From the NCBI GenBank assembly GCA_903858935.1, contig CAIOKO010000155.1, forward strand, positions 1-64,000: 64,000 nt of DNA, read 5' to 3'. Below are positions 1-64,000 of the stretch, piece after piece; the stretch's first letter is position 1; the number at the start of each line of letters is the position of its first letter. The notes under the pieces are model-generated. The model saw only the letters and a list, made by a program, of their open reading frames with translations, was not told where the DNA came from and made no database searches. Origin of the DNA: an uncultured Schlesneria sp. (GTDB lineage Bacteria > Planctomycetota > Planctomycetia > Planctomycetales > Planctomycetaceae). Position numbers and translations under genes: made by a program.

Positions 1-90
1 ACAACGGCAATATCCCAACACGCGATGACGCCCCGGGTTTGTCAGTTTCGCCGCCTGGCCCGCTTCTCTTCGAGGCGCGATTAAACGAAG
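1..90 (+). repeat. 90-bp direct repeat, copy 1
   Basis: Begins acaacggcaatatccc and ends ttaaacgaag. It is nearly identical to 210-299, with a period of 209 bp. The copy may begin before the window edge. It contains a GC-rich stretch ending in cttctcttcgaggcgcg. Function unknown. Confidence 0.85.
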
Positions 91-209
91 TCGTCGGATT
101 TCATCGTTTAACCCGCAGCCATCGGCGCAGGCGGATCGGCGTCCAGCCGATCTCTTCGGACTTCGTTGGACTCGGGCGAGCTTTCCGATCGAGAACAAAG
201 ACGCAGAGA

Positions 210-299
210 ACAACGGCAATATCCCCATGCGCGATGACGCCCCGGGTTTGTCAGCTTCGCCGCCTGGCCCGCTTCTCTTCGAGGCGCGGTTAAACGAAG
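210..299 (+). repeat. 90-bp direct repeat, copy 2
   Basis: Second copy of the repeat at 1-90, differing at only a few positions. The spacer between the copies (91-209) is not itself repeated within the window. The arrangement suggests a larger tandem array continuing to the left. Confidence 0.85.
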
Positions 300-356
300 C
301 AGACAGAATCAACTGTTTTTTACTGGCGATTTGGTTCTGTCTCGGTGGAAATTCTT

Positions 357-388
357 CCGCCAAAATGGCACCATTGAGTTTTTGGCGG
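357..388. promoter_or_regulatory. Inverted repeat upstream of dnaK, possible operator
   Basis: CCGCCAAAA at 357-365 is mirrored by TTTTGGCGG at 380-388, separated by 14 bp. It lies about 200 bp before the dnaK start. It is not the CIRCE sequence bound by HrcA. A second short hairpin, GACTGC/GCAGTC, follows at 400-418. Operator function is an inference from symmetry and position. Confidence 0.35.
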
Positions 389-582
389 CAGTCGAGGTTG
401 ACTGCAAAAACGGCAGTCTGTCGGCCGGTGGTTTCGTCACAACCCCTTGTTTTTGCCGTAAATCCTTTATTTTCAAGTGAATTCTACTACCAGAATGCGG
501 TTGGCGCGGTCTTTGCATTTGTGGACAGGAACACCGTAATTTCCTGTCAACAATCCTCCTTTTACCAATGGAGACGGCAACT

Positions 583-2493
<1,911 letters not shown>

Positions 2494-2516
2494 TCAGCTT
2501 TAAAAGAAATTCAGAC

Positions 2517-2545
2517 GGAGGGGAACGGCGTGTGCTGTTCCCTCC
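2517..2545 (+). terminator. Hairpin downstream of dnaK
   Basis: GGAGGGGAAC at 2517-2526 pairs with GTTCCCTCC at 2537-2545 with one bulged base. There is no U-tract directly after it, so it may stabilise the dnaK mRNA end or act as a weak terminator. Confidence 0.4.
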
Positions 2546-2580
2546 TCTGAATCTTGAAAACCACAATCAATCGAAGTACC

Positions 2581-2663
2581 TGGCGAGCCGAGCGGCGTCA
2601 GCCCTCGGATTCTAATGCCTATCAAGAATCCGACGGCCGATGCCGCCTGGCTCGCATTTTTTT
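2581..2663 (+). promoter_or_regulatory. Long hairpin plus T7 abutting the clpB ribosome binding site
   Basis: The arm at 2581-2613 pairs with 2625-2656, with a few mismatches, around an 11-base loop. The right arm is followed at once by seven T residues (2657-2663). This is the form of an intrinsic terminator. The clpB Shine-Dalgarno GGGGAGA (2664-2670) starts at the next base. It could terminate dnaK transcripts, attenuate clpB, or be a repeat element that landed here. Confidence 0.6.
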
Positions 2664-2676
2664 GGGGAGACGCATT

Positions 2677-5298
2677 ATGGCATTTCGTCCCGACAAATTG
2701 ACGGTTAAGGCGCAAGAGGCTCTTCAGTCCGCACAGCAATTGGCGGAATCACAGGGGAACGCTCAACTCGTCCCACTGCATCTGCTGAAGGCCCTTCTGG
2801 ACGAAAAAGAGGGGATCGTCCGCCCGCTGATGGAGAAGATCGGGATCCGCGTTCCCCAGTTGCGAACAATCATCGAGGCCGATCTGAATAAGCTCCCCCG
2901 CAGTTCGGGTGGTGGTGGCCAGGTCGGTGCCAGCACGGCGATTCGTCAGGTTCTGGACAAAGCGACTGAACTGGCCGATGCAATGAAGGACGCCTTCGTT
3001 TCTACGGAACACCTTGTACTCGCGCTGACGCAGGTCGACGATCAGGCTCAACGAGTCCTGAAGCTCAACGGTGTGACCGATGCCGACGTCATGAGTGCCC
3101 TGAAAGCGGTACGCGGCTCACAGACCGTCACTGATCAGAATCCCGAAGACAAATATCAGGCTCTGGAAAAATACGGGAAGGATCTCGTTGCGCTGGCTCG
3201 TCTTGGCAAGATCGATCCTGTGATTGGCCGCGATCAGGAAATCCGTCGCGTCATACAGGTTCTGTCCCGACGTCGTAAGAACAACCCGGTCCTGATCGGC
3301 GACGCGGGTGTTGGAAAGACCGCCATCGTCGAAGGACTTGCTCATCGGATCGTGATGGGGGATGTTCCACAAAACTTGAAAGATAAGACTGTCATCGCGC
3401 TCGATATGGGGGCGTTGATTGCCGGTGCAAAATATCGCGGTGAATTTGAAGATCGACTGAAGGCGGTGCTGAAGGAAGTCCAGGAAGCCGAAGGCCGGGT
3501 CATTCTCTTCATCGACGAATTGCATACCGTCGTCGGTGCCGGGGCATCCGAAGGAGCCATGGATGCGGCGAATCTGCTGAAGCCAGCTTTGGCTCGCGGT
3601 GAACTCCACTGCGTCGGCGCTACAACTCTGGATGAATATCGCAAATCGATTGAAAAGGACCCCGCACTGGAACGACGATTCCAGCCTGTCCTGGTCAACG
3701 AGCCAAGCGTCGAAGATACGATCTCGATCCTCCGCGGGTTGAAGTCACGGTACGAATCACATCACGGCGTCCGGATCACCGACGACGCCTTGATCGGTGC
3801 GGCCACGTTGTCCGACCGGTACATCAACGACAGGTACTTGCCAGACAAGGCGATTGACCTGGTCGATGAAGCGGCGAGCCGTCTGCGGATGGAAATGGAT
3901 TCGATGCCGACCGAGATTGACGAGGCGACTCGCCAGTTGACCCGTCTGCAAATCGAAGCCGCAGCTCTTGCGCAAGAATCCAGTGCTGACAGCAAGACTC
4001 GATTGCAGGATCTGCGACGGCAGATCGCCGACCGCGAAGAAAGCGTCAACACGCTCAAGGCACGATGGCAGACGGAAAAGGATGCTCTGGTCTCGATCCG
4101 TCCACTCAAGGAAGAGATCGAAAGGCTGAACACGGCCTACGACCATGCCTTCACGCAAGCACAACGGACGAATTCCAACGAAGAGTACATTAAGGCATTG
4201 GAAGTCCAGAAGCAGCTTGATGAAGCCAAAAAAAAGCTGGCCCAGGCCGAGCAACGTGCTGCTCAGCTTGGCGATCCAGATCAACGGCTGCTGCGCGAAG
4301 AAGTCACGCAGGAAGACATCGCCAAGGTTGTTGGCACATGGACCGGCATCCCTGTCTCGAGATTGTTACAGACCGAAAAGACGAAGCTGCTCGAGATGGA
4401 AGATCATATCCATCATCGGATGATCAACCAGCAAGAGGCAGTCACGGCGGTGGCGAATGCCGTCCGTCGGTCCCGTTCGGGTTTGCAGGATCCCAATCGA
4501 CCAATCGGTTCGTTCATTTTCCTCGGTCCCACCGGCGTCGGCAAAACGGAACTCTGTAAAGCCCTCGCCGAATTCCTGTTCGACGACGAACGGGCCATGG
4601 TCCGGATCGACATGAGTGAATTCATGGAGAAGCATTCGGTGGCCCGGCTGATCGGTGCGCCTCCTGGATACGTCGGCTACGAAGAGGGTGGCAAGCTGAC
4701 CGAAGCGGTTCGCCGTCGTCCCTATTCGGTGTTGTTGCTTGATGAAATCGAGAAGGCGCATCGAGACGTGTTCAACGTCCTGCTGCAACTTCTCGACGAC
4801 GGACGACTGACGGACAGCCATGGTCGCACGGTCGACTTCACGAACACGATCGTTGTGATGACGTCGAATATCGGCAGCCAGACGATCATGGATCTAGCAG
4901 GTAAAGAAGACGATAAAGAGATCGAGCGTCGAGTCCTGCAAGCGTTGAGAAAAGAATTCCTGCCCGAGTTCCTTAACCGTGTTGACGAAGTCATCGTGTT
5001 CCATCCGCTGACGCGAAACGAAATCCGACAGATCGTAGACCTGCAACTCATTCGGCTGGAAAAGCGAATCGAAGACAACGGCTTTACGCTGAACGTCACC
5101 GATGCGGCTCGAAAGCAACTCGCCGAAGAGGGTTACGATCCGGTTTACGGAGCTCGCCCGCTGAAGAGAGTCATTCAGCATCGCCTGCAGAACGAACTGG
5201 CCAACGCAATCCTCAGTGGCCAATTCGCCGACGGCGATCGGATCACCATCGACGTTCAGAACGGAGATTTTACGTTCGGTGGCACGAGCGAGGAATAG
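2677..5298 (+). CDS. clpB: ATP-dependent disaggregase ClpB
   Basis: Hexameric AAA+ unfoldase that extracts polypeptides from aggregates together with DnaK. The 873-residue length is typical. An N-terminal Clp_N domain starts [16 protein letters not shown]. The first ATPase domain carries Walker [10 protein letters not shown] and the Walker B region [10 protein letters not shown] coiled-coil middle domain follows at roughly residues 400-530. The second ATPase has Walker [10 protein letters not shown] and Walker [11 protein letters not shown], and the C-terminal D2-small domain is present. The ATG at 2677 is chosen because GGGGAGA lies seven bases upstream; an in-frame ATG at 2554 would add 41 non-homologous residues that cross the hairpin. 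A strong terminator follows at 5336. Confidence 0.97.
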
Positions 5299-5335
5299 CA
5301 ACGGATTGGTTGACCGCCCATCAAAGGCGTCATGA

Positions 5336-5375
5336 AAGTACGGTCGCTCTCGTCGAGAGTGACCGTACTTTTTTT
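5336..5375 (+). terminator. Rho-independent terminator of clpB
   Basis: A 16-bp stem with one G-U pair, AAGTACGGTC/GACCGTACTT at its base, closes on a tight loop near 5352. It is followed by a T-run through 5375. It lies 37 bp after the clpB stop. Confidence 0.92.
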
Positions 5376-5545
5376 GAAGAATTGGATGCTTTGATCGATG
5401 CTGATTTGGTTGCTTGCGGCTGGCGGTTTTGAATCTGATACGGCATCGCGGGGTTGTGATTCGCGACTGTCGTCAACCCTCGGTGAAGCGACAAGTTCTT
5501 GGTCTTGCGCCCCAAGGGGTCCGCGGTTCAAAAAGCTAAGGTCAC

Positions 5546-5727
5546 AGGTCTTCCGGAGGCCCTGGTATCGAACGATGACAATGACAAAAGGCCTGCAGGG
5601 CCGTCAGTTTCATCAAGGTATCATGCGCGATTATTGAATCGCGCCAGTGACAGAATGCAACCGAACGGCCGGCCCTTCAGGCCTCTTTTCATTTTGTTGA
5701 CCACTCACCAGGGCCTCCGGAAGACCT
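5546..5727. repeat. Inverted-repeat element, 21-bp perfect ends
   Basis: The 21-bp sequence at 5546-5566 (core TCTTCCGGAGGCCC) recurs as its exact reverse complement at 5707-5727. Inside, a second imperfect pair involves aaaggcctgcagggcc near 5587 and ggcccttcaggcct near 5671. The nested symmetry suggests a cruciform-forming or non-autonomous repeat element. Confidence 0.75.
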
Positions 5728-5847
5728 ACGACCCTGGCTATTCGAATTACCGGCCTCTTTGGGACTGAAAGAGTGAGGCCTATATTCGACAAACGGCATC
5801 CAGCCCTCCACAATTGATGTCGCTGATTTAGTGGTCAGCGAGCGGAT

Positions 5848-6627
5848 TCAGCTAACCGGCAAACGAAATAATCGCTTGGCATTCGCGGTTGTCGCACCGG
5901 CGATTTCCTCTTTCGAGACTCCGCGAATCTCGGCCAGGCAGGCGGCGGTCAACCGGACATGGGCCGGTTCATTCCGTTTGCCGCGAAATGGTGTGGGGGC
6001 CAAGTAGGGCGAGTCGGTCTCAATCAGCAGTCGGTCCAATGGGATCGTAGCGGCCAGTTGACGAAGGCTTTCGTTCTTCTTGAACGTCACCATGCCACCC
6101 ATTGATAAGTACATCCCCATTTCCAGGCAGGCGGCTGCGGTGTCGGCTGATCCACAAAAGGCGTGCATGACCCCATTCAGTGGTGACTTGGCGGAGTGCT
6201 TGCGCAACTGAGTGACAGTTTCCGGTTCCGCTTCGCGGCAATGGACGACAAACGGAAGATTCAGTTGGTGTGATAATTCCAGGTGTCGATCGAAGTATTC
6301 TGCCTGCAGGTCCAGTGGCGAATGGTCCCAGTATTTGTCGAGTCCCGTTTCGCCCAGCCCGACAACTTTGGGTGATTTCGCCAGCTCGATAATCTGCTTC
6401 CAGTCGTCCGGTTGAGCAGCAGATACGTAGTTGGGGTGAAGACCGACCGTGGCATAGACCTGAGGGTATCGCTCGCTGATCTCAATCACGCGACGACAGC
6501 TATCCAGAGTGATCCCGATCGCGACCATGGCCACGACACCCGCGTCAACGGCTCGGGCGATAGTCTCTGCGCAGTCCTGAGTAAATGCGTCTTCATCAAG
6601 ATGGCAATGAGTGTCGATCCATTCCAC
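5848..6627 (-). CDS. TatD family metal-dependent hydrolase (DNase)
   Basis: Metal-dependent TIM-barrel hydrolase of the TatD group, whose members show 3'-5' exonuclease or deoxyribonuclease activity in the cytoplasm. It has 259 residues, the usual length. Visible metal and active-site motifs are DTHCHLD at residues 5-11, GLGETGLD, VVHCREAE and ETDSPYLAP near the C-terminus. The ATG at 6627 begins MEWIDTHCHLD, which is the normal family start. It is convergent with clpB and stands alone. The exact substrate cannot be read from sequence, so no symbol is assigned. Confidence 0.93.
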   Translation of the reverse strand: MEWIDTHCHLDEDAFTQDCAETIARAVDAGVVAMVAIGITLDSCRRVIEISERYPQVYATVGLHPNYVSAAQPDDWKQIIELAKSPKVVGLGETGLDKYWDHSPLDLQAEYFDRHLELSHQLNLPFVVHCREAEPETVTQLRKHSAKSPLNGVMHAFCGSADTAAACLEMGMYLSMGGMVTFKKNESLRQLAATIPLDRLLIETDSPYLAPTPFRGKRNEPAHVRLTAACLAEIRGVSKEEIAGATTANAKRLFRLPVS

Positions 6628-6680
6628 GAAACATTCCTTTTGTAGCAGCTAGCAGCAAGGCGAGTGATTTAGAACTCACC

Positions 6681-6721
6681 CCACCACCCCTGCGGCGGTG
6701 GTTAACGGGCCTTTGCCCTAG
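6681..6721 (-). repeat. 41-bp dispersed hairpin repeat, copy 1
   Basis: This sequence matches the reverse complement of 19818-19858 at about 38 of 41 positions. It contains gcggcggtggttaacgggc and ends ctttgccctag. It sits just upstream of the tatD start, on the opposite strand to the other copy. Confidence 0.8.
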
Positions 6722-6921
6722 ATATCTTCAGGGCATTGCGTCAAAAACGTTTCATTTCAATCAGCGCCGCCATAAAAGGTCTTTTTTTTGCCCTGAATGG
6801 GCAACAGATATCAGCCCAGGGCAAGCTCGTCTTCGAGCGCCGCCCTGGGATACGATCAAAAAGAATAATGAGAAGCCCTGAAGGGGCTCAGCAACACGTC
6901 GGATTTGATCGTATCTAACCG
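6722..6921. repeat. Cluster of small intergenic palindromes
   Basis: Several short hairpins are packed here: AGCCCTGAAGGGGCT at about 6874-6888, and TACGATCAAA (6851-6860) mirrored by TTTGATCGTA (6904-6913). No supported gene was found in this stretch. It resembles repeat clusters common between planctomycete genes; that comparison is from general knowledge, not a search. Confidence 0.5.
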
Positions 6922-7404
6922 TTATCCAAGATTCACATTCTCGACGACGTCTCTCGGTTTCGCAATGCGTGGTGTTACAAGCAGCAGATATGCCGAGAGC
7001 AGTGTCAGAGGCGCGATCAAATAGAAGTATGAAAGAAAACAAATGGCATAGTACCTCGGTCGTAAAAGATTCAGCCCGTCGCATCCAAAATGGAATCCGT
7101 GGAAGTCAATCCGAATTGGTACGTCGACATTATTATTTGTCATCGGATCTTTGGATGCCAACGGGCGGATTGGCTGCGAATTCCAGGTCACGCTGATTGT
7201 CGAGGAGTCAGTGCCGTATGCCGCTGCAAATATGCCGAGTCCACATTGGTTGGACTGGAAAGTGAGACACCATGTCTTTCCAAGGTTAACGACAAAAATA
7301 TCGTCTTTGACATGGCTTCTCACCCACCCGATCATGAACACGCACGCCAGTACAAGCGACACGCATCCCGCCTTTCGTCGCCATCCGCGGAAGAACTCGC
7401 CCAT
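6922..7404 (-). CDS. Hypothetical membrane protein
   Basis: A 160-residue protein of unknown function. The N-terminus MGEFFRGWRRKAGC is basic and is followed by a hydrophobic segment at about residues 14-30. A second, longer hydrophobic stretch is at about residues 118-143, and the tail ends with polar residues. The middle, about residues 33-115, would lie outside the membrane. Small two-helix proteins with an FRGWRRKAGC-like start are, to my knowledge, frequent in planctomycetes, often near repeats as here. Both flanks are repeat-rich and there is no operon partner. No function is proposed. Confidence 0.65.
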   Translation of the reverse strand: MGEFFRGWRRKAGCVSLVLACVFMIGWVRSHVKDDIFVVNLGKTWCLTFQSNQCGLGIFAAAYGTDSSTISVTWNSQPIRPLASKDPMTNNNVDVPIRIDFHGFHFGCDGLNLLRPRYYAICFLSYFYLIAPLTLLSAYLLLVTPRIAKPRDVVENVNLG

Positions 7405-7886
7405 AGCGTGAGCCTCACTTATTGACGACGTCGGAAAGCGAAACGCACACGGCTATTTCGCGATCCCGGAATTGGTGCGTTTATGCCACGCGGTAAAGGA
7501 ATTTTTTTCTAATGCAACCAATGGGTTGGCAAACCACTCGTATCTCCTTATCCCGAAGGTATTGTAGTGAATCGCCGGTGGCTGAACGTAGCGACGCCAC
7601 CGGAAGGTCGCGTCAACAATTTGCGAATCATGAAGGGATTCCAGACTCACGCGTTGCTTTGATGTCAATTTATCATTGCCGTCGGCAGGCAGAGTGCGAT
7701 CCCTCTGGTATCGACGAACGTCGTCAAAACCAGCACCGGTGGCGTCGCTACGCTCAGCCACCGGCTAATTACTGATGTCCTTCCAGGACCGCAATCAAGA
7801 AGAGATTTGGCTATCTTTCAAGCAAAATTCCTAGCGTCCCGTGCAAGGGCGCTTACCGCTATGCTCCAATGGTCTCAATGGAGCTA
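7405..7886. other. Intergenic region with a 30-bp inverted repeat
   Basis: Contains two 30-bp arms (7574-7603 and 7736-7765) that are inverted copies of each other at 29 of 30 positions. Open frames crossing this region are built largely from the repeat and were not accepted as genes. Confidence 0.55.
7574..7765. repeat. Inverted repeat pair, 29/30 identical
   Basis: Arm one (7574-7603, starting gccggtggctgaacgtagcg) and arm two (7736-7765, starting ccggtggcgtcgctacgctc) are reverse complements with one mismatch. Each arm is itself a hairpin (CCGGTGGC/GCCACCGG). The 132-bp interior has no clear coding content. Confidence 0.85.
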
Positions 7887-8327
7887 TTAAGCCGCAGCCC
7901 CGGCTCCGGCCGTCGTCAGCTCACGCAATCGTTCGGTCAGTTGCTTTTCAGAAGCGAGGATCTCGCTGATCAGCGTTGCTGCTTCGGGATCGTCGACACA
8001 CGAATGCGACGCTTCTTCCAGTTCGGCGATCACTCCCTTTTGATTGGTGAGGATCAGCCTCGAGAGATACTTCAGAGAGAGAAAGTGAAGATCGGTGTAC
8101 GTGGCGGGAAAGCCGCCAAAGTCGATCGTCCAGCGGCGGTCTGTCAGCAATGCCGACAACTTTTCCACGTGTTCCTGCTGGGTGGCGACCAGCTTGGGAA
8201 ACTCCTGTTCCAGATTCGCCTGAGCTTTGCTGGTCCATGAGGAACAGTGGCCGACGTATTGAAGCAGGCTGCGCCCGACGTCGATCAGCAACTGATTCAG
8301 TTTCGCGTTGTGGTGAACGTGCGGCAT
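7887..8327 (-). CDS. Helical hypothetical protein, possibly ferritin-like
   Basis: A 146-residue soluble protein rich in predicted helix, with no signal peptide or membrane segment. His and acidic residues recur in helical spacing (PHVHHNAKLNQLL, QQEHVEKLSALL, DLHFLSLKYLS, IAELEEASHSCVDD), which resembles a Dps/ferritin-like four-helix bundle. I could not identify a complete di-iron motif, so the fold assignment is tentative. The C-terminus is Ala/Gly-rich. It lies 90 bp downstream of nuoN on the same strand and might be co-transcribed with the complex I genes, though no functional tie is evident. Confidence 0.7.
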   Translation of the reverse strand: MPHVHHNAKLNQLLIDVGRSLLQYVGHCSSWTSKAQANLEQEFPKLVATQQEHVEKLSALLTDRRWTIDFGGFPATYTDLHFLSLKYLSRLILTNQKGVIAELEEASHSCVDDPEAATLISEILASEKQLTERLRELTTAGAGAAA

Positions 8328-8417
8328 GGCTCAACTAGCAGTCTGTGAATTGAGGCAACTTACGATATCAGGCTATTGAATTCTCACACCTGATTGCGAG
8401 AACGATTATCAAAATCA

Positions 8418-10106
8418 TTAAAACAAGGCGTGTGCGGCGTGCAACGCAACTTTCGACAATGGATCAATAATGATTCCCAGAAATACAACCATTCCGGAAA
8501 CCAGCATGACGTACATCGCCGGTGACGAACTGGCGGCCAACGTGACCGGGACCGCATCAGCGGGACGCGAATCCATGCACATGGTCTTGGCGACTCGCAG
8601 GTAATAGAACAGGCTGATGACCGTGTTCAAACCCCCTGCAGCCAGAACCAGCCACATGAACCAATGTACGTTGGTTGCCTCATACACCGAAGCGAAGATG
8701 AAGGCTTTTCCATAGAAACCACCCAGTGGGGGAATCCCAACCAGGCTGAACATGCAGATGGCCATGCAGATCGCCAGCACGGGAACCTGCTGGGCCAGCC
8801 CTTTGTAGTCATCGATCTCTTCGGAATAGGTTTGATTGCGGATCAGCGCAACGATCGCAAACGCACCCAGGTTCATAAAGAGATAAACACACAGGTAATA
8901 CAACAGGCCTTCCATAGCTCGCGGACCATTTTCCTGGTGGTTCCCCTGGAACACCAGGTCGGTCTGAACGCTTTGCAGCACCAGCAGTGCCGAAACCGCC
9001 ATCAGCATGTAACCGGCATGAGCGATCGTCGAATAGGCCAGCATTCGTTTGATGTTACGTTGTGAATAGGCGGCCAGATTGCCAAACGTTGTCGTGATAA
9101 TCGCGATCAACCCCAGTCCTAATCCAGATGAGAGTGAGAGTTGGCTCAATGCACCTGAACCGTCACCAGCCAGACTCGTTGTCAGCCGAACGAGCAGAGC
9201 AAAGGCCGCCGCCTTGGAACCGACCGACAGGAAGCCGCCAACTTCAGCAGGAGCACCATGAAATGCGTCTGGACACCAGAAATGGAATGGAACCAGTGAT
9301 AATTTAAACGCGAAGCCAACTGCGATCATCAGCAGGGCTAAGGCCACGCAACGCGTGGCTGGGTCTTGCATACCAGCATGATTCGCGAAGACTGCCTGGA
9401 ACCGGGGAGCCAACTCGGAGAATTGGGCAGTGCCAAGGATCCCCGTCAGCAAGCTGATTCCAAACAACATCACGCCTGCCGCACCGGCACCGTAAACCAC
9501 GAACTTCAATGCCGCCTCGCTGCTGCGACGTTTTCCCTTAAGGAAGCCTGTCATCGCATAGCTGGGAACGCTGGCCATTTCGATACCGATAAACAGCATC
9601 AACAGATGGTTGGCGCTCGACATCAACATCATGCCGACTACAGCACCACAAAGCAGCGAATAGAAATCGGGTGCGTCTTCGTCGTCCGGAATTCCGGTCA
9701 GTACGGTCAGTGCAATCACAAAGACCAGGAAGAACGTCAGAAATCCGCGGAAGAAGATCGAGAATTCGTCGTGGATGGCCAGGCCGGTAAAGACTTCAAC
9801 CGGAACAGTTTGTGAATTACCAAATTCCCAGAACTGAAACAGCACAATCACAAACGAAGTCATTCCACCGAGTAATGCAAACCAGTGGGTGGGGATGATA
9901 CGGTCAAGACTGACCAGTCGCGCTACCAGCATCAGAACGATGGAGCTCGAGAGCACCAGTTCTGGCAGAAAGATGGTCAATGAACGAAGTATCGAGGCTT
10001 GCTGAGCCACGTCTCCGCTCAAGAACTGCTTAAAGAGAGCTTCAAAGTCCATCGGTTTGGCGATCAGGAAAACGGCTTGCGGAATTAGTACAACGAACGC
10101 CAGCAA
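8418..10106 (-). CDS. nuoN: NADH-quinone oxidoreductase subunit N
   Basis: One of the three antiporter-like proton-pumping subunits of respiratory complex I, in the cytoplasmic membrane. About 562 residues with roughly 14 hydrophobic segments. Family features include the region around LSLVPFHFWCPDAFHGAP, where a charged residue in the mid-membrane helix precedes the conserved HxW..D segment, and MLAYSTIAHAGYMLM. The start is uncertain: the longest frame begins with TTG at 10106, three bases after two stop codons of nuoM. An internal ATG is at 10052, and neither has a clear Shine-Dalgarno. It is the last nuo gene of the run nuoH-J-K-L-M-N and is probably translationally coupled to nuoM. Confidence 0.93.
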   Translation of the reverse strand: MLAFVVLIPQAVFLIAKPMDFEALFKQFLSGDVAQQASILRSLTIFLPELVLSSSIVLMLVARLVSLDRIIPTHWFALLGGMTSFVIVLFQFWEFGNSQTVPVEVFTGLAIHDEFSIFFRGFLTFFLVFVIALTVLTGIPDDEDAPDFYSLLCGAVVGMMLMSSANHLLMLFIGIEMASVPSYAMTGFLKGKRRSSEAALKFVVYGAGAAGVMLFGISLLTGILGTAQFSELAPRFQAVFANHAGMQDPATRCVALALLMIAVGFAFKLSLVPFHFWCPDAFHGAPAEVGGFLSVGSKAAAFALLVRLTTSLAGDGSGALSQLSLSSGLGLGLIAIITTTFGNLAAYSQRNIKRMLAYSTIAHAGYMLMAVSALLVLQSVQTDLVFQGNHQENGPRAMEGLLYYLCVYLFMNLGAFAIVALIRNQTYSEEIDDYKGLAQQVPVLAICMAICMFSLVGIPPLGGFYGKAFIFASVYEATNVHWFMWLVLAAGGLNTVISLFYYLRVAKTMCMDSRPADAVPVTLAASSSPAMYVMLVSGMVVFLGIIIDPLSKVALHAAHALF

Positions 10107-10109
10107 CTA

Positions 10110-11690
10110 CTACGGTAACTGCGATGTGTGAATCGCACCGTAAAGGGTCTCATACGACGAAGCAAGGCTTTGTGTCAGTGCCTGAATCGATCCATGCATC
10201 GGGTCGAACAGCAAATGCGGCAGCACACCGAACAGAATCGCCGTCGCTACCAGCGTATAACCAATCGCGAGTTCGCGAGAATTCATTTCAACCAGGGCTT
10301 CAGGATGAGGTCCCTTATATTCAGGGCCGAGATAAACTCGCTGCATCGTCCATAAAATGTAACCGGCAGTCAGAATCACACCACTCGCAGCAACGATCGC
10401 GAGCAACGGACTGAAGTTCCAGCAGGCGAGGACCGAAAAGACTTCGCCAACGAATCCACACAGACCGGGTAGTCCCAGGCCTGCGAAGAAGATCACAGCC
10501 GCCAATGCGGCGTAGTGAGGCATGACCTGGGCAATGCCGCCAAACTTATTGATGTCACGATGGTGGACTCGGTCGTAAAGCACGCCAACCATAAAGAACA
10601 TGCCGGTCGAAGAGATCCCGTGAGCGATCATCTGGAACATCGCGGCATTCAGACCCATTTCCCAGTATTCGCGGCCTACGGTTTTACCGTCGACAATCTT
10701 CCAGACTGCGATACCCAGCAGGACGTAACCCATATGACTGACCGAACTGTAGGCGACCAGTCGTTTGAAGTCGGTCTGAGCCATCGCGGCAAAAGCACCG
10801 TAGATGATGCTGAAGACACCCAGAGCAGCCAGGAAGTAAGCGGCATACTGTGCACCGTATGGGCAAAGTGGAAACGCGATGCGGATGATGCCGTAGCCAC
10901 CCATCTTCAGCAGCACACCAGCCAGAATCATCGAGATCGGCGTGGGAGCTTCGACGTGAGCGTCAGGCAACCATGTATGGAACGGGAACGACGGCAGCTT
11001 AATCGCGAAGCCGATAAACAGCATGATGAATGCCGCGACTTGCATCGACATCCCATAAACGTGCGACCTTCCGGCTGACGTCCCGCTGGCGATCTTTGCC
11101 AGTTCCAGCAAGTCAAAGCTGCGGTCACTGTTGAAGTAGAACATCAACATCGCGATCAGCATCAAAACCGAACCAGCCAATGTGTAGAGGAAAAACTTGA
11201 TGGCCGCGTATTCGCGTCGTGGACCACCCCAGATTCCGATCAGGAAGTACATCGGCAGCAGCATGACTTCCCAGAAGACGTAGAACAGGAAGAAGTCGAG
11301 TGACAGGAAGACTCCCATCATGCCTGTTTCCAGAATCAGAAACAGGATCAGGTAGCCTTTGACATTCTTGTCGATGCTCCAAGAAGCAAGCATCGACAAG
11401 AGACAGACGAATCCTGTTAAGACCACCAGTGGCAGACTGATTCCATCAACGCCCAAGCTGAAGAAGACATTCCAGTTAGCGATCCATGGCGTGTCAAATT
11501 TGAATTGCATGCCCGACTTGCTCGAGTCGAATTGCATCAGCAATTGCAGTGTCAAAGCAAATGTCAGTGCGGTCCCCAGCACGCCCCAATAGCGCATGGC
11601 TTCTTTCGCTTTGGCGTCAAACAACACCAGCGGAATCGCCCAGACAGCGGGCAGGAACACGATACATGTCAGGAGTGTTTCCGGACTCAT
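10110..11690 (-). CDS. nuoM: NADH-quinone oxidoreductase subunit M
   Basis: Antiporter-like proton-pumping subunit of complex I in the cytoplasmic membrane. It has 526 residues and about 14 transmembrane segments. Characteristic stretches are FYVFWEVMLLPMYFLIGIWG, with the conserved Glu of helix 5, KLPSFPFHTWLPDAHVEAPT, with the mid-membrane Lys, and RLVAYSSVSHMGYVLLG. The ATG at 11690 is the natural start (MSPETLLTCIVFLP). nuoN begins within a few bases of its stop, and nuoL ends 56 bp upstream. Confidence 0.97.
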   Translation of the reverse strand: MSPETLLTCIVFLPAVWAIPLVLFDAKAKEAMRYWGVLGTALTFALTLQLLMQFDSSKSGMQFKFDTPWIANWNVFFSLGVDGISLPLVVLTGFVCLLSMLASWSIDKNVKGYLILFLILETGMMGVFLSLDFFLFYVFWEVMLLPMYFLIGIWGGPRREYAAIKFFLYTLAGSVLMLIAMLMFYFNSDRSFDLLELAKIASGTSAGRSHVYGMSMQVAAFIMLFIGFAIKLPSFPFHTWLPDAHVEAPTPISMILAGVLLKMGGYGIIRIAFPLCPYGAQYAAYFLAALGVFSIIYGAFAAMAQTDFKRLVAYSSVSHMGYVLLGIAVWKIVDGKTVGREYWEMGLNAAMFQMIAHGISSTGMFFMVGVLYDRVHHRDINKFGGIAQVMPHYAALAAVIFFAGLGLPGLCGFVGEVFSVLACWNFSPLLAIVAASGVILTAGYILWTMQRVYLGPEYKGPHPEALVEMNSRELAIGYTLVATAILFGVLPHLLFDPMHGSIQALTQSLASSYETLYGAIHTSQLP

Positions 11691-11746
11691 GATGAACTCT
11701 ATTTCCTCAATCGAGCTTCAACCACGTGGGTGGTTGTCAAATCAAA

Positions 11747-14167
11747 CTATTTCGGAATCGTCGTAAAGAGTGCCCCGAATAACACGATCACACCAACGGC
11801 AATCCACATTACATATTGTCTCAGTCGACCTGTCTGAATCACCTTCAGCGAGTTACCAACGTTGTACGTTACGGTCCCCACCAGGTTCACCAGGCCGTCA
11901 ACGAAGGTCTCATCAAATGCCCGGTCCCATTTGGACGTGAGCACAGTCAAGTTCGCAGCACTGTGGAGAATGGGGTCGAGCACCCCTTTGTCGAAGCTGA
12001 CGCACCAGGCCGAAATGATGTGAACCGGAGCGACAAACATCGCGTCGTAAAGCGAGTCAAACCGCCATTTGTCGACCAGGAAGTCGTAGACACCTGAAAA
12101 CTGTTGTCGAATCTGGTTCGGGTCAATCGTCTTCTTGACGTAAAGCAAATAGGCCAGAGTCATGCCAATGATTGCCGAAACCAAGGCGAGCATTCCTGCG
12201 GTCGAATGGACATGATGCACGTCGCTTTCGTGTCCCTGATGGCTAGGAAGAATCACCTTCGCAGCACCGACAGAGGCGACCCGGGCGGCTGCTGGGACTG
12301 TTTCACTGTCAACGATCAAGCGGTAAAGCGGTCCACCCTCACCACCCCAGGCACAGCCAGCAGCCAGAACAGCAAGAACGAGCAACGGCGTCGTCATGAC
12401 GCTGGGGTTTTCGTGGCAATTTTCGTAAACGTGTGCATCGCGAGGGGTCCCGGCAAAGGTCAGGAACCACAGGCGGAACATGTAGAACGACGTGATTCCT
12501 GCTGTGACGAGCGGAGCGATAAACAACAGGATGTGACCGGGATTCAATTCGCTATAGGCTAAGGCCGAAGCAACAATGGCGTCCTTTGAGTAGAACCCTG
12601 ACAGTCCGATCGATGTCCCCGGGATTGCCAGTCCGGCGATGGCGATCACACCGACGAGCATCGTATACGCAGTGATTTTCATCTTGTGTCGCAAACCACC
12701 CATGCGACTCATGTCCTGCACGTGATGGCAACCGGCGATGACGCTTCCCGAACACAAGAACATCAGCGACTTGAAGAAGGCGTGGGTCACGAGATGGAAC
12801 AAGGCCGCTCCCCAGCCTGCCACGCCAATCGCCAGCATCATGTAGCCGAGCTGACTGATCGTTGAATACGCGAGAACCCGTTTGATGTCTGTGACGACCA
12901 ACGCAATGGTGGCAGCAATAAACAACGTGATACAGCCGATATAGGCAATCCCCAGCAGCACTTCAGGCGTGAATACGGGATAGAACCGTGCAGCGAGATA
13001 AACCCCCGCGGCAACCATGGTTGCAGAGTGAACCAGTGCCGAAACGGGCGTGGGGCCTTCCATCGCGTCAGGCAGCCAGGTCTGCAATGGGAACTGGGCA
13101 CTCTTGCCGATGCTGCCGGCAAACACGCCAAGGCCAGCGGCGACCAGTAACATATAGCTGATTGTCAGCGGCTGACCGTTTTTCTCGGCTCGGTGACCGT
13201 GAGCGTCCTGCAGGTAAACCTGCTTCCCATCTTCAGAGACATCGAGCTTGCCGTCATGACCACGAACCATCGTGAACAAGCCCGCTTCGGTGTGAGCTCC
13301 TTCCGTACGGTCGCCGAACTGGAACGTTCCAAACGAGGTCCAGAGAATCATCATGCCGATCAGGAAGCCAAAGTCCCCGACACGGTTCATGATGAACGCT
13401 TTGTTCGCGGCGGTACTGGCTGATTTGCGTTCGATGTAGAAGCCGATCAGCAGGTAACTGCTCAAACCGACCAGTTCCCAGAAGATGAAGACCTGGAAAA
13501 TGTTTCCGGACAACACGATTCCAAGCATCGAGAACGAGAACAGCGAGAGATAAGCGAAGAACCGATGAAACCGGCCCGGACGGCTGAAATGTCCACCATT
13601 ATGCAGATGAACTTCGTGGTCTTCATATTCCTCGGTCAACTCGTCATGCATGTAACCGATCGCGAAGATATGAATACAGGTGGCGATGAACGTCACCATC
13701 GTAAACATCACCAGCGTCAAGCTGTCAATATACCAGTCGAGAGAAACCCTCAGTCCACCAAATCGAGCCAGTTCGTAATAGGTTCCCGAGTAATACTTCT
13801 TCGCTGGTGCATCGGCATGCTCGGACGCTTGATCGTGGCTGTGTTGATCGGCATCCCCTGCATGGGCGTCGTGATCATGCCCCCCGGCGCCGTGTGCAGC
13901 GTCGCCATGTCCCGTGTCATGAGATGCGGCGTGACCATGGTGGTCTGGTTCGGACAGCGCAGCCCAGTGTGTGTCATTGCCCCAGTACAACAGGGCTGAC
14001 AAGCTGCAAAGGAAGCCAATTCCAATGCACGCGACGGCACAATACGCCGCACCTTTATTCAGCCGATGCGAAAAGCACAGCCAGTAAATTTCAACGACGA
14101 ACCCTGCGAGTGGCAATAACCAGGCCACTGTCAACAGGAACATCAAAATATCGCCAGTCTCAGGCAT
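11747..14167 (-). CDS. nuoL: NADH-quinone oxidoreductase subunit L with His-rich insert
   Basis: Largest antiporter-like subunit of complex I, with the long C-terminal amphipathic arm helix that braces NuoM and NuoN. About 806 residues, longer than the roughly 610-660 usual. Hallmarks include FIFWELVGLSSYLLIGFY, KSAQFPLQTWLPDAMEGPTP and RVLAYSTISQLGYMMLA. Two insertions explain part of the extra length. One is a loop after the second hydrophobic segment with twelve His in 42 residues (DNA 13817-13942). The other is a charged segment around HDGKLDVSEDGKQVYLQDAH. The ATG at 14167 (MPETGDILMF) is preferred; the frame could extend to a TTG at 14209. The loop would face the periplasm if topology follows other NuoL proteins. 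Confidence 0.95.
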   Translation of the reverse strand: MPETGDILMFLLTVAWLLPLAGFVVEIYWLCFSHRLNKGAAYCAVACIGIGFLCSLSALLYWGNDTHWAALSEPDHHGHAASHDTGHGDAAHGAGGHDHDAHAGDADQHSHDQASEHADAPAKKYYSGTYYELARFGGLRVSLDWYIDSLTLVMFTMVTFIATCIHIFAIGYMHDELTEEYEDHEVHLHNGGHFSRPGRFHRFFAYLSLFSFSMLGIVLSGNIFQVFIFWELVGLSSYLLIGFYIERKSASTAANKAFIMNRVGDFGFLIGMMILWTSFGTFQFGDRTEGAHTEAGLFTMVRGHDGKLDVSEDGKQVYLQDAHGHRAEKNGQPLTISYMLLVAAGLGVFAGSIGKSAQFPLQTWLPDAMEGPTPVSALVHSATMVAAGVYLAARFYPVFTPEVLLGIAYIGCITLFIAATIALVVTDIKRVLAYSTISQLGYMMLAIGVAGWGAALFHLVTHAFFKSLMFLCSGSVIAGCHHVQDMSRMGGLRHKMKITAYTMLVGVIAIAGLAIPGTSIGLSGFYSKDAIVASALAYSELNPGHILLFIAPLVTAGITSFYMFRLWFLTFAGTPRDAHVYENCHENPSVMTTPLLVLAVLAAGCAWGGEGGPLYRLIVDSETVPAAARVASVGAAKVILPSHQGHESDVHHVHSTAGMLALVSAIIGMTLAYLLYVKKTIDPNQIRQQFSGVYDFLVDKWRFDSLYDAMFVAPVHIISAWCVSFDKGVLDPILHSAANLTVLTSKWDRAFDETFVDGLVNLVGTVTYNVGNSLKVIQTGRLRQYVMWIAVGVIVLFGALFTTIPK

Positions 14168-14252
14168 AATTCCGTCACTGAATGTGTGCGTCAGAGAACC
14201 GTTCGCCAATTATTTTTGAAACACGAACGGTGTCGTCCGTGAAAAGTTCTGA

Positions 14253-14564
14253 TTAACCCTGCAATTCGTTTCCGCGATCCACATCAATCGTGAGGTGATT
14301 GTTGTAGAAGTTGAGTGCAATTGCCAATGCGACCGCTGCTTCTGCCGCAGCAAGTACAATGACAAACAGCGCGACCGTTTGTCCGTCTAAACCAAGCGAT
14401 GTATATCGAGAGAATGCCACAAAATTGACATTCGCACCGTTCAAAACCAACTCGACCCCCATCAATACGCCGATGCCGTTGCGTTTGGTTGCCATGCAGA
14501 CGACGCCGCAGACAAACAGCACAGCACCAACCATTAAATAGGCGTTGAGGCCAACTTCACCCAT
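14253..14564 (-). CDS. nuoK: NADH-quinone oxidoreductase subunit K
   Basis: Small membrane subunit of complex I (MrpC-like). 103 residues, the standard length, with three transmembrane helices. Conserved Glu residues in helices 2 and 3 appear in GVLMGVELVLNGANVNFVAF and LAAAEAAVALAIAL, which are the family signature and part of the central hydrophilic axis. ATG at 14564. It sits between nuoJ and nuoL in the usual order with short gaps of about 53 and 85 bp. Confidence 0.97.
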   Translation of the reverse strand: MGEVGLNAYLMVGAVLFVCGVVCMATKRNGIGVLMGVELVLNGANVNFVAFSRYTSLGLDGQTVALFVIVLAAAEAAVALAIALNFYNNHLTIDVDRGNELQG

Positions 14565-14617
14565 GATCGAATTTCTTTCTCTCGTACACCGAGATTCTCA
14601 CTGCAGACAAAATCACA

Positions 14618-15310
14618 TCAATCGAGGCTAACCCGGTCTTCGGAAACGGCTCGTCGTTTCGCTCGTGCCAGGTATGCCGCCCCAATCAGGACAACCAACA
14701 AATGGACCGAGACAATTTCAAAGGGGAGGAAGTAGCCCGGAGCCAGTCCGTTGGCACCACCCTCCTTCAAGTTTCGATCAGGTCGCAGCCCGAGGAAGCT
14801 AAGCCCCAACTGCCGCACTGTCCGGCCTTGTTGCTGTACTGCCGCCAGGTCTGTTTTGGCTTTTGTTGAGCCTGCATTAACAAGCGATTCTTCTGCATGA
14901 GCTTCGCGAATCGAGTCGGCTGTGAAAGGCGATTCTGGCGAAGCGGGCAACCGGCCCGAGATCGCTCCCCAGTCGACGCTACCAATCGATGAGACCAGAA
15001 CCATCAGCAACATTAACCCGACGGCCCCGCCGATAATCCCCTCGGCAGGGGATGTTTTGATGGTTGTGTACGGACCACTTGCCGTCAGCATGACGCCGAA
15101 AACGAGCAAGACCACCGTCCCGCCAACATAAATCAACAGTTGGGCGGCACCCAGGAAGTCCGCATGCAGCAGAAAGAACAAGGCTGCGACGGAACCTAGC
15201 GATACGACCAGCCAAAAGGCCATTCGAACGACATTTTGAGTGGCGACAACCGCCACCGCTCCACCACAGGTCAGAATCGCAAACGTATAGAACAGCAACT
15301 GTTCAATCAT
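14618..15310 (-). CDS. nuoJ: NADH-quinone oxidoreductase subunit J
   Basis: Membrane subunit of complex I whose third helix takes part in coupling quinone reduction to proton pumping. 230 residues with five hydrophobic segments: four are packed into the first half and one lies near the C-terminus. ADFLGAAQLLIYVGGTVVLL is the typical helix-3 region. A hydrophilic insert of about 80 residues, rich in Ala, Gln and Arg, precedes the last helix and is longer than in many NuoJ proteins. The start ATG at 15310 overlaps the nuoH stop by four bases (ATGA), showing translational coupling. nuoI, usually located between nuoH and nuoJ, is absent. Confidence 0.96.
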   Translation of the reverse strand: MIEQLLFYTFAILTCGGAVAVVATQNVVRMAFWLVVSLGSVAALFFLLHADFLGAAQLLIYVGGTVVLLVFGVMLTASGPYTTIKTSPAEGIIGGAVGLMLLMVLVSSIGSVDWGAISGRLPASPESPFTADSIREAHAEESLVNAGSTKAKTDLAAVQQQGRTVRQLGLSFLGLRPDRNLKEGGANGLAPGYFLPFEIVSVHLLVVLIGAAYLARAKRRAVSEDRVSLD

Positions 15311-16587
15311 CGTGCTGCCCCCAATCGTTCTGACGCATCAATCGATGTCGTCGTTTGATGCGACAACGCCCTCTCACCCAAAGCCGGGCCTGCGATCACG
15401 GGACGTGAGAACATGGTCACCAAAGTCAAAGGCCACAGAACTGCCGCCAGGAACAGGAAACAACTGATCGGGACCAGGTATTTCAAACAGGTTGTCATCA
15501 CCTGATCGATACGTAGGCGAGGCAGCGTCCAGCGTACCCAGATTTGTACGAAAACCAGCAGGCAGGCTTTGGTGATCAGAACGACGGCACCAAACACATT
15601 GGCCACATACGATCCCAGCGAGAAACCTTCAATGATCCCGGTTCCCGTCCCTCGGAACATGCTGTCGAGGACCGAGTCGATTCCCAGGCCATCGTGCCAG
15701 CCCCCGAGGAACAGGATTGCTGCCACGGCACTGACAGCAAACATGCTGGAGTATTCGGCCAGGAAGAAGATCGACCAGCGAAATCCACTGTATTCCGTGT
15801 GGAAACCGGCAACCAGTTCGCTCTCGGCTTCCGCCAGGTCGAACGGGGCTCGCTTTACACTGGCTGTTGCAGTGGTGAAATAACAGAAAAAGGCGAGGAA
15901 CGTGAATGGATCGTGCAGGATGAACCAGTTCCAGAAGCCACCCGACTGCATTCGGCCAATCACCTGAAAATTCAGTGATCCGGCAATCATCAGTGGGATC
16001 AAGGCACAAATTGCCATCGGGATTTCGTAGCTGACCATCTGAGCCGCTTCTCGCATGGCTCCGAACAAGGCCCATTTTGATCCACTGGAATACCCGGCAA
16101 GAATAATCCCAAGTACTTCGAGCGACATCAGTGCCAGAATCAGGAAGGCACCACATTCGGCAGCCACTGCAATCCAGCCATCAGAAATCGGCAGCACCAT
16201 GAAAGCCGCAAACGAAGCAATCGTCGCGAGATACGGCGCCATTCTGAAAACGAGAGCATCGGCTTCCTTGGGAACCAGATCCTCTTTCTGGATCAGCTTG
16301 ATCCCGTCGGCGATGGTCTGTAGCCAACCGAAACCGCCACCGACACGAGTCGGGCCGAGGCGATCTTGAATACGACCGGCAACTTTACGTTCAAGCCAGA
16401 TATAGAAGACAGGTAAGCCACCAAACAGGCCAAGTAACAGCCCTGCGTGGGTGAACGCTGCGGCTAAAAAGGCAGTTAGCAGCAATGTGTCTGAGTCGGC
16501 AGGGATCTTCGTCAGTGACGAGATCGTCCTGGCAATAAAGTCTTCTAAGGTCAGAGCGGCAAACAAGCCGTGCATGGGTGTGTCCAT
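15307..16587 (-). CDS. nuoH: NADH-quinone oxidoreductase subunit H
   Basis: Membrane subunit of complex I that forms most of the quinone-binding chamber. About 426 residues with eight or more transmembrane helices. Diagnostic stretches are YIWLERKVAGRIQDRLGPTR, GIKLIQKEDLVP and the acidic loop RAPFDLAEAESELVAGFHTE, all strongly conserved. The start is uncertain. ATG at 16587 (MDTPMHGLF) is chosen, but a TTG six codons earlier (16605) and an ATG at 16575 are also in frame, and none has a clear ribosome binding site. It is the first gene of the nuoHJKLMN run; no other nuo gene lies upstream within the window. Confidence 0.95.
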   Translation of the reverse strand: MDTPMHGLFAALTLEDFIARTISSLTKIPADSDTLLLTAFLAAAFTHAGLLLGLFGGLPVFYIWLERKVAGRIQDRLGPTRVGGGFGWLQTIADGIKLIQKEDLVPKEADALVFRMAPYLATIASFAAFMVLPISDGWIAVAAECGAFLILALMSLEVLGIILAGYSSGSKWALFGAMREAAQMVSYEIPMAICALIPLMIAGSLNFQVIGRMQSGGFWNWFILHDPFTFLAFFCYFTTATASVKRAPFDLAEAESELVAGFHTEYSGFRWSIFFLAEYSSMFAVSAVAAILFLGGWHDGLGIDSVLDSMFRGTGTGIIEGFSLGSYVANVFGAVVLITKACLLVFVQIWVRWTLPRLRIDQVMTTCLKYLVPISCFLFLAAVLWPLTLVTMFSRPVIAGPALGERALSHQTTTSIDASERLGAAR

Positions 16588-16605
16588 TCGAATACAAGCC
16601 CACAA

Positions 16606-17000
16606 GCGCCAGAGAGTGGCCCGAGGCGGGGCAACTATGCCAGATGGGTATTAACGATTCAAGCGAGCCGCCCTTCTTTCGACGCCATTCCCACGAATGG
16701 GAAGATTTTGAAGGGTGGCAATCCTGTCATTCTACAACGTCAAACATCGCAGAATTCAGGCAGAAAACCGCAGAAAATGAGCCTCATGAGATCAGCGACG
16801 GGGACTTGTCGGCATCCATCGAGTTCTGTTTATCAGCACGGCGACATTCCTGGAGCAAGCTGTGTAAATGGCGAAGATGAGCGGAAGCGGTTGCCGCTAC
16901 TTGATTTTCATCGGGTGCGTCCGATATTGTCCACGGGCGGTGGTTATTCAAGGTGGCTCCGCGAACCATCATTCGATCGCTCAGATTGACGAGGTAATTA
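16606..17000. other. Divergent intergenic region nuoH / 17001 gene
   Basis: About 395 bp between divergent genes, presumably carrying both promoters. A Shine-Dalgarno-like GACGAGG at about 16989-16995 precedes the ATG at 17001. No convincing promoter hexamers, RNA gene or repeat was recognised. Confidence 0.5.
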
Positions 17001-17276
17001 ATGGCAAAAAAGAAAGCCACGGGAGGGCTTGAAGGTTCTCGCATCCGCGTAAAACCAGGCGTTAATTCGCCCGAGTTTCCCGAAATTTCCATGGCAGGAT
17101 GGACCGGCTCGGTCGTAGAGACCTCGGGCAAAGCCCCGGCACAGACCGTGATCGTTGAATGGGACGGTCCAACATTGGCCGCCATGCCTAAAGTGTACCT
17201 CGAAAAATGCGAATCCCAACAACTCTACCACTTAATGGCCAGCCTTAAGGCGGACGACGTGGAACCGTTGGCGTAA
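17001..17276 (+). CDS. Small conserved-looking hypothetical protein
   Basis: A 91-residue soluble protein. It opens with a basic patch (MAKKKATGGLEGSRIRVKPG). The middle, WTGSVVETSG followed by QTVIVEWDGPT, has the beta-strand pattern and turn of a small SH3-like or KOW-like barrel. The C-terminal third is helical and acidic. No signal peptide or membrane segment. A Shine-Dalgarno-like GACGAGG lies six bases upstream. It is followed within 10 bp by palindromic element A. Codon use matches its neighbours and the frame is well bounded, so it is probably real, but no function can be assigned. Confidence 0.75.
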   Translation: MAKKKATGGLEGSRIRVKPGVNSPEFPEISMAGWTGSVVETSGKAPAQTVIVEWDGPTLAAMPKVYLEKCESQQLYHLMASLKADDVEPLA

Positions 17277-17286
17277 GTAATTTCCA

Positions 17287-17381
17287 GGGTCGGGCGTTCA
17301 TATTTCAAAATCGGCCGTCGTTTGGGCACGATTTTGAGAATCGCTAATCTGGCCAATTTTGAAATTTGAACGCCCGACTCC
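17287..17381. repeat. Palindromic element A (95 bp, about 30-bp inverted ends)
   Basis: The left arm 17287-17316 (gggtcgggcgttcatatttc...) pairs with the right arm 17351-17381 (...aaatttgaacgcccgactcc) with few mismatches. The same arms recur at 56081-56176. The 34-bp cores of the two copies differ. It may act as a terminator for the gene ending at 17276 or be a miniature inverted-repeat element. Confidence 0.85.
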
Positions 17382-17478
17382 CTCTTCGAAACGCTTCGTG
17401 TGTAAAACCACATCGATTCTCCTACAATACCTCGACGAGACAATCAAAACAGATATTTGTTGAGCAAGGGTTTGTGGA

Positions 17479-18279
17479 ATGTCGAACGCGTTAAAGCTGG
17501 GTGTAAACGGTGCCGCAGGTCGAATGGGCCAGCGTGTGGTCGCTCTGGCGACTCAGGATAAGTCTCTGAAAGTGACCGCTGCGTACGAATCGGCGGCCTC
17601 CCCACGTCTCGGTCAGGATGCGGGCGAACTGGCCGGTGTCGGCAAATTGAATGTCCCCGTCACATCGGCAATCGAGCATCCCGTCGACGTCATTATCGAT
17701 TTCTCGACCCCGGAAGGGGCAATGCACATCCTCGCTTTGTGTGAAGCCCGACAGATTCCGCTCGTCATCGCGACCACAGGCCTCACAGAACACCAGAAGG
17801 GGGCGGTCGCCACTGCCGCTCAAACAACCCCGATCCTGATGGCGCCGAGTATGAGTCTTGCCGTCAACATCGCGATGAAACTCGTCGGGGACGCTGGCCG
17901 GGCACTGAAAGACCATTCCAGTGGCGTCGATGTGGAAATCATCGAGCGGCACCATCGCTACAAAGAGGACGCCCCAAGCGGTACTGCGCTGAAGTTCGGC
18001 GAAATTGTCGCCAATGTGATGGGCCAGACCGACCACGTTCACGGCCGCGAGGGCCGAACCGGCCAGCGGCCACGACAGGAAATCGGTTACCACGCATTAC
18101 GCGTCGGTGATAACGTGGGCGAGCATACCATCGTGTTCGGTATGTTGGGTGAAACTCTCGAAGTGGCCGTTCGAGGTCAATCGCGTGACAGTTATGCTCT
18201 GGGGGCACTGACTGCCGCCAAGTTCCTGGTCACGCAATCGGCGGGACTTTACACGATGAACGATGCGCTTGGGTTGTAA
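17479..18279 (+). CDS. dapB: 4-hydroxy-tetrahydrodipicolinate reductase
   Basis: NAD(P)H-dependent reductase of the diaminopimelate/lysine pathway, cytosolic; it reduces the dapA product to tetrahydrodipicolinate. 266 residues, normal length. The N-terminal Rossmann motif is GVNGAAGRMGQ. The catalytic and substrate segment is EIIERHHRYKEDAPSGTA, with the His pair and the Lys-x-Asp-x-Pro-Ser-Gly-Thr signature. Central IIDFSTPEGA and IATTGLTEHQ are family-typical. The ATG at 17479 gives the Rossmann motif at residue 8. sufS follows 39 bp downstream on the same strand, so the two may be co-transcribed, although their pathways differ. Confidence 0.97.
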   Translation: MSNALKLGVNGAAGRMGQRVVALATQDKSLKVTAAYESAASPRLGQDAGELAGVGKLNVPVTSAIEHPVDVIIDFSTPEGAMHILALCEARQIPLVIATTGLTEHQKGAVATAAQTTPILMAPSMSLAVNIAMKLVGDAGRALKDHSSGVDVEIIERHHRYKEDAPSGTALKFGEIVANVMGQTDHVHGREGRTGQRPRQEIGYHALRVGDNVGEHTIVFGMLGETLEVAVRGQSRDSYALGALTAAKFLVTQSAGLYTMNDALGL

Positions 18280-18318
18280 TCCTCCGCGAAGAATTTGACG
18301 CTAAGAAACAGATGACTT

Positions 18319-19596
18319 ATGACCACTTCCGGCGACTTGCCGTTCGATGTTGAATCCGTCCGGCGTGACTTTCCGATTCTCAATCAGCGGCTGTTAAACG
18401 ACAAACCGCTGGTCTATCTCGACACTGCGGCTACCTCGCAAAAGCCACGAGTCGTGATCGATAAGCTGGTCGAATGTTGCGAGAAGTACAATTCGAACGT
18501 CCATCGCGGAATTCATCAGCTTGGCGATCGGATGACGACGGAATTGGAAAACGCTCGCGAAATCGTCCAGCGGTTTATCGGAGCAAAAGACGTCGACGAG
18601 ATTGTCTTCACGTCGGGTACGACGATGTCGCTCAATATTGTCGCGCATGGCTGGGCGAGAAAATTCCTGAAGCCAGGTGACGAAGTTCTCGTCAACCCGA
18701 TGGAACATCACGCGAATCTCGTCCCCTGGCAGTTAGCGGCGAAGGCAACAGGAGCGGTCCTCAAATACATTCCCCTTACGGACGACGGTCGGCTTGATCT
18801 CAGTCACCTCGATCAATTGCTGACGACGCGAACAAAGCTGGTCGCGGTGACCGCGATGTCGAACGTGCTCGGGACGATCAACCCGATTTCCGAACTGGCC
18901 CGGCGTGCTCATGCGGTCGGTGCGTTGATCTGCGTGGACGGAGCCCAAAGTGTCCCACACGGTTCGACGAACGTGCGGGCATTGAATATCGACTTCCTCG
19001 CATTCTCGGGACACAAGCTTTACGGTCCGACAGGTATCGGGCTTCTATGGGCACGAAAAGAATTGCTCGAATCAATGGACCCGTTTCTTGCGGGTGGTCA
19101 TATGATTCGCGAAGTGTTCGAACAATCATCGACCTGGGCTGACCCACCGGCAAAATTCGAAGCAGGAACCTGTCCCTTCATTGAAGCTGTGGCACTCGGT
19201 GCGGCGATCGAATACGTAACAAAGCTGGGCATCGAACGAATTGCGGAATACGAACATCAGTTATCGGTCTACGCTCATGAAAGACTGAGCGAAGTCGCGG
19301 GAGTCCGCATCCTGGGCCCAGATGTCGAGCACAAAGGAGCGATCCTCAGTTTGGTGATCGACGGCTTGCATGCACACGATCTGTCGGATCTTCTCGATCG
19401 AGAAGGGGTCGCCATCCGAGCCGGCCACCACTGCACGATGCCACTGCATGAACTGCTGGGCCTGACCTCCTCAGCCAGAGCCAGTCTGGCCTTCTACAAC
19501 ACACGGGCCGAGATCGACAAACTGATCGAAGCGATCGATTCGGCGAAGAAGGTCTTTCAACGTCGATCAGGTTCAAGGCCTGGCGCGTCTCGGTGA
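18319..19596 (+). CDS. sufS: Cysteine desulfurase, SufS type
   Basis: PLP-dependent enzyme that takes sulfur from cysteine for Fe-S cluster assembly. 425 residues, slightly longer than the roughly 406 of E. coli SufS. The PLP lysine is in FSGHKLYGPTGIG and the catalytic persulfide cysteine in IRAGHHCTMPLHELLG, the short active-site form characteristic of the SufS group. The N-terminal SufS region reads RRDFPILNQRLLNDKPLVYL. No other suf gene is next to it: dapB is upstream and a DUF1501 gene is downstream, so its SufE/SufU partner must be elsewhere. The C-terminal tail RRSGSRPGASR is basic and probably disordered. Confidence 0.95.
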   Translation: MTTSGDLPFDVESVRRDFPILNQRLLNDKPLVYLDTAATSQKPRVVIDKLVECCEKYNSNVHRGIHQLGDRMTTELENAREIVQRFIGAKDVDEIVFTSGTTMSLNIVAHGWARKFLKPGDEVLVNPMEHHANLVPWQLAAKATGAVLKYIPLTDDGRLDLSHLDQLLTTRTKLVAVTAMSNVLGTINPISELARRAHAVGALICVDGAQSVPHGSTNVRALNIDFLAFSGHKLYGPTGIGLLWARKELLESMDPFLAGGHMIREVFEQSSTWADPPAKFEAGTCPFIEAVALGAAIEYVTKLGIERIAEYEHQLSVYAHERLSEVAGVRILGPDVEHKGAILSLVIDGLHAHDLSDLLDREGVAIRAGHHCTMPLHELLGLTSSARASLAFYNTRAEIDKLIEAIDSAKKVFQRRSGSRPGASR

Positions 19597-19915
19597 ATGG
19601 AGTTCCGCACAACCACCAGCGAATGAAATGGCATCGCGAATTCGAAAGGGTGACGCTCCTGTTGAGTCGCCAGGTTGATCTGTACAGCCAAAACTAAAAC
19701 GGCTCGAATGATTCACCCGCCCTCTGGCCAAAGCGTGCTGACCTTTTGTTCCGAATCACTTGGTTGATCCACTTTTTATGCATGTCGGATGATGGATGCT
19801 GGTTTTTGTTGCGGGGGCTAGGGTAAAGGCCCGTTAACCACCGCCGCGGGGGCGGTGGAGTTTCTTTTTGGGAACAGAGTGTTTGGAATTTGGCTTGTTT
19901 CAGGGTTATTTAACG
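19597..19915. other. Intergenic region sufS / DUF1501
   Basis: About 320 bp without a gene. It contains the second copy of the 41-bp dispersed repeat with its GC-rich hairpin (19818-19858), followed by a T-rich tail that may end the sufS transcript. Nothing else recognisable. Confidence 0.5.
19818..19872 (+). repeat. 41-bp dispersed hairpin repeat, copy 2, terminator-like
   Basis: Reverse complement of 6681-6721 at about 38 of 41 positions. CCACCGCC (19838-19845) pairs with GGCGGTGG (19851-19858) over a five-base loop, and tttcttttt follows at about 19861-19869. This form could terminate transcription from sufS. Confidence 0.7.
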
Positions 19916-21403
19916 ATGAGATCTGATCCTTTCGGCCTGACAGATCGACCGCAGGGGCGTCGCGAGTTTCTGTTCGATGCGGCGTCCGGTCTGGGTTCAC
20001 TGGCGCTGGCGTCTTTGTTGGCTGGCGAGGGACGGATTCAGGCGAGCCATGAACTGAACGGTCCGATTCGGCCTTTGATCCGGCCTGAGGCGCCGCTTGC
20101 TCAGCGGTCACCTCATTTCGCTCCTCGTGCCTCACGCGTCTTGATGATTTTCTGTTCGGGGGCACTAAGTCATGTCGACAGTTTTGATTACAAGCCGGAA
20201 CTGATTAAACGTGACGGTCAGCCGTTGCCGGGTGCTGAGAAGCTCGTCACGTTTCAGGGAGAGCAGGGGAGTCTTGTCGCGCCTCAATGGGCGTTCAAGC
20301 CGCGGGGCGAGTCGGGCAAGATGATTTCTGATCTGTTGCCGAATCTGGCCGAAATGGCTGACGAGATGTGCTTTATCCATTCGATGACCGCTAAAAGTAA
20401 CACTCATGGTCCCGCCGAGAATCAGATGAGTACCGGGTATACTCTGGACGGTTTCCCGAGTATTGGTGCCTGGGTCAGTTATGCATTGGGAAGCGAGTCG
20501 GCCGATCTTCCCAGCTTTGTAGCGATCCCCGATCCTCGCGGAGTTCCTCAAGCGGCCTCGAACAACTGGAACAGTGCGTTCCTTCCGGCGGCGTTTCAGG
20601 GGACTCCGTTTAACGCGGACAAACCGATCGCCAACCTTTCTCGTCCGCCGGAAATCTCGGAGGCGACGGAAGCGGCCACGTTGAGTTTCCTCAAGCGGAT
20701 GAACGCTCGTCATCTGGAGCAGCACCCAGGTGACTCGAATCTTGCGGCTCGAATTGCCAGTTATGAACTGGCTGGTCGGCTGCAGCTTCGGGCTGCGGAG
20801 GTTTCGGAATTGTCGAACGAGAGTAAAGAGACTCAGTCGTTATACGGCATGCTCGATGCCAGCCCGCTGAAGGCGGGGTTCGGGCGGAATTGTCTGCTGG
20901 CCCGGCGATTACTTGAAAGAGGCGTTCGCTTTGTGCAGCTCTTCAATGGTTCGTATGCGATGGGCGAAGGGGTGGGGAACTGGGACGGGCACAAGACATT
21001 GAAATCTCAGTATGAAGTTCATGCACCGATTCTCGATCAGCCTGCGGCAGCGCTGCTGAAGGATCTGAAGCGGACGGGATTGCTGGAGGATACTTTGGTC
21101 GTGTGGGTAACAGAATTTGGTCGGATGCCGACGTTTCAAAAGGGGGCCAGTGGGCGCGATCATAACCCGAAAGGGTTCACCTGTTGGCTGGCTGGAGCGG
21201 GGGTGAAGCGTGCTTTCAGTTACGGCGCGACCGATGATTTCGGACATAAAGCGATAACTCAACCGACGACGATCTATGACTTGCACGCCACGATTCTGCA
21301 TCTGTTGGGCTTGGACCACGAGCGGCTGTCGGTTTACCACAACGGGATTGAGCGTCGGCTGACCGACGTTCACGGGCATGTTCTGCATCAGATTTTGACG
21401 TAA
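19916..21403 (+). CDS. DUF1501 family Tat-exported protein (1)
   Basis: A DUF1501 protein, a sulfatase/alkaline-phosphatase-like fold family greatly expanded in planctomycetes; the substrate is unknown. 495 residues from the ATG at 19916. The N-terminus has a twin-arginine signal, [20 protein letters not shown]. Typical family blocks follow: [53 protein letters not shown] and [15 protein letters not shown]. The C-terminus ends [14 protein letters not shown], nearly the same ending as the copy at 33549. DUF1501 genes usually pair with DUF1549/DUF1553 cytochrome-type genes, but none is adjacent. The upstream ATG at 19868 would extend over the repeat and is not favoured. Confidence 0.92.
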
Positions 21404-21438
21404 GAGAGAATCTGTGCGTGATCGTAAGAAAAGATGTT

Positions 21439-21514
21439 TCACGCGAAGGCGCGGAGTCGCGAAAAAGACAAAACCGTTGAATTCTTCCCTGAGGTGCTTC
21501 GCGCCTTCGCGTGA
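21439..21514. terminator. Inverted repeat between convergent DUF1501 and hemA
   Basis: TCACGCGAAGGCGCG at 21439-21453 is perfectly mirrored by CGCGCCTTCGCGTGA at 21500-21514, with a 46-bp interior. It lies between two converging genes (stops at 21403 and 21553), so it may be a bidirectional transcription end or a repeat-derived cruciform. Confidence 0.5.
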
Positions 21515-21552
21515 GATCGTTTTGGATTATTGTCGATAACCCGGTTTCGATC

Positions 21553-22824
21553 TTACAAACCGAACAGTTTTTTCAACGCGTTGATCAACCCATGCGGGGT
21601 TCCTTCGCGGGCTTCGTCCTTAAGCGCTTCGAGCGGGGGATGCAGCAGCTTGTTGACGATTCGTTCGACGGTACGTTCGATCTGTTCGCGGTCTTTTTCG
21701 TTCAGATGGGGCAATTTATTGAACAGTCGATCGAGTTCGTCTCGACTGACGCCATGCCAGTCCTGCATCAGTCGAGAGACGACTTCGCCGCTTGCCCGAT
21801 GGTAGTACTCCGCCATGAATTTGGCGGTTTCTTCGTCGATGACTTCTCGTGCCTTATCGATTTCGCGGACTCGAGCTTTGCGGTTTTCTTCACAGGTATT
21901 TCTGAGGCTGTCGATGTCATACAGGAAGACGTTATCCAGATCGCCGACATTGGTATCGAAATCGCGGGGCGCACCCAGATCGAGGATGAATGCGGTTCGG
22001 CCGGGGTTGGCGGCGCGGACTTGTTTGAAGAGTTTCGCATCGACGATCGGTTTGTCGGCACCGGTTGTACTGACGATCACGTCCGCCTGGCCAAGCCACT
22101 TGTTGAGATCGGACCAGGGGGCTGTTCGTCCACCCCATTCGGCAGCGACTCGCTCTGCACGCTCAGGACTTCGGTTGACGACGACGATGTCGCGAACCCC
22201 TTCGTCTTTCAGATACCGGAGGGTTTCTTCTGCCATCTCTCCGGCACCGATGACCAGAACGAGTTTGTCAGCGAAATGATCAAAAATACTTTTTGCGAAG
22301 TCGCCAACAGCAACGCTGGCGATCGAAACCTTTCCTTCCGCCAGTCGTGTTTCCGAGCGGACTCGACTGGAGGTTCGGATGGCACCCTGGAACAGGGCAT
22401 GAGCGACGGAACCACACGAACCTTGAGCTTCCGCGACGCGGTAGGCTTCGCGAACCTGATTCACGATTTGAGGTTCACCCAGGACCATGCTATCGAGCGA
22501 CGAGATCACTTCGAACAGGTGTCTGACCGCTTCCGAACCGGTAGCGGCTCGCAGTTCGCCGACAAACTCGTCCAGCGGCACGTCGTGAAATTCGGACAGG
22601 AATTGTGCCAGAAGTGGTGGCGTCAGTGGTTCGGCGTCGGAAGGTCGAGCGACGTACAATTCGACTCGATTACAAGTCGAAAGGACAACCGATTCAGTTT
22701 CCGGAAAACGTTCTTTCAGGCGCGTGTATGCGGCGGCCAATCGTTCGGGCGTAGCAAATGCCAACCGTTCGCGGATCGCAAGGGGTGTCGTTTGATGTGT
22801 GCAGTAAAGAGCAAGCAAGTTCAC
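21553..22824 (-). CDS. hemA: Glutamyl-tRNA reductase
   Basis: First committed enzyme of C5-pathway tetrapyrrole synthesis; it reduces glutamyl-tRNA(Glu) with NADPH to glutamate-1-semialdehyde. 423 residues, family length. The catalytic Cys is in VVLSTCNRVELYVA near residue 50. The conserved SSLDSMVLGEPQIVNQVR block, the NADPH motif VIGAGEMAEETLR and the C-terminal dimerisation region are all present. The ATG at 22824 overlaps by four bases with the stop of the upstream HemX/CcsA-like gene, indicating translational coupling. It converges with the DUF1501 gene, with the 21439-21514 inverted repeat between them. Confidence 0.97.
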   Translation of the reverse strand: MNLLALYCTHQTTPLAIRERLAFATPERLAAAYTRLKERFPETESVVLSTCNRVELYVARPSDAEPLTPPLLAQFLSEFHDVPLDEFVGELRAATGSEAVRHLFEVISSLDSMVLGEPQIVNQVREAYRVAEAQGSCGSVAHALFQGAIRTSSRVRSETRLAEGKVSIASVAVGDFAKSIFDHFADKLVLVIGAGEMAEETLRYLKDEGVRDIVVVNRSPERAERVAAEWGGRTAPWSDLNKWLGQADVIVSTTGADKPIVDAKLFKQVRAANPGRTAFILDLGAPRDFDTNVGDLDNVFLYDIDSLRNTCEENRKARVREIDKAREVIDEETAKFMAEYYHRASGEVVSRLMQDWHGVSRDELDRLFNKLPHLNEKDREQIERTVERIVNKLLHPPLEALKDEAREGTPHGLINALKKLFGL

Positions 22825-23702
22825 GGTGCCCGTCCTTGCGTTGCCGCTTCAGAAAGGGCTGATGCCGAACCGTGGATCGATCGCATTCCAACGGCAGCGG
22901 TCAGCATCTGCAAGCCAATCATTGTGACAAGCAGAAAGCCGCAGGCCCATGCCGTCAGAAGGGCTACCTGTCGTCCAGGCGATCGCTTTTGTGTGAGCAA
23001 CCAGACAAACAGAGCCCCCATTAACAGGCCCGTGATTGCTCCGCCGATGACGACAGGATCGGTCCACGTCATCGGCAATTCGCCCCCTTTGGCGAAAATG
23101 GAAAGGCCAAATCCTGTCGCAATCCCGAATGCCTGGAACGGGACGGCTGTCAGAATGGCCCATCGATTCAATCGTTCGATCAATTCCAGGTTTGGTAATT
23201 TCACAGCACCCGTCGTCATTAATCTCTTTTTGAGTCGTCGATGCTGCCACAAATAGAGGAGGCTGGAAACAAAACCAAGTAAGACAAATGTCGTCCCCAA
23301 CCCGAGCATAGAAGCGTGCAGCATCTTCCAGCCACGGTGATAATCAAGCCGATGGCTGGGTGAGTCTGTCACAAAACGGGAGGTGATCACGAGTATCAGA
23401 ATCACTGGCCACATCACCAGGCCTGTCGCCAGTTCGCCGTCGGCCATGGTGACAAATAAATAAACGAGCACGGCGAGCCATGCGACGACCAGCAGCCAGT
23501 CATGAGCGGAGCTCAGCAACGGAGGCAGATCTGACTGGTTCGACCGGCGCAGGAGATAGAACGTATGAGCGACCAGGCCGGCCACAGCGAGTAGTAACGA
23601 GACAATTCGGGTCAGCGCGTAACGGCGCTTTAACTGACTCAGTTCGCATGCGAACGCCAGTCCATAACTTGCCAGAAAACAAATGACTGTCGTTTTCAAC
23701 AT
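22821..23702 (-). CDS. HemX/CcsA-like membrane protein
   Basis: A polytopic membrane protein of about 293 residues with eight hydrophobic segments, of the cytochrome c assembly (CcsA/CcmC) superfamily in its HemX form. HemX-type proteins sit beside hemA and are thought to influence glutamyl-tRNA reductase level or handle haem. The segment DYHRGWKMLHASMLGLG carries the His typical of haem-contacting helices. The tryptophan-rich WxWD-type signature of true CcsA is not evident. The ATG at 23702 (MLKTTVICFLASYG) is preferred over 23756. It overlaps hemA by four bases, so both are one transcriptional unit. Divergent from the HAD-like gene at 23976. Confidence 0.85.
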   Translation of the reverse strand: MLKTTVICFLASYGLAFACELSQLKRRYALTRIVSLLLAVAGLVAHTFYLLRRSNQSDLPPLLSSAHDWLLVVAWLAVLVYLFVTMADGELATGLVMWPVILILVITSRFVTDSPSHRLDYHRGWKMLHASMLGLGTTFVLLGFVSSLLYLWQHRRLKKRLMTTGAVKLPNLELIERLNRWAILTAVPFQAFGIATGFGLSIFAKGGELPMTWTDPVVIGGAITGLLMGALFVWLLTQKRSPGRQVALLTAWACGFLLVTMIGLQMLTAAVGMRSIHGSASALSEAATQGRAP

Positions 23703-23975
23703 GATCTCATTGACCGCTCTTGATCTGAGGAAATATACAGGGGAACCAATCTGCATTCAAACCTTGTCCAGTCGCAGTACCGGGAACAACGACTTTGAAC
23801 GGATAATTCTTTCGCCGATTGAATGGGTCAGTGTAATGGACTCGGTTGCTCAATTTGCGTGTTATGGTGGCAATTGGGTTGCAGGGAAAGCCGATGCTGT
23901 GACAATATGAGGTTTCTGGTCTTGAACGTTGAAGTCCTCTCAAGACGACATTGTAAAACACATTTCTACTGAATT

Positions 23976-24932
23976 ATGGCTAAATCACTTCTTGAATATG
24001 CAGATCTCTTAGACGAGAGGAAACTCCTTTGGCCTGCGCCGCCGAAAATTGAAGTCGTCAATGCGGCGCCATCGATGAAGCCATTGGATGGTATTCGAGC
24101 CGTGACGTGGTCGATCTATGGAACGTTATTACGGATCACAGACGGCGAGCTTTTGTTCCGTCACCCGCAAGCGATCCGGATGGAAGTGGCGATTGAAAAG
24201 ACCATCCACGAATTTAATATGTGGAACAGCATGACTCGGCGACCGGGAAAGCCTGCGGATCTGCTGTTGCCCAAGTACGTGAACATTCTCGAAGACGCGC
24301 GACTTCGATCAAGTAATCGGAAGGGAGATATCCCCGAAATCGATTCGGCCTCGACCTGGAGGACCATGCTTGGATTGCTCGACAAGAAAGAGTATCGATA
24401 CGACGAATCACTTTATGGTGACCTGGATGAGCTTGCGCAGAAAGTTGCGTACTTCTTTCATAGTTCATTACAGGGAACGGAAGCCGCACCTGGGGCACTG
24501 ACGACAATGTCCATGCTGAGCGAGGCCGGGTATCGGCAGGCCGCGCTGGCGGATGGGCAATGCTTCACACTGGTACAATTGACTCGAGCATTGCGGGTTC
24601 AGGGAAGTCTGCCCTACCTGGAAGCCTTATTGCCTGACAATTTGAATACTCTGTCGTATGAGTGGGGCGTTCGCAAACCGTCGCCGTCGCTCTATGCCCA
24701 GTCGATTCTTCGCTTCAAGGGAATCGGGATTGAGCCGAGCCAGATCCTGCATGTGGGGACACGCATGAACGATGACCTTGCCGTGGCCAAGTCATATGGA
24801 TTCCGAACGGTTCTGTATGCTGGAGACAAAACCAGCCTGCAGGCCACGGGTGCCGATCTGAAGAACCCAGAGACTCGGCCCGACAGGCTGATTACGGAAT
24901 TAACTCAGTTGCGGAATATCCTTCAAGCGTGA
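23976..24932 (+). CDS. HAD-superfamily fold protein lacking the catalytic nucleophile
   Basis: A 318-residue protein with the haloacid dehalogenase fold layout but degenerate catalysis. Motif I reads AVTWSIYGTLL: the nucleophilic Asp of the normal DxDGT motif is Ser46 (codon TCG at 24111) and the second Asp is Tyr48. Motif II (AALADGQ) lacks the usual Ser/Thr. Motif III Lys remains in WGVRKPSPSLY, and motif IV (HVGTRMNDDLAVAKSYGFRT) has lost the Asp after Gly but keeps a following Asp pair. A cap insertion follows motif I. It is probably not an Asp-nucleophile phosphatase; a regulatory or binding role is inference. It is divergent from the haem operon and convergent with a BON-like gene 26 bp away. 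Confidence 0.82.
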   Translation: MAKSLLEYADLLDERKLLWPAPPKIEVVNAAPSMKPLDGIRAVTWSIYGTLLRITDGELLFRHPQAIRMEVAIEKTIHEFNMWNSMTRRPGKPADLLLPKYVNILEDARLRSSNRKGDIPEIDSASTWRTMLGLLDKKEYRYDESLYGDLDELAQKVAYFFHSSLQGTEAAPGALTTMSMLSEAGYRQAALADGQCFTLVQLTRALRVQGSLPYLEALLPDNLNTLSYEWGVRKPSPSLYAQSILRFKGIGIEPSQILHVGTRMNDDLAVAKSYGFRTVLYAGDKTSLQATGADLKNPETRPDRLITELTQLRNILQA

Positions 24933-24958
24933 AATCCTTCAAGCGCGAAGAAGAGTCA

Positions 24959-25261
24959 TTACTTCGGAGTTTGAGGCCGGGTTACGACATGATTGATGGC
25001 TTGAACGCCGGCGATTTGATTGACTAACTCAACAAGGTCGATTCCGTCGTCGTTGGCTTCCAGCAAGCCTTCCAGACAAACGCCTTGCGGACAATGGTGG
25101 ACTTTGAGCCGGGCAAATCGAAGGCCTGGTTGAGCCTGCAAGGTTCGCTGAATCAGGCATTCCAGGTCATGCGGCCCGTCATGACGCATGGGGAGAGCTG
25201 CAGGGGTTGAGGAAACGTCGACGGAGTTGACGTGAGACAAAGTTTCAGAGCGCTGTGTCAT
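24959..25261 (-). CDS. Small BON-like domain protein
   Basis: A 100-residue protein. After a polar N-terminus of about 30 residues comes one alpha-beta domain: LECLIQRTLQAQ, then KVHHCPQGVCLEGLLEA, then LVELVNQIAGVQAINHVVT. This order of helix, strand with Gly, helix and a terminal strand resembles a BON domain, a module usually tied to membranes or periplasm, but no signal peptide is visible here. The start ATG at 25261 (MTQRSETL) is preferred; an upstream in-frame ATG at 25294 is possible. No operon partner. Confidence 0.7.
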   Translation of the reverse strand: MTQRSETLSHVNSVDVSSTPAALPMRHDGPHDLECLIQRTLQAQPGLRFARLKVHHCPQGVCLEGLLEANDDGIDLVELVNQIAGVQAINHVVTRPQTPK

Positions 25262-25407
25262 CCGAGTCTTCCTTGTGTTGAAGGATGAATTCACTCCCTA
25301 GCACTAAGTCGTAGTTTACTCCGTCGATTTCGGAAACCGAAATATTTTCCAGGGCTGGTCAATAATTTTCGCGATTTTGTTCAAGGTCAGGTTTAGGTTC
25401 GATTGAT

Positions 25408-26925
25408 TCAGTTCAGATGAGGGAGGATGAGTTGTGTGCGGATTTTGTAACCCGCTTCGTTCGGATGCAGTTTATCTTCGACAAAGATATCGGTACGGGG
25501 CATGCCGTCAGGTCCGAGCATGGCGTCAAACAAGTCGACGAAGCCCAGGTTTGGGCCTGAGGTGCAAAATTCCTTAATCAGTCGATTCGCTTCCTTTTGC
25601 TTTTCAGCTTGTGACCATCTTGCGGGGCTTGCATTGATTCCCAGGTACACAATACGTGTCTGGGGAAGTTTCGATCGAACTTTGGCAACGTAGGTTTTGA
25701 AGTCGGCAAACACTTGTTCCGGTGATTTGCCGTTATTGATATCGTTGCCACCAGCCTGGATCAGGATCAATTTGGGTTTGTAGGGAAGTGCGATCTGATC
25801 TGCGTAGAAGATATTGTCTGCAAGGGTCGAACCACCGAAGCCTCGGTTAAAGACGGTGTGCTGCGGAAAATCCTCAGCGAGTGTTTTCCACAATCGGATG
25901 CTCGATGCTCCGGCGAAAAGGATTGCTCCTGATGGAGGTGGATTGATTTTGTCAGCGGCCTGAAAGGCGAGAATTTCGTTATCAAATTTGTAGGGGCCAT
26001 CCATCGGTCGCCAGAGCCATCGCAGTGCGTCAGGGAGCGTTGCGCCGCCATGGTTTCCGCTGTGTCCTCCATGTCCCCAGACCGTCTTGACGTCGTATTT
26101 TGCAAATTGCAGTGAGGATTCCATTTCGAGGTTCGCGAGCCACCAGTTTCCGTGCTCGTTATTAAGGTCGCGGTCCCCGTCCTGAAGGAAGACGCGAATT
26201 GGCTTGCGTGGCGTTTTGCGGATCAATGCCTGGTAATTGTGACCACCACGGATATTGGTAAAGCTTCCGATATGGCTGAGGACTTTTCGGAAAACGTCTG
26301 GCCGTTCCCAGGCGACTGTCCAGGCACAGATTCCTCCTGATGACGCACCGCAGATCGCTCGTTGCACAGGGTCCTTTGTCAGATTGTAAGTTTTCGCGAC
26401 TTCTGGAAGGATTTCATCAATGATCAGTTTGGAGTACTGGTCGCTGAGTGTGTCGTATTCGACGCTGCGGTTATTGGCTTGCCATCGCGATTCTGGAAGC
26501 TTTTCACCCCGATGACCAGGGTCGATGAAGATTCCGATGATCGGAGGAATTTCCTTCCTGTGGATCAGGTTGTCCAAGACAACGGGGGCGCGGTATTCAC
26601 CTGTTTTATTAACATAAGCATGACCATCCTGAAAAACCATTACAGCTGTCGGCTTCGCGGCGTCATACTGTGCGGGAACGTAGACGTAATAGTCTCGAAC
26701 GGTTCCCTCAAAGACTCTGCTGGTCCACGAATGCTTCGTAACCTTTCCCTCAGGAACACCTGCGATGGCGTTTGAGTCTGGTCCGAGGTCGTATTTTTGT
26801 GGTTCAAGCGGCTTTTCCGACTGGGCCGACAACGTCGATACGATCATCAGCGGGAACAGCAGGCAGGGGGTGAGCAAACGCACGGCGAAGACTCCTGTAA
26901 GAGTAATAAATCCATGTGGATTCAC
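25408..26925 (-). CDS. Exported esterase fused to SGNH/GDSL hydrolase
   Basis: A 505-residue secreted protein with two hydrolase domains. A signal peptide covers roughly residues 1-34 (ending STLSAQ). The first domain, about residues 60-300, is an alpha/beta hydrolase of the enterochelin-esterase/esterase-D type, with nucleophile segment ICGASSGGICAW and FQDGHAYVNKTG. The second domain, about residues 330-505, is an SGNH hydrolase: block I LFAGASSIRLW, block II NRGFGGSTLAD, block III QAGGNDINNG and block V EDKLHPNEAGY. Block I is GASS, not GDS, yet retains a Ser. Both domains suggest deacylation of polysaccharide or other esters outside the cytoplasm. Isolated gene. Confidence 0.9.
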   Translation of the reverse strand: MNPHGFITLTGVFAVRLLTPCLLFPLMIVSTLSAQSEKPLEPQKYDLGPDSNAIAGVPEGKVTKHSWTSRVFEGTVRDYYVYVPAQYDAAKPTAVMVFQDGHAYVNKTGEYRAPVVLDNLIHRKEIPPIIGIFIDPGHRGEKLPESRWQANNRSVEYDTLSDQYSKLIIDEILPEVAKTYNLTKDPVQRAICGASSGGICAWTVAWERPDVFRKVLSHIGSFTNIRGGHNYQALIRKTPRKPIRVFLQDGDRDLNNEHGNWWLANLEMESSLQFAKYDVKTVWGHGGHSGNHGGATLPDALRWLWRPMDGPYKFDNEILAFQAADKINPPPSGAILFAGASSIRLWKTLAEDFPQHTVFNRGFGGSTLADNIFYADQIALPYKPKLILIQAGGNDINNGKSPEQVFADFKTYVAKVRSKLPQTRIVYLGINASPARWSQAEKQKEANRLIKEFCTSGPNLGFVDLFDAMLGPDGMPRTDIFVEDKLHPNEAGYKIRTQLILPHLN

Positions 26926-26973
26926 TACGATAAGAGTCTGATGGTCGCTGCGAAAGAGATCAGGGGTAACTTC

Positions 26974-27684
26974 TTAAACGGTAGTCAGTTTTGGCGACTG
27001 TTTCCAACGATTGAACATCTCAACGTCCTTCTTCAGAAAATCATGTGATTGGAATGGTGAATCCAACTCGCTGACGACCAGTTTTGAGAATCCATGGTTT
27101 GCCAGCCGTGTCATGACTTCTGTCGCCAATTCCTCGTTGTAGTGGACAGGCTGATGCTCTTCGCCGCCGGGTTGATAACCAGGAAGATGGACATGTTGAA
27201 GCTTGCCAGCATGTTTCACCAGAAAGCGTTCGACGTGGTCCATCAACGTCGCAAAGGGTGCGTCATGCAACGTAAATTTCCAGAGATGTTCGACATCCAG
27301 AGTCAGTCCAGGGCTTCGCTCGGCCCACTGCTCGAATCGATCCAGATCGAGTACATGATTCTCAATCGCCAGATCGAGTTTTGGATCTAACTTGAGGAGT
27401 GCTCCCTGGTGCCGATCAAACATCGGTTGGTGAATGACCATCGCCGTGCAGTTCAAACACTGGTAAAGCTTCACAGCCGATCGCAACGCGTCATCGGAGA
27501 TCGGTCCGCCATTTGGGAAATGCAATGCATATCGGAAAGGATAGTTGCTCGCGAGGTCAGCGATCTCATCCACGTGTCCAAGTAACTCTGAGTCAAGCCA
27601 GAATTCGACAGCTTGAAAACCGGCGGCAAGGGCCGTTTCGAAGGCTTGCTGGCGGGGTTTAAATTTTGTCGCTAACGTCAACAT
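26974..27684 (-). CDS. Sugar phosphate isomerase/epimerase-like TIM-barrel protein
   Basis: A 236-residue cytosolic protein of the xylose-isomerase-like/AP endonuclease 2 TIM-barrel superfamily. Strand-end metal-ligand positions are visible: FQAVEFWLDSELL, ALHFPNGG, MVIHQPMFD, LAIENHVLDLD, LTLDVEHLWKF, HVHLPGYQPGGEEH and LVVSELDSP. These give the Glu/His/Asp set typical of the family. The substrate is unknown. The ATG at 27684 opens MLTLATKFKPR. The gene lies 48 bp upstream of the esterase-SGNH gene on the same strand, so co-transcription is possible. Confidence 0.85.
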   Translation of the reverse strand: MLTLATKFKPRQQAFETALAAGFQAVEFWLDSELLGHVDEIADLASNYPFRYALHFPNGGPISDDALRSAVKLYQCLNCTAMVIHQPMFDRHQGALLKLDPKLDLAIENHVLDLDRFEQWAERSPGLTLDVEHLWKFTLHDAPFATLMDHVERFLVKHAGKLQHVHLPGYQPGGEEHQPVHYNEELATEVMTRLANHGFSKLVVSELDSPFQSHDFLKKDVEMFNRWKQSPKLTTV

Positions 27685-28011
27685 GTCTTATCCAGATAGT
27701 CTTTGATTGAATTCATTTTACAGGCATTTTGTTTGCCTGGATCTTAATTCATGCGAAGGGTGATTTAGCACGAATGCCTGTCAGTTTAACACGGCGGACA
27801 ACTCAATAAGAAGTGTTTGAGAATCTTGAGGATCGGCAATCAGAGTTCTGTCAGTTTTCGGCAGCCGGGCGATCGTGGCTAATTTTTTGTGAATTTTCTT
27901 ACCGTATTCGACTAGCATCGAAATGTGACATAAGCTATTTTCCACGCACCCTCGCATTCTTGTACATGAGAAGTGCTTGGCCCCAGCAATCAGAAGGACA
28001 AGGAGGTCCGC
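27685..28011. other. Divergent intergenic region upstream of rimI
   Basis: About 327 bp, divergent between the isomerase-like gene and rimI. A small hairpin CAGGCA/TGCCTG lies at about 27721-27740. A strong Shine-Dalgarno AAGGAGG is at 28000-28006. Nothing else was recognised. Confidence 0.5.
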
Positions 28012-28575
28012 ATGAGCTCAGGGAATACTTCGAGATCCGGTTTGCGCCGACCTCAATGTGACGTTCAAATTCGCTGGATGATCCGTCGGGATATGCCCGA
28101 GGTTCTGGATATCGAGCGACTCAGTTTTGAGTTTGCCTGGACGGAAGAGGACTTTCTTTGCTGTTTGCGCCAGCGCAATTGCATTGGAATGGTTGCTGAG
28201 CGTCAAGAACGCATAGTCGGTTTTATGATTTATGAGTTGTTGAAATCTCAACTTCACGTATTGAATTTCGCGGTTGCTCCGTGGTCGCGTCGTCAAGGCG
28301 TCGGTCGCCAGATGGTCGAAAAACTCGTGAACAAACTGTCACAGCAGCGCCGAGAGGAAATCACGCTTGAGGTTCGCGAAACGAACCTTGCCGCTCAGCT
28401 CTTTTTCAAGCACCAAGGTCTGGCTGCCAGTTCGGTCCTTCGAGGCCACTACGAAGACACTGACGAAGACGCTTATGTGATGTCGTATAATCTCTATCCT
28501 TGTGATGAGCAGATCATTCCATTTGCATCGCGTAAAAAAGTCAATGGGCCTGACTCCGACGCCGAAGCCGCGTGA
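28012..28575 (+). CDS. rimI: Ribosomal protein S18 N-acetyltransferase-like GNAT protein
   Basis: GNAT-fold acetyltransferase most like RimI, which acetylates the N-terminal alanine of ribosomal protein S18. 187 residues, longer than the usual 148-160 because of both tails. Typical RimI features are DMPEVLDIERLSFEFAWTEE near the start and the acetyl-CoA loop VAPWSRRQGVGRQMVEKL. Next come EVRETNLAAQLFFKHQGLAA, then YEDTDEDAYVMS. The ATG at 28012 has an AAGGAGG site five bases upstream, which rules out the upstream in-frame ATG at 27973. The last 25 residues are polar. No other translation gene is adjacent. Confidence 0.88.
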   Translation: MSSGNTSRSGLRRPQCDVQIRWMIRRDMPEVLDIERLSFEFAWTEEDFLCCLRQRNCIGMVAERQERIVGFMIYELLKSQLHVLNFAVAPWSRRQGVGRQMVEKLVNKLSQQRREEITLEVRETNLAAQLFFKHQGLAASSVLRGHYEDTDEDAYVMSYNLYPCDEQIIPFASRKKVNGPDSDAEAA

Positions 28576-28751
28576 CCCTTTAACAAGATCAAGACGGTTC
28601 ACTTGTCGCTCCAATCGATCCTGGAGCACTCGTTGTTATTTAATAAGGCCCGGCGAGCGAAGGCGAACGTCAGCGGAACGCAACGTCGACGAACGTGTGA
28701 CAGCGCACCAGGCTTTTACGCCGAGCACGGCATTTGGTCTGTCAGCACGCT

Positions 28752-29774
28752 TCACTTGCCGCACGGCAGTAACCCCATCGTTTCAGGGAAGCCCGCCATC
28801 AGGTTGAGATTCTGAATCGCAACTCCGGATGCCCCTTTGATCAGGTTGTCGAGGCACGCGATGATGACAATTCGCCCTTTGACGACCCGAACGGTGATGT
28901 CGCAAAAGTTCGTGTAGGTGCAGTCCTTCGTTGCGGGCAAATGGTCAACAACTCGAATAAACGGCTTGCCCTCGTAGAACCGGCGGTATTCGTCCAGCAA
29001 TTCTTCCTGAGTGACCGATCGAGTCGGTTTGGCGTAGATCGTTGCGAGGATTCCGCGGTCCATTGGCACCAAATGTGGCGTGAATAGAACTTCAACACTT
29101 TTCCCGGAAGCGGTCGTAAGAACCTGTTCGATTTCGGGCATGTGTCGATGGGTTCCGACGCTATAAGCCGAAAAGTTTTCGTTACATTCAGCGAACAAGG
29201 TATTCAATTTCGGTGTTCGTCCGGCGCCACTAACGCCACTTTTGGCGTCGATAATGATCCCTGTCGGCTCAACAAGTCCACCACAAATTGCCGGTGCTAA
29301 AGCGAGAATGGAAGTACTCGTATAGCATCCGGGGTTTGCTACGAGATTCGCTGGTTTAATCCGATCAGCGAACAATTCTGGCAGTCCATAAGGAGTGGAT
29401 GCCAGCCGAGTCGGATCCGTATGAACATGTCCGTACCACTGGGCGTAGACATCTGGATCAGTCAAACGATAGTCGGCACTCAAGTCAATCACTCGACAAC
29501 CTGCGGCCAGATATTCTGGAACGACCGCCATACTGGCGACATGCGGCAATGCGCAGAAGACATATTGAGCTCGTTTGGCAACTTCCGACGGTTTCAAGTC
29601 TTCGCAATGAATATCGATCCGGCCCGTCAGGCTGGGGTGGACGGTTGAAACGTGTGGAGCCCCCTCCTGTCGAGACGTCAGGGCCGTGAGTTTTACTTTT
29701 GGGTGATTCACGATGATCCGAATCAGTTCGAGAGCCGTATAACCTGTTGCTCCCAGGATGCCGACATTGATCAT
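28752..29774 (-). CDS. argC: N-acetyl-gamma-glutamyl-phosphate reductase
   Basis: NADPH-dependent reductase of arginine synthesis, converting N-acetylglutamyl phosphate to the semialdehyde. 340 residues, the usual type-1 length. The cofactor motif [16 protein letters not shown] is at the N-terminus. The catalytic Cys is in [18 protein letters not shown] near residue 148. [20 protein letters not shown] and [15 protein letters not shown] are conserved family blocks. ATG at 29774. It stands alone, with no other arg gene nearby, and the flanking intergenic regions hold no recognised regulatory site. Confidence 0.97.
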
Positions 29775-29952
29775 TTTAATCGAATTCTTTCTTGCGAATG
29801 GTCAAGGTTGATGCCTCGCAAGTATTGTTGCGGACGCCATTGTTTCAAACAAGGTTAGACAGTCGGTCGACGATGTCGAGTCTGTTTGAGGTGAGGATAC
29901 TTTCGCTCCACCCAAAAGCATCGTCGCCGGTTTTTTTTAAATCGGCTGATTC

Positions 29953-31101
29953 TCATCGCTTTTTCGGCTTCAGTTTCACGGTCAAATGATCAATTTGAAA
30001 CTCCAGGCCAGCCGGATCAAACAGGAGTTTAAAAAACTCTTTTGCAGATGCTTTTTTTACGTCGATCTGAACCTTTTGTTCGAGATCAACACCCGCCTCG
30101 TTCAGTTCGTCAGAGTCGTAATCAAAGTTGATCGCCGATTCCTCGAGTTTCTTGAGCAATGTACTGAGGGGGACTCGTTCGGCTTTCAATGTGAATAACT
30201 GCTTTTGCAGCGGCTGTGGCGGTTCGATTTTGATCGGACTGTTCACACGGTCGCCACGCAGGAAGGCGGCGACCGCTTCGTGTTCTTCCAGTAGCCCTTT
30301 GACCGAGATTTCGGTTTTCCATACTTCGGCTTCCAGTTGTGGGAAGCGTTCACGAACCTCGTTGATGACATCAGATGGTTTTTGCTTCGAATGATGCTTC
30401 CGCTCCAGCGCGACAACATCAGGGATCGGAATCAGTTCGATCGCCGCCCCTTTATCGATCCAGCGAAAAGTAAGGTCGAATTGAATCAGGACAACGGATA
30501 CTGCTTCGACGATTGTAACGTCAGGCAAGACCATGCCTGCCCATAAATCGTACGGGATGAGTTGGCCATTTGAGATGCTTACGGGAACCTGTTGAGCGAA
30601 CTTCTCCAGAATCTCGAGCGGTGAATCCAAGTCCTTAGATTCGAATGTTTTCCGTTGCAGCAATTCCGATCGCCGCGACTTGGGGACGGAGAATTCTTTT
30701 GACTGCAAATCGAGTTCTCGAAGCTCAATCAGAGTTCTCAGGCGTTTCGTCGCTGATTTAGGTCCCAGAAAAACGATGTTTTCAGGTATCGTTGCGTCGC
30801 CGTTGACTTGCCGCGCAATTCCCGTCAGGCCTGTTCTCAGCGAGACATTATTCACATCGATTGGAGCCTCGACAGACGGGTCCAGTCGTCGATCAAGTAT
30901 GATGGAGATACGCCGGTCTGCTGCAACTTCTTTCAAAAGTTGCCGAAATTCAATGCTCGACCAACTTCCTGAGAACGGACGATCCAATTCCTGGCGAAAA
31001 TTCGTGTCGGTCAACCAATTTGTTGATCCATTTTCTTTCGACAAGGGTTCAATCTGGTTGAGCGATCCAACAACGAGCATAATGGCAATAGGAGCAAACA
31101 C
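29953..31101 (-). CDS. Exported protein with secretin N-terminal (STN)-like domains
   Basis: About 382 residues. The start is probably GTG at 31101, eight bases after GGAG on the coding strand, giving MFAPIAIMLVVGSLNQ, a signal-peptide-like N-terminus. Two segments resemble STN/secretin short domains: LKEVAADRRISIILDRRLD... at about residues 55-100, and TLLKKLEESAINFDYDSDEL... at about 305-375, each a helix followed by strand pairs. A middle region (VPVSISNGQLIPYDLWAGMV) may be a third. The C-terminus ends in basic residues. No secretin pore domain follows, so it is not a complete secretin. Divergent from the Hsp70-like gene at 31362. Function unknown. Confidence 0.72.
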   Translation of the reverse strand: MFAPIAIMLVVGSLNQIEPLSKENGSTNWLTDTNFRQELDRPFSGSWSSIEFRQLLKEVAADRRISIILDRRLDPSVEAPIDVNNVSLRTGLTGIARQVNGDATIPENIVFLGPKSATKRLRTLIELRELDLQSKEFSVPKSRRSELLQRKTFESKDLDSPLEILEKFAQQVPVSISNGQLIPYDLWAGMVLPDVTIVEAVSVVLIQFDLTFRWIDKGAAIELIPIPDVVALERKHHSKQKPSDVINEVRERFPQLEAEVWKTEISVKGLLEEHEAVAAFLRGDRVNSPIKIEPPQPLQKQLFTLKAERVPLSTLLKKLEESAINFDYDSDELNEAGVDLEQKVQIDVKKASAKEFFKLLFDPAGLEFQIDHLTVKLKPKKR

Positions 31102-31361
31102 GTGCAAATCTCCGTCGCTTCAATTCGATAAAAATCCCGCGTAGCGAATGCTAAATGCCAATGTTACCATGATATCGCATCAATTCTCCGTCTGTTCATC
31201 AAAATCGGAGTCCTGAAATCGGGTCACTTCGGGATTTGTGGCATCTGATCACGGATCGATCAACTCTTTTACAACTAACAACACAGCCGATGGTTTAATC
31301 GCTTCGTGAACTGCTGAAAAACTTTGACGAATTTCCCCTTGATAAGAAGAGCCGCCACATC

Positions 31362-33530
31362 ATGCTTCCGACACACGCCGTCGGCATCGACTTGGGAACG
31401 ACTTATTCCTGTATTGCCTACTTGAATGAGCACGGCGAACCGATTTCGATTCCAAACAAAGATGGTGAACTTTCGACCCCGTCCGCCGTGTTGTTCGACG
31501 GTAACGATGTCATCGTCGGTACCGAGGCGATGCGGAATTCGATCCGACATTCCGATCGAGTTGTCGTCCACGCCAAACGCTACATGGGCAGCCCATCTCA
31601 TCGCTGGAAGATCGCAGGCAAAAGTTATTCTCCGGTCGACATCAGTACGTATATTCTGAAATCAATGCTTGATTCGGCGCGGGAAAAGATCGGCCCCGTC
31701 ACGAGTGCCGTCATCACCGTTCCCGCCCAGTTCAGTGACGTTCAGCGTCAGGCCACCGCAGAAGCTGGTAAGCGAGCCGGTCTGACGAATGTCGATATTA
31801 TCAATGAACCTGTTGCAGCGGCGTTATGTTTCGTGCTGGGAACCGAAGGGATCTGGTTTACGGAACTTGCTACAACACAAACAGTCATGGTTGTCGACCT
31901 CGGTGGTGGCACGTTCGATCTGTCGCTGGTCAAATATCAAAAGAACGAAGTCAGTGTGCTGGCCAGCGGTGGCGATCTTCATCTCGGAGGGCTCGACTGG
32001 AATAAGGCTCTCGAAGTTGCCATCGGAAAACAGTTTCAGAAGGAGTTTGGTATCGATCCGATGAAGGATCGAGAGAGCGCACAGGCACTTTCTCTGGAAG
32101 CAGAGCAGACAAAACGAAGCCTGTCGGTACGTCCGAAAGCCGCCTTAACGGTTGCTGCGGGGGGGCAGCGCAAGACATATCAGGTCGAAGTAGAACAATT
32201 CGAACGACTCACGAAAGATCTTGTCGATCGCATGGAAAAGCTGACTCTTGGCTTGTTGGAAGAACGTAAGATGGGGTGGGCTAAGGTCGACGTCGTTTTG
32301 ACGACGGGTGGATCTTCGCGAATGCCAATGGTCCGCTCGATGCTCAAACGATTAAGCGGTCGAACACTCAATACCTCACTTTCGCCTGATCAATCGATCG
32401 CTCACGGAGCGACCTATTATTCCGGGATGCTGCTGACCAACAGCACGTTTGCCAAGTCGATCCTCAATCCAACTGCGGCCGCTCGACTGGCCCAATTCAA
32501 ACAAAAAAGTACTAATGCCCGAGGTTTCGGTATCCTCATTCGAGATCACGACACAGGCATGCGTATCCCCCACTATATTCTGCCTCCCCATACTCAACTG
32601 CCGACGTCGGTCTCGCAGATTTATGGAACCGTCAAAGACAATCAGCGACGAGTACATCTGCGAATTGTGGAAAGTGGTACCGCAGCAGACGCCGCTTATG
32701 TCGAACTTGGAACGTGCATCATTGAGCCGTTGCCGGAGAACTTGCCGGAAGGGACTGAGATCGAAGTGACAATTACTTACGATGAACAGGCTCGAGTTCA
32801 TGTCGGGGCCAAAGTGCTGGCGACCGGGCAGGAAACTCAAACAGAAATTATTCGCCCCGAAAACCTCGTTGTCAGTGCACTGAACGAAGAACTCGAAGTC
32901 GCCGATGTTAAGGTCAAGTCAGATCTCGCGATGGGGCCGACCCCGTCTGATACTGTTACCGCGCCGCCTGTCTTAGCCGCCCAGCCCAAGGCGACCATCA
33001 AGCCGATCGCACCCACGAATTCCAGCTTGGCAGCGAAATCTGGAATTCTAAGCTTGTCGAGTATTGAGAATTCAATTCAGCCGATCCCGCTCTGCAATCA
33101 GTGTGGCGAGCCGATTGATTCAAAGGGAAAATGTGCGAGTTGTGATTCCAAGTCAAGTTCTGCAAAGCCTGCAACAAAACCGGGGGCTCCTGGTCGGACA
33201 GCAACCGGTACGACCAAGATCGCTTCGAGTAGCTCCATCAAGTCAGCACCATTGCCAGCAATTCCCAAGAAGTCTTCGACTTCCGAAAGTTTATTATACG
33301 ACGAAGATTCGATCATTGAATTGCTGGATGAGCCTGAAGGCCCCGACAAACCTCAGTTAAAGCAAGCCGCTCCTTCCACGACACCGCCGGTGAAAGCCAA
33401 AATCAAGCCTCCACCGATTCCTTCCAAGGGTGCGTCACAAGTCAAGCTTGTCCCTGGAAAGCCGTTGGAATCATCTCGGTCAGAACCGGAAGACGATAGT
33501 GCATTCTGGGAAGCGATTGGACAGGATTAA
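31362..33530 (+). CDS. Hsp70-family protein with C-terminal zinc ribbon
   Basis: A 722-residue divergent Hsp70. The ATPase domain (about residues 1-375) is complete: [40 protein letters not shown] and LTTGGSSRMPMVRSML. A beta-type substrate domain follows (about residues 395-510). The alpha-helical lid of DnaK is missing. In its place is a 200-residue Pro/Ser/Thr/Lys-rich, probably disordered tail. The tail contains one putative zinc ribbon, Cys578/Cys581 and Cys591/Cys594, and it ends with acidic EDDSAFWEAIGQD. No J-protein or nucleotide exchange factor is nearby. It is divergent from an STN-like exported protein gene and convergent with a DUF1501 gene. A specialised client or regulatory role is inference. 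Confidence 0.9.
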   Translation: MLPTHAVGIDLGTTYSCIAYLNEHGEPISIPNKDGELSTPSAVLFDGNDVIVGTEAMRNSIRHSDRVVVHAKRYMGSPSHRWKIAGKSYSPVDISTYILKSMLDSAREKIGPVTSAVITVPAQFSDVQRQATAEAGKRAGLTNVDIINEPVAAALCFVLGTEGIWFTELATTQTVMVVDLGGGTFDLSLVKYQKNEVSVLASGGDLHLGGLDWNKALEVAIGKQFQKEFGIDPMKDRESAQALSLEAEQTKRSLSVRPKAALTVAAGGQRKTYQVEVEQFERLTKDLVDRMEKLTLGLLEERKMGWAKVDVVLTTGGSSRMPMVRSMLKRLSGRTLNTSLSPDQSIAHGATYYSGMLLTNSTFAKSILNPTAAARLAQFKQKSTNARGFGILIRDHDTGMRIPHYILPPHTQLPTSVSQIYGTVKDNQRRVHLRIVESGTAADAAYVELGTCIIEPLPENLPEGTEIEVTITYDEQARVHVGAKVLATGQETQTEIIRPENLVVSALNEELEVADVKVKSDLAMGPTPSDTVTAPPVLAAQPKATIKPIAPTNSSLAAKSGILSLSSIENSIQPIPLCNQCGEPIDSKGKCASCDSKSSSAKPATKPGAPGRTATGTTKIASSSSIKSAPLPAIPKKSSTSESLLYDEDSIIELLDEPEGPDKPQLKQAAPSTTPPVKAKIKPPPIPSKGASQVKLVPGKPLESSRSEPEDDSAFWEAIGQD

Positions 33531-33548
33531 TCAGTTCGAAAAAAACTG

Positions 33549-35030
33549 TCACGCGAGGATTTCATGGATGACGTGACCATGAACATCCGTCAGTCGTCGG
33601 TCGATGCCGTTATTACGGAACGTCAGCTTCGTATGGTCAATGCCAAGAAGTTGAAGCATCGTCGCGTGGATGTCATAGACTTGCGTCGGATTGGCTCGGT
33701 CGAGCGGTTTGTAACCCCACTCGTCACTAAGACCGTAAGTTGTTCCACCCCGAATTCCACCGCCTGCCAGCCAGTTCGTAAAGACGAACGGATTGTGGTC
33801 GCGTCCTTTTCCCCCTTGAGCGCATGGCATACGACCAAACTCGGTCGTCCAATGGATGATCGTGTCTTCGAGCATGCCACGTTGCTTCAGGTCGGCGATC
33901 AGTGCCGCAGCACCACGCGACATTCCCAGTGCAAGTGGACCATGATCGCGAGGGATATCTTCGTGTGAGTCCCAGTTTCGGCGAGGAAATCCGTTATCAC
34001 ATCCTGACCAGATTTGAACGAATCGCACGCCGCGTTCCAACAGTCGCCGCGCGATCAGGCATTTCCGACCGAAAATGTCGGTCTCTTCTTCCGCGTTGAT
34101 TTCCTTGGGAAATTCGCCCAGTCCATGATCGAGTCCGTACATTTTGAGGATGTGTTTCGGTTCACCGGAAATGTCCAGTGCATCGGGCGCAGCCAACTGC
34201 ATACGCGCGGCGAGTTCGTAGGACTTAATTCGTGCTTCGAGTCTGCTGTCTCCCGGTCGCGTTTGTGCATGTCGACGATTCAACCGGTTCATCACGTCCA
34301 GTCCGGCGGCGTCTGAGGCTTTTGTCACGAGTCCTTCGCGAGACGGAAACAGGTCTTCGATCGGGTTAGCAGCACCGGGACGAATGAGTGTTCCCTGGTG
34401 ACGAGCCGGCAGAAATGCAGAATCCCAGTTCTTCTGGCCGTTCGAAGGGAAGCCTCGGTGATCGGGCATCACGATAAATGTGGGAAGGTTGTCATTCATA
34501 CTCCCCAAGCCATAGCTGACCCACGCTCCCATTCCGGGGAAACCAGGCATTTGAAAGCCCGTGGCTTGCAGCAACGTGGCTGAGCTATGGACTCCCGTTT
34601 TGCCGACAAGATTGTGAATAAAAGCCATTTCGTCGACCACGGTTCCTAACGGAGCGCTGATTTCCGAAAGCTGTTTTCCACATTGACCGTACGATTGCCA
34701 TTTCCAGGGTGAGGCGAACGTCGCACCATGGCCGTTCTGGAACAGTTCCACTTTCTCACCGGGGTCCCACGGTTGGCCATCCCGTTTGGTAAGTTCCGGC
34801 TTATGGTCGTACAGGTCGATATGACTGGCGGCACCGGCCATAAAAAGCTGGACTACACGAGTCGCCTTAGGTGGTACGTGCAGAAACTCCAGCACGCCAT
34901 CGTGATTTTGATGACCGATCGCCGACGATTCTGCTCTTGTCAGTGAATCGTCGCGCCCGAGCAAACTGGCCAACGCCAGACCGCCCAAACCTCCACCGTA
35001 ATGCCACAGCAGGTCGCGGCGAGATAGCAT
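33549..35030 (-). CDS. DUF1501 family Tat-exported protein (2)
   Basis: A second DUF1501 protein, 493 residues from the ATG at 35030. The twin-arginine signal is SRRDLLWHYGGGLGGLALAS. Family blocks are [53 protein letters not shown] and GRDHNPFVFTNWLAGGGIRG. The ending [14 protein letters not shown] nearly repeats that of the copy at 19916, so these two belong to the same subgroup and the copy at 62217 to another. An upstream start at 35123 would place 31 unrelated residues before the signal and is rejected. No DUF1549/DUF1553 partner is adjacent. Confidence 0.92.
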   Translation of the reverse strand: MLSRRDLLWHYGGGLGGLALASLLGRDDSLTRAESSAIGHQNHDGVLEFLHVPPKATRVVQLFMAGAASHIDLYDHKPELTKRDGQPWDPGEKVELFQNGHGATFASPWKWQSYGQCGKQLSEISAPLGTVVDEMAFIHNLVGKTGVHSSATLLQATGFQMPGFPGMGAWVSYGLGSMNDNLPTFIVMPDHRGFPSNGQKNWDSAFLPARHQGTLIRPGAANPIEDLFPSREGLVTKASDAAGLDVMNRLNRRHAQTRPGDSRLEARIKSYELAARMQLAAPDALDISGEPKHILKMYGLDHGLGEFPKEINAEEETDIFGRKCLIARRLLERGVRFVQIWSGCDNGFPRRNWDSHEDIPRDHGPLALGMSRGAAALIADLKQRGMLEDTIIHWTTEFGRMPCAQGGKGRDHNPFVFTNWLAGGGIRGGTTYGLSDEWGYKPLDRANPTQVYDIHATMLQLLGIDHTKLTFRNNGIDRRLTDVHGHVIHEILA

Positions 35031-35257
35031 GGTGTGACCAATCACAAAATTGAAAATTGCGAACGACCGTAGTGTGGGCTTCAGCCCGTGCAAAAGAGAT
35101 CTTTGCGGGCATGAAACCGACACGAAAAACCGAAAGCCGCAAGGTGTGCGGGCAGTCAGCCTGCAAGATCAATGACTTAGAATATAAGATCCCGCCATCG
35201 GATATGCGAGGTAGAGCAATGCGATGACAACCCCTGAGTCAGCATCGATTGTAAGTG

Positions 35258-36514
35258 TCATTTTTCGGAGCGGTCTATCGAAACGTCTTGAAGCAGCTTT
35301 TTCAAAATCTCTTCGGTCTGTTCACCCTTGATTCTTTTCACTTCCTCGCCTTTGGAAACAAGAATAAAGCAAGGAATTGATTCGACGTTGTATTGTTGCG
35401 TCAGTTCGCGATCACGATCGACATCGACGACACGAATAGGCAGTCCCTGTTTTTTCAGCCTGGCGATCAAGGGAACCAATCTCTGACAAGGACGGCACCA
35501 GTTGCCTGTGAAATACAAAACTTGGTTCGAGTTCCTCAGGTCGGGTAATTGACCAGTTTCCAGTGGCATTGTTTCATCGGGTTGAGGAACAAATGCTCGT
35601 GGTGGATTGTCCTTCTGTTCGATCAGTTCACTCAGGCGGCGCACTTCGTCTCGCAGTAATTGGACGTCGTTCCGAAGTTGTTTCATTTCTGAAACGTCGC
35701 GTTTTCCCAACTGATTTTTTTTGTTTGGTTTATCTTTTGTTTTTTTGGAACCATTTAGAGCTTCGGAATCTGGCGTTGCCGGGACAACTTTCAGTCGCGG
35801 GATCACTTCTTCGTAGAATTGTTTTCCAATCTGAAGAATCACTCTGGCGTCGTCTTCAGTTGTTGTCGTACCAGTGAGGACGGCAGCGGTGTTGCGAATC
35901 TCAATCACGCGGATCTGAGCCTTTGGCACCGCCGATTTGATTGCCTGATCGATCTCGGATGTGTCGGACTCAACGACAATTTGAAGTTCACATTTTTTAA
36001 ACAATTCAATCTTATCATCGTCGGCTTCGTCGCCGGCGATGTATTGCAAAGTGGCTGTCCCTTTACGGAGCGCGAACAAAAGCAAAGCGTTGCCATCGCC
36101 TCCCGACACTTCAAGCACGGGATCATGAGCGGGAAACAATTGGCGCCATTCGCGATTATCGGGTGTTTTCGAACCCGCCGGGGCGCCAACCTGCTGATTA
36201 TTGAATAACATCCAAGCCACGGTACCAACTTCTGCCGTGTAGGGAAGTTTTAACGTCCATCCTTTCGTGACCTTCATCCGAAAACGCCCCGGTTTTGGTG
36301 CAAATGAAAATATCGAGAATGGCCCATCTGATTGAGTCAGGTCGGTAACATCGACAATTTCCTGACCACTCAATTCTTTTGACTTGGCCGGTTTTTCTCG
36401 TAGCTTCTCGTCGGCGTATGCCGGTAACGAAACTGCAATCTCTGAAAGAGACGCCATCGCAATCAGGCAGATCGCCAAGTGAAATGCGCAAGCCGCTTGG
36501 ATGGGTCTCAACAT
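35258..36514 (-). CDS. Exported protein with coiled coil and C-terminal thioredoxin domain
   Basis: A 418-residue protein. The signal peptide runs to about residue 34 (VSLPAYA). The N-terminal half resembles the secretin-associated pilus-assembly N domain: a beta-rich region (FRMKVTKGWTLKLPYTAEV) and a BON-like segment (AQIRVIEIRNTAAVLTGTTT). A Lys-rich linker and a coiled coil (EMKQLRNDVQLLRDEVRRLS) lead to a thioredoxin-like domain with active site WCRPC in LYFTGNWCRPCQRLVPLIAR. This domain probably supplies thiol exchange in the periplasm. The ATG at 36514 has an AAAGGAG site six bases upstream. Single gene. The mixture of domains is unusual; the substrate is unknown. Confidence 0.82.
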   Translation of the reverse strand: MLRPIQAACAFHLAICLIAMASLSEIAVSLPAYADEKLREKPAKSKELSGQEIVDVTDLTQSDGPFSIFSFAPKPGRFRMKVTKGWTLKLPYTAEVGTVAWMLFNNQQVGAPAGSKTPDNREWRQLFPAHDPVLEVSGGDGNALLLFALRKGTATLQYIAGDEADDDKIELFKKCELQIVVESDTSEIDQAIKSAVPKAQIRVIEIRNTAAVLTGTTTTEDDARVILQIGKQFYEEVIPRLKVVPATPDSEALNGSKKTKDKPNKKNQLGKRDVSEMKQLRNDVQLLRDEVRRLSELIEQKDNPPRAFVPQPDETMPLETGQLPDLRNSNQVLYFTGNWCRPCQRLVPLIARLKKQGLPIRVVDVDRDRELTQQYNVESIPCFILVSKGEEVKRIKGEQTEEILKKLLQDVSIDRSEK

Positions 36515-36731
36515 AAATCGACTCCTTTCGACGCTTATGAACGAGTCACCTGCTTGTGACGTCTAAGAATCCTGACTGGTTAGCCGGCGAAGCTAAGCCA
36601 AAGTCAGCATCATCATTGCGTGGTGATGAGTTTCTGTAAATTGAAAATGGCGAACCAAAATCCGTAGCATGGGTTCGGCCCGTGCGATATTCACTAGTTT
36701 TTCAGAAGTTCTATAAAAGCAGGCGACATTG

Positions 36732-37292
36732 CTATTCGCGATTGTTTCCCGCCAACCACTTTGCCAGTTCCTTCAGGGCGAGTTCATCCATGCCAGAAAC
36801 TAGCTCAAGCCGGTGGACATCATGAACTGCTAGAATGTGGTCCGTGTGAAACACGATATCGTCACCCTGGCTCAGGCCGTGCAGTCGTGCTTCCACCAGA
36901 GGATTATCAACGATCCCTCGAAGGTAACCGCCGCTGTGTTCTGTAATGCGGACCCAGAAATCCTCGCCCCAGCCTCGCGACGGGACGTTTTGTTTTGGAA
37001 GCGGCACCAGTGATGCAGGATGATTGTGTCGAAGAATCGGCTTGGAAAGTTCACCGTGACACGACGGACATGAACACTTCTCAGCAGCATCTTCGTGAAC
37101 TGAAAATCGAGGCGAATCAATCCGAAGTTCGACAAACTGACCGGGGATGATGTGCCTTTTGATCACGTCAGGAGGAATCTGGAAATGTTCGGGGTTCTCA
37201 ATGTGCATGGAGACCCCGTTCACCAACTGATAGTCGTTGGAGAATTTCTGTTCCAGGAGTCGTTGTTGCAGATGTTGATTAAATTCGCTCAT
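36732..37292 (-). CDS. DUF2314-like hypothetical protein with Cys cluster
   Basis: A 186-residue cytosolic protein. The C-terminal half, EDFWVRITEHSGGYLRGIVD... followed by LSQGDDIVFHTDHILAVHD, matches the pattern of DUF2314/YegJ-like domains (a W-V-x-V strand, G-x-V/L-x-N, then G-D-x-V-x-F). The middle has a Cys-x-Cys-x2-Cys group (EKCSCPSCHG) and nearby His residues (RHNHPAS) that might bind a metal. The start ATG at 37292 lies six bases after the stop of the TIGR03067 gene, suggesting one operon. Function unknown. Confidence 0.75.
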   Translation of the reverse strand: MSEFNQHLQQRLLEQKFSNDYQLVNGVSMHIENPEHFQIPPDVIKRHIIPGQFVELRIDSPRFSVHEDAAEKCSCPSCHGELSKPILRHNHPASLVPLPKQNVPSRGWGEDFWVRITEHSGGYLRGIVDNPLVEARLHGLSQGDDIVFHTDHILAVHDVHRLELVSGMDELALKELAKWLAGNNRE

Positions 37293-37298
37293 CAATGA

Positions 37299-38153
37299 CT
37301 ACCTGGTCTTTTCTCGTTCTAACGTGAGGAAAAGCACATCACTGCCCGGCAGAGAGGCAAAGTCGCCGGGCCGTCCCTTTCCTGATGGAGCCACGCAAAA
37401 CTTCAGAAATGTGTCACTGAATTCGTAAATCCCCAAAGATTGTCTCCCGGCATCATCACCGACAACTGTCATGAAGTCGATCATCTTGGGGCTTTTGGTG
37501 GGATCAAGGCTGCTGGTTCCCTGGGCGACTTCTCGCCCGTCGACGTTAAGGTTCCATGAACCATCTGCGCCGATAACGACCTTAAGTTTCCTGGCGTCCT
37601 CGTCCCCCGCCTTGTTGCCGTTCGTTTCCAAGGCGACGACAGTCCACGTTCCCTCGATTCGCTTCCGGTCGCGTTTGATGCTGTCTTCTTTTTCTCGTTC
37701 AAACGTTACGAGAATATGTTCATTACCAGTGTTGGAGGAAAAATCCGCTGGCCGTGTTTTTCCGGGCGGAGCGAAACAAAGTTTGCGAGTATTTTCGCCG
37801 AGTTCGTAAATTCCGAGGTACAGATTATCTTTCCCGCCCCCCTGGGTAGGCCTGATATCGATGGTCTTAATCTTTTTCGTGGGGTCGATGTTGGTCGTCC
37901 CCCGGCTAACTTCTTTGCCCTCGGAATGAAGACTCCATGTTCCATCAGAACCGTTCACTACGGTGAGCTTCCTGGCGTCCTCGTCCGCCACCTTGTTGCC
38001 GTTCACTTCCAGTGCAACGATCCTCCATGTCCCCTCGATCAACTGGCGGTCTTTCTTGATCGCGTCCAAATTTGAATCGTCGGCGGATGTAATCGGTCCT
38101 TTTACTGAGAGGATGACTCCAGCGAACAAACAACCGCGAATGAAATTTCTCAT
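37299..38153 (-). CDS. Exported protein with two TIGR03067 domains
   Basis: A 284-residue secreted protein. A signal peptide (MRNFIRGCLFAGVILSVKG, cleaved near ITSA) precedes two tandem copies of a roughly 110-residue domain. Copy one starts LIEGTWRIVALEVNGNKVAD and copy two starts RIEGTWTVVALETNGNKAGD. Both carry the central DPTK, LGIYE and FCVAPxGKxRPxDF-like segments. TIGR03067 is a planctomycete-enriched domain of unknown function. The start at 38153 is favoured because the frame upstream lacks signal-peptide character and runs into the neighbouring GYD gene. The DUF2314-like gene follows immediately. Confidence 0.85.
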   Translation of the reverse strand: MRNFIRGCLFAGVILSVKGPITSADDSNLDAIKKDRQLIEGTWRIVALEVNGNKVADEDARKLTVVNGSDGTWSLHSEGKEVSRGTTNIDPTKKIKTIDIRPTQGGGKDNLYLGIYELGENTRKLCFAPPGKTRPADFSSNTGNEHILVTFEREKEDSIKRDRKRIEGTWTVVALETNGNKAGDEDARKLKVVIGADGSWNLNVDGREVAQGTSSLDPTKSPKMIDFMTVVGDDAGRQSLGIYEFSDTFLKFCVAPSGKGRPGDFASLPGSDVLFLTLEREKTR

Positions 38154-38214
38154 GATGAATATCCGGAGGGAATGAGGCGATACCGTCGTCGTAATTCCAA
38201 TGATTTTCCTGGTG

Positions 38215-38518
38215 TCAGCCAACATGCACATTGGCAATGATCATGTCGATTTCTGCTAAGGCAAGCGCTCTTACGGTCGTTTCGTGGACATTACCTGTTG
38301 ATGTCAGCTGCAAAAGTACGGTCATCAGTGTTTCGTCGTCAGGGGGCTTCGAGAATCAGCATGCCGTCGAACTCACCTAATGTCCAATAAATGTTCGTGA
38401 CCTTTGCCCCCCCCAGTTTTTTTGCTGCCGCTTTGAAGGCTGCCACACGCTTCGAGTTGTCGTCAATCCCTTTGAAGCCCTGCTGATTAAATTTGATGTT
38501 AGTGATAAATGTGACCAT
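38215..38518 (-). pseudogene. GYD-domain protein interrupted by a frameshift
   Basis: From the ATG at 38518 the frame reads MVTFITNIKFNQQGFKG... through IYWTLGEFDGMLILEAP, a clear GYD-domain start, and then stops at once (TGA at 38339-38341). If one C is removed from the CCCCC run just before it, reading resumes as DDETLMTVLLQLTSTGNVH... and ends at a TGA at 38215-38217. The joined product would be about 100 residues, the family's normal size. The gene is therefore either broken, slippage-controlled, or affected by a sequencing error. GYD proteins are small dimeric alpha-beta proteins of unknown function. Confidence 0.8.
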
Positions 38519-38756
38519 CTGAGGATTCCCTTCAAGAAACTGAAAAAAGAAGCGTACGGTTATTCGGGCTTCGGCAATCCTGCGTTCATTATGGCGTGAC
38601 CGGCGATATCTCAACAACACCCCCGGATTTATCGTCTGGTATCACGAAGATGGCGAGCCGCTTTACTCGCGATTAGTGGGTTCATACGATGCCCTGTCAC
38701 CATTCGGTGGCCTGATAAAAATCGACATCGTTACTCATTAGGTAAGGCACAAGATC

Positions 38757-39347
38757 ATGCGCATGCGAAATTGTTTCTTTGGATTGGTTCGGGCATTCGT
38801 CGTTGGAGCAGCGGTCTGGACGGCAGGGCAGTCCGGATTTGCAGCTGACGAATATGCTTATGACCTCGTTCATTCGTCCGTCACGTTTAAGGCACGTCAT
38901 CTCGATATCAGTTGGATTCATGGACGATTCAACGACGTCGACGGAAAATTCTCGATCGATCGCGAACAACCCTCGAAATCAACGTTCCATCTGGTCATCA
39001 AAACCGAAAGTGTTGATACGGCGAACAAAGCCCGCGACGAACACCTGCGCCAACCCGACTACTTCGATACCAAGCAGTTTCCCACGATCGAATTCAAAAG
39101 CACGAGCACGAAGGCTGTTGAAGGGGGATATGAAGTGACGGGCGACTTCACGATGCACGGCACGACCAAGAAAATTACCTTCATTCTGAAGGGTGGCAAA
39201 GAACATCAATTCAAGGACATCAAGCGAGTTGCCTTCTCGACCGAACTGACACTCAAGCGAAGCGACTTCGGCTTTGACAAGAACGCCATCGGACCGATCG
39301 GTGACGAGGCGATCATTCTGATCGATTGCGAAGGTATGCGTAAGTAA
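38757..39347 (+). CDS. YceI family periplasmic lipid-binding-like protein
   Basis: A 196-residue exported protein of the YceI family, lipocalin-like beta-barrels that bind polyisoprenoids in known members. The signal peptide spans about residues 1-30 (WTAGQSGFAA). The family core reads YDLVHSSVTFKARHLDISWI, then RDEHLRQPDYFDTKQFPTIEF, then VTGDFTMHGTTKKITF, and ends AFSTELTLKRSDFGF. The ATG at 38757 or 38763 may be used. A membrane protein gene starts two bases after its stop, so they are coupled. Confidence 0.93.
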   Translation: MRMRNCFFGLVRAFVVGAAVWTAGQSGFAADEYAYDLVHSSVTFKARHLDISWIHGRFNDVDGKFSIDREQPSKSTFHLVIKTESVDTANKARDEHLRQPDYFDTKQFPTIEFKSTSTKAVEGGYEVTGDFTMHGTTKKITFILKGGKEHQFKDIKRVAFSTELTLKRSDFGFDKNAIGPIGDEAIILIDCEGMRK

Positions 39348-39349
39348 CT

Positions 39350-40240
39350 GTGCCTGACCCAAAGCTCTATCTGCTGGCGATGGCGTCATCCGCCATCGCC
39401 AGCCTGTTATTCGTGCTGTTGACCACCGCAGTGGCTCGCCCTGTGGGCGCGGCTCGGTTGAATATCACCTCGATCCTGGCGATTGGTTTCGGTCTGGTGG
39501 TCGGCTACGGCGTCTTGAGGCTGAGATTGGCCTGGCCGCCAGCGAATGGCCTCGACCGGTTGTTACTGATCATCGTTCCGTTAGCGTTGGGAATTGAGCT
39601 GATCGCCGGGTTACCGCAAGTCCCGCGCTCGGTCGCCTGGTTGATGCGAGTCTGTCAGGCTGCCGTAGCTCCGCGAATACTTCTCCATGGTTCCGTCTAC
39701 TTGAGCGGTCCTGGCAGTAATCGGGACCTGTGGCAGTCTGCCGCTCAACTTGTTTTATGCAGTCTCTTGTTGATCGGATTGTGGCGACTGCTGACGTTGT
39801 TGTCTGAGCGTTCGCCAGGAATTTCGATTCCCCTGGCTCTCGCTATGACGACTCAATCTGGGGGCCTGACAATCATGATGGCGGGCTACATCAAAGGGGG
39901 AGCAGCGACAATCCCGTTAGCGGCAGCGCTTGTTGGAACGACTGTTGCGACGTACCTGATGAGGAAGGAAAGCAATCTGCGCGGGATTATGGGGATCGGA
40001 TTGGTGGGGTTATTCGGTGTGTTGTTCATCGGCCGATTTTTTGGTCGCCTTTCGACCGTCTGTGCGCTGACGCTGCTTGTGACACCGCTCTTACTCTGGG
40101 TCTCAGAAATGCCCCTGCTGAAGCATCGAAAGCCGTGGCTCGTCGCATCGCTCAGTTTTTTGCTGATTGCAATTCCACTGGCGGTGATACTGGTCCTCGC
40201 GAAACAAGACTTTGATCTCAAAATGGCCCCATTGTTGTGA
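39350..40240 (+). CDS. Polytopic membrane protein of unknown function
   Basis: A 296-residue protein with about eight to nine hydrophobic segments throughout and very few charged residues. It begins with GTG at 39350, two bases after the yceI-like stop, so translation is coupled. A glycine-rich segment, TIMMAGYIKGGAATIPLAAALVG cut here to its idea, lies in the central third. No cofactor motif or known transporter signature was recognised. Pairing with a lipid-binding YceI protein suggests a shared envelope role, but that is inference only. Confidence 0.8.
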   Translation: MPDPKLYLLAMASSAIASLLFVLLTTAVARPVGAARLNITSILAIGFGLVVGYGVLRLRLAWPPANGLDRLLLIIVPLALGIELIAGLPQVPRSVAWLMRVCQAAVAPRILLHGSVYLSGPGSNRDLWQSAAQLVLCSLLLIGLWRLLTLLSERSPGISIPLALAMTTQSGGLTIMMAGYIKGGAATIPLAAALVGTTVATYLMRKESNLRGIMGIGLVGLFGVLFIGRFFGRLSTVCALTLLVTPLLLWVSEMPLLKHRKPWLVASLSFLLIAIPLAVILVLAKQDFDLKMAPLL

Positions 40241-40318
40241 CGCTTAGTCGACAGGTGCCACAACCATTAGATCAGCACTACGAGCTGAAAATGTGGAACT
40301 TGTTGGACCACACACAGT

Positions 40319-41044
40319 CTAATAAATCCGCTTCCATCGTTTGAAAGCACGAACGTCAGCTGGCGTCAGTGCGAACCATTCGTTTTTCAAACGCTTCTCG
40401 GTAAATCGTCGATGCCAATATGTTTCAATGCCCACCGGGTCGTCAGTCTTGATGACGTGTATAGGGTCAAGCGGCAATGGAAGTTCAACAGCGATCTCGC
40501 CCTCCCGTCGCATTGGGTTGTACGTCCTGCCGATCTTGTACTCGCGGCGCGAGCCATGCTTTAAGAGGTAAACATAGCCTGCGGCGGGCTTATCTGACGT
40601 TCCATCCAATTGAGGCAAACATGCGTCGATTGGTTCGTTAACGAGCGGAATGACGTCGTCAAACCCCTCACGTGCGCTACAGTACTCGATTATTTTCGCT
40701 GCGCGTTCGGACTTGGCTCCGAGCCGACGGAACGACTCCCGATTCGGAAACGTTTTGTCGACTCGGCGTTTGACTATGAGATCCCCTTCAATGGGAAATC
40801 GCCCAAGTTCGCGCGTAAGCTGGACGTACTTTTGGATCAGGAATTCGTCATCATACGATTTAGTGAATGTGTTTGGAGCACATCCGGCCTCGCGAATTGC
40901 ATCGCCCCACCGAAGCCAATATTTCGGATACCAATCCGCTTTGGTGGCCCCCGTTTCAGACTCGAACTTCTGGCTCCCTGGCGCCTTGCCATCGTTAGTC
41001 GCTGCCATTCGCCGAATCGTCTCGAGAATCTGTGACTTCTCCAT
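40319..41044 (-). CDS. GIY-YIG-type nuclease protein (MUG113-like domain)
   Basis: A 241-residue protein. The C-terminal domain, GYVYLLKHGSRREYKIGRT... through IETYWHRRFTEKRLKNEWFA, is the GIY-YIG variant called T5orf172/MUG113, with the YVYLL and KIGRT strands, the Arg and the later Glu and Asn-Glu-Trp-Phe. The N-terminal region contains two homing-endonuclease-associated-type repeats of about 55 residues: ILETIRRMAATNDGKAPGSQ... and LIQKYVQLTRELGRFPIEGD..., each a helix then a PS/T turn. Such repeats bind DNA in selfish nucleases. The start ATG at 41044 (MEKSQILE) is preferred to 41089. Its neighbour is a toxin-antitoxin pair, so this looks like accessory DNA. Confidence 0.85.
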   Translation of the reverse strand: MEKSQILETIRRMAATNDGKAPGSQKFESETGATKADWYPKYWLRWGDAIREAGCAPNTFTKSYDDEFLIQKYVQLTRELGRFPIEGDLIVKRRVDKTFPNRESFRRLGAKSERAAKIIEYCSAREGFDDVIPLVNEPIDACLPQLDGTSDKPAAGYVYLLKHGSRREYKIGRTYNPMRREGEIAVELPLPLDPIHVIKTDDPVGIETYWHRRFTEKRLKNEWFALTPADVRAFKRWKRIY

Positions 41045-41259
41045 GCCGACATTGCCTTTGGAATTAGACAGAATCACCATTATCTTCACCGTAAGAGAAG
41101 ATGATGTATCAGCCGAAATTGTTTGTCAAAACGAGAAGAAGGCCTTGATTCAAAGGAATGAAACGCTGACTTTTCGACGGCGCCCGTTCTAGTCGCCACC
41201 TCAAAGTCGGCTTCATTGCTTCACCAACTGAATTCAACCGCTTTTCCGAAAATGGACGT

Positions 41260-41688
41260 TCACGGGGTTTGCGTCCAGTTCTCAAACCTCAGGCCAGGAA
41301 CTTGTGAAAAATCAACCGAATTTCGTGTGAGGAGTAACGCATTTTCTGTCAGACAAGACGCTGCGATCTTCAAATCCATCGTGCCGATTCGAATTTTCTG
41401 TTGCCTGAGCTCCTGAAATTTGTCTGCCGCTGCCGACGAAAAATGCAAAAGAGGTATCGAACAATAAAGTTGAATATGCCGTTGCAGACGAGAATAGATT
41501 TCGACTTGTTTCGTTACTTGCGGGACTTTTGCGAGGTATGCCATCCAACCTCGCATTTGTTCTTCGTAGCTGACGATTGAAACAACAATGGTCGTGTCAA
41601 CCGTAGCCGCAAGCCTTTCTCGAAGAGCGGCCGATTCATCACTTCCCCACTCAAGGCAGCTCAGGTGATCCGTGTCGAGGACAATCAT
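41260..41688 (-). CDS. PIN-domain toxin (VapC-like)
   Basis: A 142-residue PIN-domain ribonuclease of the type II toxin-antitoxin kind. Acidic catalytic residues are Asp5/Asp7 in IVLDTDHLSCLEWG, a Glu in VSYEEQMRGW, the Asp in RIGTMDLKIAA and the late Asp in TRNSVDFSQVPGL. The ATG at 41688 overlaps the antitoxin stop by four bases (ATGA), typical of these modules. The likely role is cleavage of RNA when the antitoxin is lost. No promoter separates the two genes. Confidence 0.9.
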   Translation of the reverse strand: MIVLDTDHLSCLEWGSDESAALRERLAATVDTTIVVSIVSYEEQMRGWMAYLAKVPQVTKQVEIYSRLQRHIQLYCSIPLLHFSSAAADKFQELRQQKIRIGTMDLKIAASCLTENALLLTRNSVDFSQVPGLRFENWTQTP

Positions 41689-41891
41689 TCGGCGGATTCC
41701 TCACCACGATCCGCTTGACGTTCTTCTTGCGCTAGTTTCATCGCTTCTGAGTAAATCAGATCGTCCTTGAACGCACCGGAAATTCGCTCCCACCATCGTG
41801 TTTCGCTTGTGTCGTTTCCGGTCACTTTTTCGAGGCGGCGCATTTTTTGTTCGAGTAGCGTCAAACGCTCTTCAACACGATCTGCCGACAT
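41685..41891 (-). CDS. Antitoxin of the PIN-domain module
   Basis: A 68-residue protein directly upstream of the toxin and overlapping it by four bases. It has an N-terminal coiled coil, SADRVEERLTLLEQKMRRLE, then a Trp-Trp segment (ETRWWERISGAF) and an acidic, Gln/Glu-rich helix at the C-terminus, which probably clamps the toxin. No ribbon-helix-helix or AbrB DNA-binding domain was recognised. The ATG at 41891 follows AAGGAG by seven bases and is chosen over 41921. Confidence 0.82.
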   Translation of the reverse strand: MSADRVEERLTLLEQKMRRLEKVTGNDTSETRWWERISGAFKDDLIYSEAMKLAQEERQADRGEESAE

Positions 41892-42104
41892 TGATTGGCT
41901 CCTTTGTGTCAAAACCTTCATGATTGTTGAGAGTTTCAGTCGTCTTGCAAAGATTGAAATCGGAATTTCCGTTGTTACGGTCGACGATGTGTTACTCTTC
42001 GCATGGGATTACGGGACGTCTAAGGATGTCTATTGTGGAAAAACTGCATCGCTGACTTCGCATCATGTGCCGTTCCCAAAGGATCTTTTCCAAAGGAATG
42101 CGCC

Positions 42105-42617
42105 ATGCGTCAGAAAAAAACGGTTCGCTTTGCGACGTCTGCCAAACTACTCGGGTTGCCACTTTTGGTGATCGCTTGCGGACCGGATGCATCCAAGGGA
42201 GAAACACGGGGGTGGGCACGTGGAATCATTGCCATTGGTGATGTGGCGACGGGATTAATCGCGATTGGAGGCCTCGCAGGGGGTGGCATCGCCGTTGGCG
42301 GACTCTCATTGGGAGCACTCGGCGTCGGAGGGGTTTCACTTGGTGGCATCATCCTCGGCGGCGTGGCGATTGGATATCTGGCACTTGGAGGAGTCGCTAT
42401 CGGGAACTACGCGAAAGGTGGAGCGGCCGTCGGAACTTATGTGGTCAGCTCTGAGCGCCGCGATCCCGAAGCAGTACGCGTCTTCAACTCGCTGATCCCT
42501 GGAGGTTCTCAACCGGCGAAGGATGACGCTGCGAAACCAGTGAAAGATAAAGAAGTCGTGCCCGCAACTGAAGGGAATTCGGTGACTGCTGATCCGTCTG
42601 AAAAGGCAAATCCCTGA
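42105..42617 (+). CDS. Lipoprotein with glycine-rich decapeptide repeats
   Basis: A 170-residue protein. The N-terminus is a lipoprotein signal with lipobox VIAC, lipidated Cys25, followed by Gly, which suggests outer-membrane placement. Residues about 40-105 are seven or so ten-residue repeats of the form G-h-h-x-hydrophobic-G-G-h-x-h, for example GLIAIGGLAG, GGIAVGGLSL and GGIILGGVAI, almost free of charge. The last 60 residues are polar and charged (DAAKPVKDKEVVPAT). Such repeats could fold as a regular solenoid or insert in membrane. The ATG at 42105 has AAGGAA nearby; earlier in-frame ATG at 42033 is not favoured. No homologue name is claimed. Confidence 0.78.
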   Translation: MRQKKTVRFATSAKLLGLPLLVIACGPDASKGETRGWARGIIAIGDVATGLIAIGGLAGGGIAVGGLSLGALGVGGVSLGGIILGGVAIGYLALGGVAIGNYAKGGAAVGTYVVSSERRDPEAVRVFNSLIPGGSQPAKDDAAKPVKDKEVVPATEGNSVTADPSEKANP

Positions 42618-42817
42618 GAAGAATGCCTGGTGACGTGACTCTTCGGAGTTGGCAGACACCAACTTCTTGTCGGGCGATAACTACGCGACAACTCTTGAGA
42701 CAGTTCTTGAATTGGCATTAGAAGGGGATCTCGCGTACGCTCGAAGAGGCGCTCGTATGATCGCCCGTTTTGATGTAAGTCAATCTCCGCTTGGTCCTTC
42801 GTAGGGTAAGACGAATT

Positions 42818-43297
42818 GTGGCTTTAAACTCCGCAACAAAACACGTGGCGACGGTCGTCTGGGAACGAAGAAGAGCGAACGAAACCGATTGCACGTACAG
42901 CAGAAGACATGATTGGTATTTCGATGGTGGCACGGTCGTCCCCGCATCGTCGTCGCCTCAGGTTGTTCCGGTCCCGATGTCGGACCCCACAGGAGTGGAC
43001 CCGGAAGAGGCGTTCGTCGCCAGTTTGTCGAGTTGCCACATGCTGTGGTTTCTTTCAATCGCTGCCAAGCGAGGGTTCGTGGTCGAAAACTATCGAGACG
43101 ATGCGGAAGGTGTCATGGAAAAAAACGATGATGGCCGACTGGCGATCACGGTTGTCACACTTCGTCCAAACGCCGTATTCGCCGGGAACAAGATCCCGTC
43201 GGGGGAAGAAATCCGCCAACTCCACGACGAGGCACATAACGAGTGTTTTATCGCAAATTCCGTCAAGTCGAACGTGCGGTGCTTGGCAGTAATCTAA
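42818..43297 (+). CDS. OsmC family peroxide-detoxifying protein
   Basis: About 159 residues of the OsmC/Ohr fold. The conserved reactive Cys lies in VASLSSCHMLWFLSIAAKRG and the second Cys in NECFIANSVKSN, positions that match the redox pair of OsmC-type thiol peroxidases. ATKHVATVVWERR is the typical first strand. The start is uncertain: GTG at 42818 is used here, a TTG at 42791 is in frame, and neither has a strong ribosome binding site. It stands between a lipoprotein gene and an esterase gene, both on the same strand. Role: reduction of organic hydroperoxides. Confidence 0.87.
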   Translation: MALNSATKHVATVVWERRRANETDCTYSRRHDWYFDGGTVVPASSSPQVVPVPMSDPTGVDPEEAFVASLSSCHMLWFLSIAAKRGFVVENYRDDAEGVMEKNDDGRLAITVVTLRPNAVFAGNKIPSGEEIRQLHDEAHNECFIANSVKSNVRCLAVI

Positions 43298-43340
43298 TAC
43301 ACGTAGTGGATTGTTTCGTCGTCGCGTCCAAGGAAGAATC

Positions 43341-44183
43341 ATGAACCGAGCATCGGCCCTTTTTCTGATGGTAGGCGTCATCGTTGTTTCCAGTCTGCAA
43401 GCTGAGGAGACTACGACGATTTCCGAACCGAAGCGGGGCGACACCGGCGTGCTTATCCATGAGGTCCAGTCGTCGTATCAGGCCGGGACCACGCTGATTC
43501 GGGTGCTGCAGCCAGATACGCTGTTGATCGACAAAAAATACCCGGTGATTTACGTGTTGCCTGTCGAGGCCGGGACCGAGAGCCGGTACGGGGACGGATT
43601 GAGTGAGGTCAAGAAACTCGACCTTCACAACAAGTTTGGGGCCGTATTTGTAGCTCCGACATTTTTTCACCTGCCGTGGTACGCCGACCATCCGACGAAT
43701 GCCGCAATCCGACAGGAGAGTTTTTTTATTAAGGTGATCGTCCCGTTTATCGATAAGAACTATCCGGTGCGGGCTGAGACCGAGGGGCGGTTATTACTCG
43801 GTTTCAGCAAGTCTGGCTGGGGGGCGTGGTCGTTAATTCTGCGACATCCAGACCTGTTCGGAAAAGCGATTGCTTGGGACGCTCCGCTGATGATGGCCAA
43901 GCCGGGGATGTACGGCAGTGGCGACATTTTCGGCACGGCCGATAACTTTGAAAATTATCGGGTGAGTAAACTGCTGGTGGACAACGCGGACAAATTTTCA
44001 AACGAAAAGAAAAAGCGGTTGGTGCTGATGGGTTACGGGAATTTCCGAGCCGAACACGTGCGGGTCCAGGCCATGATGGACGAACTGAAAATCGCTCACG
44101 AATATCGGGATGGTCCTGAGCGCAAGCATGACTGGCACAGCGGATGGGTGAACGAGGCGGTCGAACTGTTTCTCGGTCAGTAA
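43341..44183 (+). CDS. Exported alpha/beta hydrolase (esterase-like)
   Basis: A 280-residue protein with signal peptide (MNRASALFLMVGVIVVSSLQ, cleaved near AEE). The hydrolase core is YPVIYVLPVEAG followed by nucleophile segment LLLGFSKSGWGAWSLILRHP, with a Ser in GFSKSG. A late HDWHSGW may hold the catalytic His. Members of this esterase-D-like group cleave carboxylic esters. GGAAG at about 43332 lies just upstream of the ATG at 43341; an earlier frame from 43311 exists. Single gene. Confidence 0.87.
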   Translation: MNRASALFLMVGVIVVSSLQAEETTTISEPKRGDTGVLIHEVQSSYQAGTTLIRVLQPDTLLIDKKYPVIYVLPVEAGTESRYGDGLSEVKKLDLHNKFGAVFVAPTFFHLPWYADHPTNAAIRQESFFIKVIVPFIDKNYPVRAETEGRLLLGFSKSGWGAWSLILRHPDLFGKAIAWDAPLMMAKPGMYGSGDIFGTADNFENYRVSKLLVDNADKFSNEKKKRLVLMGYGNFRAEHVRVQAMMDELKIAHEYRDGPERKHDWHSGWVNEAVELFLGQ

Positions 44184-44463
44184 TGAACGAGACGTGGACG
44201 TCCATTTTGTCGAAATGAACTACGGGAAAGACCTGGCTGTTGGATTTCGAAAACGTCTTGAACGAGATGATCAATGAGCATCTCTGATTTGCTTCCGGCC
44301 CTTCTTCCCGTTCTGAGAACTTCTCAGGCGCGGAACAGGTGGTTTGGATTTGTGAAGATTGGAAGAGTGATTCGCTCACTGTCTTGATGGAGGCCACTGT
44401 CGTCGGTAGAGTGATGAGTTTAACTCCACTGAAATTCTATTCATTCTCTCGGGCTAATCCTTT
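44184..44463. other. Intergenic region upstream of the STAS gene
   Basis: About 280 bp. No gene, repeat or clear promoter was recognised. The STAS gene has no strong Shine-Dalgarno before its ATG. Confidence 0.4.
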
Positions 44464-44826
44464 ATGAAGTTTTCTATCAAGGAAGACCAGGGGCAGGTCG
44501 TGCAGGTCGCCATCAACGGTTGTTTAGTACAATCTGACATCGCGCCTCCTCTGGACCCATTTCGGGCAATTTTGGGGCCAAATGCCTATCAGAAGACAGT
44601 TCTGCTAGACATGCAGGATTCGAATTATCTGGATTCGATGTGCATTGGCTGGCTACTTGGTTCGCACAAGCGTTTTCGAGAACAGGGTGGGAAGCTGGTG
44701 ATTCATTCCTTGCAACCCGTTGCATCAAACGTGATTTCACTGCTCAAGCTGAATAGTATTTTTCAAATTGCAGCCGATACGACAACCGCTTTGCAACTTG
44801 CCCAAGGGCAAGGAGAGGTGGTCTAA
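44464..44826 (+). CDS. STAS domain protein (anti-sigma-antagonist-like)
   Basis: A 120-residue single STAS domain. The order is strand, strand, TVLLDMQDSNYLDSMCIGWL, helix, GGKLVIHSLQPVASNVISLL, and a C-terminal helix, as in SpoIIAA/RsbV relatives. The loop NYLDSMCIG carries the Ser position that is phosphorylated in classical antagonists. Its stop (TAA) is directly followed by the ATG of a GspE/PilB-type ATPase with no spacer, so the two are translated together. It may modulate the ATPase or a partner; this is inference. Confidence 0.88.
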   Translation: MKFSIKEDQGQVVQVAINGCLVQSDIAPPLDPFRAILGPNAYQKTVLLDMQDSNYLDSMCIGWLLGSHKRFREQGGKLVIHSLQPVASNVISLLKLNSIFQIAADTTTALQLAQGQGEVV

Positions 44827-46053
44827 ATGGGGTACGATGGTCGCTTCTCGGGTGATTTTTTTACAAACATGGCTCCTGGCGAGGTTCTGTCTGCCATTAT
44901 TGAGCGGGCGGCAGACCTGCATGTGAGTGACCTTTTCCTCTTGGCTGAAGAAACAGGCCTTCGCGTCGCTTTTCGGCGCATGGGCGGGATCGAAACTGTG
45001 GCAGCCCTGCCGCTGGAAACCGGACGTTCTGTCGTCACGTTGCTGAAGGCGGAAGCGGGCATCGATTTGGGTGACCGACGCAGGCCGCACGAAGGACGTC
45101 GTATTCAGACCGTTGGTGACCGCGTGATCGATCTGCGCATCAACATCATTCCGACGCTCTACGGTGAAGACGTCACCGCTCGGCTGCTTGACCGGAAATT
45201 TGGACTGCGAACGTTAGAACAAATCGGTTTAACTCGGATTGAGTTAAACAAGATGCAGGCAATGTTAAGCAATCCCAGCGGTCTGATTCTGGTGACTGGG
45301 CCGACGGGGACCGGGAAGACGACGACGCTTTATGCTGCGATTCAGTACTTGAATGATGGTACTCGGAAAATAAACACGCTGGAAGATCCGGTCGAATATG
45401 CCGTGGCGGGGTTACGCCAATCCCAGGCGAATACCAAGATCGGACTCGATTTTCCCGAACTTCTTCGCAATGTTCTGCGACAATCGGCCGACGTGATTAT
45501 GATCGGTGAGATTCGCGACGAAGAGACAGCTGCAACGGCCGTTCGTGCGGCGAACAGCGGAACTGTTGTACTTTCAACATTGCATTCGCCAGTCGCCGCT
45601 GGTGCGGTGCAAAGCATGGCCGCTTTGGGAGTCAATCGTTATTTCCTCTCAAACTGTCTGCTCGGTGTCGTTGCCCAGCGATTGGTTCGGACTCTCTGCC
45701 CAAAATGCCGTGTCGCTTATGACATCAGTGAATCACCCGATACGTTTAGCGATGTCCAATCATTCCTTGAGCCTGGATTCGGGACATATATTTTCGGGCC
45801 CGGTTCTTGCGAAGCCTGTTTGCAGCAGGGTTATTCGGGACGAACGGCGATTGTCGAGCTGATGGTATTCAATAAGGCTCTCAGGCAATTGGTTGCCAAA
45901 GGCTGCAGCAGTGAAGAACTTCAGACGTTCGCCGTTCAACAGGGAATGCTTGAATTCCGCCGGTCAGCGATGGTCAAAGTTGCGATGGGCGTGACCAGTA
46001 CCGAAGAAATACTTCGGGAATTGCCTACCGATCAGTTGGGCCTGGACCTGTAA
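44827..46053 (+). CDS. GspE/PilB-type secretion ATPase without the N-terminal domain
   Basis: A 408-residue hexameric ATPase of the type II secretion/type IV pilus assembly family, normally powering pseudopilus or pilus assembly at the inner membrane. The N2-like region RAADLHVSDLFLLAEE precedes a RecA-like domain with Walker A TGPTGTGKTTTLYA, Asp box NTLEDPVEYA, Walker B VIMIGEIRDEETA and His box STLHSP. A four-Cys zinc site is present (CPKC and CEAC). It lacks the roughly 150-residue N1 domain of full GspE/PilB. The upstream gene is a STAS domain protein. No pilin, platform protein or secretin is nearby. Confidence 0.93.
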   Translation: MGYDGRFSGDFFTNMAPGEVLSAIIERAADLHVSDLFLLAEETGLRVAFRRMGGIETVAALPLETGRSVVTLLKAEAGIDLGDRRRPHEGRRIQTVGDRVIDLRINIIPTLYGEDVTARLLDRKFGLRTLEQIGLTRIELNKMQAMLSNPSGLILVTGPTGTGKTTTLYAAIQYLNDGTRKINTLEDPVEYAVAGLRQSQANTKIGLDFPELLRNVLRQSADVIMIGEIRDEETAATAVRAANSGTVVLSTLHSPVAAGAVQSMAALGVNRYFLSNCLLGVVAQRLVRTLCPKCRVAYDISESPDTFSDVQSFLEPGFGTYIFGPGSCEACLQQGYSGRTAIVELMVFNKALRQLVAKGCSSEELQTFAVQQGMLEFRRSAMVKVAMGVTSTEEILRELPTDQLGLDL

Positions 46054-46151
46054 CTGATCCATGATTTGCTAAACAGCCGGGAGGGCGTGGCTCCCACTGA
46101 GCCGCGCCCTCCCGAGTCATTCACTCGATATCGAGCCAACACGTGGCCCTT

Positions 46152-47225
46152 TCAAAGAATCTCGAGTGTGGGCATTTTGGGGGCGATCAACAATTGTTTG
46201 GCCACCTGCATGGCGACTTGCTCGCAGATGTTAATCAGCGGTGCTCGCGAAGGATTCTCTTCGGAAAATAGAGTCGCGATTCGACCTGCATCGCCTCGCA
46301 TGCGAATGCCGACTTCAATCGGCAATTCACCAAGGAATGGGACGCCAAGCTCTTCGGCTTTCGACTTGGCTCCGCCTCGCCCAAAGATTTCGCCCGTCAT
46401 GTTTTCCACAATACCGAGCAGCGGGATCTTGACCTGGTTGAACATGCTGATCGCCTTGATGGCGTCGAGCAAGGCGACCTGTTGCGGCGTGCAGACGACG
46501 ACGGCACCAGCCAATCCAAGGAGTTGAGACAATGTCAATGAAACATCGCCCGTCCCGGGAGGCAGGTCGATGATCAGGTAATCCAGTTCACCCCAATCAG
46601 TGTCTTTCAAGAATTGAGTGATCGCTCGGTGGAGCAGGGGACCGCGCCAAATGACCGCCTGATCGGGCTTCAGAAAGTAGCCCATCGAGATCACTTTGAT
46701 ACCATCAACCATGGCGGGCTGGATACGTTCGATTTCTTCGCCAGATTCCGTAGTTACTTTCATGGCCGTAGGGCGATCGATCGAACCAACCATGTGTGGG
46801 ATGCTTGGTCCGTAGACATCGGCGTCCATCAATCCGACCTTGGAACCGAGGGTCTGAAGACCGTAGGCCAGTGACGCTGCCACAGTACTTTTTCCGACGC
46901 CCCCTTTGCCACTTCCAACTGCGATGACATTCTTGGCCCTCAGGCCGATCGCGCCACCCGACATGTTACCTCGGACAACCGCACTAAATTCGACGTCAAC
47001 CGTGCTGAGGTCCGAATTTCCCTGTAGCGCAGCGGCGCGAATCGCTTCTGTGATTCGTTCTCGCCGTGGGTAAGCATGAGTCGGAAGTTCGATCTTTACT
47101 TTAAGGGTGTTACCGGTAAGTTGCACCCCTTTCAACATGTCGAGTTCTTGCAATGTCCGGCCGATTTCAGGGTCTTTCACCGCTCGGATTCGTTGCAATA
47201 CCTCAGTTTCTGTCAGCATTTCCAT
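46152..47225 (-). CDS. Mrp/ApbC-type P-loop ATPase, Fe-S carrier family
   Basis: A 357-residue protein of the Mrp/ApbC/Nbp35 family that carries Fe-S clusters to apoproteins. An N-terminal MIP18/DUF59 domain (RIRAVKDPEIGRTLQELDML) precedes the deviant Walker A AVGSGKGGVGKSTVAASLAY. LMDADVYGPSIPHMVG and YLIIDLPPGTGDVSLTLSQL follow. The Cys-x2-Cys that normally binds the bridging cluster, after ENM, is absent: here ENMTGEIFGRGGAKSK is found. Hence cluster handling must differ or the gene may play another ATPase role. Single gene; ATG at 47225. Confidence 0.9.
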   Translation of the reverse strand: MEMLTETEVLQRIRAVKDPEIGRTLQELDMLKGVQLTGNTLKVKIELPTHAYPRRERITEAIRAAALQGNSDLSTVDVEFSAVVRGNMSGGAIGLRAKNVIAVGSGKGGVGKSTVAASLAYGLQTLGSKVGLMDADVYGPSIPHMVGSIDRPTAMKVTTESGEEIERIQPAMVDGIKVISMGYFLKPDQAVIWRGPLLHRAITQFLKDTDWGELDYLIIDLPPGTGDVSLTLSQLLGLAGAVVVCTPQQVALLDAIKAISMFNQVKIPLLGIVENMTGEIFGRGGAKSKAEELGVPFLGELPIEVGIRMRGDAGRIATLFSEENPSRAPLINICEQVAMQVAKQLLIAPKMPTLEIL

Positions 47226-47557
47226 TTCTCATTTCGTTGAAGTCCAGGCTTGGGCCTGGTTTTTTTTCTCGAACTAAAACCTCATCGTTGATGTTTTGCT
47301 GAGTTGTAGCAACGACTTTCGTGACCGGCAACAACTCACTCGCGGCCATTTTCGTTGCGAAGTTGGGTTTTACTTAGAATTCCCGTCCTATGAACAGCCG
47401 TTCCGATGGTCGGCTATTGGTTCCCGCCATCAGCCTCTATAATTCATAAATGATCGCCAGATGGATGATCCGAGACGGATTTTTTCACCAGGTGCCATCA
47501 GCCGCGCTCGCGCCGAGTCACCGCCATCTACTATTTCGAAGTTAGCAAGGAGTGATC
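47226..47557. other. Divergent intergenic region with isolated terminator
   Basis: About 330 bp between mrp (minus) and the aminotransferase gene (plus). It contains a plus-strand terminator-like hairpin at 47244-47267 and the AAGGAG site at 47547-47552. No other feature recognised. Confidence 0.5.
47244..47267 (+). terminator. Terminator-like hairpin in a leader region
   Basis: CCAGGC (47244-47249) pairs with GCCTGG (47254-47259), followed by eight T residues. It reads on the plus strand, about 290 bp before the aminotransferase start and over 1.1 kb from any plus-strand gene upstream. It may block antisense transcription into mrp, or attenuate the downstream operon. Confidence 0.55.
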
Positions 47558-48685
47558 GTGGAAGGCAAAAATCCCGATGCTGCGACGCTCGATTCGAGCA
47601 AGCATCTTTTCAATGAAACATCACATTCGCCATCACTGACCGATCTCGTCGGATATGAAAAATCGAAAGACATCATCGATTTCTGTTTCATTTCCAATCC
47701 GTATTATCCGACGCCGGAAATGCTGGATCTGATGAAGGAGAACTTCGTAAATCTTCTTAAGTCCTATCCTTCCAGCAATCCGATTCTGGGTCAGAAGTAT
47801 CTGGCCGAATTGTTCCAATTGAAGCCCGAAAACTTGATCGTCGGCAACGGTGCCACCGAACTGATTGTCGCGATGAACGCGACTCTGATCGAAAGAATCG
47901 CCGTTCCGGTCCCGACCTTTGGCGAATATATCGAAAAGCTCAGGCAGCAACGCGATGCCGAGCTCTATTTTTTAAAAGCGGAAGACAATTACCGGCTGGA
48001 TCTCGACGACTATATTGGTTGGGTTCGGTCACGCGGACTTACCTCGCTATTGATCATTAATCCCGGAAATCCGACTGGCCAGCTCCATTCGCTCGATTCC
48101 ATGTTTGAATTCCTCAAACGAGCCAAAGATATGGAACTGATTGTTGTCGATGAATCGTTCATCGATTTTGCCGGTGAGGCGGTTCCCAGTCTGCTTCCCG
48201 TGGCCAAGCATTTTTCCAACCTGCTGCTGGTTCGCAGTATGAGCAAACATTGCGGAGTCCCCGGCCTGCGACTGGGTTATTGCTACAGTGAAAACCTCTA
48301 TGTGCTGAACCGCATGCGTCGGTTCATCCCGACCTGGAACGTCAATTCCTTTGCTCAGTATTTCCTCTCATTGCTGGCTTCGACCGATGCGGCTTACCAC
48401 GAAGGCCGGATACGTCTCATTAACGATGTTCGCTGGCTTTACGATCGCCTGATCGAGCTTAAGGGGATCTCAGTTTACCCGACAGGAGCGAATTTTATCC
48501 TGTTCAAGGTCAACGGTGGTATGACAGCCCTTGAACTTCAGACGCGTCTGTTGAAAGAACATCGAATGTACGTCCGTGATTGTTCAAACAAGATCGGCAT
48601 GGATAAATATCATATCCGAGTCGCGTCGCAAGGACATGAAAAGGATAGCCAATTGGTTAAAGCCTTGAAGGAGTTGCTCGGATGA
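47558..48685 (+). CDS. PLP-dependent class I/II aminotransferase (HisC/CobD-like)
   Basis: A 375-residue fold-type I PLP enzyme. The PLP lysine sits in LLVRSMSKHCGVPGLRLGYC, with LLIINPGNPTGQLH and VVDESFIDFAGE being the pyridine-nitrogen and family blocks. Similarity is to histidinol-phosphate aminotransferase and CobD-like enzymes, but no his or cob gene is close. The start GTG at 47558 has AAGGAG five bases upstream; another GTG at 47552 is in frame. Its stop overlaps the start of a class I amidotransferase-type gene by four bases, so the two act in one unit. Confidence 0.88.
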   Translation: MEGKNPDAATLDSSKHLFNETSHSPSLTDLVGYEKSKDIIDFCFISNPYYPTPEMLDLMKENFVNLLKSYPSSNPILGQKYLAELFQLKPENLIVGNGATELIVAMNATLIERIAVPVPTFGEYIEKLRQQRDAELYFLKAEDNYRLDLDDYIGWVRSRGLTSLLIINPGNPTGQLHSLDSMFEFLKRAKDMELIVVDESFIDFAGEAVPSLLPVAKHFSNLLLVRSMSKHCGVPGLRLGYCYSENLYVLNRMRRFIPTWNVNSFAQYFLSLLASTDAAYHEGRIRLINDVRWLYDRLIELKGISVYPTGANFILFKVNGGMTALELQTRLLKEHRMYVRDCSNKIGMDKYHIRVASQGHEKDSQLVKALKELLG

Positions 48686-49413
48686 ATCGCCCTTCCGTCG
48701 TCGTGGTGACTCGCAGGACGCTCCGCAAGGAAAAGTACATTGATTACGTTTCCGAAGCGCATTTAAGGCTCCTGATTCAATTGAAGCTTCTACCAGTGAT
48801 GGTTCCGGTCGTCGAAGGGACGCTCGCCTGCCTCCGGAATTATATGGCCAGTATGAGCGGGCTGTTGATTGTCGAAGGTGAGGACGTCGAGCCAATCCAT
48901 TATGAGGCGACCGCTGCCAATCATCGGTACGTCGAGCAAATCCATCCTCTTAAGGATGAAATCGAGATCCGGCTCATCCGCACTGCGCTTCGAAAAAAAC
49001 TTCCGATTTTCGGGATTTGTCGTGGTTCCCAATTACTGAACGTCGTTTGCGGTGGGACCCTGTACGGTGACGTGCAGAAGGAAAAGAAATCCCAGCTGAA
49101 GCACATCGATAACGACCATTACGATGTCTATCGTCATGGCGTTAAGATCATTCCGGGTACCCCGCTACACCAGTGGTACGGTCGAACCGAATTGCCTGTG
49201 AACAGCTACCATCATCAGGGTGTGCGAGAATTGGCCCCCCGTTTCATCCCGATGGCCAGGGCAGACGACGGGTTGATTGAGGGCTACTACGATCCAAAGA
49301 GCGATTTCATCGTGGGGCTTCAGTTTCATCCTGAACGGATGCCAGAAGAACCGGCTGGGAATTTACGCATCTGGAAAGCATTTGGATCAGCAGTCCAACG
49401 ATGTCAGTCATGA
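48682..49413 (+). CDS. Class I glutamine amidotransferase-like (peptidase C26) protein
   Basis: A 243-residue protein of the gamma-glutamyl hydrolase/PuuD type. The nucleophile elbow is FGICRGSQLLNVVCGG with Cys, and the catalytic His and Glu lie in GLQFHPERMPEE. Further family stretches are LLIVEGEDVEP (where PuuD has a G-G-D pattern) and SYHHQGVRELAP. Members hydrolyse gamma-glutamyl linkages or donate ammonia. The ATG at 48682 overlaps the aminotransferase stop by four bases (ATGA). The pairing and the nearby glutamine synthetases suggest an amide or gamma-glutamyl step; the substrate is not known. Confidence 0.88.
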   Translation: MNRPSVVVVTRRTLRKEKYIDYVSEAHLRLLIQLKLLPVMVPVVEGTLACLRNYMASMSGLLIVEGEDVEPIHYEATAANHRYVEQIHPLKDEIEIRLIRTALRKKLPIFGICRGSQLLNVVCGGTLYGDVQKEKKSQLKHIDNDHYDVYRHGVKIIPGTPLHQWYGRTELPVNSYHHQGVRELAPRFIPMARADDGLIEGYYDPKSDFIVGLQFHPERMPEEPAGNLRIWKAFGSAVQRCQS

Positions 49414-49492
49414 ATTTTGGCATTACTCGTTTCACGAACTCGATTATCAGTCGAAAACTCGGGGTGCCACGGTAATGGGCTTTTTCAGGTTT

Positions 49493-49740
49493 GAAACATG
49501 ACTTATTGAGTCAAGTTTCAGGATTTCTGCAAAGGTAGCCATCATCGCTCCGCGTGATGAGCATGTGTCTAAAACGACTCAATCGTTGCCTCAGCGTCAG
49601 GGCAAATACTTTGTATGAATTCCCATTTTGAAAACATGCGGATTGGAATTTGTTAGGTTCTCGAACGATGCTCATCGCGCTGAGCGATGATGGCTACTTT
49701 GGTCTGAGGCAAAGCCTCGCTGGAGTCTTCGACAAGGCCG
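49493..49740 (+). repeat. Dispersed element R1 (173-bp core 49530-49702)
   Basis: The core has inverted ends: left aaaggtagccatcatcgctc (from 49531) and right gagcgatgatggctacttt (near 49683). It carries the shared internal block catgcggattggaatttg (near 49634). The left flank has a TGACT/GAGTCA hairpin before GTTTCAGGATTTCTG, and the right flank ctgaggcaaagcctc. It shares all of these with R2 and R3. It has no open frame of note and looks like a non-autonomous inverted-repeat element. Confidence 0.88.
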
Positions 49741-49956
49741 TGACTTCAACGTTTGGCAGCGTATCCGACGAGCACGGCTTAACCTAAGACGGTAAAACCG
49801 TGGCCCCTTTTTTTCGGATGCTCTTCCAACAGCACTTTGTCGCCAGCAACCCATCTATCCCATCTTCGGGATGTTTCATCAGGCCAGCGTTATCGTCCGA
49901 TTCAAGAATCTTCGCGCCGCACAACTAAATCAACTAAATCAAAAGTTTCTAAACAA

Positions 49957-49995
49957 AAAAGCATCGCCACCCAGCAAGGGGCGGCGATGCTTTTT
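49957..49995. terminator. Bidirectional terminator downstream of glnII
   Basis: GCATCGCC (49961-49968) pairs with GGCGATGC (49983-49990), flanked by an A-run on the left and five T on the right. It can therefore terminate in both directions: glnII (stop at 50056) on the minus strand, and any read-through from the left on the plus strand. Confidence 0.88.
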
Positions 49996-50055
49996 AAAGT
50001 TCATTACCCATCATCGCGACATTAAAGAGCCGCGATGAAAAGGCAGGAATCCGAA

Positions 50056-51078
50056 TTATTTCGGGAGCGGTACGCTCGCGATGGTCTCCAGAATCCGGCT
50101 GGCGATCTGGTATGGGTCGCCTTGTGAGTTCGGTCGGCGATCTTCCAGGTAACCTTTCCACTCATTCTTCGGGAACGAGTTTGGAACGCGGATTGACGCA
50201 CCGCGATCGGCGACACCCCAGCTGAATTTGTGAATCGACTGAGTTTCGTGAAGGCCGGTCAGACGGAGGTGATTGTCTGGACCATAGACGGCAATATGTT
50301 CGGCTTTGTTCTTGTCAAAGGCCGCCATCAGTGCCTCGAAGTAGGCCTTACCACCGACTTCGCGGAGATATTTCGTCGAGAAGTTGGTGTGCATACCAGA
50401 GCCGTTCCAGTCAGTTTGGCCGAGCGGCTTGCAATGGAAGTTAACGTCGACACCATACTTTTCGGTGAGACGTGCCAGAATATATCGGGCGACCCACATT
50501 TCATCGGCGGCTCGTTTTGAGCCTTTACCGAAGACCTGGAATTCCCACTGGCCTTTGGCCACTTCGGCGTTGATCCCTTCGTGGTTGATACCGGCCGCAT
50601 GACAAAGGTCGAGGTGTTCTTCGACGATCTCGCGAGCGATGTCACCCATCTGGCTATAGCCAACGCCACAGTAGTATCTTCCTTGGCCCTCTTTGGGGAA
50701 ACCTTCCGCTGGGAAGCCAAGCGGCTGACCATCTTTATAGAGGAAGTATTCTTGTTCAAAACCGAACCACGTATCGGGGTCATCCAGGATGGTGGCGCGA
50801 GCGTTGGTCGGATGAGGCGTGAGGTCAGCAAGGAGGACTTCGCAGAGGACAATCACGCCGTTCGTGCGGGATGCGTCATGAAAGTTGGCAACAGGTTTAA
50901 GCACGCAGTCTGAAGAATGCCCCTCGGCCTGTTTCGTGGAACTTCCGTCAAAACCCCAGTTGGGAAGCTGTTCCAGCGTTGGCTCTTTGTCAAATTCTTT
51001 GATGAGGGTCTTGCCTCGGATGTTGGGAACGGGTGTGTAACCGTCGAGCCAAATGTATTCCAACTTAAACTTTGCCAT
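50056..51078 (-). CDS. glnII: Glutamine synthetase type II (eukaryotic-like)
   Basis: ATP-dependent ligation of ammonia to glutamate. A 340-residue GSII enzyme, the short eukaryotic-type form that bacteria carry alongside or in place of the 470-residue GSI. Signatures are WGFDGSSTKQAEGHSSDC at the N-terminus, GFEQEYFLY (metal-binding Glu) and GVGYSQMGDIAREIVEEHLD. QTDWNGSGMHTNFSTK and ADRGASIRVP follow. The ATG at 51078, after GAGGAG, is the start; a TTG one codon before is in frame. Divergent from the GSIII gene at 51770; terminator at 49957. Confidence 0.97.
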   Translation of the reverse strand: MAKFKLEYIWLDGYTPVPNIRGKTLIKEFDKEPTLEQLPNWGFDGSSTKQAEGHSSDCVLKPVANFHDASRTNGVIVLCEVLLADLTPHPTNARATILDDPDTWFGFEQEYFLYKDGQPLGFPAEGFPKEGQGRYYCGVGYSQMGDIAREIVEEHLDLCHAAGINHEGINAEVAKGQWEFQVFGKGSKRAADEMWVARYILARLTEKYGVDVNFHCKPLGQTDWNGSGMHTNFSTKYLREVGGKAYFEALMAAFDKNKAEHIAVYGPDNHLRLTGLHETQSIHKFSWGVADRGASIRVPNSFPKNEWKGYLEDRRPNSQGDPYQIASRILETIASVPLPK

Positions 51079-51769
51079 CAAATTCTCCTCGTCCTTCGTT
51101 CTTAAGCAGTCCGCGACATAAGTTGTTCGGGATCAGAGCCAACCGATCAGCAAATCGTATTCCGAGTCTCGAACTAGGGTTGTGGCATGAATGCTGGAAA
51201 TCATTCTGCCGCAGTAGTTTCTGTTCTTCGGAAATCGAAATTACAAGGCCCGCATGCCTAAGGTGTGCCTAAAAAACAGGATTTATTGCCCGAAATAAGG
51301 CAATGCAAGGTTACGTGTAGACTGCTTCTCGAAGTTGTTTTGCGTGGTTTTTGTGTTGCAAAAAGAGGCGCGTTAGCTGTTGCGATGTTGACGAAAGCAT
51401 CGGAGCCATTGGTGTTTGTGTTGATTGTGGATTCAGAATTCAAAGGGGGAAAAAGTAGATCAAAATTTGGATTCGCAATCGAAACGTCACCGTGAATGGA
51501 CCAGCCAATTTTCGCTCAACAAACGAAATGTAGAAATAACGGGCAGAAATCGAGAGAGAGCGACGCATATCGTTGTATTCAAAGGAAAAGATTGCAAAAA
51601 TCGGTGGGCAGTAGAGCTCGGCTAGTAGGCCGTTTTCTCTGCTAACTTCTCAGATACGCTATTTCTCCGAATTGACATTTTGGTTTTAGCATTCTGAATG
51701 CGTGCGAAGTTCGCACGGCAAAGGCCCTTTCGCGCTCACCCTTTGTTTCCTCGTTTGAAAGTACACTTT
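51079..51769. other. Divergent promoter region glnII / glnN
   Basis: About 690 bp between the two glutamine synthetase genes, so both promoters must lie here. It holds a TTGACA hexamer (51672-51677) without a good -10 and a perfect palindrome (51701-51717). No gene accepted: short frames at 51265-51625 lack start signals. No sigma-54 -24/-12 box was recognised with confidence. Confidence 0.55.
51701..51717. promoter_or_regulatory. Perfect 8-1-8 palindrome upstream of glnN
   Basis: CGTGCGAA-G-TTCGCACG, 53 bp before the glnN ATG and about 24 bp after a TTGACA hexamer. The perfect symmetry in a divergent promoter region suggests a dimeric repressor or activator site, but only one copy was seen and the regulator is unknown. 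Confidence 0.45.
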
Positions 51770-53971
51770 ATGAGTGGTAGCACAGCTCGATTCCAGGCAA
51801 TCCAGGCAGTCACGAATTACGCGCCGATTTCGGCACCCCTCAACTTCGCTGAAACACCAAGCAGCGAACTGTTCGGGACAAATGTCTTCAGTGTCAAAGT
51901 GATGAAAGATCGCTTACCGAAGAGCATTTTCAAATCCGTCATGAAAACGATTGAGTTGGGTGAACCACTCGACACGACGGTGGCCGATACGGTCGCAGCG
52001 GCGATGAAAGATTGGGCGATTGAAAAGGGAGCAACACACTACGCTCACATGTTTTATCCGCTCACTGGCATGAGCGCGGAAAAACACGATAGCTTTCTCA
52101 CTCCTGATGGGACCGGTGGAGCAGTCAACGAGTTTAGCGGATCGGCGTTGACTCAGGGCGAGCCTGATGCCTCCAGCTTCCCTTCAGGTGGAATTCGAGC
52201 GACTTTTGAAGCCCGTGGTTATACGGCTTGGGACGTGACCAGCCCTGCATTCATTCTGGAGAATCCGAATGGAACGACGCTTGTCATTCCGACCGCATTT
52301 TTCTCGTGGACGGGAGAAGCCCTGGATAAAAAGACGCCGCTCTTGCGATCGATGAAAGCGTTGAACACACAGGCTCAGCGCGTGCTGAAATTGTTCGGAC
52401 ACAAGAATATTCCGCTCGTGACAGCCTCATGCGGCCCCGAACAAGAATACTTCTTGATTGACCGGAACTTCTTTTTTGCTCGACCAGACCTGATCAGTGC
52501 CGGGCGAACTCTCTTCGGTGCGAAGCCACCGAAGGGTCAAGAGTTCTGTGACCAGTATTTCGGTGCCATTCCCGAACGTGTACTCGCCTTCATGCTGGAA
52601 TGCGAACGCGATCTGTTCAAGCTCGGTGTACCGGTCAAGACACGGCATAACGAAGTGGCGCCAGGCCAGTACGAAGTTGCCCCAATCTATGAAAACGCCA
52701 ACGTCGCTGCGGACCATCAGCAATTACTCATGCTGACACTGAAGAAGGTGGCGGCAAAGTACGGGATGGAGTGCCTGCTGCACGAAAAACCGTTTGCCGG
52801 CGTTAATGGGTCGGGTAAACACTGCAACTGGTCGCTGGGGAATTCCGCCCAGGGGAATTTGCTTGATCCCGGTAAGACACCTCACGAAAACATGCAATTC
52901 CTCGTGTTCTGTGCGGCTGTGATCCGTTCCGTTCACAAGCACAGCAAGTTGCTGCGAGCCGTTGTCGCTCACGCGGGCAATGATCATCGTCTTGGTGCGA
53001 ACGAAGCACCGCCGGCGATTATCTCGATCTTCCTCGGAGACCAGTTGGCCGATGTGTTTGAACAGATCAAGAAGAGCGGTACGGCAGCAACCAGTAAGCA
53101 AGCGGGTGTAATGACGGTTGGCGTCGACACGCTGCCGGCTTTACCCAAAGACGCTGGTGACCGCAATCGAACAAGTCCGTTTGCGTTTACGGGAAACAAG
53201 TTCGAATTCCGCGCTGTCGGGTCCAGTCAATCGCTGTCGGGGCCGTTAGTCGCACTGAATACGATCATGACCGAATCTCTTGACTACATCGCCACCGAGC
53301 TTGAAAAAGCCACGGGTGGTGATTCATCGAAGCTCGCGGGTGCAGTGCAGACACTGCTCAAGTCGATTATCAACGAGCATGGTTCGGTCGTATTCAATGG
53401 CGATGGTTATTCCGAAGAATGGCAGGTTGAGGCGGCTAAACGAGGTCTTCCCAACCTGAAGCAGACAATCGATGCATTGCCTGCGATTACTGATCCGGCC
53501 GTCGTTTCGATGATGGAAAAGTATAAGGTCTTGACCCCACGCGAAGTCGCCAGCCGCGAAGAAATCTATTTCGAGCAATATGTCCTCACGATCAATGTTG
53601 AGGCACGACAAACGCATGAAATCGCCAAGACAATCATTTATCCTGCTGCAGTGCGATACCAAAGTGAACTGGCGGCGGCGTCAGCCAACTGCAAAGCTGC
53701 GGGCGTCGACTTCGACTCCGCGCTGCTGATTAAGCTGAGCAGTTTAATTAAGTCGCTGAGCGAAAAGACGGCTGCCCTCGAACACCTGAACGAAGAAGGT
53801 GGCCACGGCGGACACGGTGTCACAAATCCAAAGCAGGCAGCCGATCGTTGTGCGAAACAGGTCAAGCCCGCCATGGAAGCCGTTCGAGCCGTTGTGGACG
53901 AGCTCGAGTCAATCGTCGCCGACGACCATTGGCCTCTCCCCACCTACCAGGAAATGCTCTTCATCAAGTAA
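51770..53971 (+). CDS. glnN: Glutamine synthetase type III
   Basis: A 733-residue GSIII enzyme, an unusual dodecameric glutamine synthetase found in Bacteroides, cyanobacteria and others. Family motifs are [72 protein letters not shown] and [12 protein letters not shown] late Lys-rich [18 protein letters not shown] segment follows. The start ATG at 51770 ([14 protein letters not shown]) is preferred; the in-frame ATG at 51698 would add 24 residues and cover the palindrome at 51701. It forms a divergent pair with glnII, giving the cell two unrelated-length glutamine synthetases side by side. Confidence 0.96.
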
Positions 53972-54368
53972 CCGCCGTAGGCGGCTTGTGCGCGATGATG
54001 ATGGGTTGAGGTTGGAGTGTCGCTCGCGCGTTACGGGGACATGAACAGGAAAAAACCATGACTTGCGGACCGGGACGGTGACGTCTCGGTCCGTTCGTCA
54101 TTTCTAACGCCACCCGGTTGTGGATGGAATTCTTAAAGGGTTAATCGAACGAGAAGAATTGATCACAACGGTTCGATGGGTTGCGATTCGGCTCGATCAC
54201 AATGAATATAGAGGAGGGCAGATGTCTCTGGGTTTGAAGCTTTCGGCTAGTGCATTCAGTCGCGGTCGGTGTATGCCGACTGTAGTACGTTTCCAGATTG
54301 ACGAAGCTGGCTCCGTAAACTTCTGATTCCGCAAGATTGCTGGGGTTCCGAATCAAATACGAGTTAAT
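53972..54368. other. Intergenic region glnN / metallophosphoesterase
   Basis: About 400 bp with a hairpin at 54067-54092 and no credible gene. An open frame at 54120-54326 lacks a ribosome binding site and recognisable domain. Confidence 0.5.
54067..54092 (+). terminator. Hairpin downstream of glnN
   Basis: GGACCGGGAC (54067-54076) pairs with GTCTCGGTCC (54083-54092) through ten pairs including one wobble. No U-tract follows, so it may be a Rho-dependent end or an mRNA-stabilising structure. Confidence 0.45.
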
Positions 54369-55280
54369 ATGGATCAAGCTCCCCAAAACGAACCGGAAGA
54401 CTCAAGCGATCATCGTGCGTTGCTGACGCGACGAAAGTGGATCAAGCGAGTTGCCGGATCGGTCACGGTCGGAGCTGTTGGGGGCGGCCTTTACTCGTGG
54501 AGAATCGAACCGCACTGGGTTGAGGTGGTCGAACGATCATTGGCGATAAAAAACCTTCCATCGTCGTTGGAAGGGCGGACTCTCGTTCAAATTAGTGACA
54601 TTCATATCGGCGAAGCGGTTGACGATGCATTTCTCATCGACTGGTTCAAACGAGTTGCAGCGTGGGTTCCAGACATTGTTGTGTTTACGGGCGACTTCTT
54701 AACTTTGAAGCACGATAAATCGCTGCCAATAGACCAGATGAAATCGGTTCTCAGTCATTTTCCTCGCGGCAAGTTGGCCACGATCGGTATCCTCGGAAAT
54801 CACGATTACGGCGTCCGATGGAAGGACGTGCAAGCAGCCGATGTGGTGACTGGTATTGCGGAGGACGCCGGTTTGGACATGGTTCGTAATGGAATGCAAA
54901 ATGTCGATGGCTTACAAGTTGTAGGATTCGACGACTATTTGTCACCGAATTTCGGTGGCGCAAAAGTGCTGAAGAATATCGACCTGACCCCACCAACACT
55001 GGTACTCTGTCATAATCCCGATGTCGTTGATCTTCCGATCTGGTCAGGTTATCGCGGATGGATTTTGTCGGGTCATACACACGGTGGGCAGTGCAAAGTA
55101 CCGTTTTTCACTCCGCCGCTACTTCCCATTCACAACACTCGCTACGCTGCCGGCGAGATTCCACTCTCAGACGGCCGTCGCCTCTATGTTAACCGCGCTC
55201 TCGGGCATTCGATGCGGGTTCGCTTCAATGTTCGGCCTGAAGTGACGATTTTCCACCTAACTGGCGATCGCTCCACGTAA
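54369..55280 (+). CDS. Membrane-anchored or exported metallophosphoesterase (YkuE-like)
   Basis: A 303-residue calcineurin-like phosphoesterase. The N-terminus carries a twin-arginine-like segment, LTRRKWIKRVAGSVTVGAVG, that may anchor or export it. Metal motifs are QISDIHIGE, VFTGDFLTL, ILGNHDYG, LCHNPD and SGHTHGGQCK, the full five-motif set of the family. Similar proteins are involved in lipid-pyrophosphate or phosphodiester cleavage at the envelope. ATG at 54369. The rpe gene follows 98 bp downstream on the same strand. Confidence 0.92.
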   Translation: MDQAPQNEPEDSSDHRALLTRRKWIKRVAGSVTVGAVGGGLYSWRIEPHWVEVVERSLAIKNLPSSLEGRTLVQISDIHIGEAVDDAFLIDWFKRVAAWVPDIVVFTGDFLTLKHDKSLPIDQMKSVLSHFPRGKLATIGILGNHDYGVRWKDVQAADVVTGIAEDAGLDMVRNGMQNVDGLQVVGFDDYLSPNFGGAKVLKNIDLTPPTLVLCHNPDVVDLPIWSGYRGWILSGHTHGGQCKVPFFTPPLLPIHNTRYAAGEIPLSDGRRLYVNRALGHSMRVRFNVRPEVTIFHLTGDRST

Positions 55281-55378
55281 TTATCTCTCTCGGTTAAGCT
55301 ATCCATAATTCCAATTTTCATGACACAGACCGAACGTCGCCAATTTCCGGTTTCCGGCGCGAAGGATGCGAGAACAAA

Positions 55379-56059
55379 ATGACAATTTCAACGGAACTCT
55401 TTCAACCTCCTATCATTGCACCTTCGATGCTCAAGTGTGATTTTGGAGATTTGAACCGCGAGATCGATCGACTGATTGGTGCTGGATCGAATTGGTTGCA
55501 TTGGGATGTGATGGATGGCCACTTCGTGCCGAATCTTTCTTACGGAGCGATGGTGATTCAAAGCGTACGGCCACGTACGAAGGCTTTTTTTGATGCTCAT
55601 CTGATGATCAGTGATCCGGCGAAATATCTTGACGACTACCTCAAAGCGGGCTGCGATGCCATTACGGTCCACATCGAGGCTGTTCCGGACCCCACGGAAT
55701 TGTTAAAGAGGATTCGAGCGGCGGGGCGACAGGCGGGTTTAGCGATCAATCCGGGGACGCCCGTCGCGCGGATCGAACCCTTCCTCACAGAATGCGATCT
55801 GGTGCTTGTGATGAGTGTCGAACCTGGTTTTGGCGGGCAAAAGTTTAAGCCCGAAGTGCTGGAAAAGGTTCGATCACTGAAGTCTCTGGTGGCGCCCAAG
55901 ACATTTTTGTCGATTGATGGCGGGATCGGGGCCTCGACAATTGCTTCTGCGGCAGAAGCGGGTTGCCAGGTTTTTGTGGCAGGTAGTTCCATTTTCGACG
56001 AACCCGATTATCGATTAGCGATCGAAAATCTTACGCGATTGGCAACAAAGGTCGGTTAG
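55379..56059 (+). CDS. rpe: Ribulose-phosphate 3-epimerase
   Basis: Interconverts ribulose-5-phosphate and xylulose-5-phosphate in the pentose phosphate pathway, cytosolic. 226 residues, standard length. Signatures are IAPSMLKCDFGDLNREIDRL, LHWDVMDGHFVPNLSYGAMV, with the metal-binding Asp/His, and HLMISDP. LVMSVEPGFGGQKFKPEVLE and SIDGGIGASTIASAAEAG complete the set. ATG at 55379. Followed by palindromic element B (56081-56176), which probably ends transcription. Confidence 0.97.
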   Translation: MTISTELFQPPIIAPSMLKCDFGDLNREIDRLIGAGSNWLHWDVMDGHFVPNLSYGAMVIQSVRPRTKAFFDAHLMISDPAKYLDDYLKAGCDAITVHIEAVPDPTELLKRIRAAGRQAGLAINPGTPVARIEPFLTECDLVLVMSVEPGFGGQKFKPEVLEKVRSLKSLVAPKTFLSIDGGIGASTIASAAEAGCQVFVAGSSIFDEPDYRLAIENLTRLATKVG

Positions 56060-56080
56060 GATGGCTTTGGGTAGGTTCTG

Positions 56081-56176
56081 GGGTCGGGTGTTCAAATTTC
56101 AAAATTGGCCGCCCAGATAACTTGCCCGAAGGAGATCGCGTGATCGGCCAATTTTGAAATTTGAACGCCCGACCCC
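56081..56176. repeat. Palindromic element B (96 bp, about 30-bp inverted ends)
   Basis: Arms 56081-56110 and 56146-56176 (ends gggtcgggtgttcaaattt and aaatttgaacgcccgaccc) are the same as those of element A at 17287-17381. It lies between convergent rpe (stop 56059) and the dihydrouridine synthase (stop 56208), a site suited to a bidirectional terminator. Confidence 0.87.
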
Positions 56177-56207
56177 GTCTTCATTACCTTCCAGGAAGAA
56201 ACAGCAG

Positions 56208-57200
56208 TCAACTCGTGGTATCAACCACCGATTGCGGGCTGGCCGAATTGAAGTGATCCCGCACAAGTCGGCGGAAGTCGGCAAAGTTTTTCACCTGTTG
56301 CACGGCTGTGCGAAACCCGGCGAAGTCCGTCAAAAACTTGGCAAAATAGCAACTGGTGCGAGGTAACCGCTTCAGTGCAAGATGGTTTCCGTAATAATCG
56401 AATTCACCTTCCACAAGAGTTAGCAGCACCCTGGCACGTTCGGTCGCAGAAGGTGGTGCGATTGCTGCACCACCCAGGACGAGTGATCTTGCCTGTTGAA
56501 AAATCCAGGGATTACCCAGGCAACCACGCCCGATTGCCACGCCGTCCGCTCCTGTTTCTTTCAAAAATCGAATGGCATCGGCCGCTTCGCGGATTCCGCC
56601 ACTTCCTAAAACGGGAATTGAAACTGCCTGTTTCACGCGTGAAACCACTGACCAGTCCGGGCCGCCAACATAAGACTGTGCGACGCTGCGGGCATGGACG
56701 TCGATTGCAGCAGCCCCGGCTTTTTCTGCCAGTCGAGCGATTTCCGGTGCCGTTTCATGTTCGCCGTCAGGCCCCGAGCGAATTTTCAGCGTGACGGGGA
56801 TCGAGACTGCTTTGACGACCGACGCGACGATCTTTGCAATCGCTGTGGGGTCGGCCATGAGAGCGCCCCCTTCGCCCCGTCCAATCAATCGGCGGATCGG
56901 ACATTCGAAATTCAGGTCGACAATTGAAAAACCTTCGGCCTCAACAATTTTGGCCGCTTCGGCCATTTCGTGCGGATCGCGTCCACTGATCTGTCCGACG
57001 GAGGGGCGTTCACCAGGGTTCGTCGACAGCAATCGTATGGCCCGTCGATCCCGCTTGGCGACATCGCAGGCATCGATCCGTTCACCACAGACAAGGCTGG
57101 CCCCGTGCTGCTTCATCAGTAGTCGAAACGGGGGATTTGTGTGCTCTTCCATCGGGGCGAGCGTGATCGGATGAGCGACAGAAACGTGACCAATACGCAT
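56208..57200 (-). CDS. tRNA-dihydrouridine synthase (Dus family)
   Basis: A 330-residue FMN-dependent reductase converting uridine to dihydrouridine in tRNA. TIM-barrel core: ITLAPMEEHTNPPFRLLMK, then IVDLNFECPIRRLIGRGEGG with the catalytic Cys, then LKIRSGPDGEHE, IDVHARSVAQSYVGGPDW and IPVLGSGGIREAADAI. GVAIGRGCLGNPWIFQQA completes the FMN site. The C-terminal region from about residue 250 is helical, as in DusB-type enzymes. The exact tRNA position cannot be deduced. ATG at 57200. A DUF374 acyltransferase gene lies 82 bp upstream on the same strand. Confidence 0.94.
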   Translation of the reverse strand: MRIGHVSVAHPITLAPMEEHTNPPFRLLMKQHGASLVCGERIDACDVAKRDRRAIRLLSTNPGERPSVGQISGRDPHEMAEAAKIVEAEGFSIVDLNFECPIRRLIGRGEGGALMADPTAIAKIVASVVKAVSIPVTLKIRSGPDGEHETAPEIARLAEKAGAAAIDVHARSVAQSYVGGPDWSVVSRVKQAVSIPVLGSGGIREAADAIRFLKETGADGVAIGRGCLGNPWIFQQARSLVLGGAAIAPPSATERARVLLTLVEGEFDYYGNHLALKRLPRTSCYFAKFLTDFAGFRTAVQQVKNFADFRRLVRDHFNSASPQSVVDTTS

Positions 57201-57282
57201 CGGCGAGAAACCTCCATCAAGTCTGTTGGGAGGTCCACCATACCAACACGAATTTGAACATCAGTGCTGAATGATACCAGTC

Positions 57283-57993
57283 TCAGGCTGCTTTCGCATG
57301 CCTGATCGTCTCTTGAGGTTGTTGGCCGTTTACCATTCGGTCAGCCTCAGCGTTCAAAACATCCATCGCCTGTTGAGCCGCAATGACGTAATCACCAAGT
57401 TCGGCGCGTGAAATCCCCTCGGGAATCGAGATCGGTTCGCCCGTCATGATGTAGACGGTCGTGAACGGCATGGGGACCAGCAGATCCGTCCAGCTTCCAG
57501 GAATTCGCCATCCACGATTAACGACGAAAGCTCCTGGAAGGAGTCGTCGTCCGGTCTGGGCGGCAACGAAAGCGGCGCCGTGTTTCAATTTTCGCCTTGG
57601 TCCGCGAGGGCCATCCGGGGTCACGATAATATGTTTGCCAGCCGTATCATTGACCAGTTGCCGAAGAGCTTCGACACCACCTCGTTTGGTGGAACCCCGG
57701 ACCGTTGTGTAATCCATCCACGCCATCGCGTCCGCCAGGTAAGAACCATCCTGATGCTGGCTGACGAGGCAGCAACAACGCTTGCGAAGCCAGCGTGGCG
57801 CGGCAAACGTCGGCAACAGCAACGCATCGTGCCAGACACACAGCACAAAGTATTCGTCGTCGACACTCGGGTGCATTCCACGTTCGAGCGTCTTACCCAC
57901 GAACTTCTTGCGGCAGGTCCAAAACAGCAGACGACAGACTGCAACCGCGCTGAACGCAGCAACTTTCGTCAACCAGCGACTTCGGATCTTCAA
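57283..57993 (-). CDS. DUF374 lysophospholipid acyltransferase-family protein
   Basis: A 236-residue protein of the DUF374 group, related to lysophospholipid and lipid A acyltransferases. An N-terminal hydrophobic helix (VAAFSAVAVCRLLFWTC) likely anchors it at the inner membrane. The acceptor motif is LCVWHDALLLP, the second block VRGSTKRGGVEALRQL, and the third VTPDGPRGPRRKLKHGAA, the DUF374 hallmark. Start is TTG at 57993, nine bases after GGAG, since no ATG precedes residue 40. It lies upstream of the dihydrouridine synthase gene and may be co-transcribed. Confidence 0.9.
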   Translation of the reverse strand: MKIRSRWLTKVAAFSAVAVCRLLFWTCRKKFVGKTLERGMHPSVDDEYFVLCVWHDALLLPTFAAPRWLRKRCCCLVSQHQDGSYLADAMAWMDYTTVRGSTKRGGVEALRQLVNDTAGKHIIVTPDGPRGPRRKLKHGAAFVAAQTGRRLLPGAFVVNRGWRIPGSWTDLLVPMPFTTVYIMTGEPISIPEGISRAELGDYVIAAQQAMDVLNAEADRMVNGQQPQETIRHAKAA

Positions 57994-58209
57994 GGTTCAT
58001 CGCTCCATCAATGCTTGAAATTTCGCAGGACAATTCGCAGAAATCTAGAAGAATTGTCGAATGCATGGAATGTCAGTTCGTTAACTCGAACGGTGAAAAT
58101 GGGCCGCAAACGTTGTCCATGCCAATGCACGGTTTCAAAACCTCGTCGCATTCGATATAGAATCATCTCGCTTTTCAAATTCTTAATTGATTAACAGAGG
58201 ATTTCCCCG

Positions 58210-59136
58210 ATGTCGCTCTCTCGTCGTCATTTCTTGTCCGCGTCTGCTGGATTGGTTGCTTCAGCAAGCGTCTCGTCATTGGCACACGGTTTAATGGCCG
58301 CGGATGCTCCTGCTGGTAAAGCTCCGCTGTTCAAGATTTCTCTCGCTCAGTGGTCGCTGCATCGGACGTTTTTCGACAAGAAAGCTGATCCGCTCGATTT
58401 CGCGAAGATCAGCAAGACCGAATTCGGCATTGAAGCGGTCGAATACGTGAACCAGTTCTTTAAGGACAAAGCCAAAGACCAGGCCTACCTGACCGAGCTC
58501 AAAAAGCGGGCTGATGATCATGGCGTGACGAGTGTCCTGATCATGTGTGATGGCGAAGGTGCGTTGGGTGACCCCGACGAAGCGAAACGGCTTGCTGCGG
58601 TCGACAACCACAAGAAATGGGTCGAAGCGGCTAAGTTCCTTGGCTGTCATTCGATTCGAGTGAACGCTCAATCGAGCGGAAGTTACTGGGAACAAATGAA
58701 ACTCGCCGCCGACGGTCTCCGCCGGCTGAGTGAATTCGGCGCGACGCACAATATTGGCGTCATTGTCGAGAACCATGGTGGCCTCTCCTCCAACGGAACC
58801 TGGCTGTCGTCGACCATTCATACGGTGAACAACCCCAACTGCGGAACATTGCCAGACTTCGGCAATTTCCGGGTTGCGAATAACGTCAATTACGACCGTT
58901 ACAAAGGGACGGAAGAATTGATGCCGTTCGCCAAGGGGGTCAGTGCGAAGTCACATGAGTTTGACGACGCCGGAAATGAAACCAAGACCGACTATCGCCG
59001 GATGATTCCTATTGTCCTGGCATACGGCTACCGCGGTTGGATTGGCGTTGAGTACGAAGGTTCGAAACACAGTGAAGCCGACGGGATCAAGTTGACCAAG
59101 AAGTTGCTGGAAACGGTCCGCAGCGAACTTTCGTAA
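58210..59136 (+). CDS. Tat-exported sugar phosphate isomerase/epimerase-like protein
   Basis: A 308-residue protein with a twin-arginine signal ([20 protein letters not shown], cleaved after about residue 36). The mature part is a xylose-isomerase-like TIM barrel: [71 protein letters not shown] and [10 protein letters not shown]. The Glu/Asp/His strand-end positions are typical of the family, which is expanded in planctomycetes as exported enzymes of unknown sugar substrate. AGAGG at about 58197 precedes the ATG. A terminator hairpin within repeat R2 follows. Confidence 0.92.
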
Positions 59137-59159
59137 CGCATTATTCTTGTTAAGAAATC

Positions 59160-59478
59160 TTGTGCCACTGCTTGACCGTCTTCGGTCAAGCAGTGTTCTT
59201 TGATAGCCTCAAAAAACATAAGACACTGCGTCTCCGAAGACTTCAGAGAGGCTTCGCCTCAGACCAAAGTAGCCATCATCGCTCCGCGTGATGAGCATTG
59301 TTCGAGAACCTGTCAAATTCCAATCCGCATGGTTTCAAATCAGAAATTCAAACGGAATATCTGTCCTGGTGCTTCGGCAACGTTTGAATCGTTCCCGAAG
59401 CATGCTCATCATGCGTAGCGATGACGGCTACTTTGGCAGAAATCCTGAAGGTTGACTCGATGAGTCAAGTTTCAAGCT
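59160..59478 (-). repeat. Dispersed element R2 (173-bp core 59264-59436), inverted
   Basis: Same family as R1 and R3 but reversed. The core starts ccaaagtagccatcatcgct (59264) and ends gacggctactttgg (59436). The shared block appears as caaattccaatccgcatg near 59314. Its outer flank carries the TGACT/GAGTCA hairpin (near 59453) at the right, and at the left a strong hairpin that also occurs at the right end of R3. Length of the core is 173 bp, identical in all three copies. Confidence 0.88.
59166..59201 (+). terminator. Terminator-like hairpin inside R2
   Basis: CACTGCTTGACC (59166-59177) pairs perfectly with GGTCAAGCAGTG (59184-59195), followed by ttcttt. It lies 30 bp beyond the isomerase-like stop and is part of the element's outer flank, so the element may supply the gene's terminator. 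Confidence 0.85.
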
Positions 59479-59537
59479 CCAAGAGGTCCGATGCAGTGGC
59501 ACAAGACCTGAACCGCTGATGTCGATATCGGCGAATT

Positions 59538-59993
59538 TCAGCGATCCGGCCAGAACGCGGCGTTTTGCTCGACGAATGCGTTTCCCCAGCGGTAATGGTC
59601 GAGCAATCCTGTCGTATCGCGGCCGAGCAACCGGTAGGCGGCGTAGATCGCTTCGATTGTGGCCAGGCCTCCGTCAGGGTTTTCGCTGACTTTTGACGAC
59701 CGTGGATACGCGGTGGCAAGCGGCGGCAGGCTGCGAACGGGAATTGTCGCGGCCAGCCGTTCCATCGGCTCAACCCATCGCCAAGTCCCGTCAAGGACAA
59801 GCAATCCACATTCCTTATCTGCTTCACTGAGGATCGGGCCACCTAATCCCAACCGGACATACCCATCAAGCTGTTGAGGGGCGCGAGGATGTTTGTAAAA
59901 GACAAATCCAGGACGTTGGCGCAAAGGCTGGACAGTGCACTTAGAGCGGCGTTCGCGTGGATGAACAACGATAATCGTATCAGGGGAACTCAT
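59538..59993 (-). CDS. Tsr3-like (DUF367) putative aminocarboxypropyl transferase
   Basis: A 151-residue protein resembling Tsr3, which in archaea and eukaryotes transfers an aminocarboxypropyl group from S-adenosylmethionine to small-subunit rRNA. Matching stretches are [51 protein letters not shown] and [18 protein letters not shown]. The long frame to 60317 overlaps the neighbouring divergent gene and its first 108 residues lack any family pattern. The ATG at 59993 ([10 protein letters not shown]) is therefore taken. Convergent with the isomerase-like gene through R2. Bacterial occurrence is unusual, so identity with Tsr3 function is inference. Confidence 0.78.
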
Positions 59994-60198
59994 GCGGCGA
60001 ACAATGATTGATGGATGAACAAGGGTCAAGTCAAGCTCGGTTTCTGTCTGAACAACAAATGCGTTTTCGACTTCGTTTGGATTGTTGATTCGCCCAATCC
60101 TCCCTCGGTCAGTCAAAAACGATTGTTCCCGCACTTCATAATTTATCGGACATCTTCCATAATCGGGGAATGAGGTTCTATTTACCACGGCGGTCGCA

Positions 60199-60822
60199 AT
60201 GCAGAACTTGATCGTCTTTTGCCAACAATGTTTCGCGTGGATCGAACCGCAATCGGAATTATGTCCCGAATGCGGGTGCCCTGTGGTTTTGGACCAGCCC
60301 GATCCGGATCTCGACACCCTCGCGAGAATAATGGGTACGCCCCTGATGTTCCTGGGTGCCGCACGCGTCGAACGATCGGCATTACCAAGTTTCGGAGAAT
60401 TGATTGGAACAACGGAAGGAGTCTTATTTCTTCCCCGGTTACACCGCCGCTTGAACGGTGCCTGGGAAGGTGTCGCATCGACGCGGCTGCCAGGGTGGTG
60501 GCCGTTTCGCGGAGATCATACATCACCAAAATTTCTTGACTGGCTGCGTCGACCAAGCGGGGTGCGAGTATTTGAGCCAGCAAAGGAAGGGGAACCAGAA
60601 CCAATTCCCACGGCACTTCCCGATCGATTGCTGGATTCTCCCGGTGCCTTCTTTGTCGAACGAAGATTCATTCGAGCGATTTCGGCTCGTAAGCGGATGG
60701 TGAAGCTGGAGCGTTCGCCATTTCGGAGTATCACGCTTGTCGATGAAACGGAAGATTGTTCGCTCTGCGCTTCGTTAAATTCACTGGCATTGTGTGCCGC
60801 GAGGACGAGTGCATCGGTCTAA
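60199..60822 (+). CDS. Hypothetical protein with N-terminal zinc ribbon
   Basis: A 207-residue protein. The first 30 residues form a zinc ribbon: CQQC then CPECGC. The remainder, about residues 45-190, shows a mixed alpha-beta pattern with Trp-rich [15 protein letters not shown] and Arg-rich [16 protein letters not shown], and no motif I can name. The C-terminus has two more Cys (CSLCAS). It starts at the ATG at 60199, facing away from the Tsr3-like gene. It probably encodes a soluble protein; function unknown. Confidence 0.75.
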
Positions 60823-60837
60823 ACTCAGGTCGCAACG

Positions 60838-60858
60838 CCACCCCCGTGGAGGGGGTGG
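60838..60858. terminator. GC-rich hairpin between convergent genes
   Basis: CCACCCCC (60838-60845) pairs with GGGGGTGG (60851-60858) over a five-base loop, 16 bp after one stop and 20 bp before the other, on a convergent junction. A likely bidirectional end. It resembles the stem of the 41-bp dispersed repeat in composition. Confidence 0.55.
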
Positions 60859-60877
60859 GGCTAAAAGTTAATTTTCA

Positions 60878-61786
60878 CTACTTGATTGGCAGAAATGTGA
60901 GCGTGCCTCCGACCATGTCCGGTACGATCAATTGCTTGTTTTTGATGTCATAGTAAAAGTCGGCGGCCGTTTTCAGTCCGTCCAGAATCACCTTGGCTTC
61001 GCCTGTTTTTCGATCAACCTGCCAAACCTTTCCCTGCGTCCAACTCGACGCATAAAACGTGTCTTTGGTGACGGTCAGCCCATCGATGCCGCGCATCCCA
61101 CTGGCAAGCTTAACGAACTTTCCGTCGTGATAACGGATGATGTCGCCAGCGAAGAAATCGCCGATAAAGATTCCTTCTTCGTCAGCAACTTCGCTCACGG
61201 CCACTCCGTTCGGGAACCGAACCGACAGGTCACCTGCCGGAACGGCAAGAGTCACTTGACCCTTGAGGGTCACTTTGTAGATGCAGCCCTTGTTTGGTAA
61301 TGCCTTTGCTTCTTTGCCATCGATATCCCACAACTTTCGTTCGCCGTTGGGATCGAACATCGGCTGAGGACTGCTCATCTCCGAGACGTAAACGCTGGTT
61401 CCATCCTTGGCCACGGCCACATCGTTCAGGAACTCGATCGGCTTTGGGAAGTCTTTCGCTTCGGCGAGCTTGGTGGCATGACCATCCTTGTCAACTTTCC
61501 ACAGCGTGGTTTCATCAGCTGTCACCAGATAGTCACCAACAAAGACGATCCCTTTCGGTGAGTTGAATCCTTTGGCAAAGACCGTGACGGTGTCACCCTC
61601 CAGCGACACGATCGTCCCGTCACCGGGGACCTCGTCGTTAATCATGGTCATGAAAAGTTTCCCGTCAAACCCCCGGCAAACGCTTTCCGGGTTTTTTCCG
61701 ACAGGGATCGTCTTTGGTGATTGAGCCTGAAGTAGTCCGGCAGGAATCGCGAGCAGCATCAAGCACGACAGCATCAAGCGGGACAT
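60878..61786 (-). CDS. Exported SMP-30/NHL-like beta-propeller protein
   Basis: A 302-residue secreted protein. The signal peptide is residues 1 to about 22 (LLAIPAGLLQAQ). The mature part shows repeating propeller strands: GKLFMTMINDEV, GIVFVGDYLVTADETTLWKV, VAVAKDGTSVYVSEM, GIFIGDFFAGDII, DTFYASSWTQGKVWQVDRKT. The pattern and the PNGVAVSE block match gluconolactonase/SMP-30 and NHL families. Whether metal-dependent lactone hydrolysis occurs is not evident, because a full acidic metal set was not identified. Single gene. ATG at 61786. Confidence 0.86.
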   Translation of the reverse strand: MSRLMLSCLMLLAIPAGLLQAQSPKTIPVGKNPESVCRGFDGKLFMTMINDEVPGDGTIVSLEGDTVTVFAKGFNSPKGIVFVGDYLVTADETTLWKVDKDGHATKLAEAKDFPKPIEFLNDVAVAKDGTSVYVSEMSSPQPMFDPNGERKLWDIDGKEAKALPNKGCIYKVTLKGQVTLAVPAGDLSVRFPNGVAVSEVADEEGIFIGDFFAGDIIRYHDGKFVKLASGMRGIDGLTVTKDTFYASSWTQGKVWQVDRKTGEAKVILDGLKTAADFYYDIKNKQLIVPDMVGGTLTFLPIK

Positions 61787-62216
61787 TCGGCATCTCCGGG
61801 AAGCAATTCTGGATTGAAGCAGGGATGAGAGTCGTCAGCATAAAGTAAGCGGCAACGAATTCAACTCTGACGGAGTCAGATACGGCCAAAATGAAAGTAG
61901 AGATCGGGCGGAATATGACTCAAAGAGGATTCGTCTGCATCCGTTTGTGGGATGTCGAGATTCGTATCAATGGAGTTCGAAAGAGTTTAGCCACAGATGC
62001 ACACGGAACCACACCGATAAAGAGGAACGATTCCGTTCTTGAGTTCACTTCTTCTTAGTGTTAGCTTGACTCGAACGATTTGAGCCGATTGCCTTGCGCC
62101 GCCGATCATGAGAATGTCGCGATGCCCGGTTGTCGACGCTGATTGTTATCCAACGGATTGTCGCCTGACGTCTCTTTCATATTGCTGGAAATCCGCAAGT
62201 TGTTAAGGCTTTGATT
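61787..62216. other. Divergent intergenic region SMP-30-like / DUF1501
   Basis: About 430 bp, divergent; presumably promoter-bearing. AAGG at 62204-62207 precedes the DUF1501 GTG start. No repeat, RNA gene or further ORF was recognised. Confidence 0.5.
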
Positions 62217-63578
62217 GTGCTAACGTGTTGGGGCAGCAAACACCGGTTCTGCGATCAAATCGGACGACGGGAATTCCTTCGCGCCGGGGCACTTGGTTTG
62301 ACGGGTCTCTCCCTGGCGGACATTCTGCGGCTGCAAGCCGAAGCCAAAACGCCATCGGCCACAATCAAAAAACCTCGGTCGGTTATCATGGTCTGCCTGG
62401 CGGGTGGTCCCAGCCATCTGGATATGTACGATCTGAAACCGAATGCTCCGTCGGAGTATCGGGGTGAGTTCAAACCGATCAACAGTAATGTTCCCGGTGT
62501 CGACCTTTGTGAGCATCTGCCGTTACAGGCGACGATCGCCGATAAACTGGCGCTGGTCCGGACCGTTCAATTCGTCGAACCGATGCAGCATGAACTGGAA
62601 GAGGTCTATACCGGTTACCCCAAATCGGCCAAGCGACCTGCCTTGGGTTCAATCATCAGTCGTTTCCATGGCGGCGGCGATGTGCCATCGTATGTCAGTT
62701 TGGAATACAGCAACGGCCTCACCAGCTACGAGCATCCGCAGTATGCCGGCGCTGGACATGCTCCTTTGCATGTTTCCGGTGGAGAAGGGGTTCGTAACCT
62801 CGGCATCCAAAATGGAATGTCTCTCAATCGGCTGGGCAGTCGGAGATCTCTTTTAGAGACGTTTGATTCCGTTCGCCGAAACGTAGATGCACGACGCAAA
62901 GTTCAAGATGTTGATCCCTACACCGCCCGAGCGTTAGACATCGTCACGTCGTCCAAGGCTCGCGATGCCTTTGATCTGACTAAGGAGTCTGACGAGACAT
63001 TGAAACGGTATGGAAAGCGGGATGACAAATTCACGTATGTGGGTAAAGAACCCGATTCGATCTGGGACAGCCAGAAGTTCTTGCTCGCACGTCGGCTGGT
63101 CGAGGCGGGGGTCCCAATCGTCACCTTGCGAATGGGGTTATGGGATCACCACGGCAACGTAATCCAGCAGGTTGGCGGAATCAGCATCTGGCACAGCCTC
63201 AGAAGTACATTGCCGCTGTTGGATCGTTCGATTCATGCGTTGGTAACGGATCTGCATGAGCGTGGACTTGATAAAGAAGTCCTGGTTCTCGTCTGGGGCG
63301 AATTCGGACGAACTCCGAAAATCTCGTTAGCGGGTCGTGACCATTGGCCAGATGCAAGCTTTGCCCTGTTCGCAGGTGCGGTCAACACGGGTCAGGTGAT
63401 CGGCGAAACAGACGTTCGTGGCGAACGCCCGACGACTCGGGCTGTCAGCGCCCAAAACGTGATTGGCACGATCTATCACACTTTGGGGATCGACTACCAC
63501 CAGCAGATCAACAATTTCGCAGGTCGGCCCATGCAGTTGCTTGATGATGGCAAGCCGATTCCCGAACTGGTGGATTGA
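62217..63578 (+). CDS. DUF1501 family Tat-exported protein (3)
   Basis: A 453-residue DUF1501 protein. The twin-arginine signal reads IGRREFLRAGALGLTGLSLA. Family blocks are SVIMVCLAGGPSHLDMYDLK, QKFLLARRLVEAGVPIVTLR, LVLVWGEFGRTPKI and AGRDHWPDASFALFAGA. It differs from the other two copies in ending (FAGRPMQLLDDGKPIPELVD), so it belongs to another subgroup. The start GTG at 62217 has AAGG nine bases upstream; a TTG at 62211 is also in frame. The downstream region is element R3. No DUF1549/DUF1553 partner is adjacent. Confidence 0.92.
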   Translation: MLTCWGSKHRFCDQIGRREFLRAGALGLTGLSLADILRLQAEAKTPSATIKKPRSVIMVCLAGGPSHLDMYDLKPNAPSEYRGEFKPINSNVPGVDLCEHLPLQATIADKLALVRTVQFVEPMQHELEEVYTGYPKSAKRPALGSIISRFHGGGDVPSYVSLEYSNGLTSYEHPQYAGAGHAPLHVSGGEGVRNLGIQNGMSLNRLGSRRSLLETFDSVRRNVDARRKVQDVDPYTARALDIVTSSKARDAFDLTKESDETLKRYGKRDDKFTYVGKEPDSIWDSQKFLLARRLVEAGVPIVTLRMGLWDHHGNVIQQVGGISIWHSLRSTLPLLDRSIHALVTDLHERGLDKEVLVLVWGEFGRTPKISLAGRDHWPDASFALFAGAVNTGQVIGETDVRGERPTTRAVSAQNVIGTIYHTLGIDYHQQINNFAGRPMQLLDDGKPIPELVD

Positions 63579-64000
63579 GCCATGACATGCCGACGCTATG
63601 CATCGGTTTTTTCGAGATTGAAACGTGACTTAACGAGTCACGTTTCAGAATTTTCCCAAAGTAGCCATCATCGCTCCGCGTGATGAGCATGCGTCGGAAA
63701 CGACACAAGCGTTGCCGACGCATCGTTACAAAAACATCGTTTGAATACTTTTTTTGAAAACATGCGGATTGGAATTTGATCGGTTCTCGAACGATGCTCA
63801 TCACGCGGAGCGACGATGACTACTTTGGTCCAAGTCGAAGCCTCGCTGGATTCTTCTCCGACGAAGTGTTCTCGACTCATGAGCACGTGTTTGAAAGACA
63901 CTGCGCGACCGAAGACGGTCATTCAGTGGCACAAGATCTCGTTCGAGCCTCTATTTTCTCGAGGAAAAACCGTTCACGGCATTGCTTGACGGTGTTCAGA
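63579..64000. other. Intergenic region with element R3 to window end
   Basis: About 420 bp without a gene, mostly element R3 (63610-63945). The end of the window, gcttgacggtgttcaga, resembles the R2 left hairpin arm and may begin another copy or fold. Confidence 0.55.
63610..63945 (+). repeat. Dispersed element R3 (173-bp core 63656-63828)
   Basis: Same orientation as R1. The core starts ccaaagtagccatcatcgct (63656) and ends cgatgactactttgg (63828). It shares catgcggattggaatttg near 63760. The left flank GTGACT/AGTCAC hairpin (near 63626) precedes gtttcagaattttcc. The right flank ends in a stem, cactgcgcgaccgaagacg... with ggtcattcagtgg, mirroring the R2 left hairpin. Confidence 0.88.

Follow-up and report, generated by a model that had tools for sequence, protein, structure and literature searches.

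A STAS-Domain Gene Abutting a GspE/PilB-Class ATPase Gene in Planctomycetes: A Candidate Partner-Switch-Controlled Ring ATPase

Results

Gene Pair and Its Junction

Two genes lying head to tail on the forward strand were found in the window, which means here the whole 64-kb stretch of DNA that was analyzed. They encode a small STAS-domain protein and an ATPase of the GspE/PilB class, and the locus contains the following features:

44464–44826, + strand: gene for a STAS-domain protein (120 aa, SpoIIAA/RsbV-like)
44635–44637, + strand: codon TCG of Ser58, aligned with the SpoIIAA S58 phosphoserine (DS of the DSSG loop, profile alignment)
44810–44818, + strand: Shine-Dalgarno-like AAGGAGAGG for the ATPase, located within the STAS gene and read directly from the sequence
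44824–44829, + strand: abutting stop and start codons TAA-ATG, by direct reading of the sequence
44827–46053, + strand: gene for a GspE/PilB-class ATPase without N1 domain (408 aa, N2D + CTD)
45298–45321, + strand: Walker A GPTGTGKT (motif table)
45493–45519, + strand: Walker B/catalytic Glu box VIMIGEIRD (motif table)
45697–45819, + strand: Zn-type tetracysteine CPKC...CEAC, typical of assembly ATPases (motif table)

The TAA codon of the STAS gene (44824–44826) is directly followed by the ATG codon of the ATPase gene (44827–44829), leaving a spacer of 0 nt and both genes in the same frame. A G/A-rich stretch comparable to the Shine-Dalgarno-like element was also observed ahead of the STAS stop codon in same-genus relatives. 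When start codons were assigned by rule, stop and start overlapped or were at most 5 nt apart in 28 of 29 STAS–ATPase pairs, the exception being G402 with 83 nt. We read this arrangement from the sequences as a conserved, tight translational coupling that yields two separate proteins. The earlier note had described the STAS protein as translationally fused to the ATPase; its coordinates were exact and the stop codon does abut the start codon, but "fused" overstated what is a coupling only. A read-through fusion product was rejected because the genes are out of frame in G007, where the STAS stop and ATPase start overlap as TGATG, and out-of-frame overlaps occur in other relatives. Comparison with two same-genus relatives gave dN/dS values of approximately 0.06 for the STAS gene and 0.02–0.03 for the ATPase gene, indicating strong purifying selection.

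Domains and Motifs of the ATPase

The ATPase was matched by Pfam T2SSE (E = 2e-98) starting at residue 20. The NCBIfam GspE model aligned only from its profile position 113 and the PilB model only from position 187, so that the N1 domain was assigned as absent and N2D and CTD as present, in agreement with the initial reading. In assembly ATPases, N1 is the part on which c-di-GMP, PilZ, and the stator dock. The protein missed the NCBIfam equivalog cut-offs of both GspE (366 vs. 630 bits) and PilB (339 vs. 676 bits) as well as the NCBIfam cut-off of ComGA (219 vs. 300 bits). Its profile matches in the PDB were GspE, PilF, and PilB, and the best Foldseek matches were PilF and PilB. The Walker A, Asp box, Walker B, and His box were all retained together with the tetracysteine, and the window ATPase looks catalytically intact as far as such motifs indicate.

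The Zn-type tetracysteine has been reported as essential in PilB-class ATPases. It is lost in 11 paired ATPases, which are those of G028, G037, G412, G373, G361, G367, G376, G325, G462, and G537 and of the second pair of G001/G004. Separately, the kinase-linked ATPases of G325 (L224, 7718–9034) and G537 (L312, 6453–7709) exhibited the Asp boxes ENPVEY and ESPVEY, respectively, a His-to-Asn replacement in the His box, and the unusual Walker A sequences GPTRCGKT and GPSGCGKT; hydrolysis is perhaps impaired in these two proteins.

The STAS Protein and Its Serine

The 120-aa protein was assigned to the STAS domain by Pfam (E = 8e-10), and its profile matched SpoIIAA/TM1442. The structure model was obtained with a pLDDT of 85, for which the top Foldseek matches were RsbV and SpoIIAA, with MlaB also among the matches. 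A Ser is located at the SpoIIAA S58 position in 32 of 32 paired STAS proteins and is unchanged even where the adjoining residues vary, while the preceding Asp is found in 30 of 32. The window protein hence combines the STAS fold with a Ser at the DS phosphosite, as a partner-switch antagonist does. A Ser phospho-switch had been supposed near residue 59; the phosphorylatable Ser is indeed invariant and aligned with SpoIIAA S58, and its correct number is 58. The loop following this Ser reads DSMC in the window genus vs. DSTG or DSSG in the kinase-linked members.

These data bear on one alternative, in which the STAS protein would be a constitutive structural subunit, that is, a stand-in for N1 or an MlaB-like stabilizer that is not phospho-switched. 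MlaB provides a precedent (PMC7367683), a STAS domain could offer a docking surface replacing the missing N1, and the window lineage is without a linked kinase and now has the DSMC loop. The invariance of the Ser amid varying neighbors speaks against this alternative, however, as does the linkage of kinase and phosphatase genes in relatives described below, making a purely structural subunit very improbable.

Conservation and Phylogeny of the Pair

Conservation across planctomycetes, which the earlier note had proposed as a check, was borne out. The pair is present in 9 of 15 same-genus genomes with an ATPase identity of 86–98%. When 392 genomes of the phylum were scored, 13 of them contained an ATPase of at least 499 bits and the remainder scored at most 420 bits; a STAS gene was located directly upstream in 12 of the 13. 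STAS matches above 80 bits numbered 12 among the 392 genomes, occurring in exactly those 12 and always directly upstream of the ATPase. At the family level (170 genomes), the top STAS match was obtained in 15 genomes at 17 loci, all 17 of which were beside the ATPase. Named relatives with the pair include Planctomycetota, Phycisphaeraceae, and Planctomycetaceae MAGs (L064, L065, and L067). A maximum-likelihood tree of 86 ATPases placed the paired ATPases in a single clade (support 100/100), separate from the other sampled planctomycete and non-planctomycete T2SSE ATPases. Three members without an adjoining STAS gene (G015, L066, and G308) are nested inside this clade, and their lack of STAS is most simply explained by losses. 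The STAS and ATPase distances were correlated (r = 0.39 for 16 representatives), with 1 of 5000 permutations giving a value as high. Wide occurrence across the phylum was also considered for a second type of pair, represented by the G340/G354 ATPase, and was rejected, since close relatives were found in only 2 of 392 genomes.

It may be argued that the STAS protein works in an ordinary partner switch for a sigma factor or another target and shares no more than a transcript with the ATPase, without any contact between the two proteins. STAS-only proteins are usually anti-sigma antagonists, several having unknown targets (PMC8256260), and the three subfamily ATPases without a STAS neighbor fit such an account. 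On the other hand, the top STAS matches never occur apart from the ATPase, the two proteins have diverged in a correlated manner, and the pair is retained without a kinase in most loci, so that a mere co-transcription of this kind appears unlikely.

Kinase and Phosphatase Genes Linked to the Pair

Most STAS–ATPase loci keep the pair without any kinase gene, which is thus the optional part. In G001, G004, G325, G462, and G537, a gene for a kinase composed of a receiver domain and a C-terminal HATPase_c_2 (RsbW-like) domain is located immediately upstream on the same strand, this assignment resting on a Pfam run for G001, G325, and G462. The kinase-linked pair of G001 and G004 is a second pair within the window's own genus. 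These five loci form one supported ATPase clade and therefore count as one gain. A REC + RsbW-like kinase gene is also a divergent neighbor of the pair in G452 and lies 3.4 kb off in G485. In G325, the order of genes is kinase, STAS, ATPase, and an FHA-GAF-SpoIIE phosphatase downstream; in G340, it is STAS, ATPase, FHA-GAF-SpoIIE phosphatase, and RsbW-like kinase. G340 belongs to a different lineage of the phylum, and its divergent ATPase falls outside the main clade. The kinase linkage in G452/G485 and in G340 is separate from the five-locus gain, which amounts to few independent events. In G485, an ORF that by eye resembles an FHA + Ser/Thr protein kinase (L313, 3768–5000, − strand) was also noticed directly after the STAS–ATPase pair.

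No RsbW-type kinase gene is linked to the pair in the window or adjacent to it in the window's lineage. The organism's own genome encodes five REC-HATPase_c_2 proteins, which are 39–47% identical to the linked kinases and none of which is linked to the pair, together with at least six SpoIIE phosphatases. Elsewhere in this genome, at G000:C102 (L269, 4977–6792, − strand), a REC-HATPase_c_2 kinase gene overlaps a gene for a STAS-DinB fusion, which is read as another unstudied, putative partner-switch pair.

Surroundings, Pilin Genes, and Platform Genes

By reading, the neighbors of the pair are an esterase-like protein upstream and an Mrp/ApbC-like ATPase downstream on the opposite strand. A normal N1 domain on another adjacent ORF would have changed the picture; none is encoded by the ORFs adjoining the pair, as judged by reading these neighbors. 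The remark that no pilin genes are close also held, as neither a type IV pilin signature nor a GspF-like ORF was detected anywhere in the 64-kb window, and pilin or platform genes are not systematically linked to the pair in relatives either. Genes for platform proteins do occur in other parts of the organism's genome, where solitary GspF-type genes without a neighboring ATPase are located at G000:C65:47619–48857 and G000:C136:29218–30300. Homologs of both were present in 24 of 24 genomes tested. A specific co-occurrence of the pair with these two platforms was rejected, because the 24 genomes include ones without the pair.

Several other genes were noticed. On the − strand of the window, 41260–41921 contains overlapping small ORFs of 78 and 142 aa, the second of which reads like a PIN-domain toxin; judged by eye, they are possibly a VapBC-like toxin–antitoxin pair. 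The 567-aa product of G000:C183:3649–4755 (L158, 3595–5298, − strand) is a Usp-T2SSE fusion by Pfam, adjoining further Usp genes and two-component genes, and G000:C119:13454–14269 (L159, 5784–8288, + strand) belongs to a protein of 834 aa that carries an FHA domain at its N terminus and a T2SSE ATPase at its C terminus. An anti-phage or viral origin of the STAS–ATPase pair was rejected, since PADLOC gave no meaningful match and PHROG gave only ATPase families of unknown function.

A further alternative is that the ATPase is no longer a motor and works as a ring-shaped signaling or scaffold ATPase, whose state would be read by the STAS switch or would control it. The ground for considering this is that pilin and platform genes do not travel with the pair, that the Asp and His boxes are altered in G325 and G537, that 11 members have lost the Zn cysteines, and that the organism's own genome contains the Usp and FHA fusions of T2SSE ATPases. 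In addition, a Myxococcus study reports a signaling role for PilB (PMC5544727). The window ATPase, however, retains every catalytic box and the tetracysteine, strong purifying selection acts on it, its closest relatives of solved structure are the motors PilB, PilF, and GspE, and platform proteins do exist elsewhere in the genome; a pure signaling role for it is accordingly rather unlikely.

Discussion

Comparison with Known Systems

The window ATPase shares with PilB, GspE, and PilF of type IV pili and the T2SS the N2D + CTD core, the Walker A and B motifs, the Asp and His boxes, the CxxC...CxxC motif, and the fold, but it has no N1 domain and no linked pilin or platform genes, and its partner is a STAS protein. 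The comG pilus gene cluster includes ComGA, and PilT is also an N1-less ATPase. ComGA is a PilB-like ATPase without N1 (PMC6370729), to which the window ATPase is similar in both respects; it differs in having no linked pilin or platform gene and in scoring below the NCBIfam ComGA cut-off. In the PilB–PilZ–FimX system, a small protein likewise controls the PilB motor (PMC8389850), although PilZ is not a STAS protein and binds the N-terminal domain of PilB that is absent here.

On the STAS side, SpoIIAA and RsbV share the fold, the size, and the DS phosphosite with the window protein, and RsbW-like kinase and SpoIIE phosphatase genes are linked to the pair in its relatives. The obligate genomic partner is, however, a T2SSE ATPase, and no sigma factor came to notice when pair loci were read. 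MlaB is a STAS protein that binds the ATPase MlaF, with its phosphosite-equivalent Thr52 near the center of the interface and with T52E reducing the binding (PMC7367683). In this case too, a transport ATPase has a small STAS protein as its partner, but MlaF is an ABC ATPase and not of the GspE type, phosphorylation of MlaB is unproven, and the window pair has relatives with linked genes for a kinase and a phosphatase. HmpV, encoded with HmpU and HmpW in a hormogonium motility locus of Nostoc punctiforme, is also a partner-switch STAS protein, for which no pairing with a PilB-type ATPase is reported (PMC8256260).

Proposed Mechanism

A STAS-regulated ATPase with a Ser switch is the best reading of the locus, because the cognate types of kinase and phosphatase are found in the same gene cluster in relatives. 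The further claim of a STAS-regulated secretion motor went too far in its second half, for which no linked pilin or platform gene speaks. We are slightly inclined to accept the STAS protein as a regulatory subunit that works under partner-switch control on a PilB/GspE-like ATPase without N1. Both genes would then form one regulatory unit, in which the SpoIIAA/RsbV-like protein is the small subunit of a presumably hexameric ATPase, and its docking would be set by the phosphorylation state of Ser58. By analogy, the unphosphorylated STAS protein would be the binding form, and the docked protein would set either how active the ATPase is or whether it is recruited to a membrane platform whose gene lies elsewhere. 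A Ser kinase of the RsbW type, often receiver-fused, and an FHA-GAF-SpoIIE phosphatase would shift the STAS protein between bound and free states, so that partner switching determines the amount of free STAS. In the window organism, kinase and phosphatase would act in trans, and the ATPase may drive a filament or secretion machine as its target. Counting against a regulatory subunit are the missing adjacent kinase and the DSMC loop in the window genus, together with the three clade members that lack a STAS neighbor, the few independent events behind the kinase linkage, and the platform genes, which show no specific co-occurrence with the pair. An AlphaFold2 prediction of STAS-TAA-ATPase as one chain gave a confident ATPase and a STAS part with pLDDT mostly below 60, the STAS-only alignment rows being misaligned.

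More generally, there is an even chance that partner switching by a REC-RsbW kinase, an FHA-GAF-SpoIIE phosphatase, and a STAS protein directly gates a GspE/PilB-class ring ATPase as a recurrent device of planctomycetes, which would act in post-translational control of a pilus- or secretion-type motor, or in signaling where the catalytic boxes are altered.

Novelty and Biological Meaning

The arrangement had been called new, which can be maintained for the combination. In the literature searched, which was mostly open access, no report was found that joins a STAS partner switch to an ATPase of the GspE/PilB class, and STAS goes unmentioned in a 2024 review of PilB cofactors (PMC11656802). Its parts are already known singly: N1-less PilB-like ATPases from ComGA, motility-linked STAS partner switches from Hmp, and a STAS protein on an ATPase from MlaB.

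Several non-canonical STAS proteins have been described without a known target (PMC8256260). The conserved pair and the clustered kinase and phosphatase genes point to a concrete candidate for such a target, namely, a ring ATPase of the PilB/GspE class. Most known cases of partner switching concern sigma factors. If the proposal is true, bacteria may regulate a pilus- or secretion-type motor by the type of circuit whose best-known role is the control of sigma factors, and an assembly-type ATPase would be under signal control without N1, the domain that responds to c-di-GMP and PilZ elsewhere. Control of this kind could be one reason for the excess of such ATPases over pilus loci in planctomycetes.
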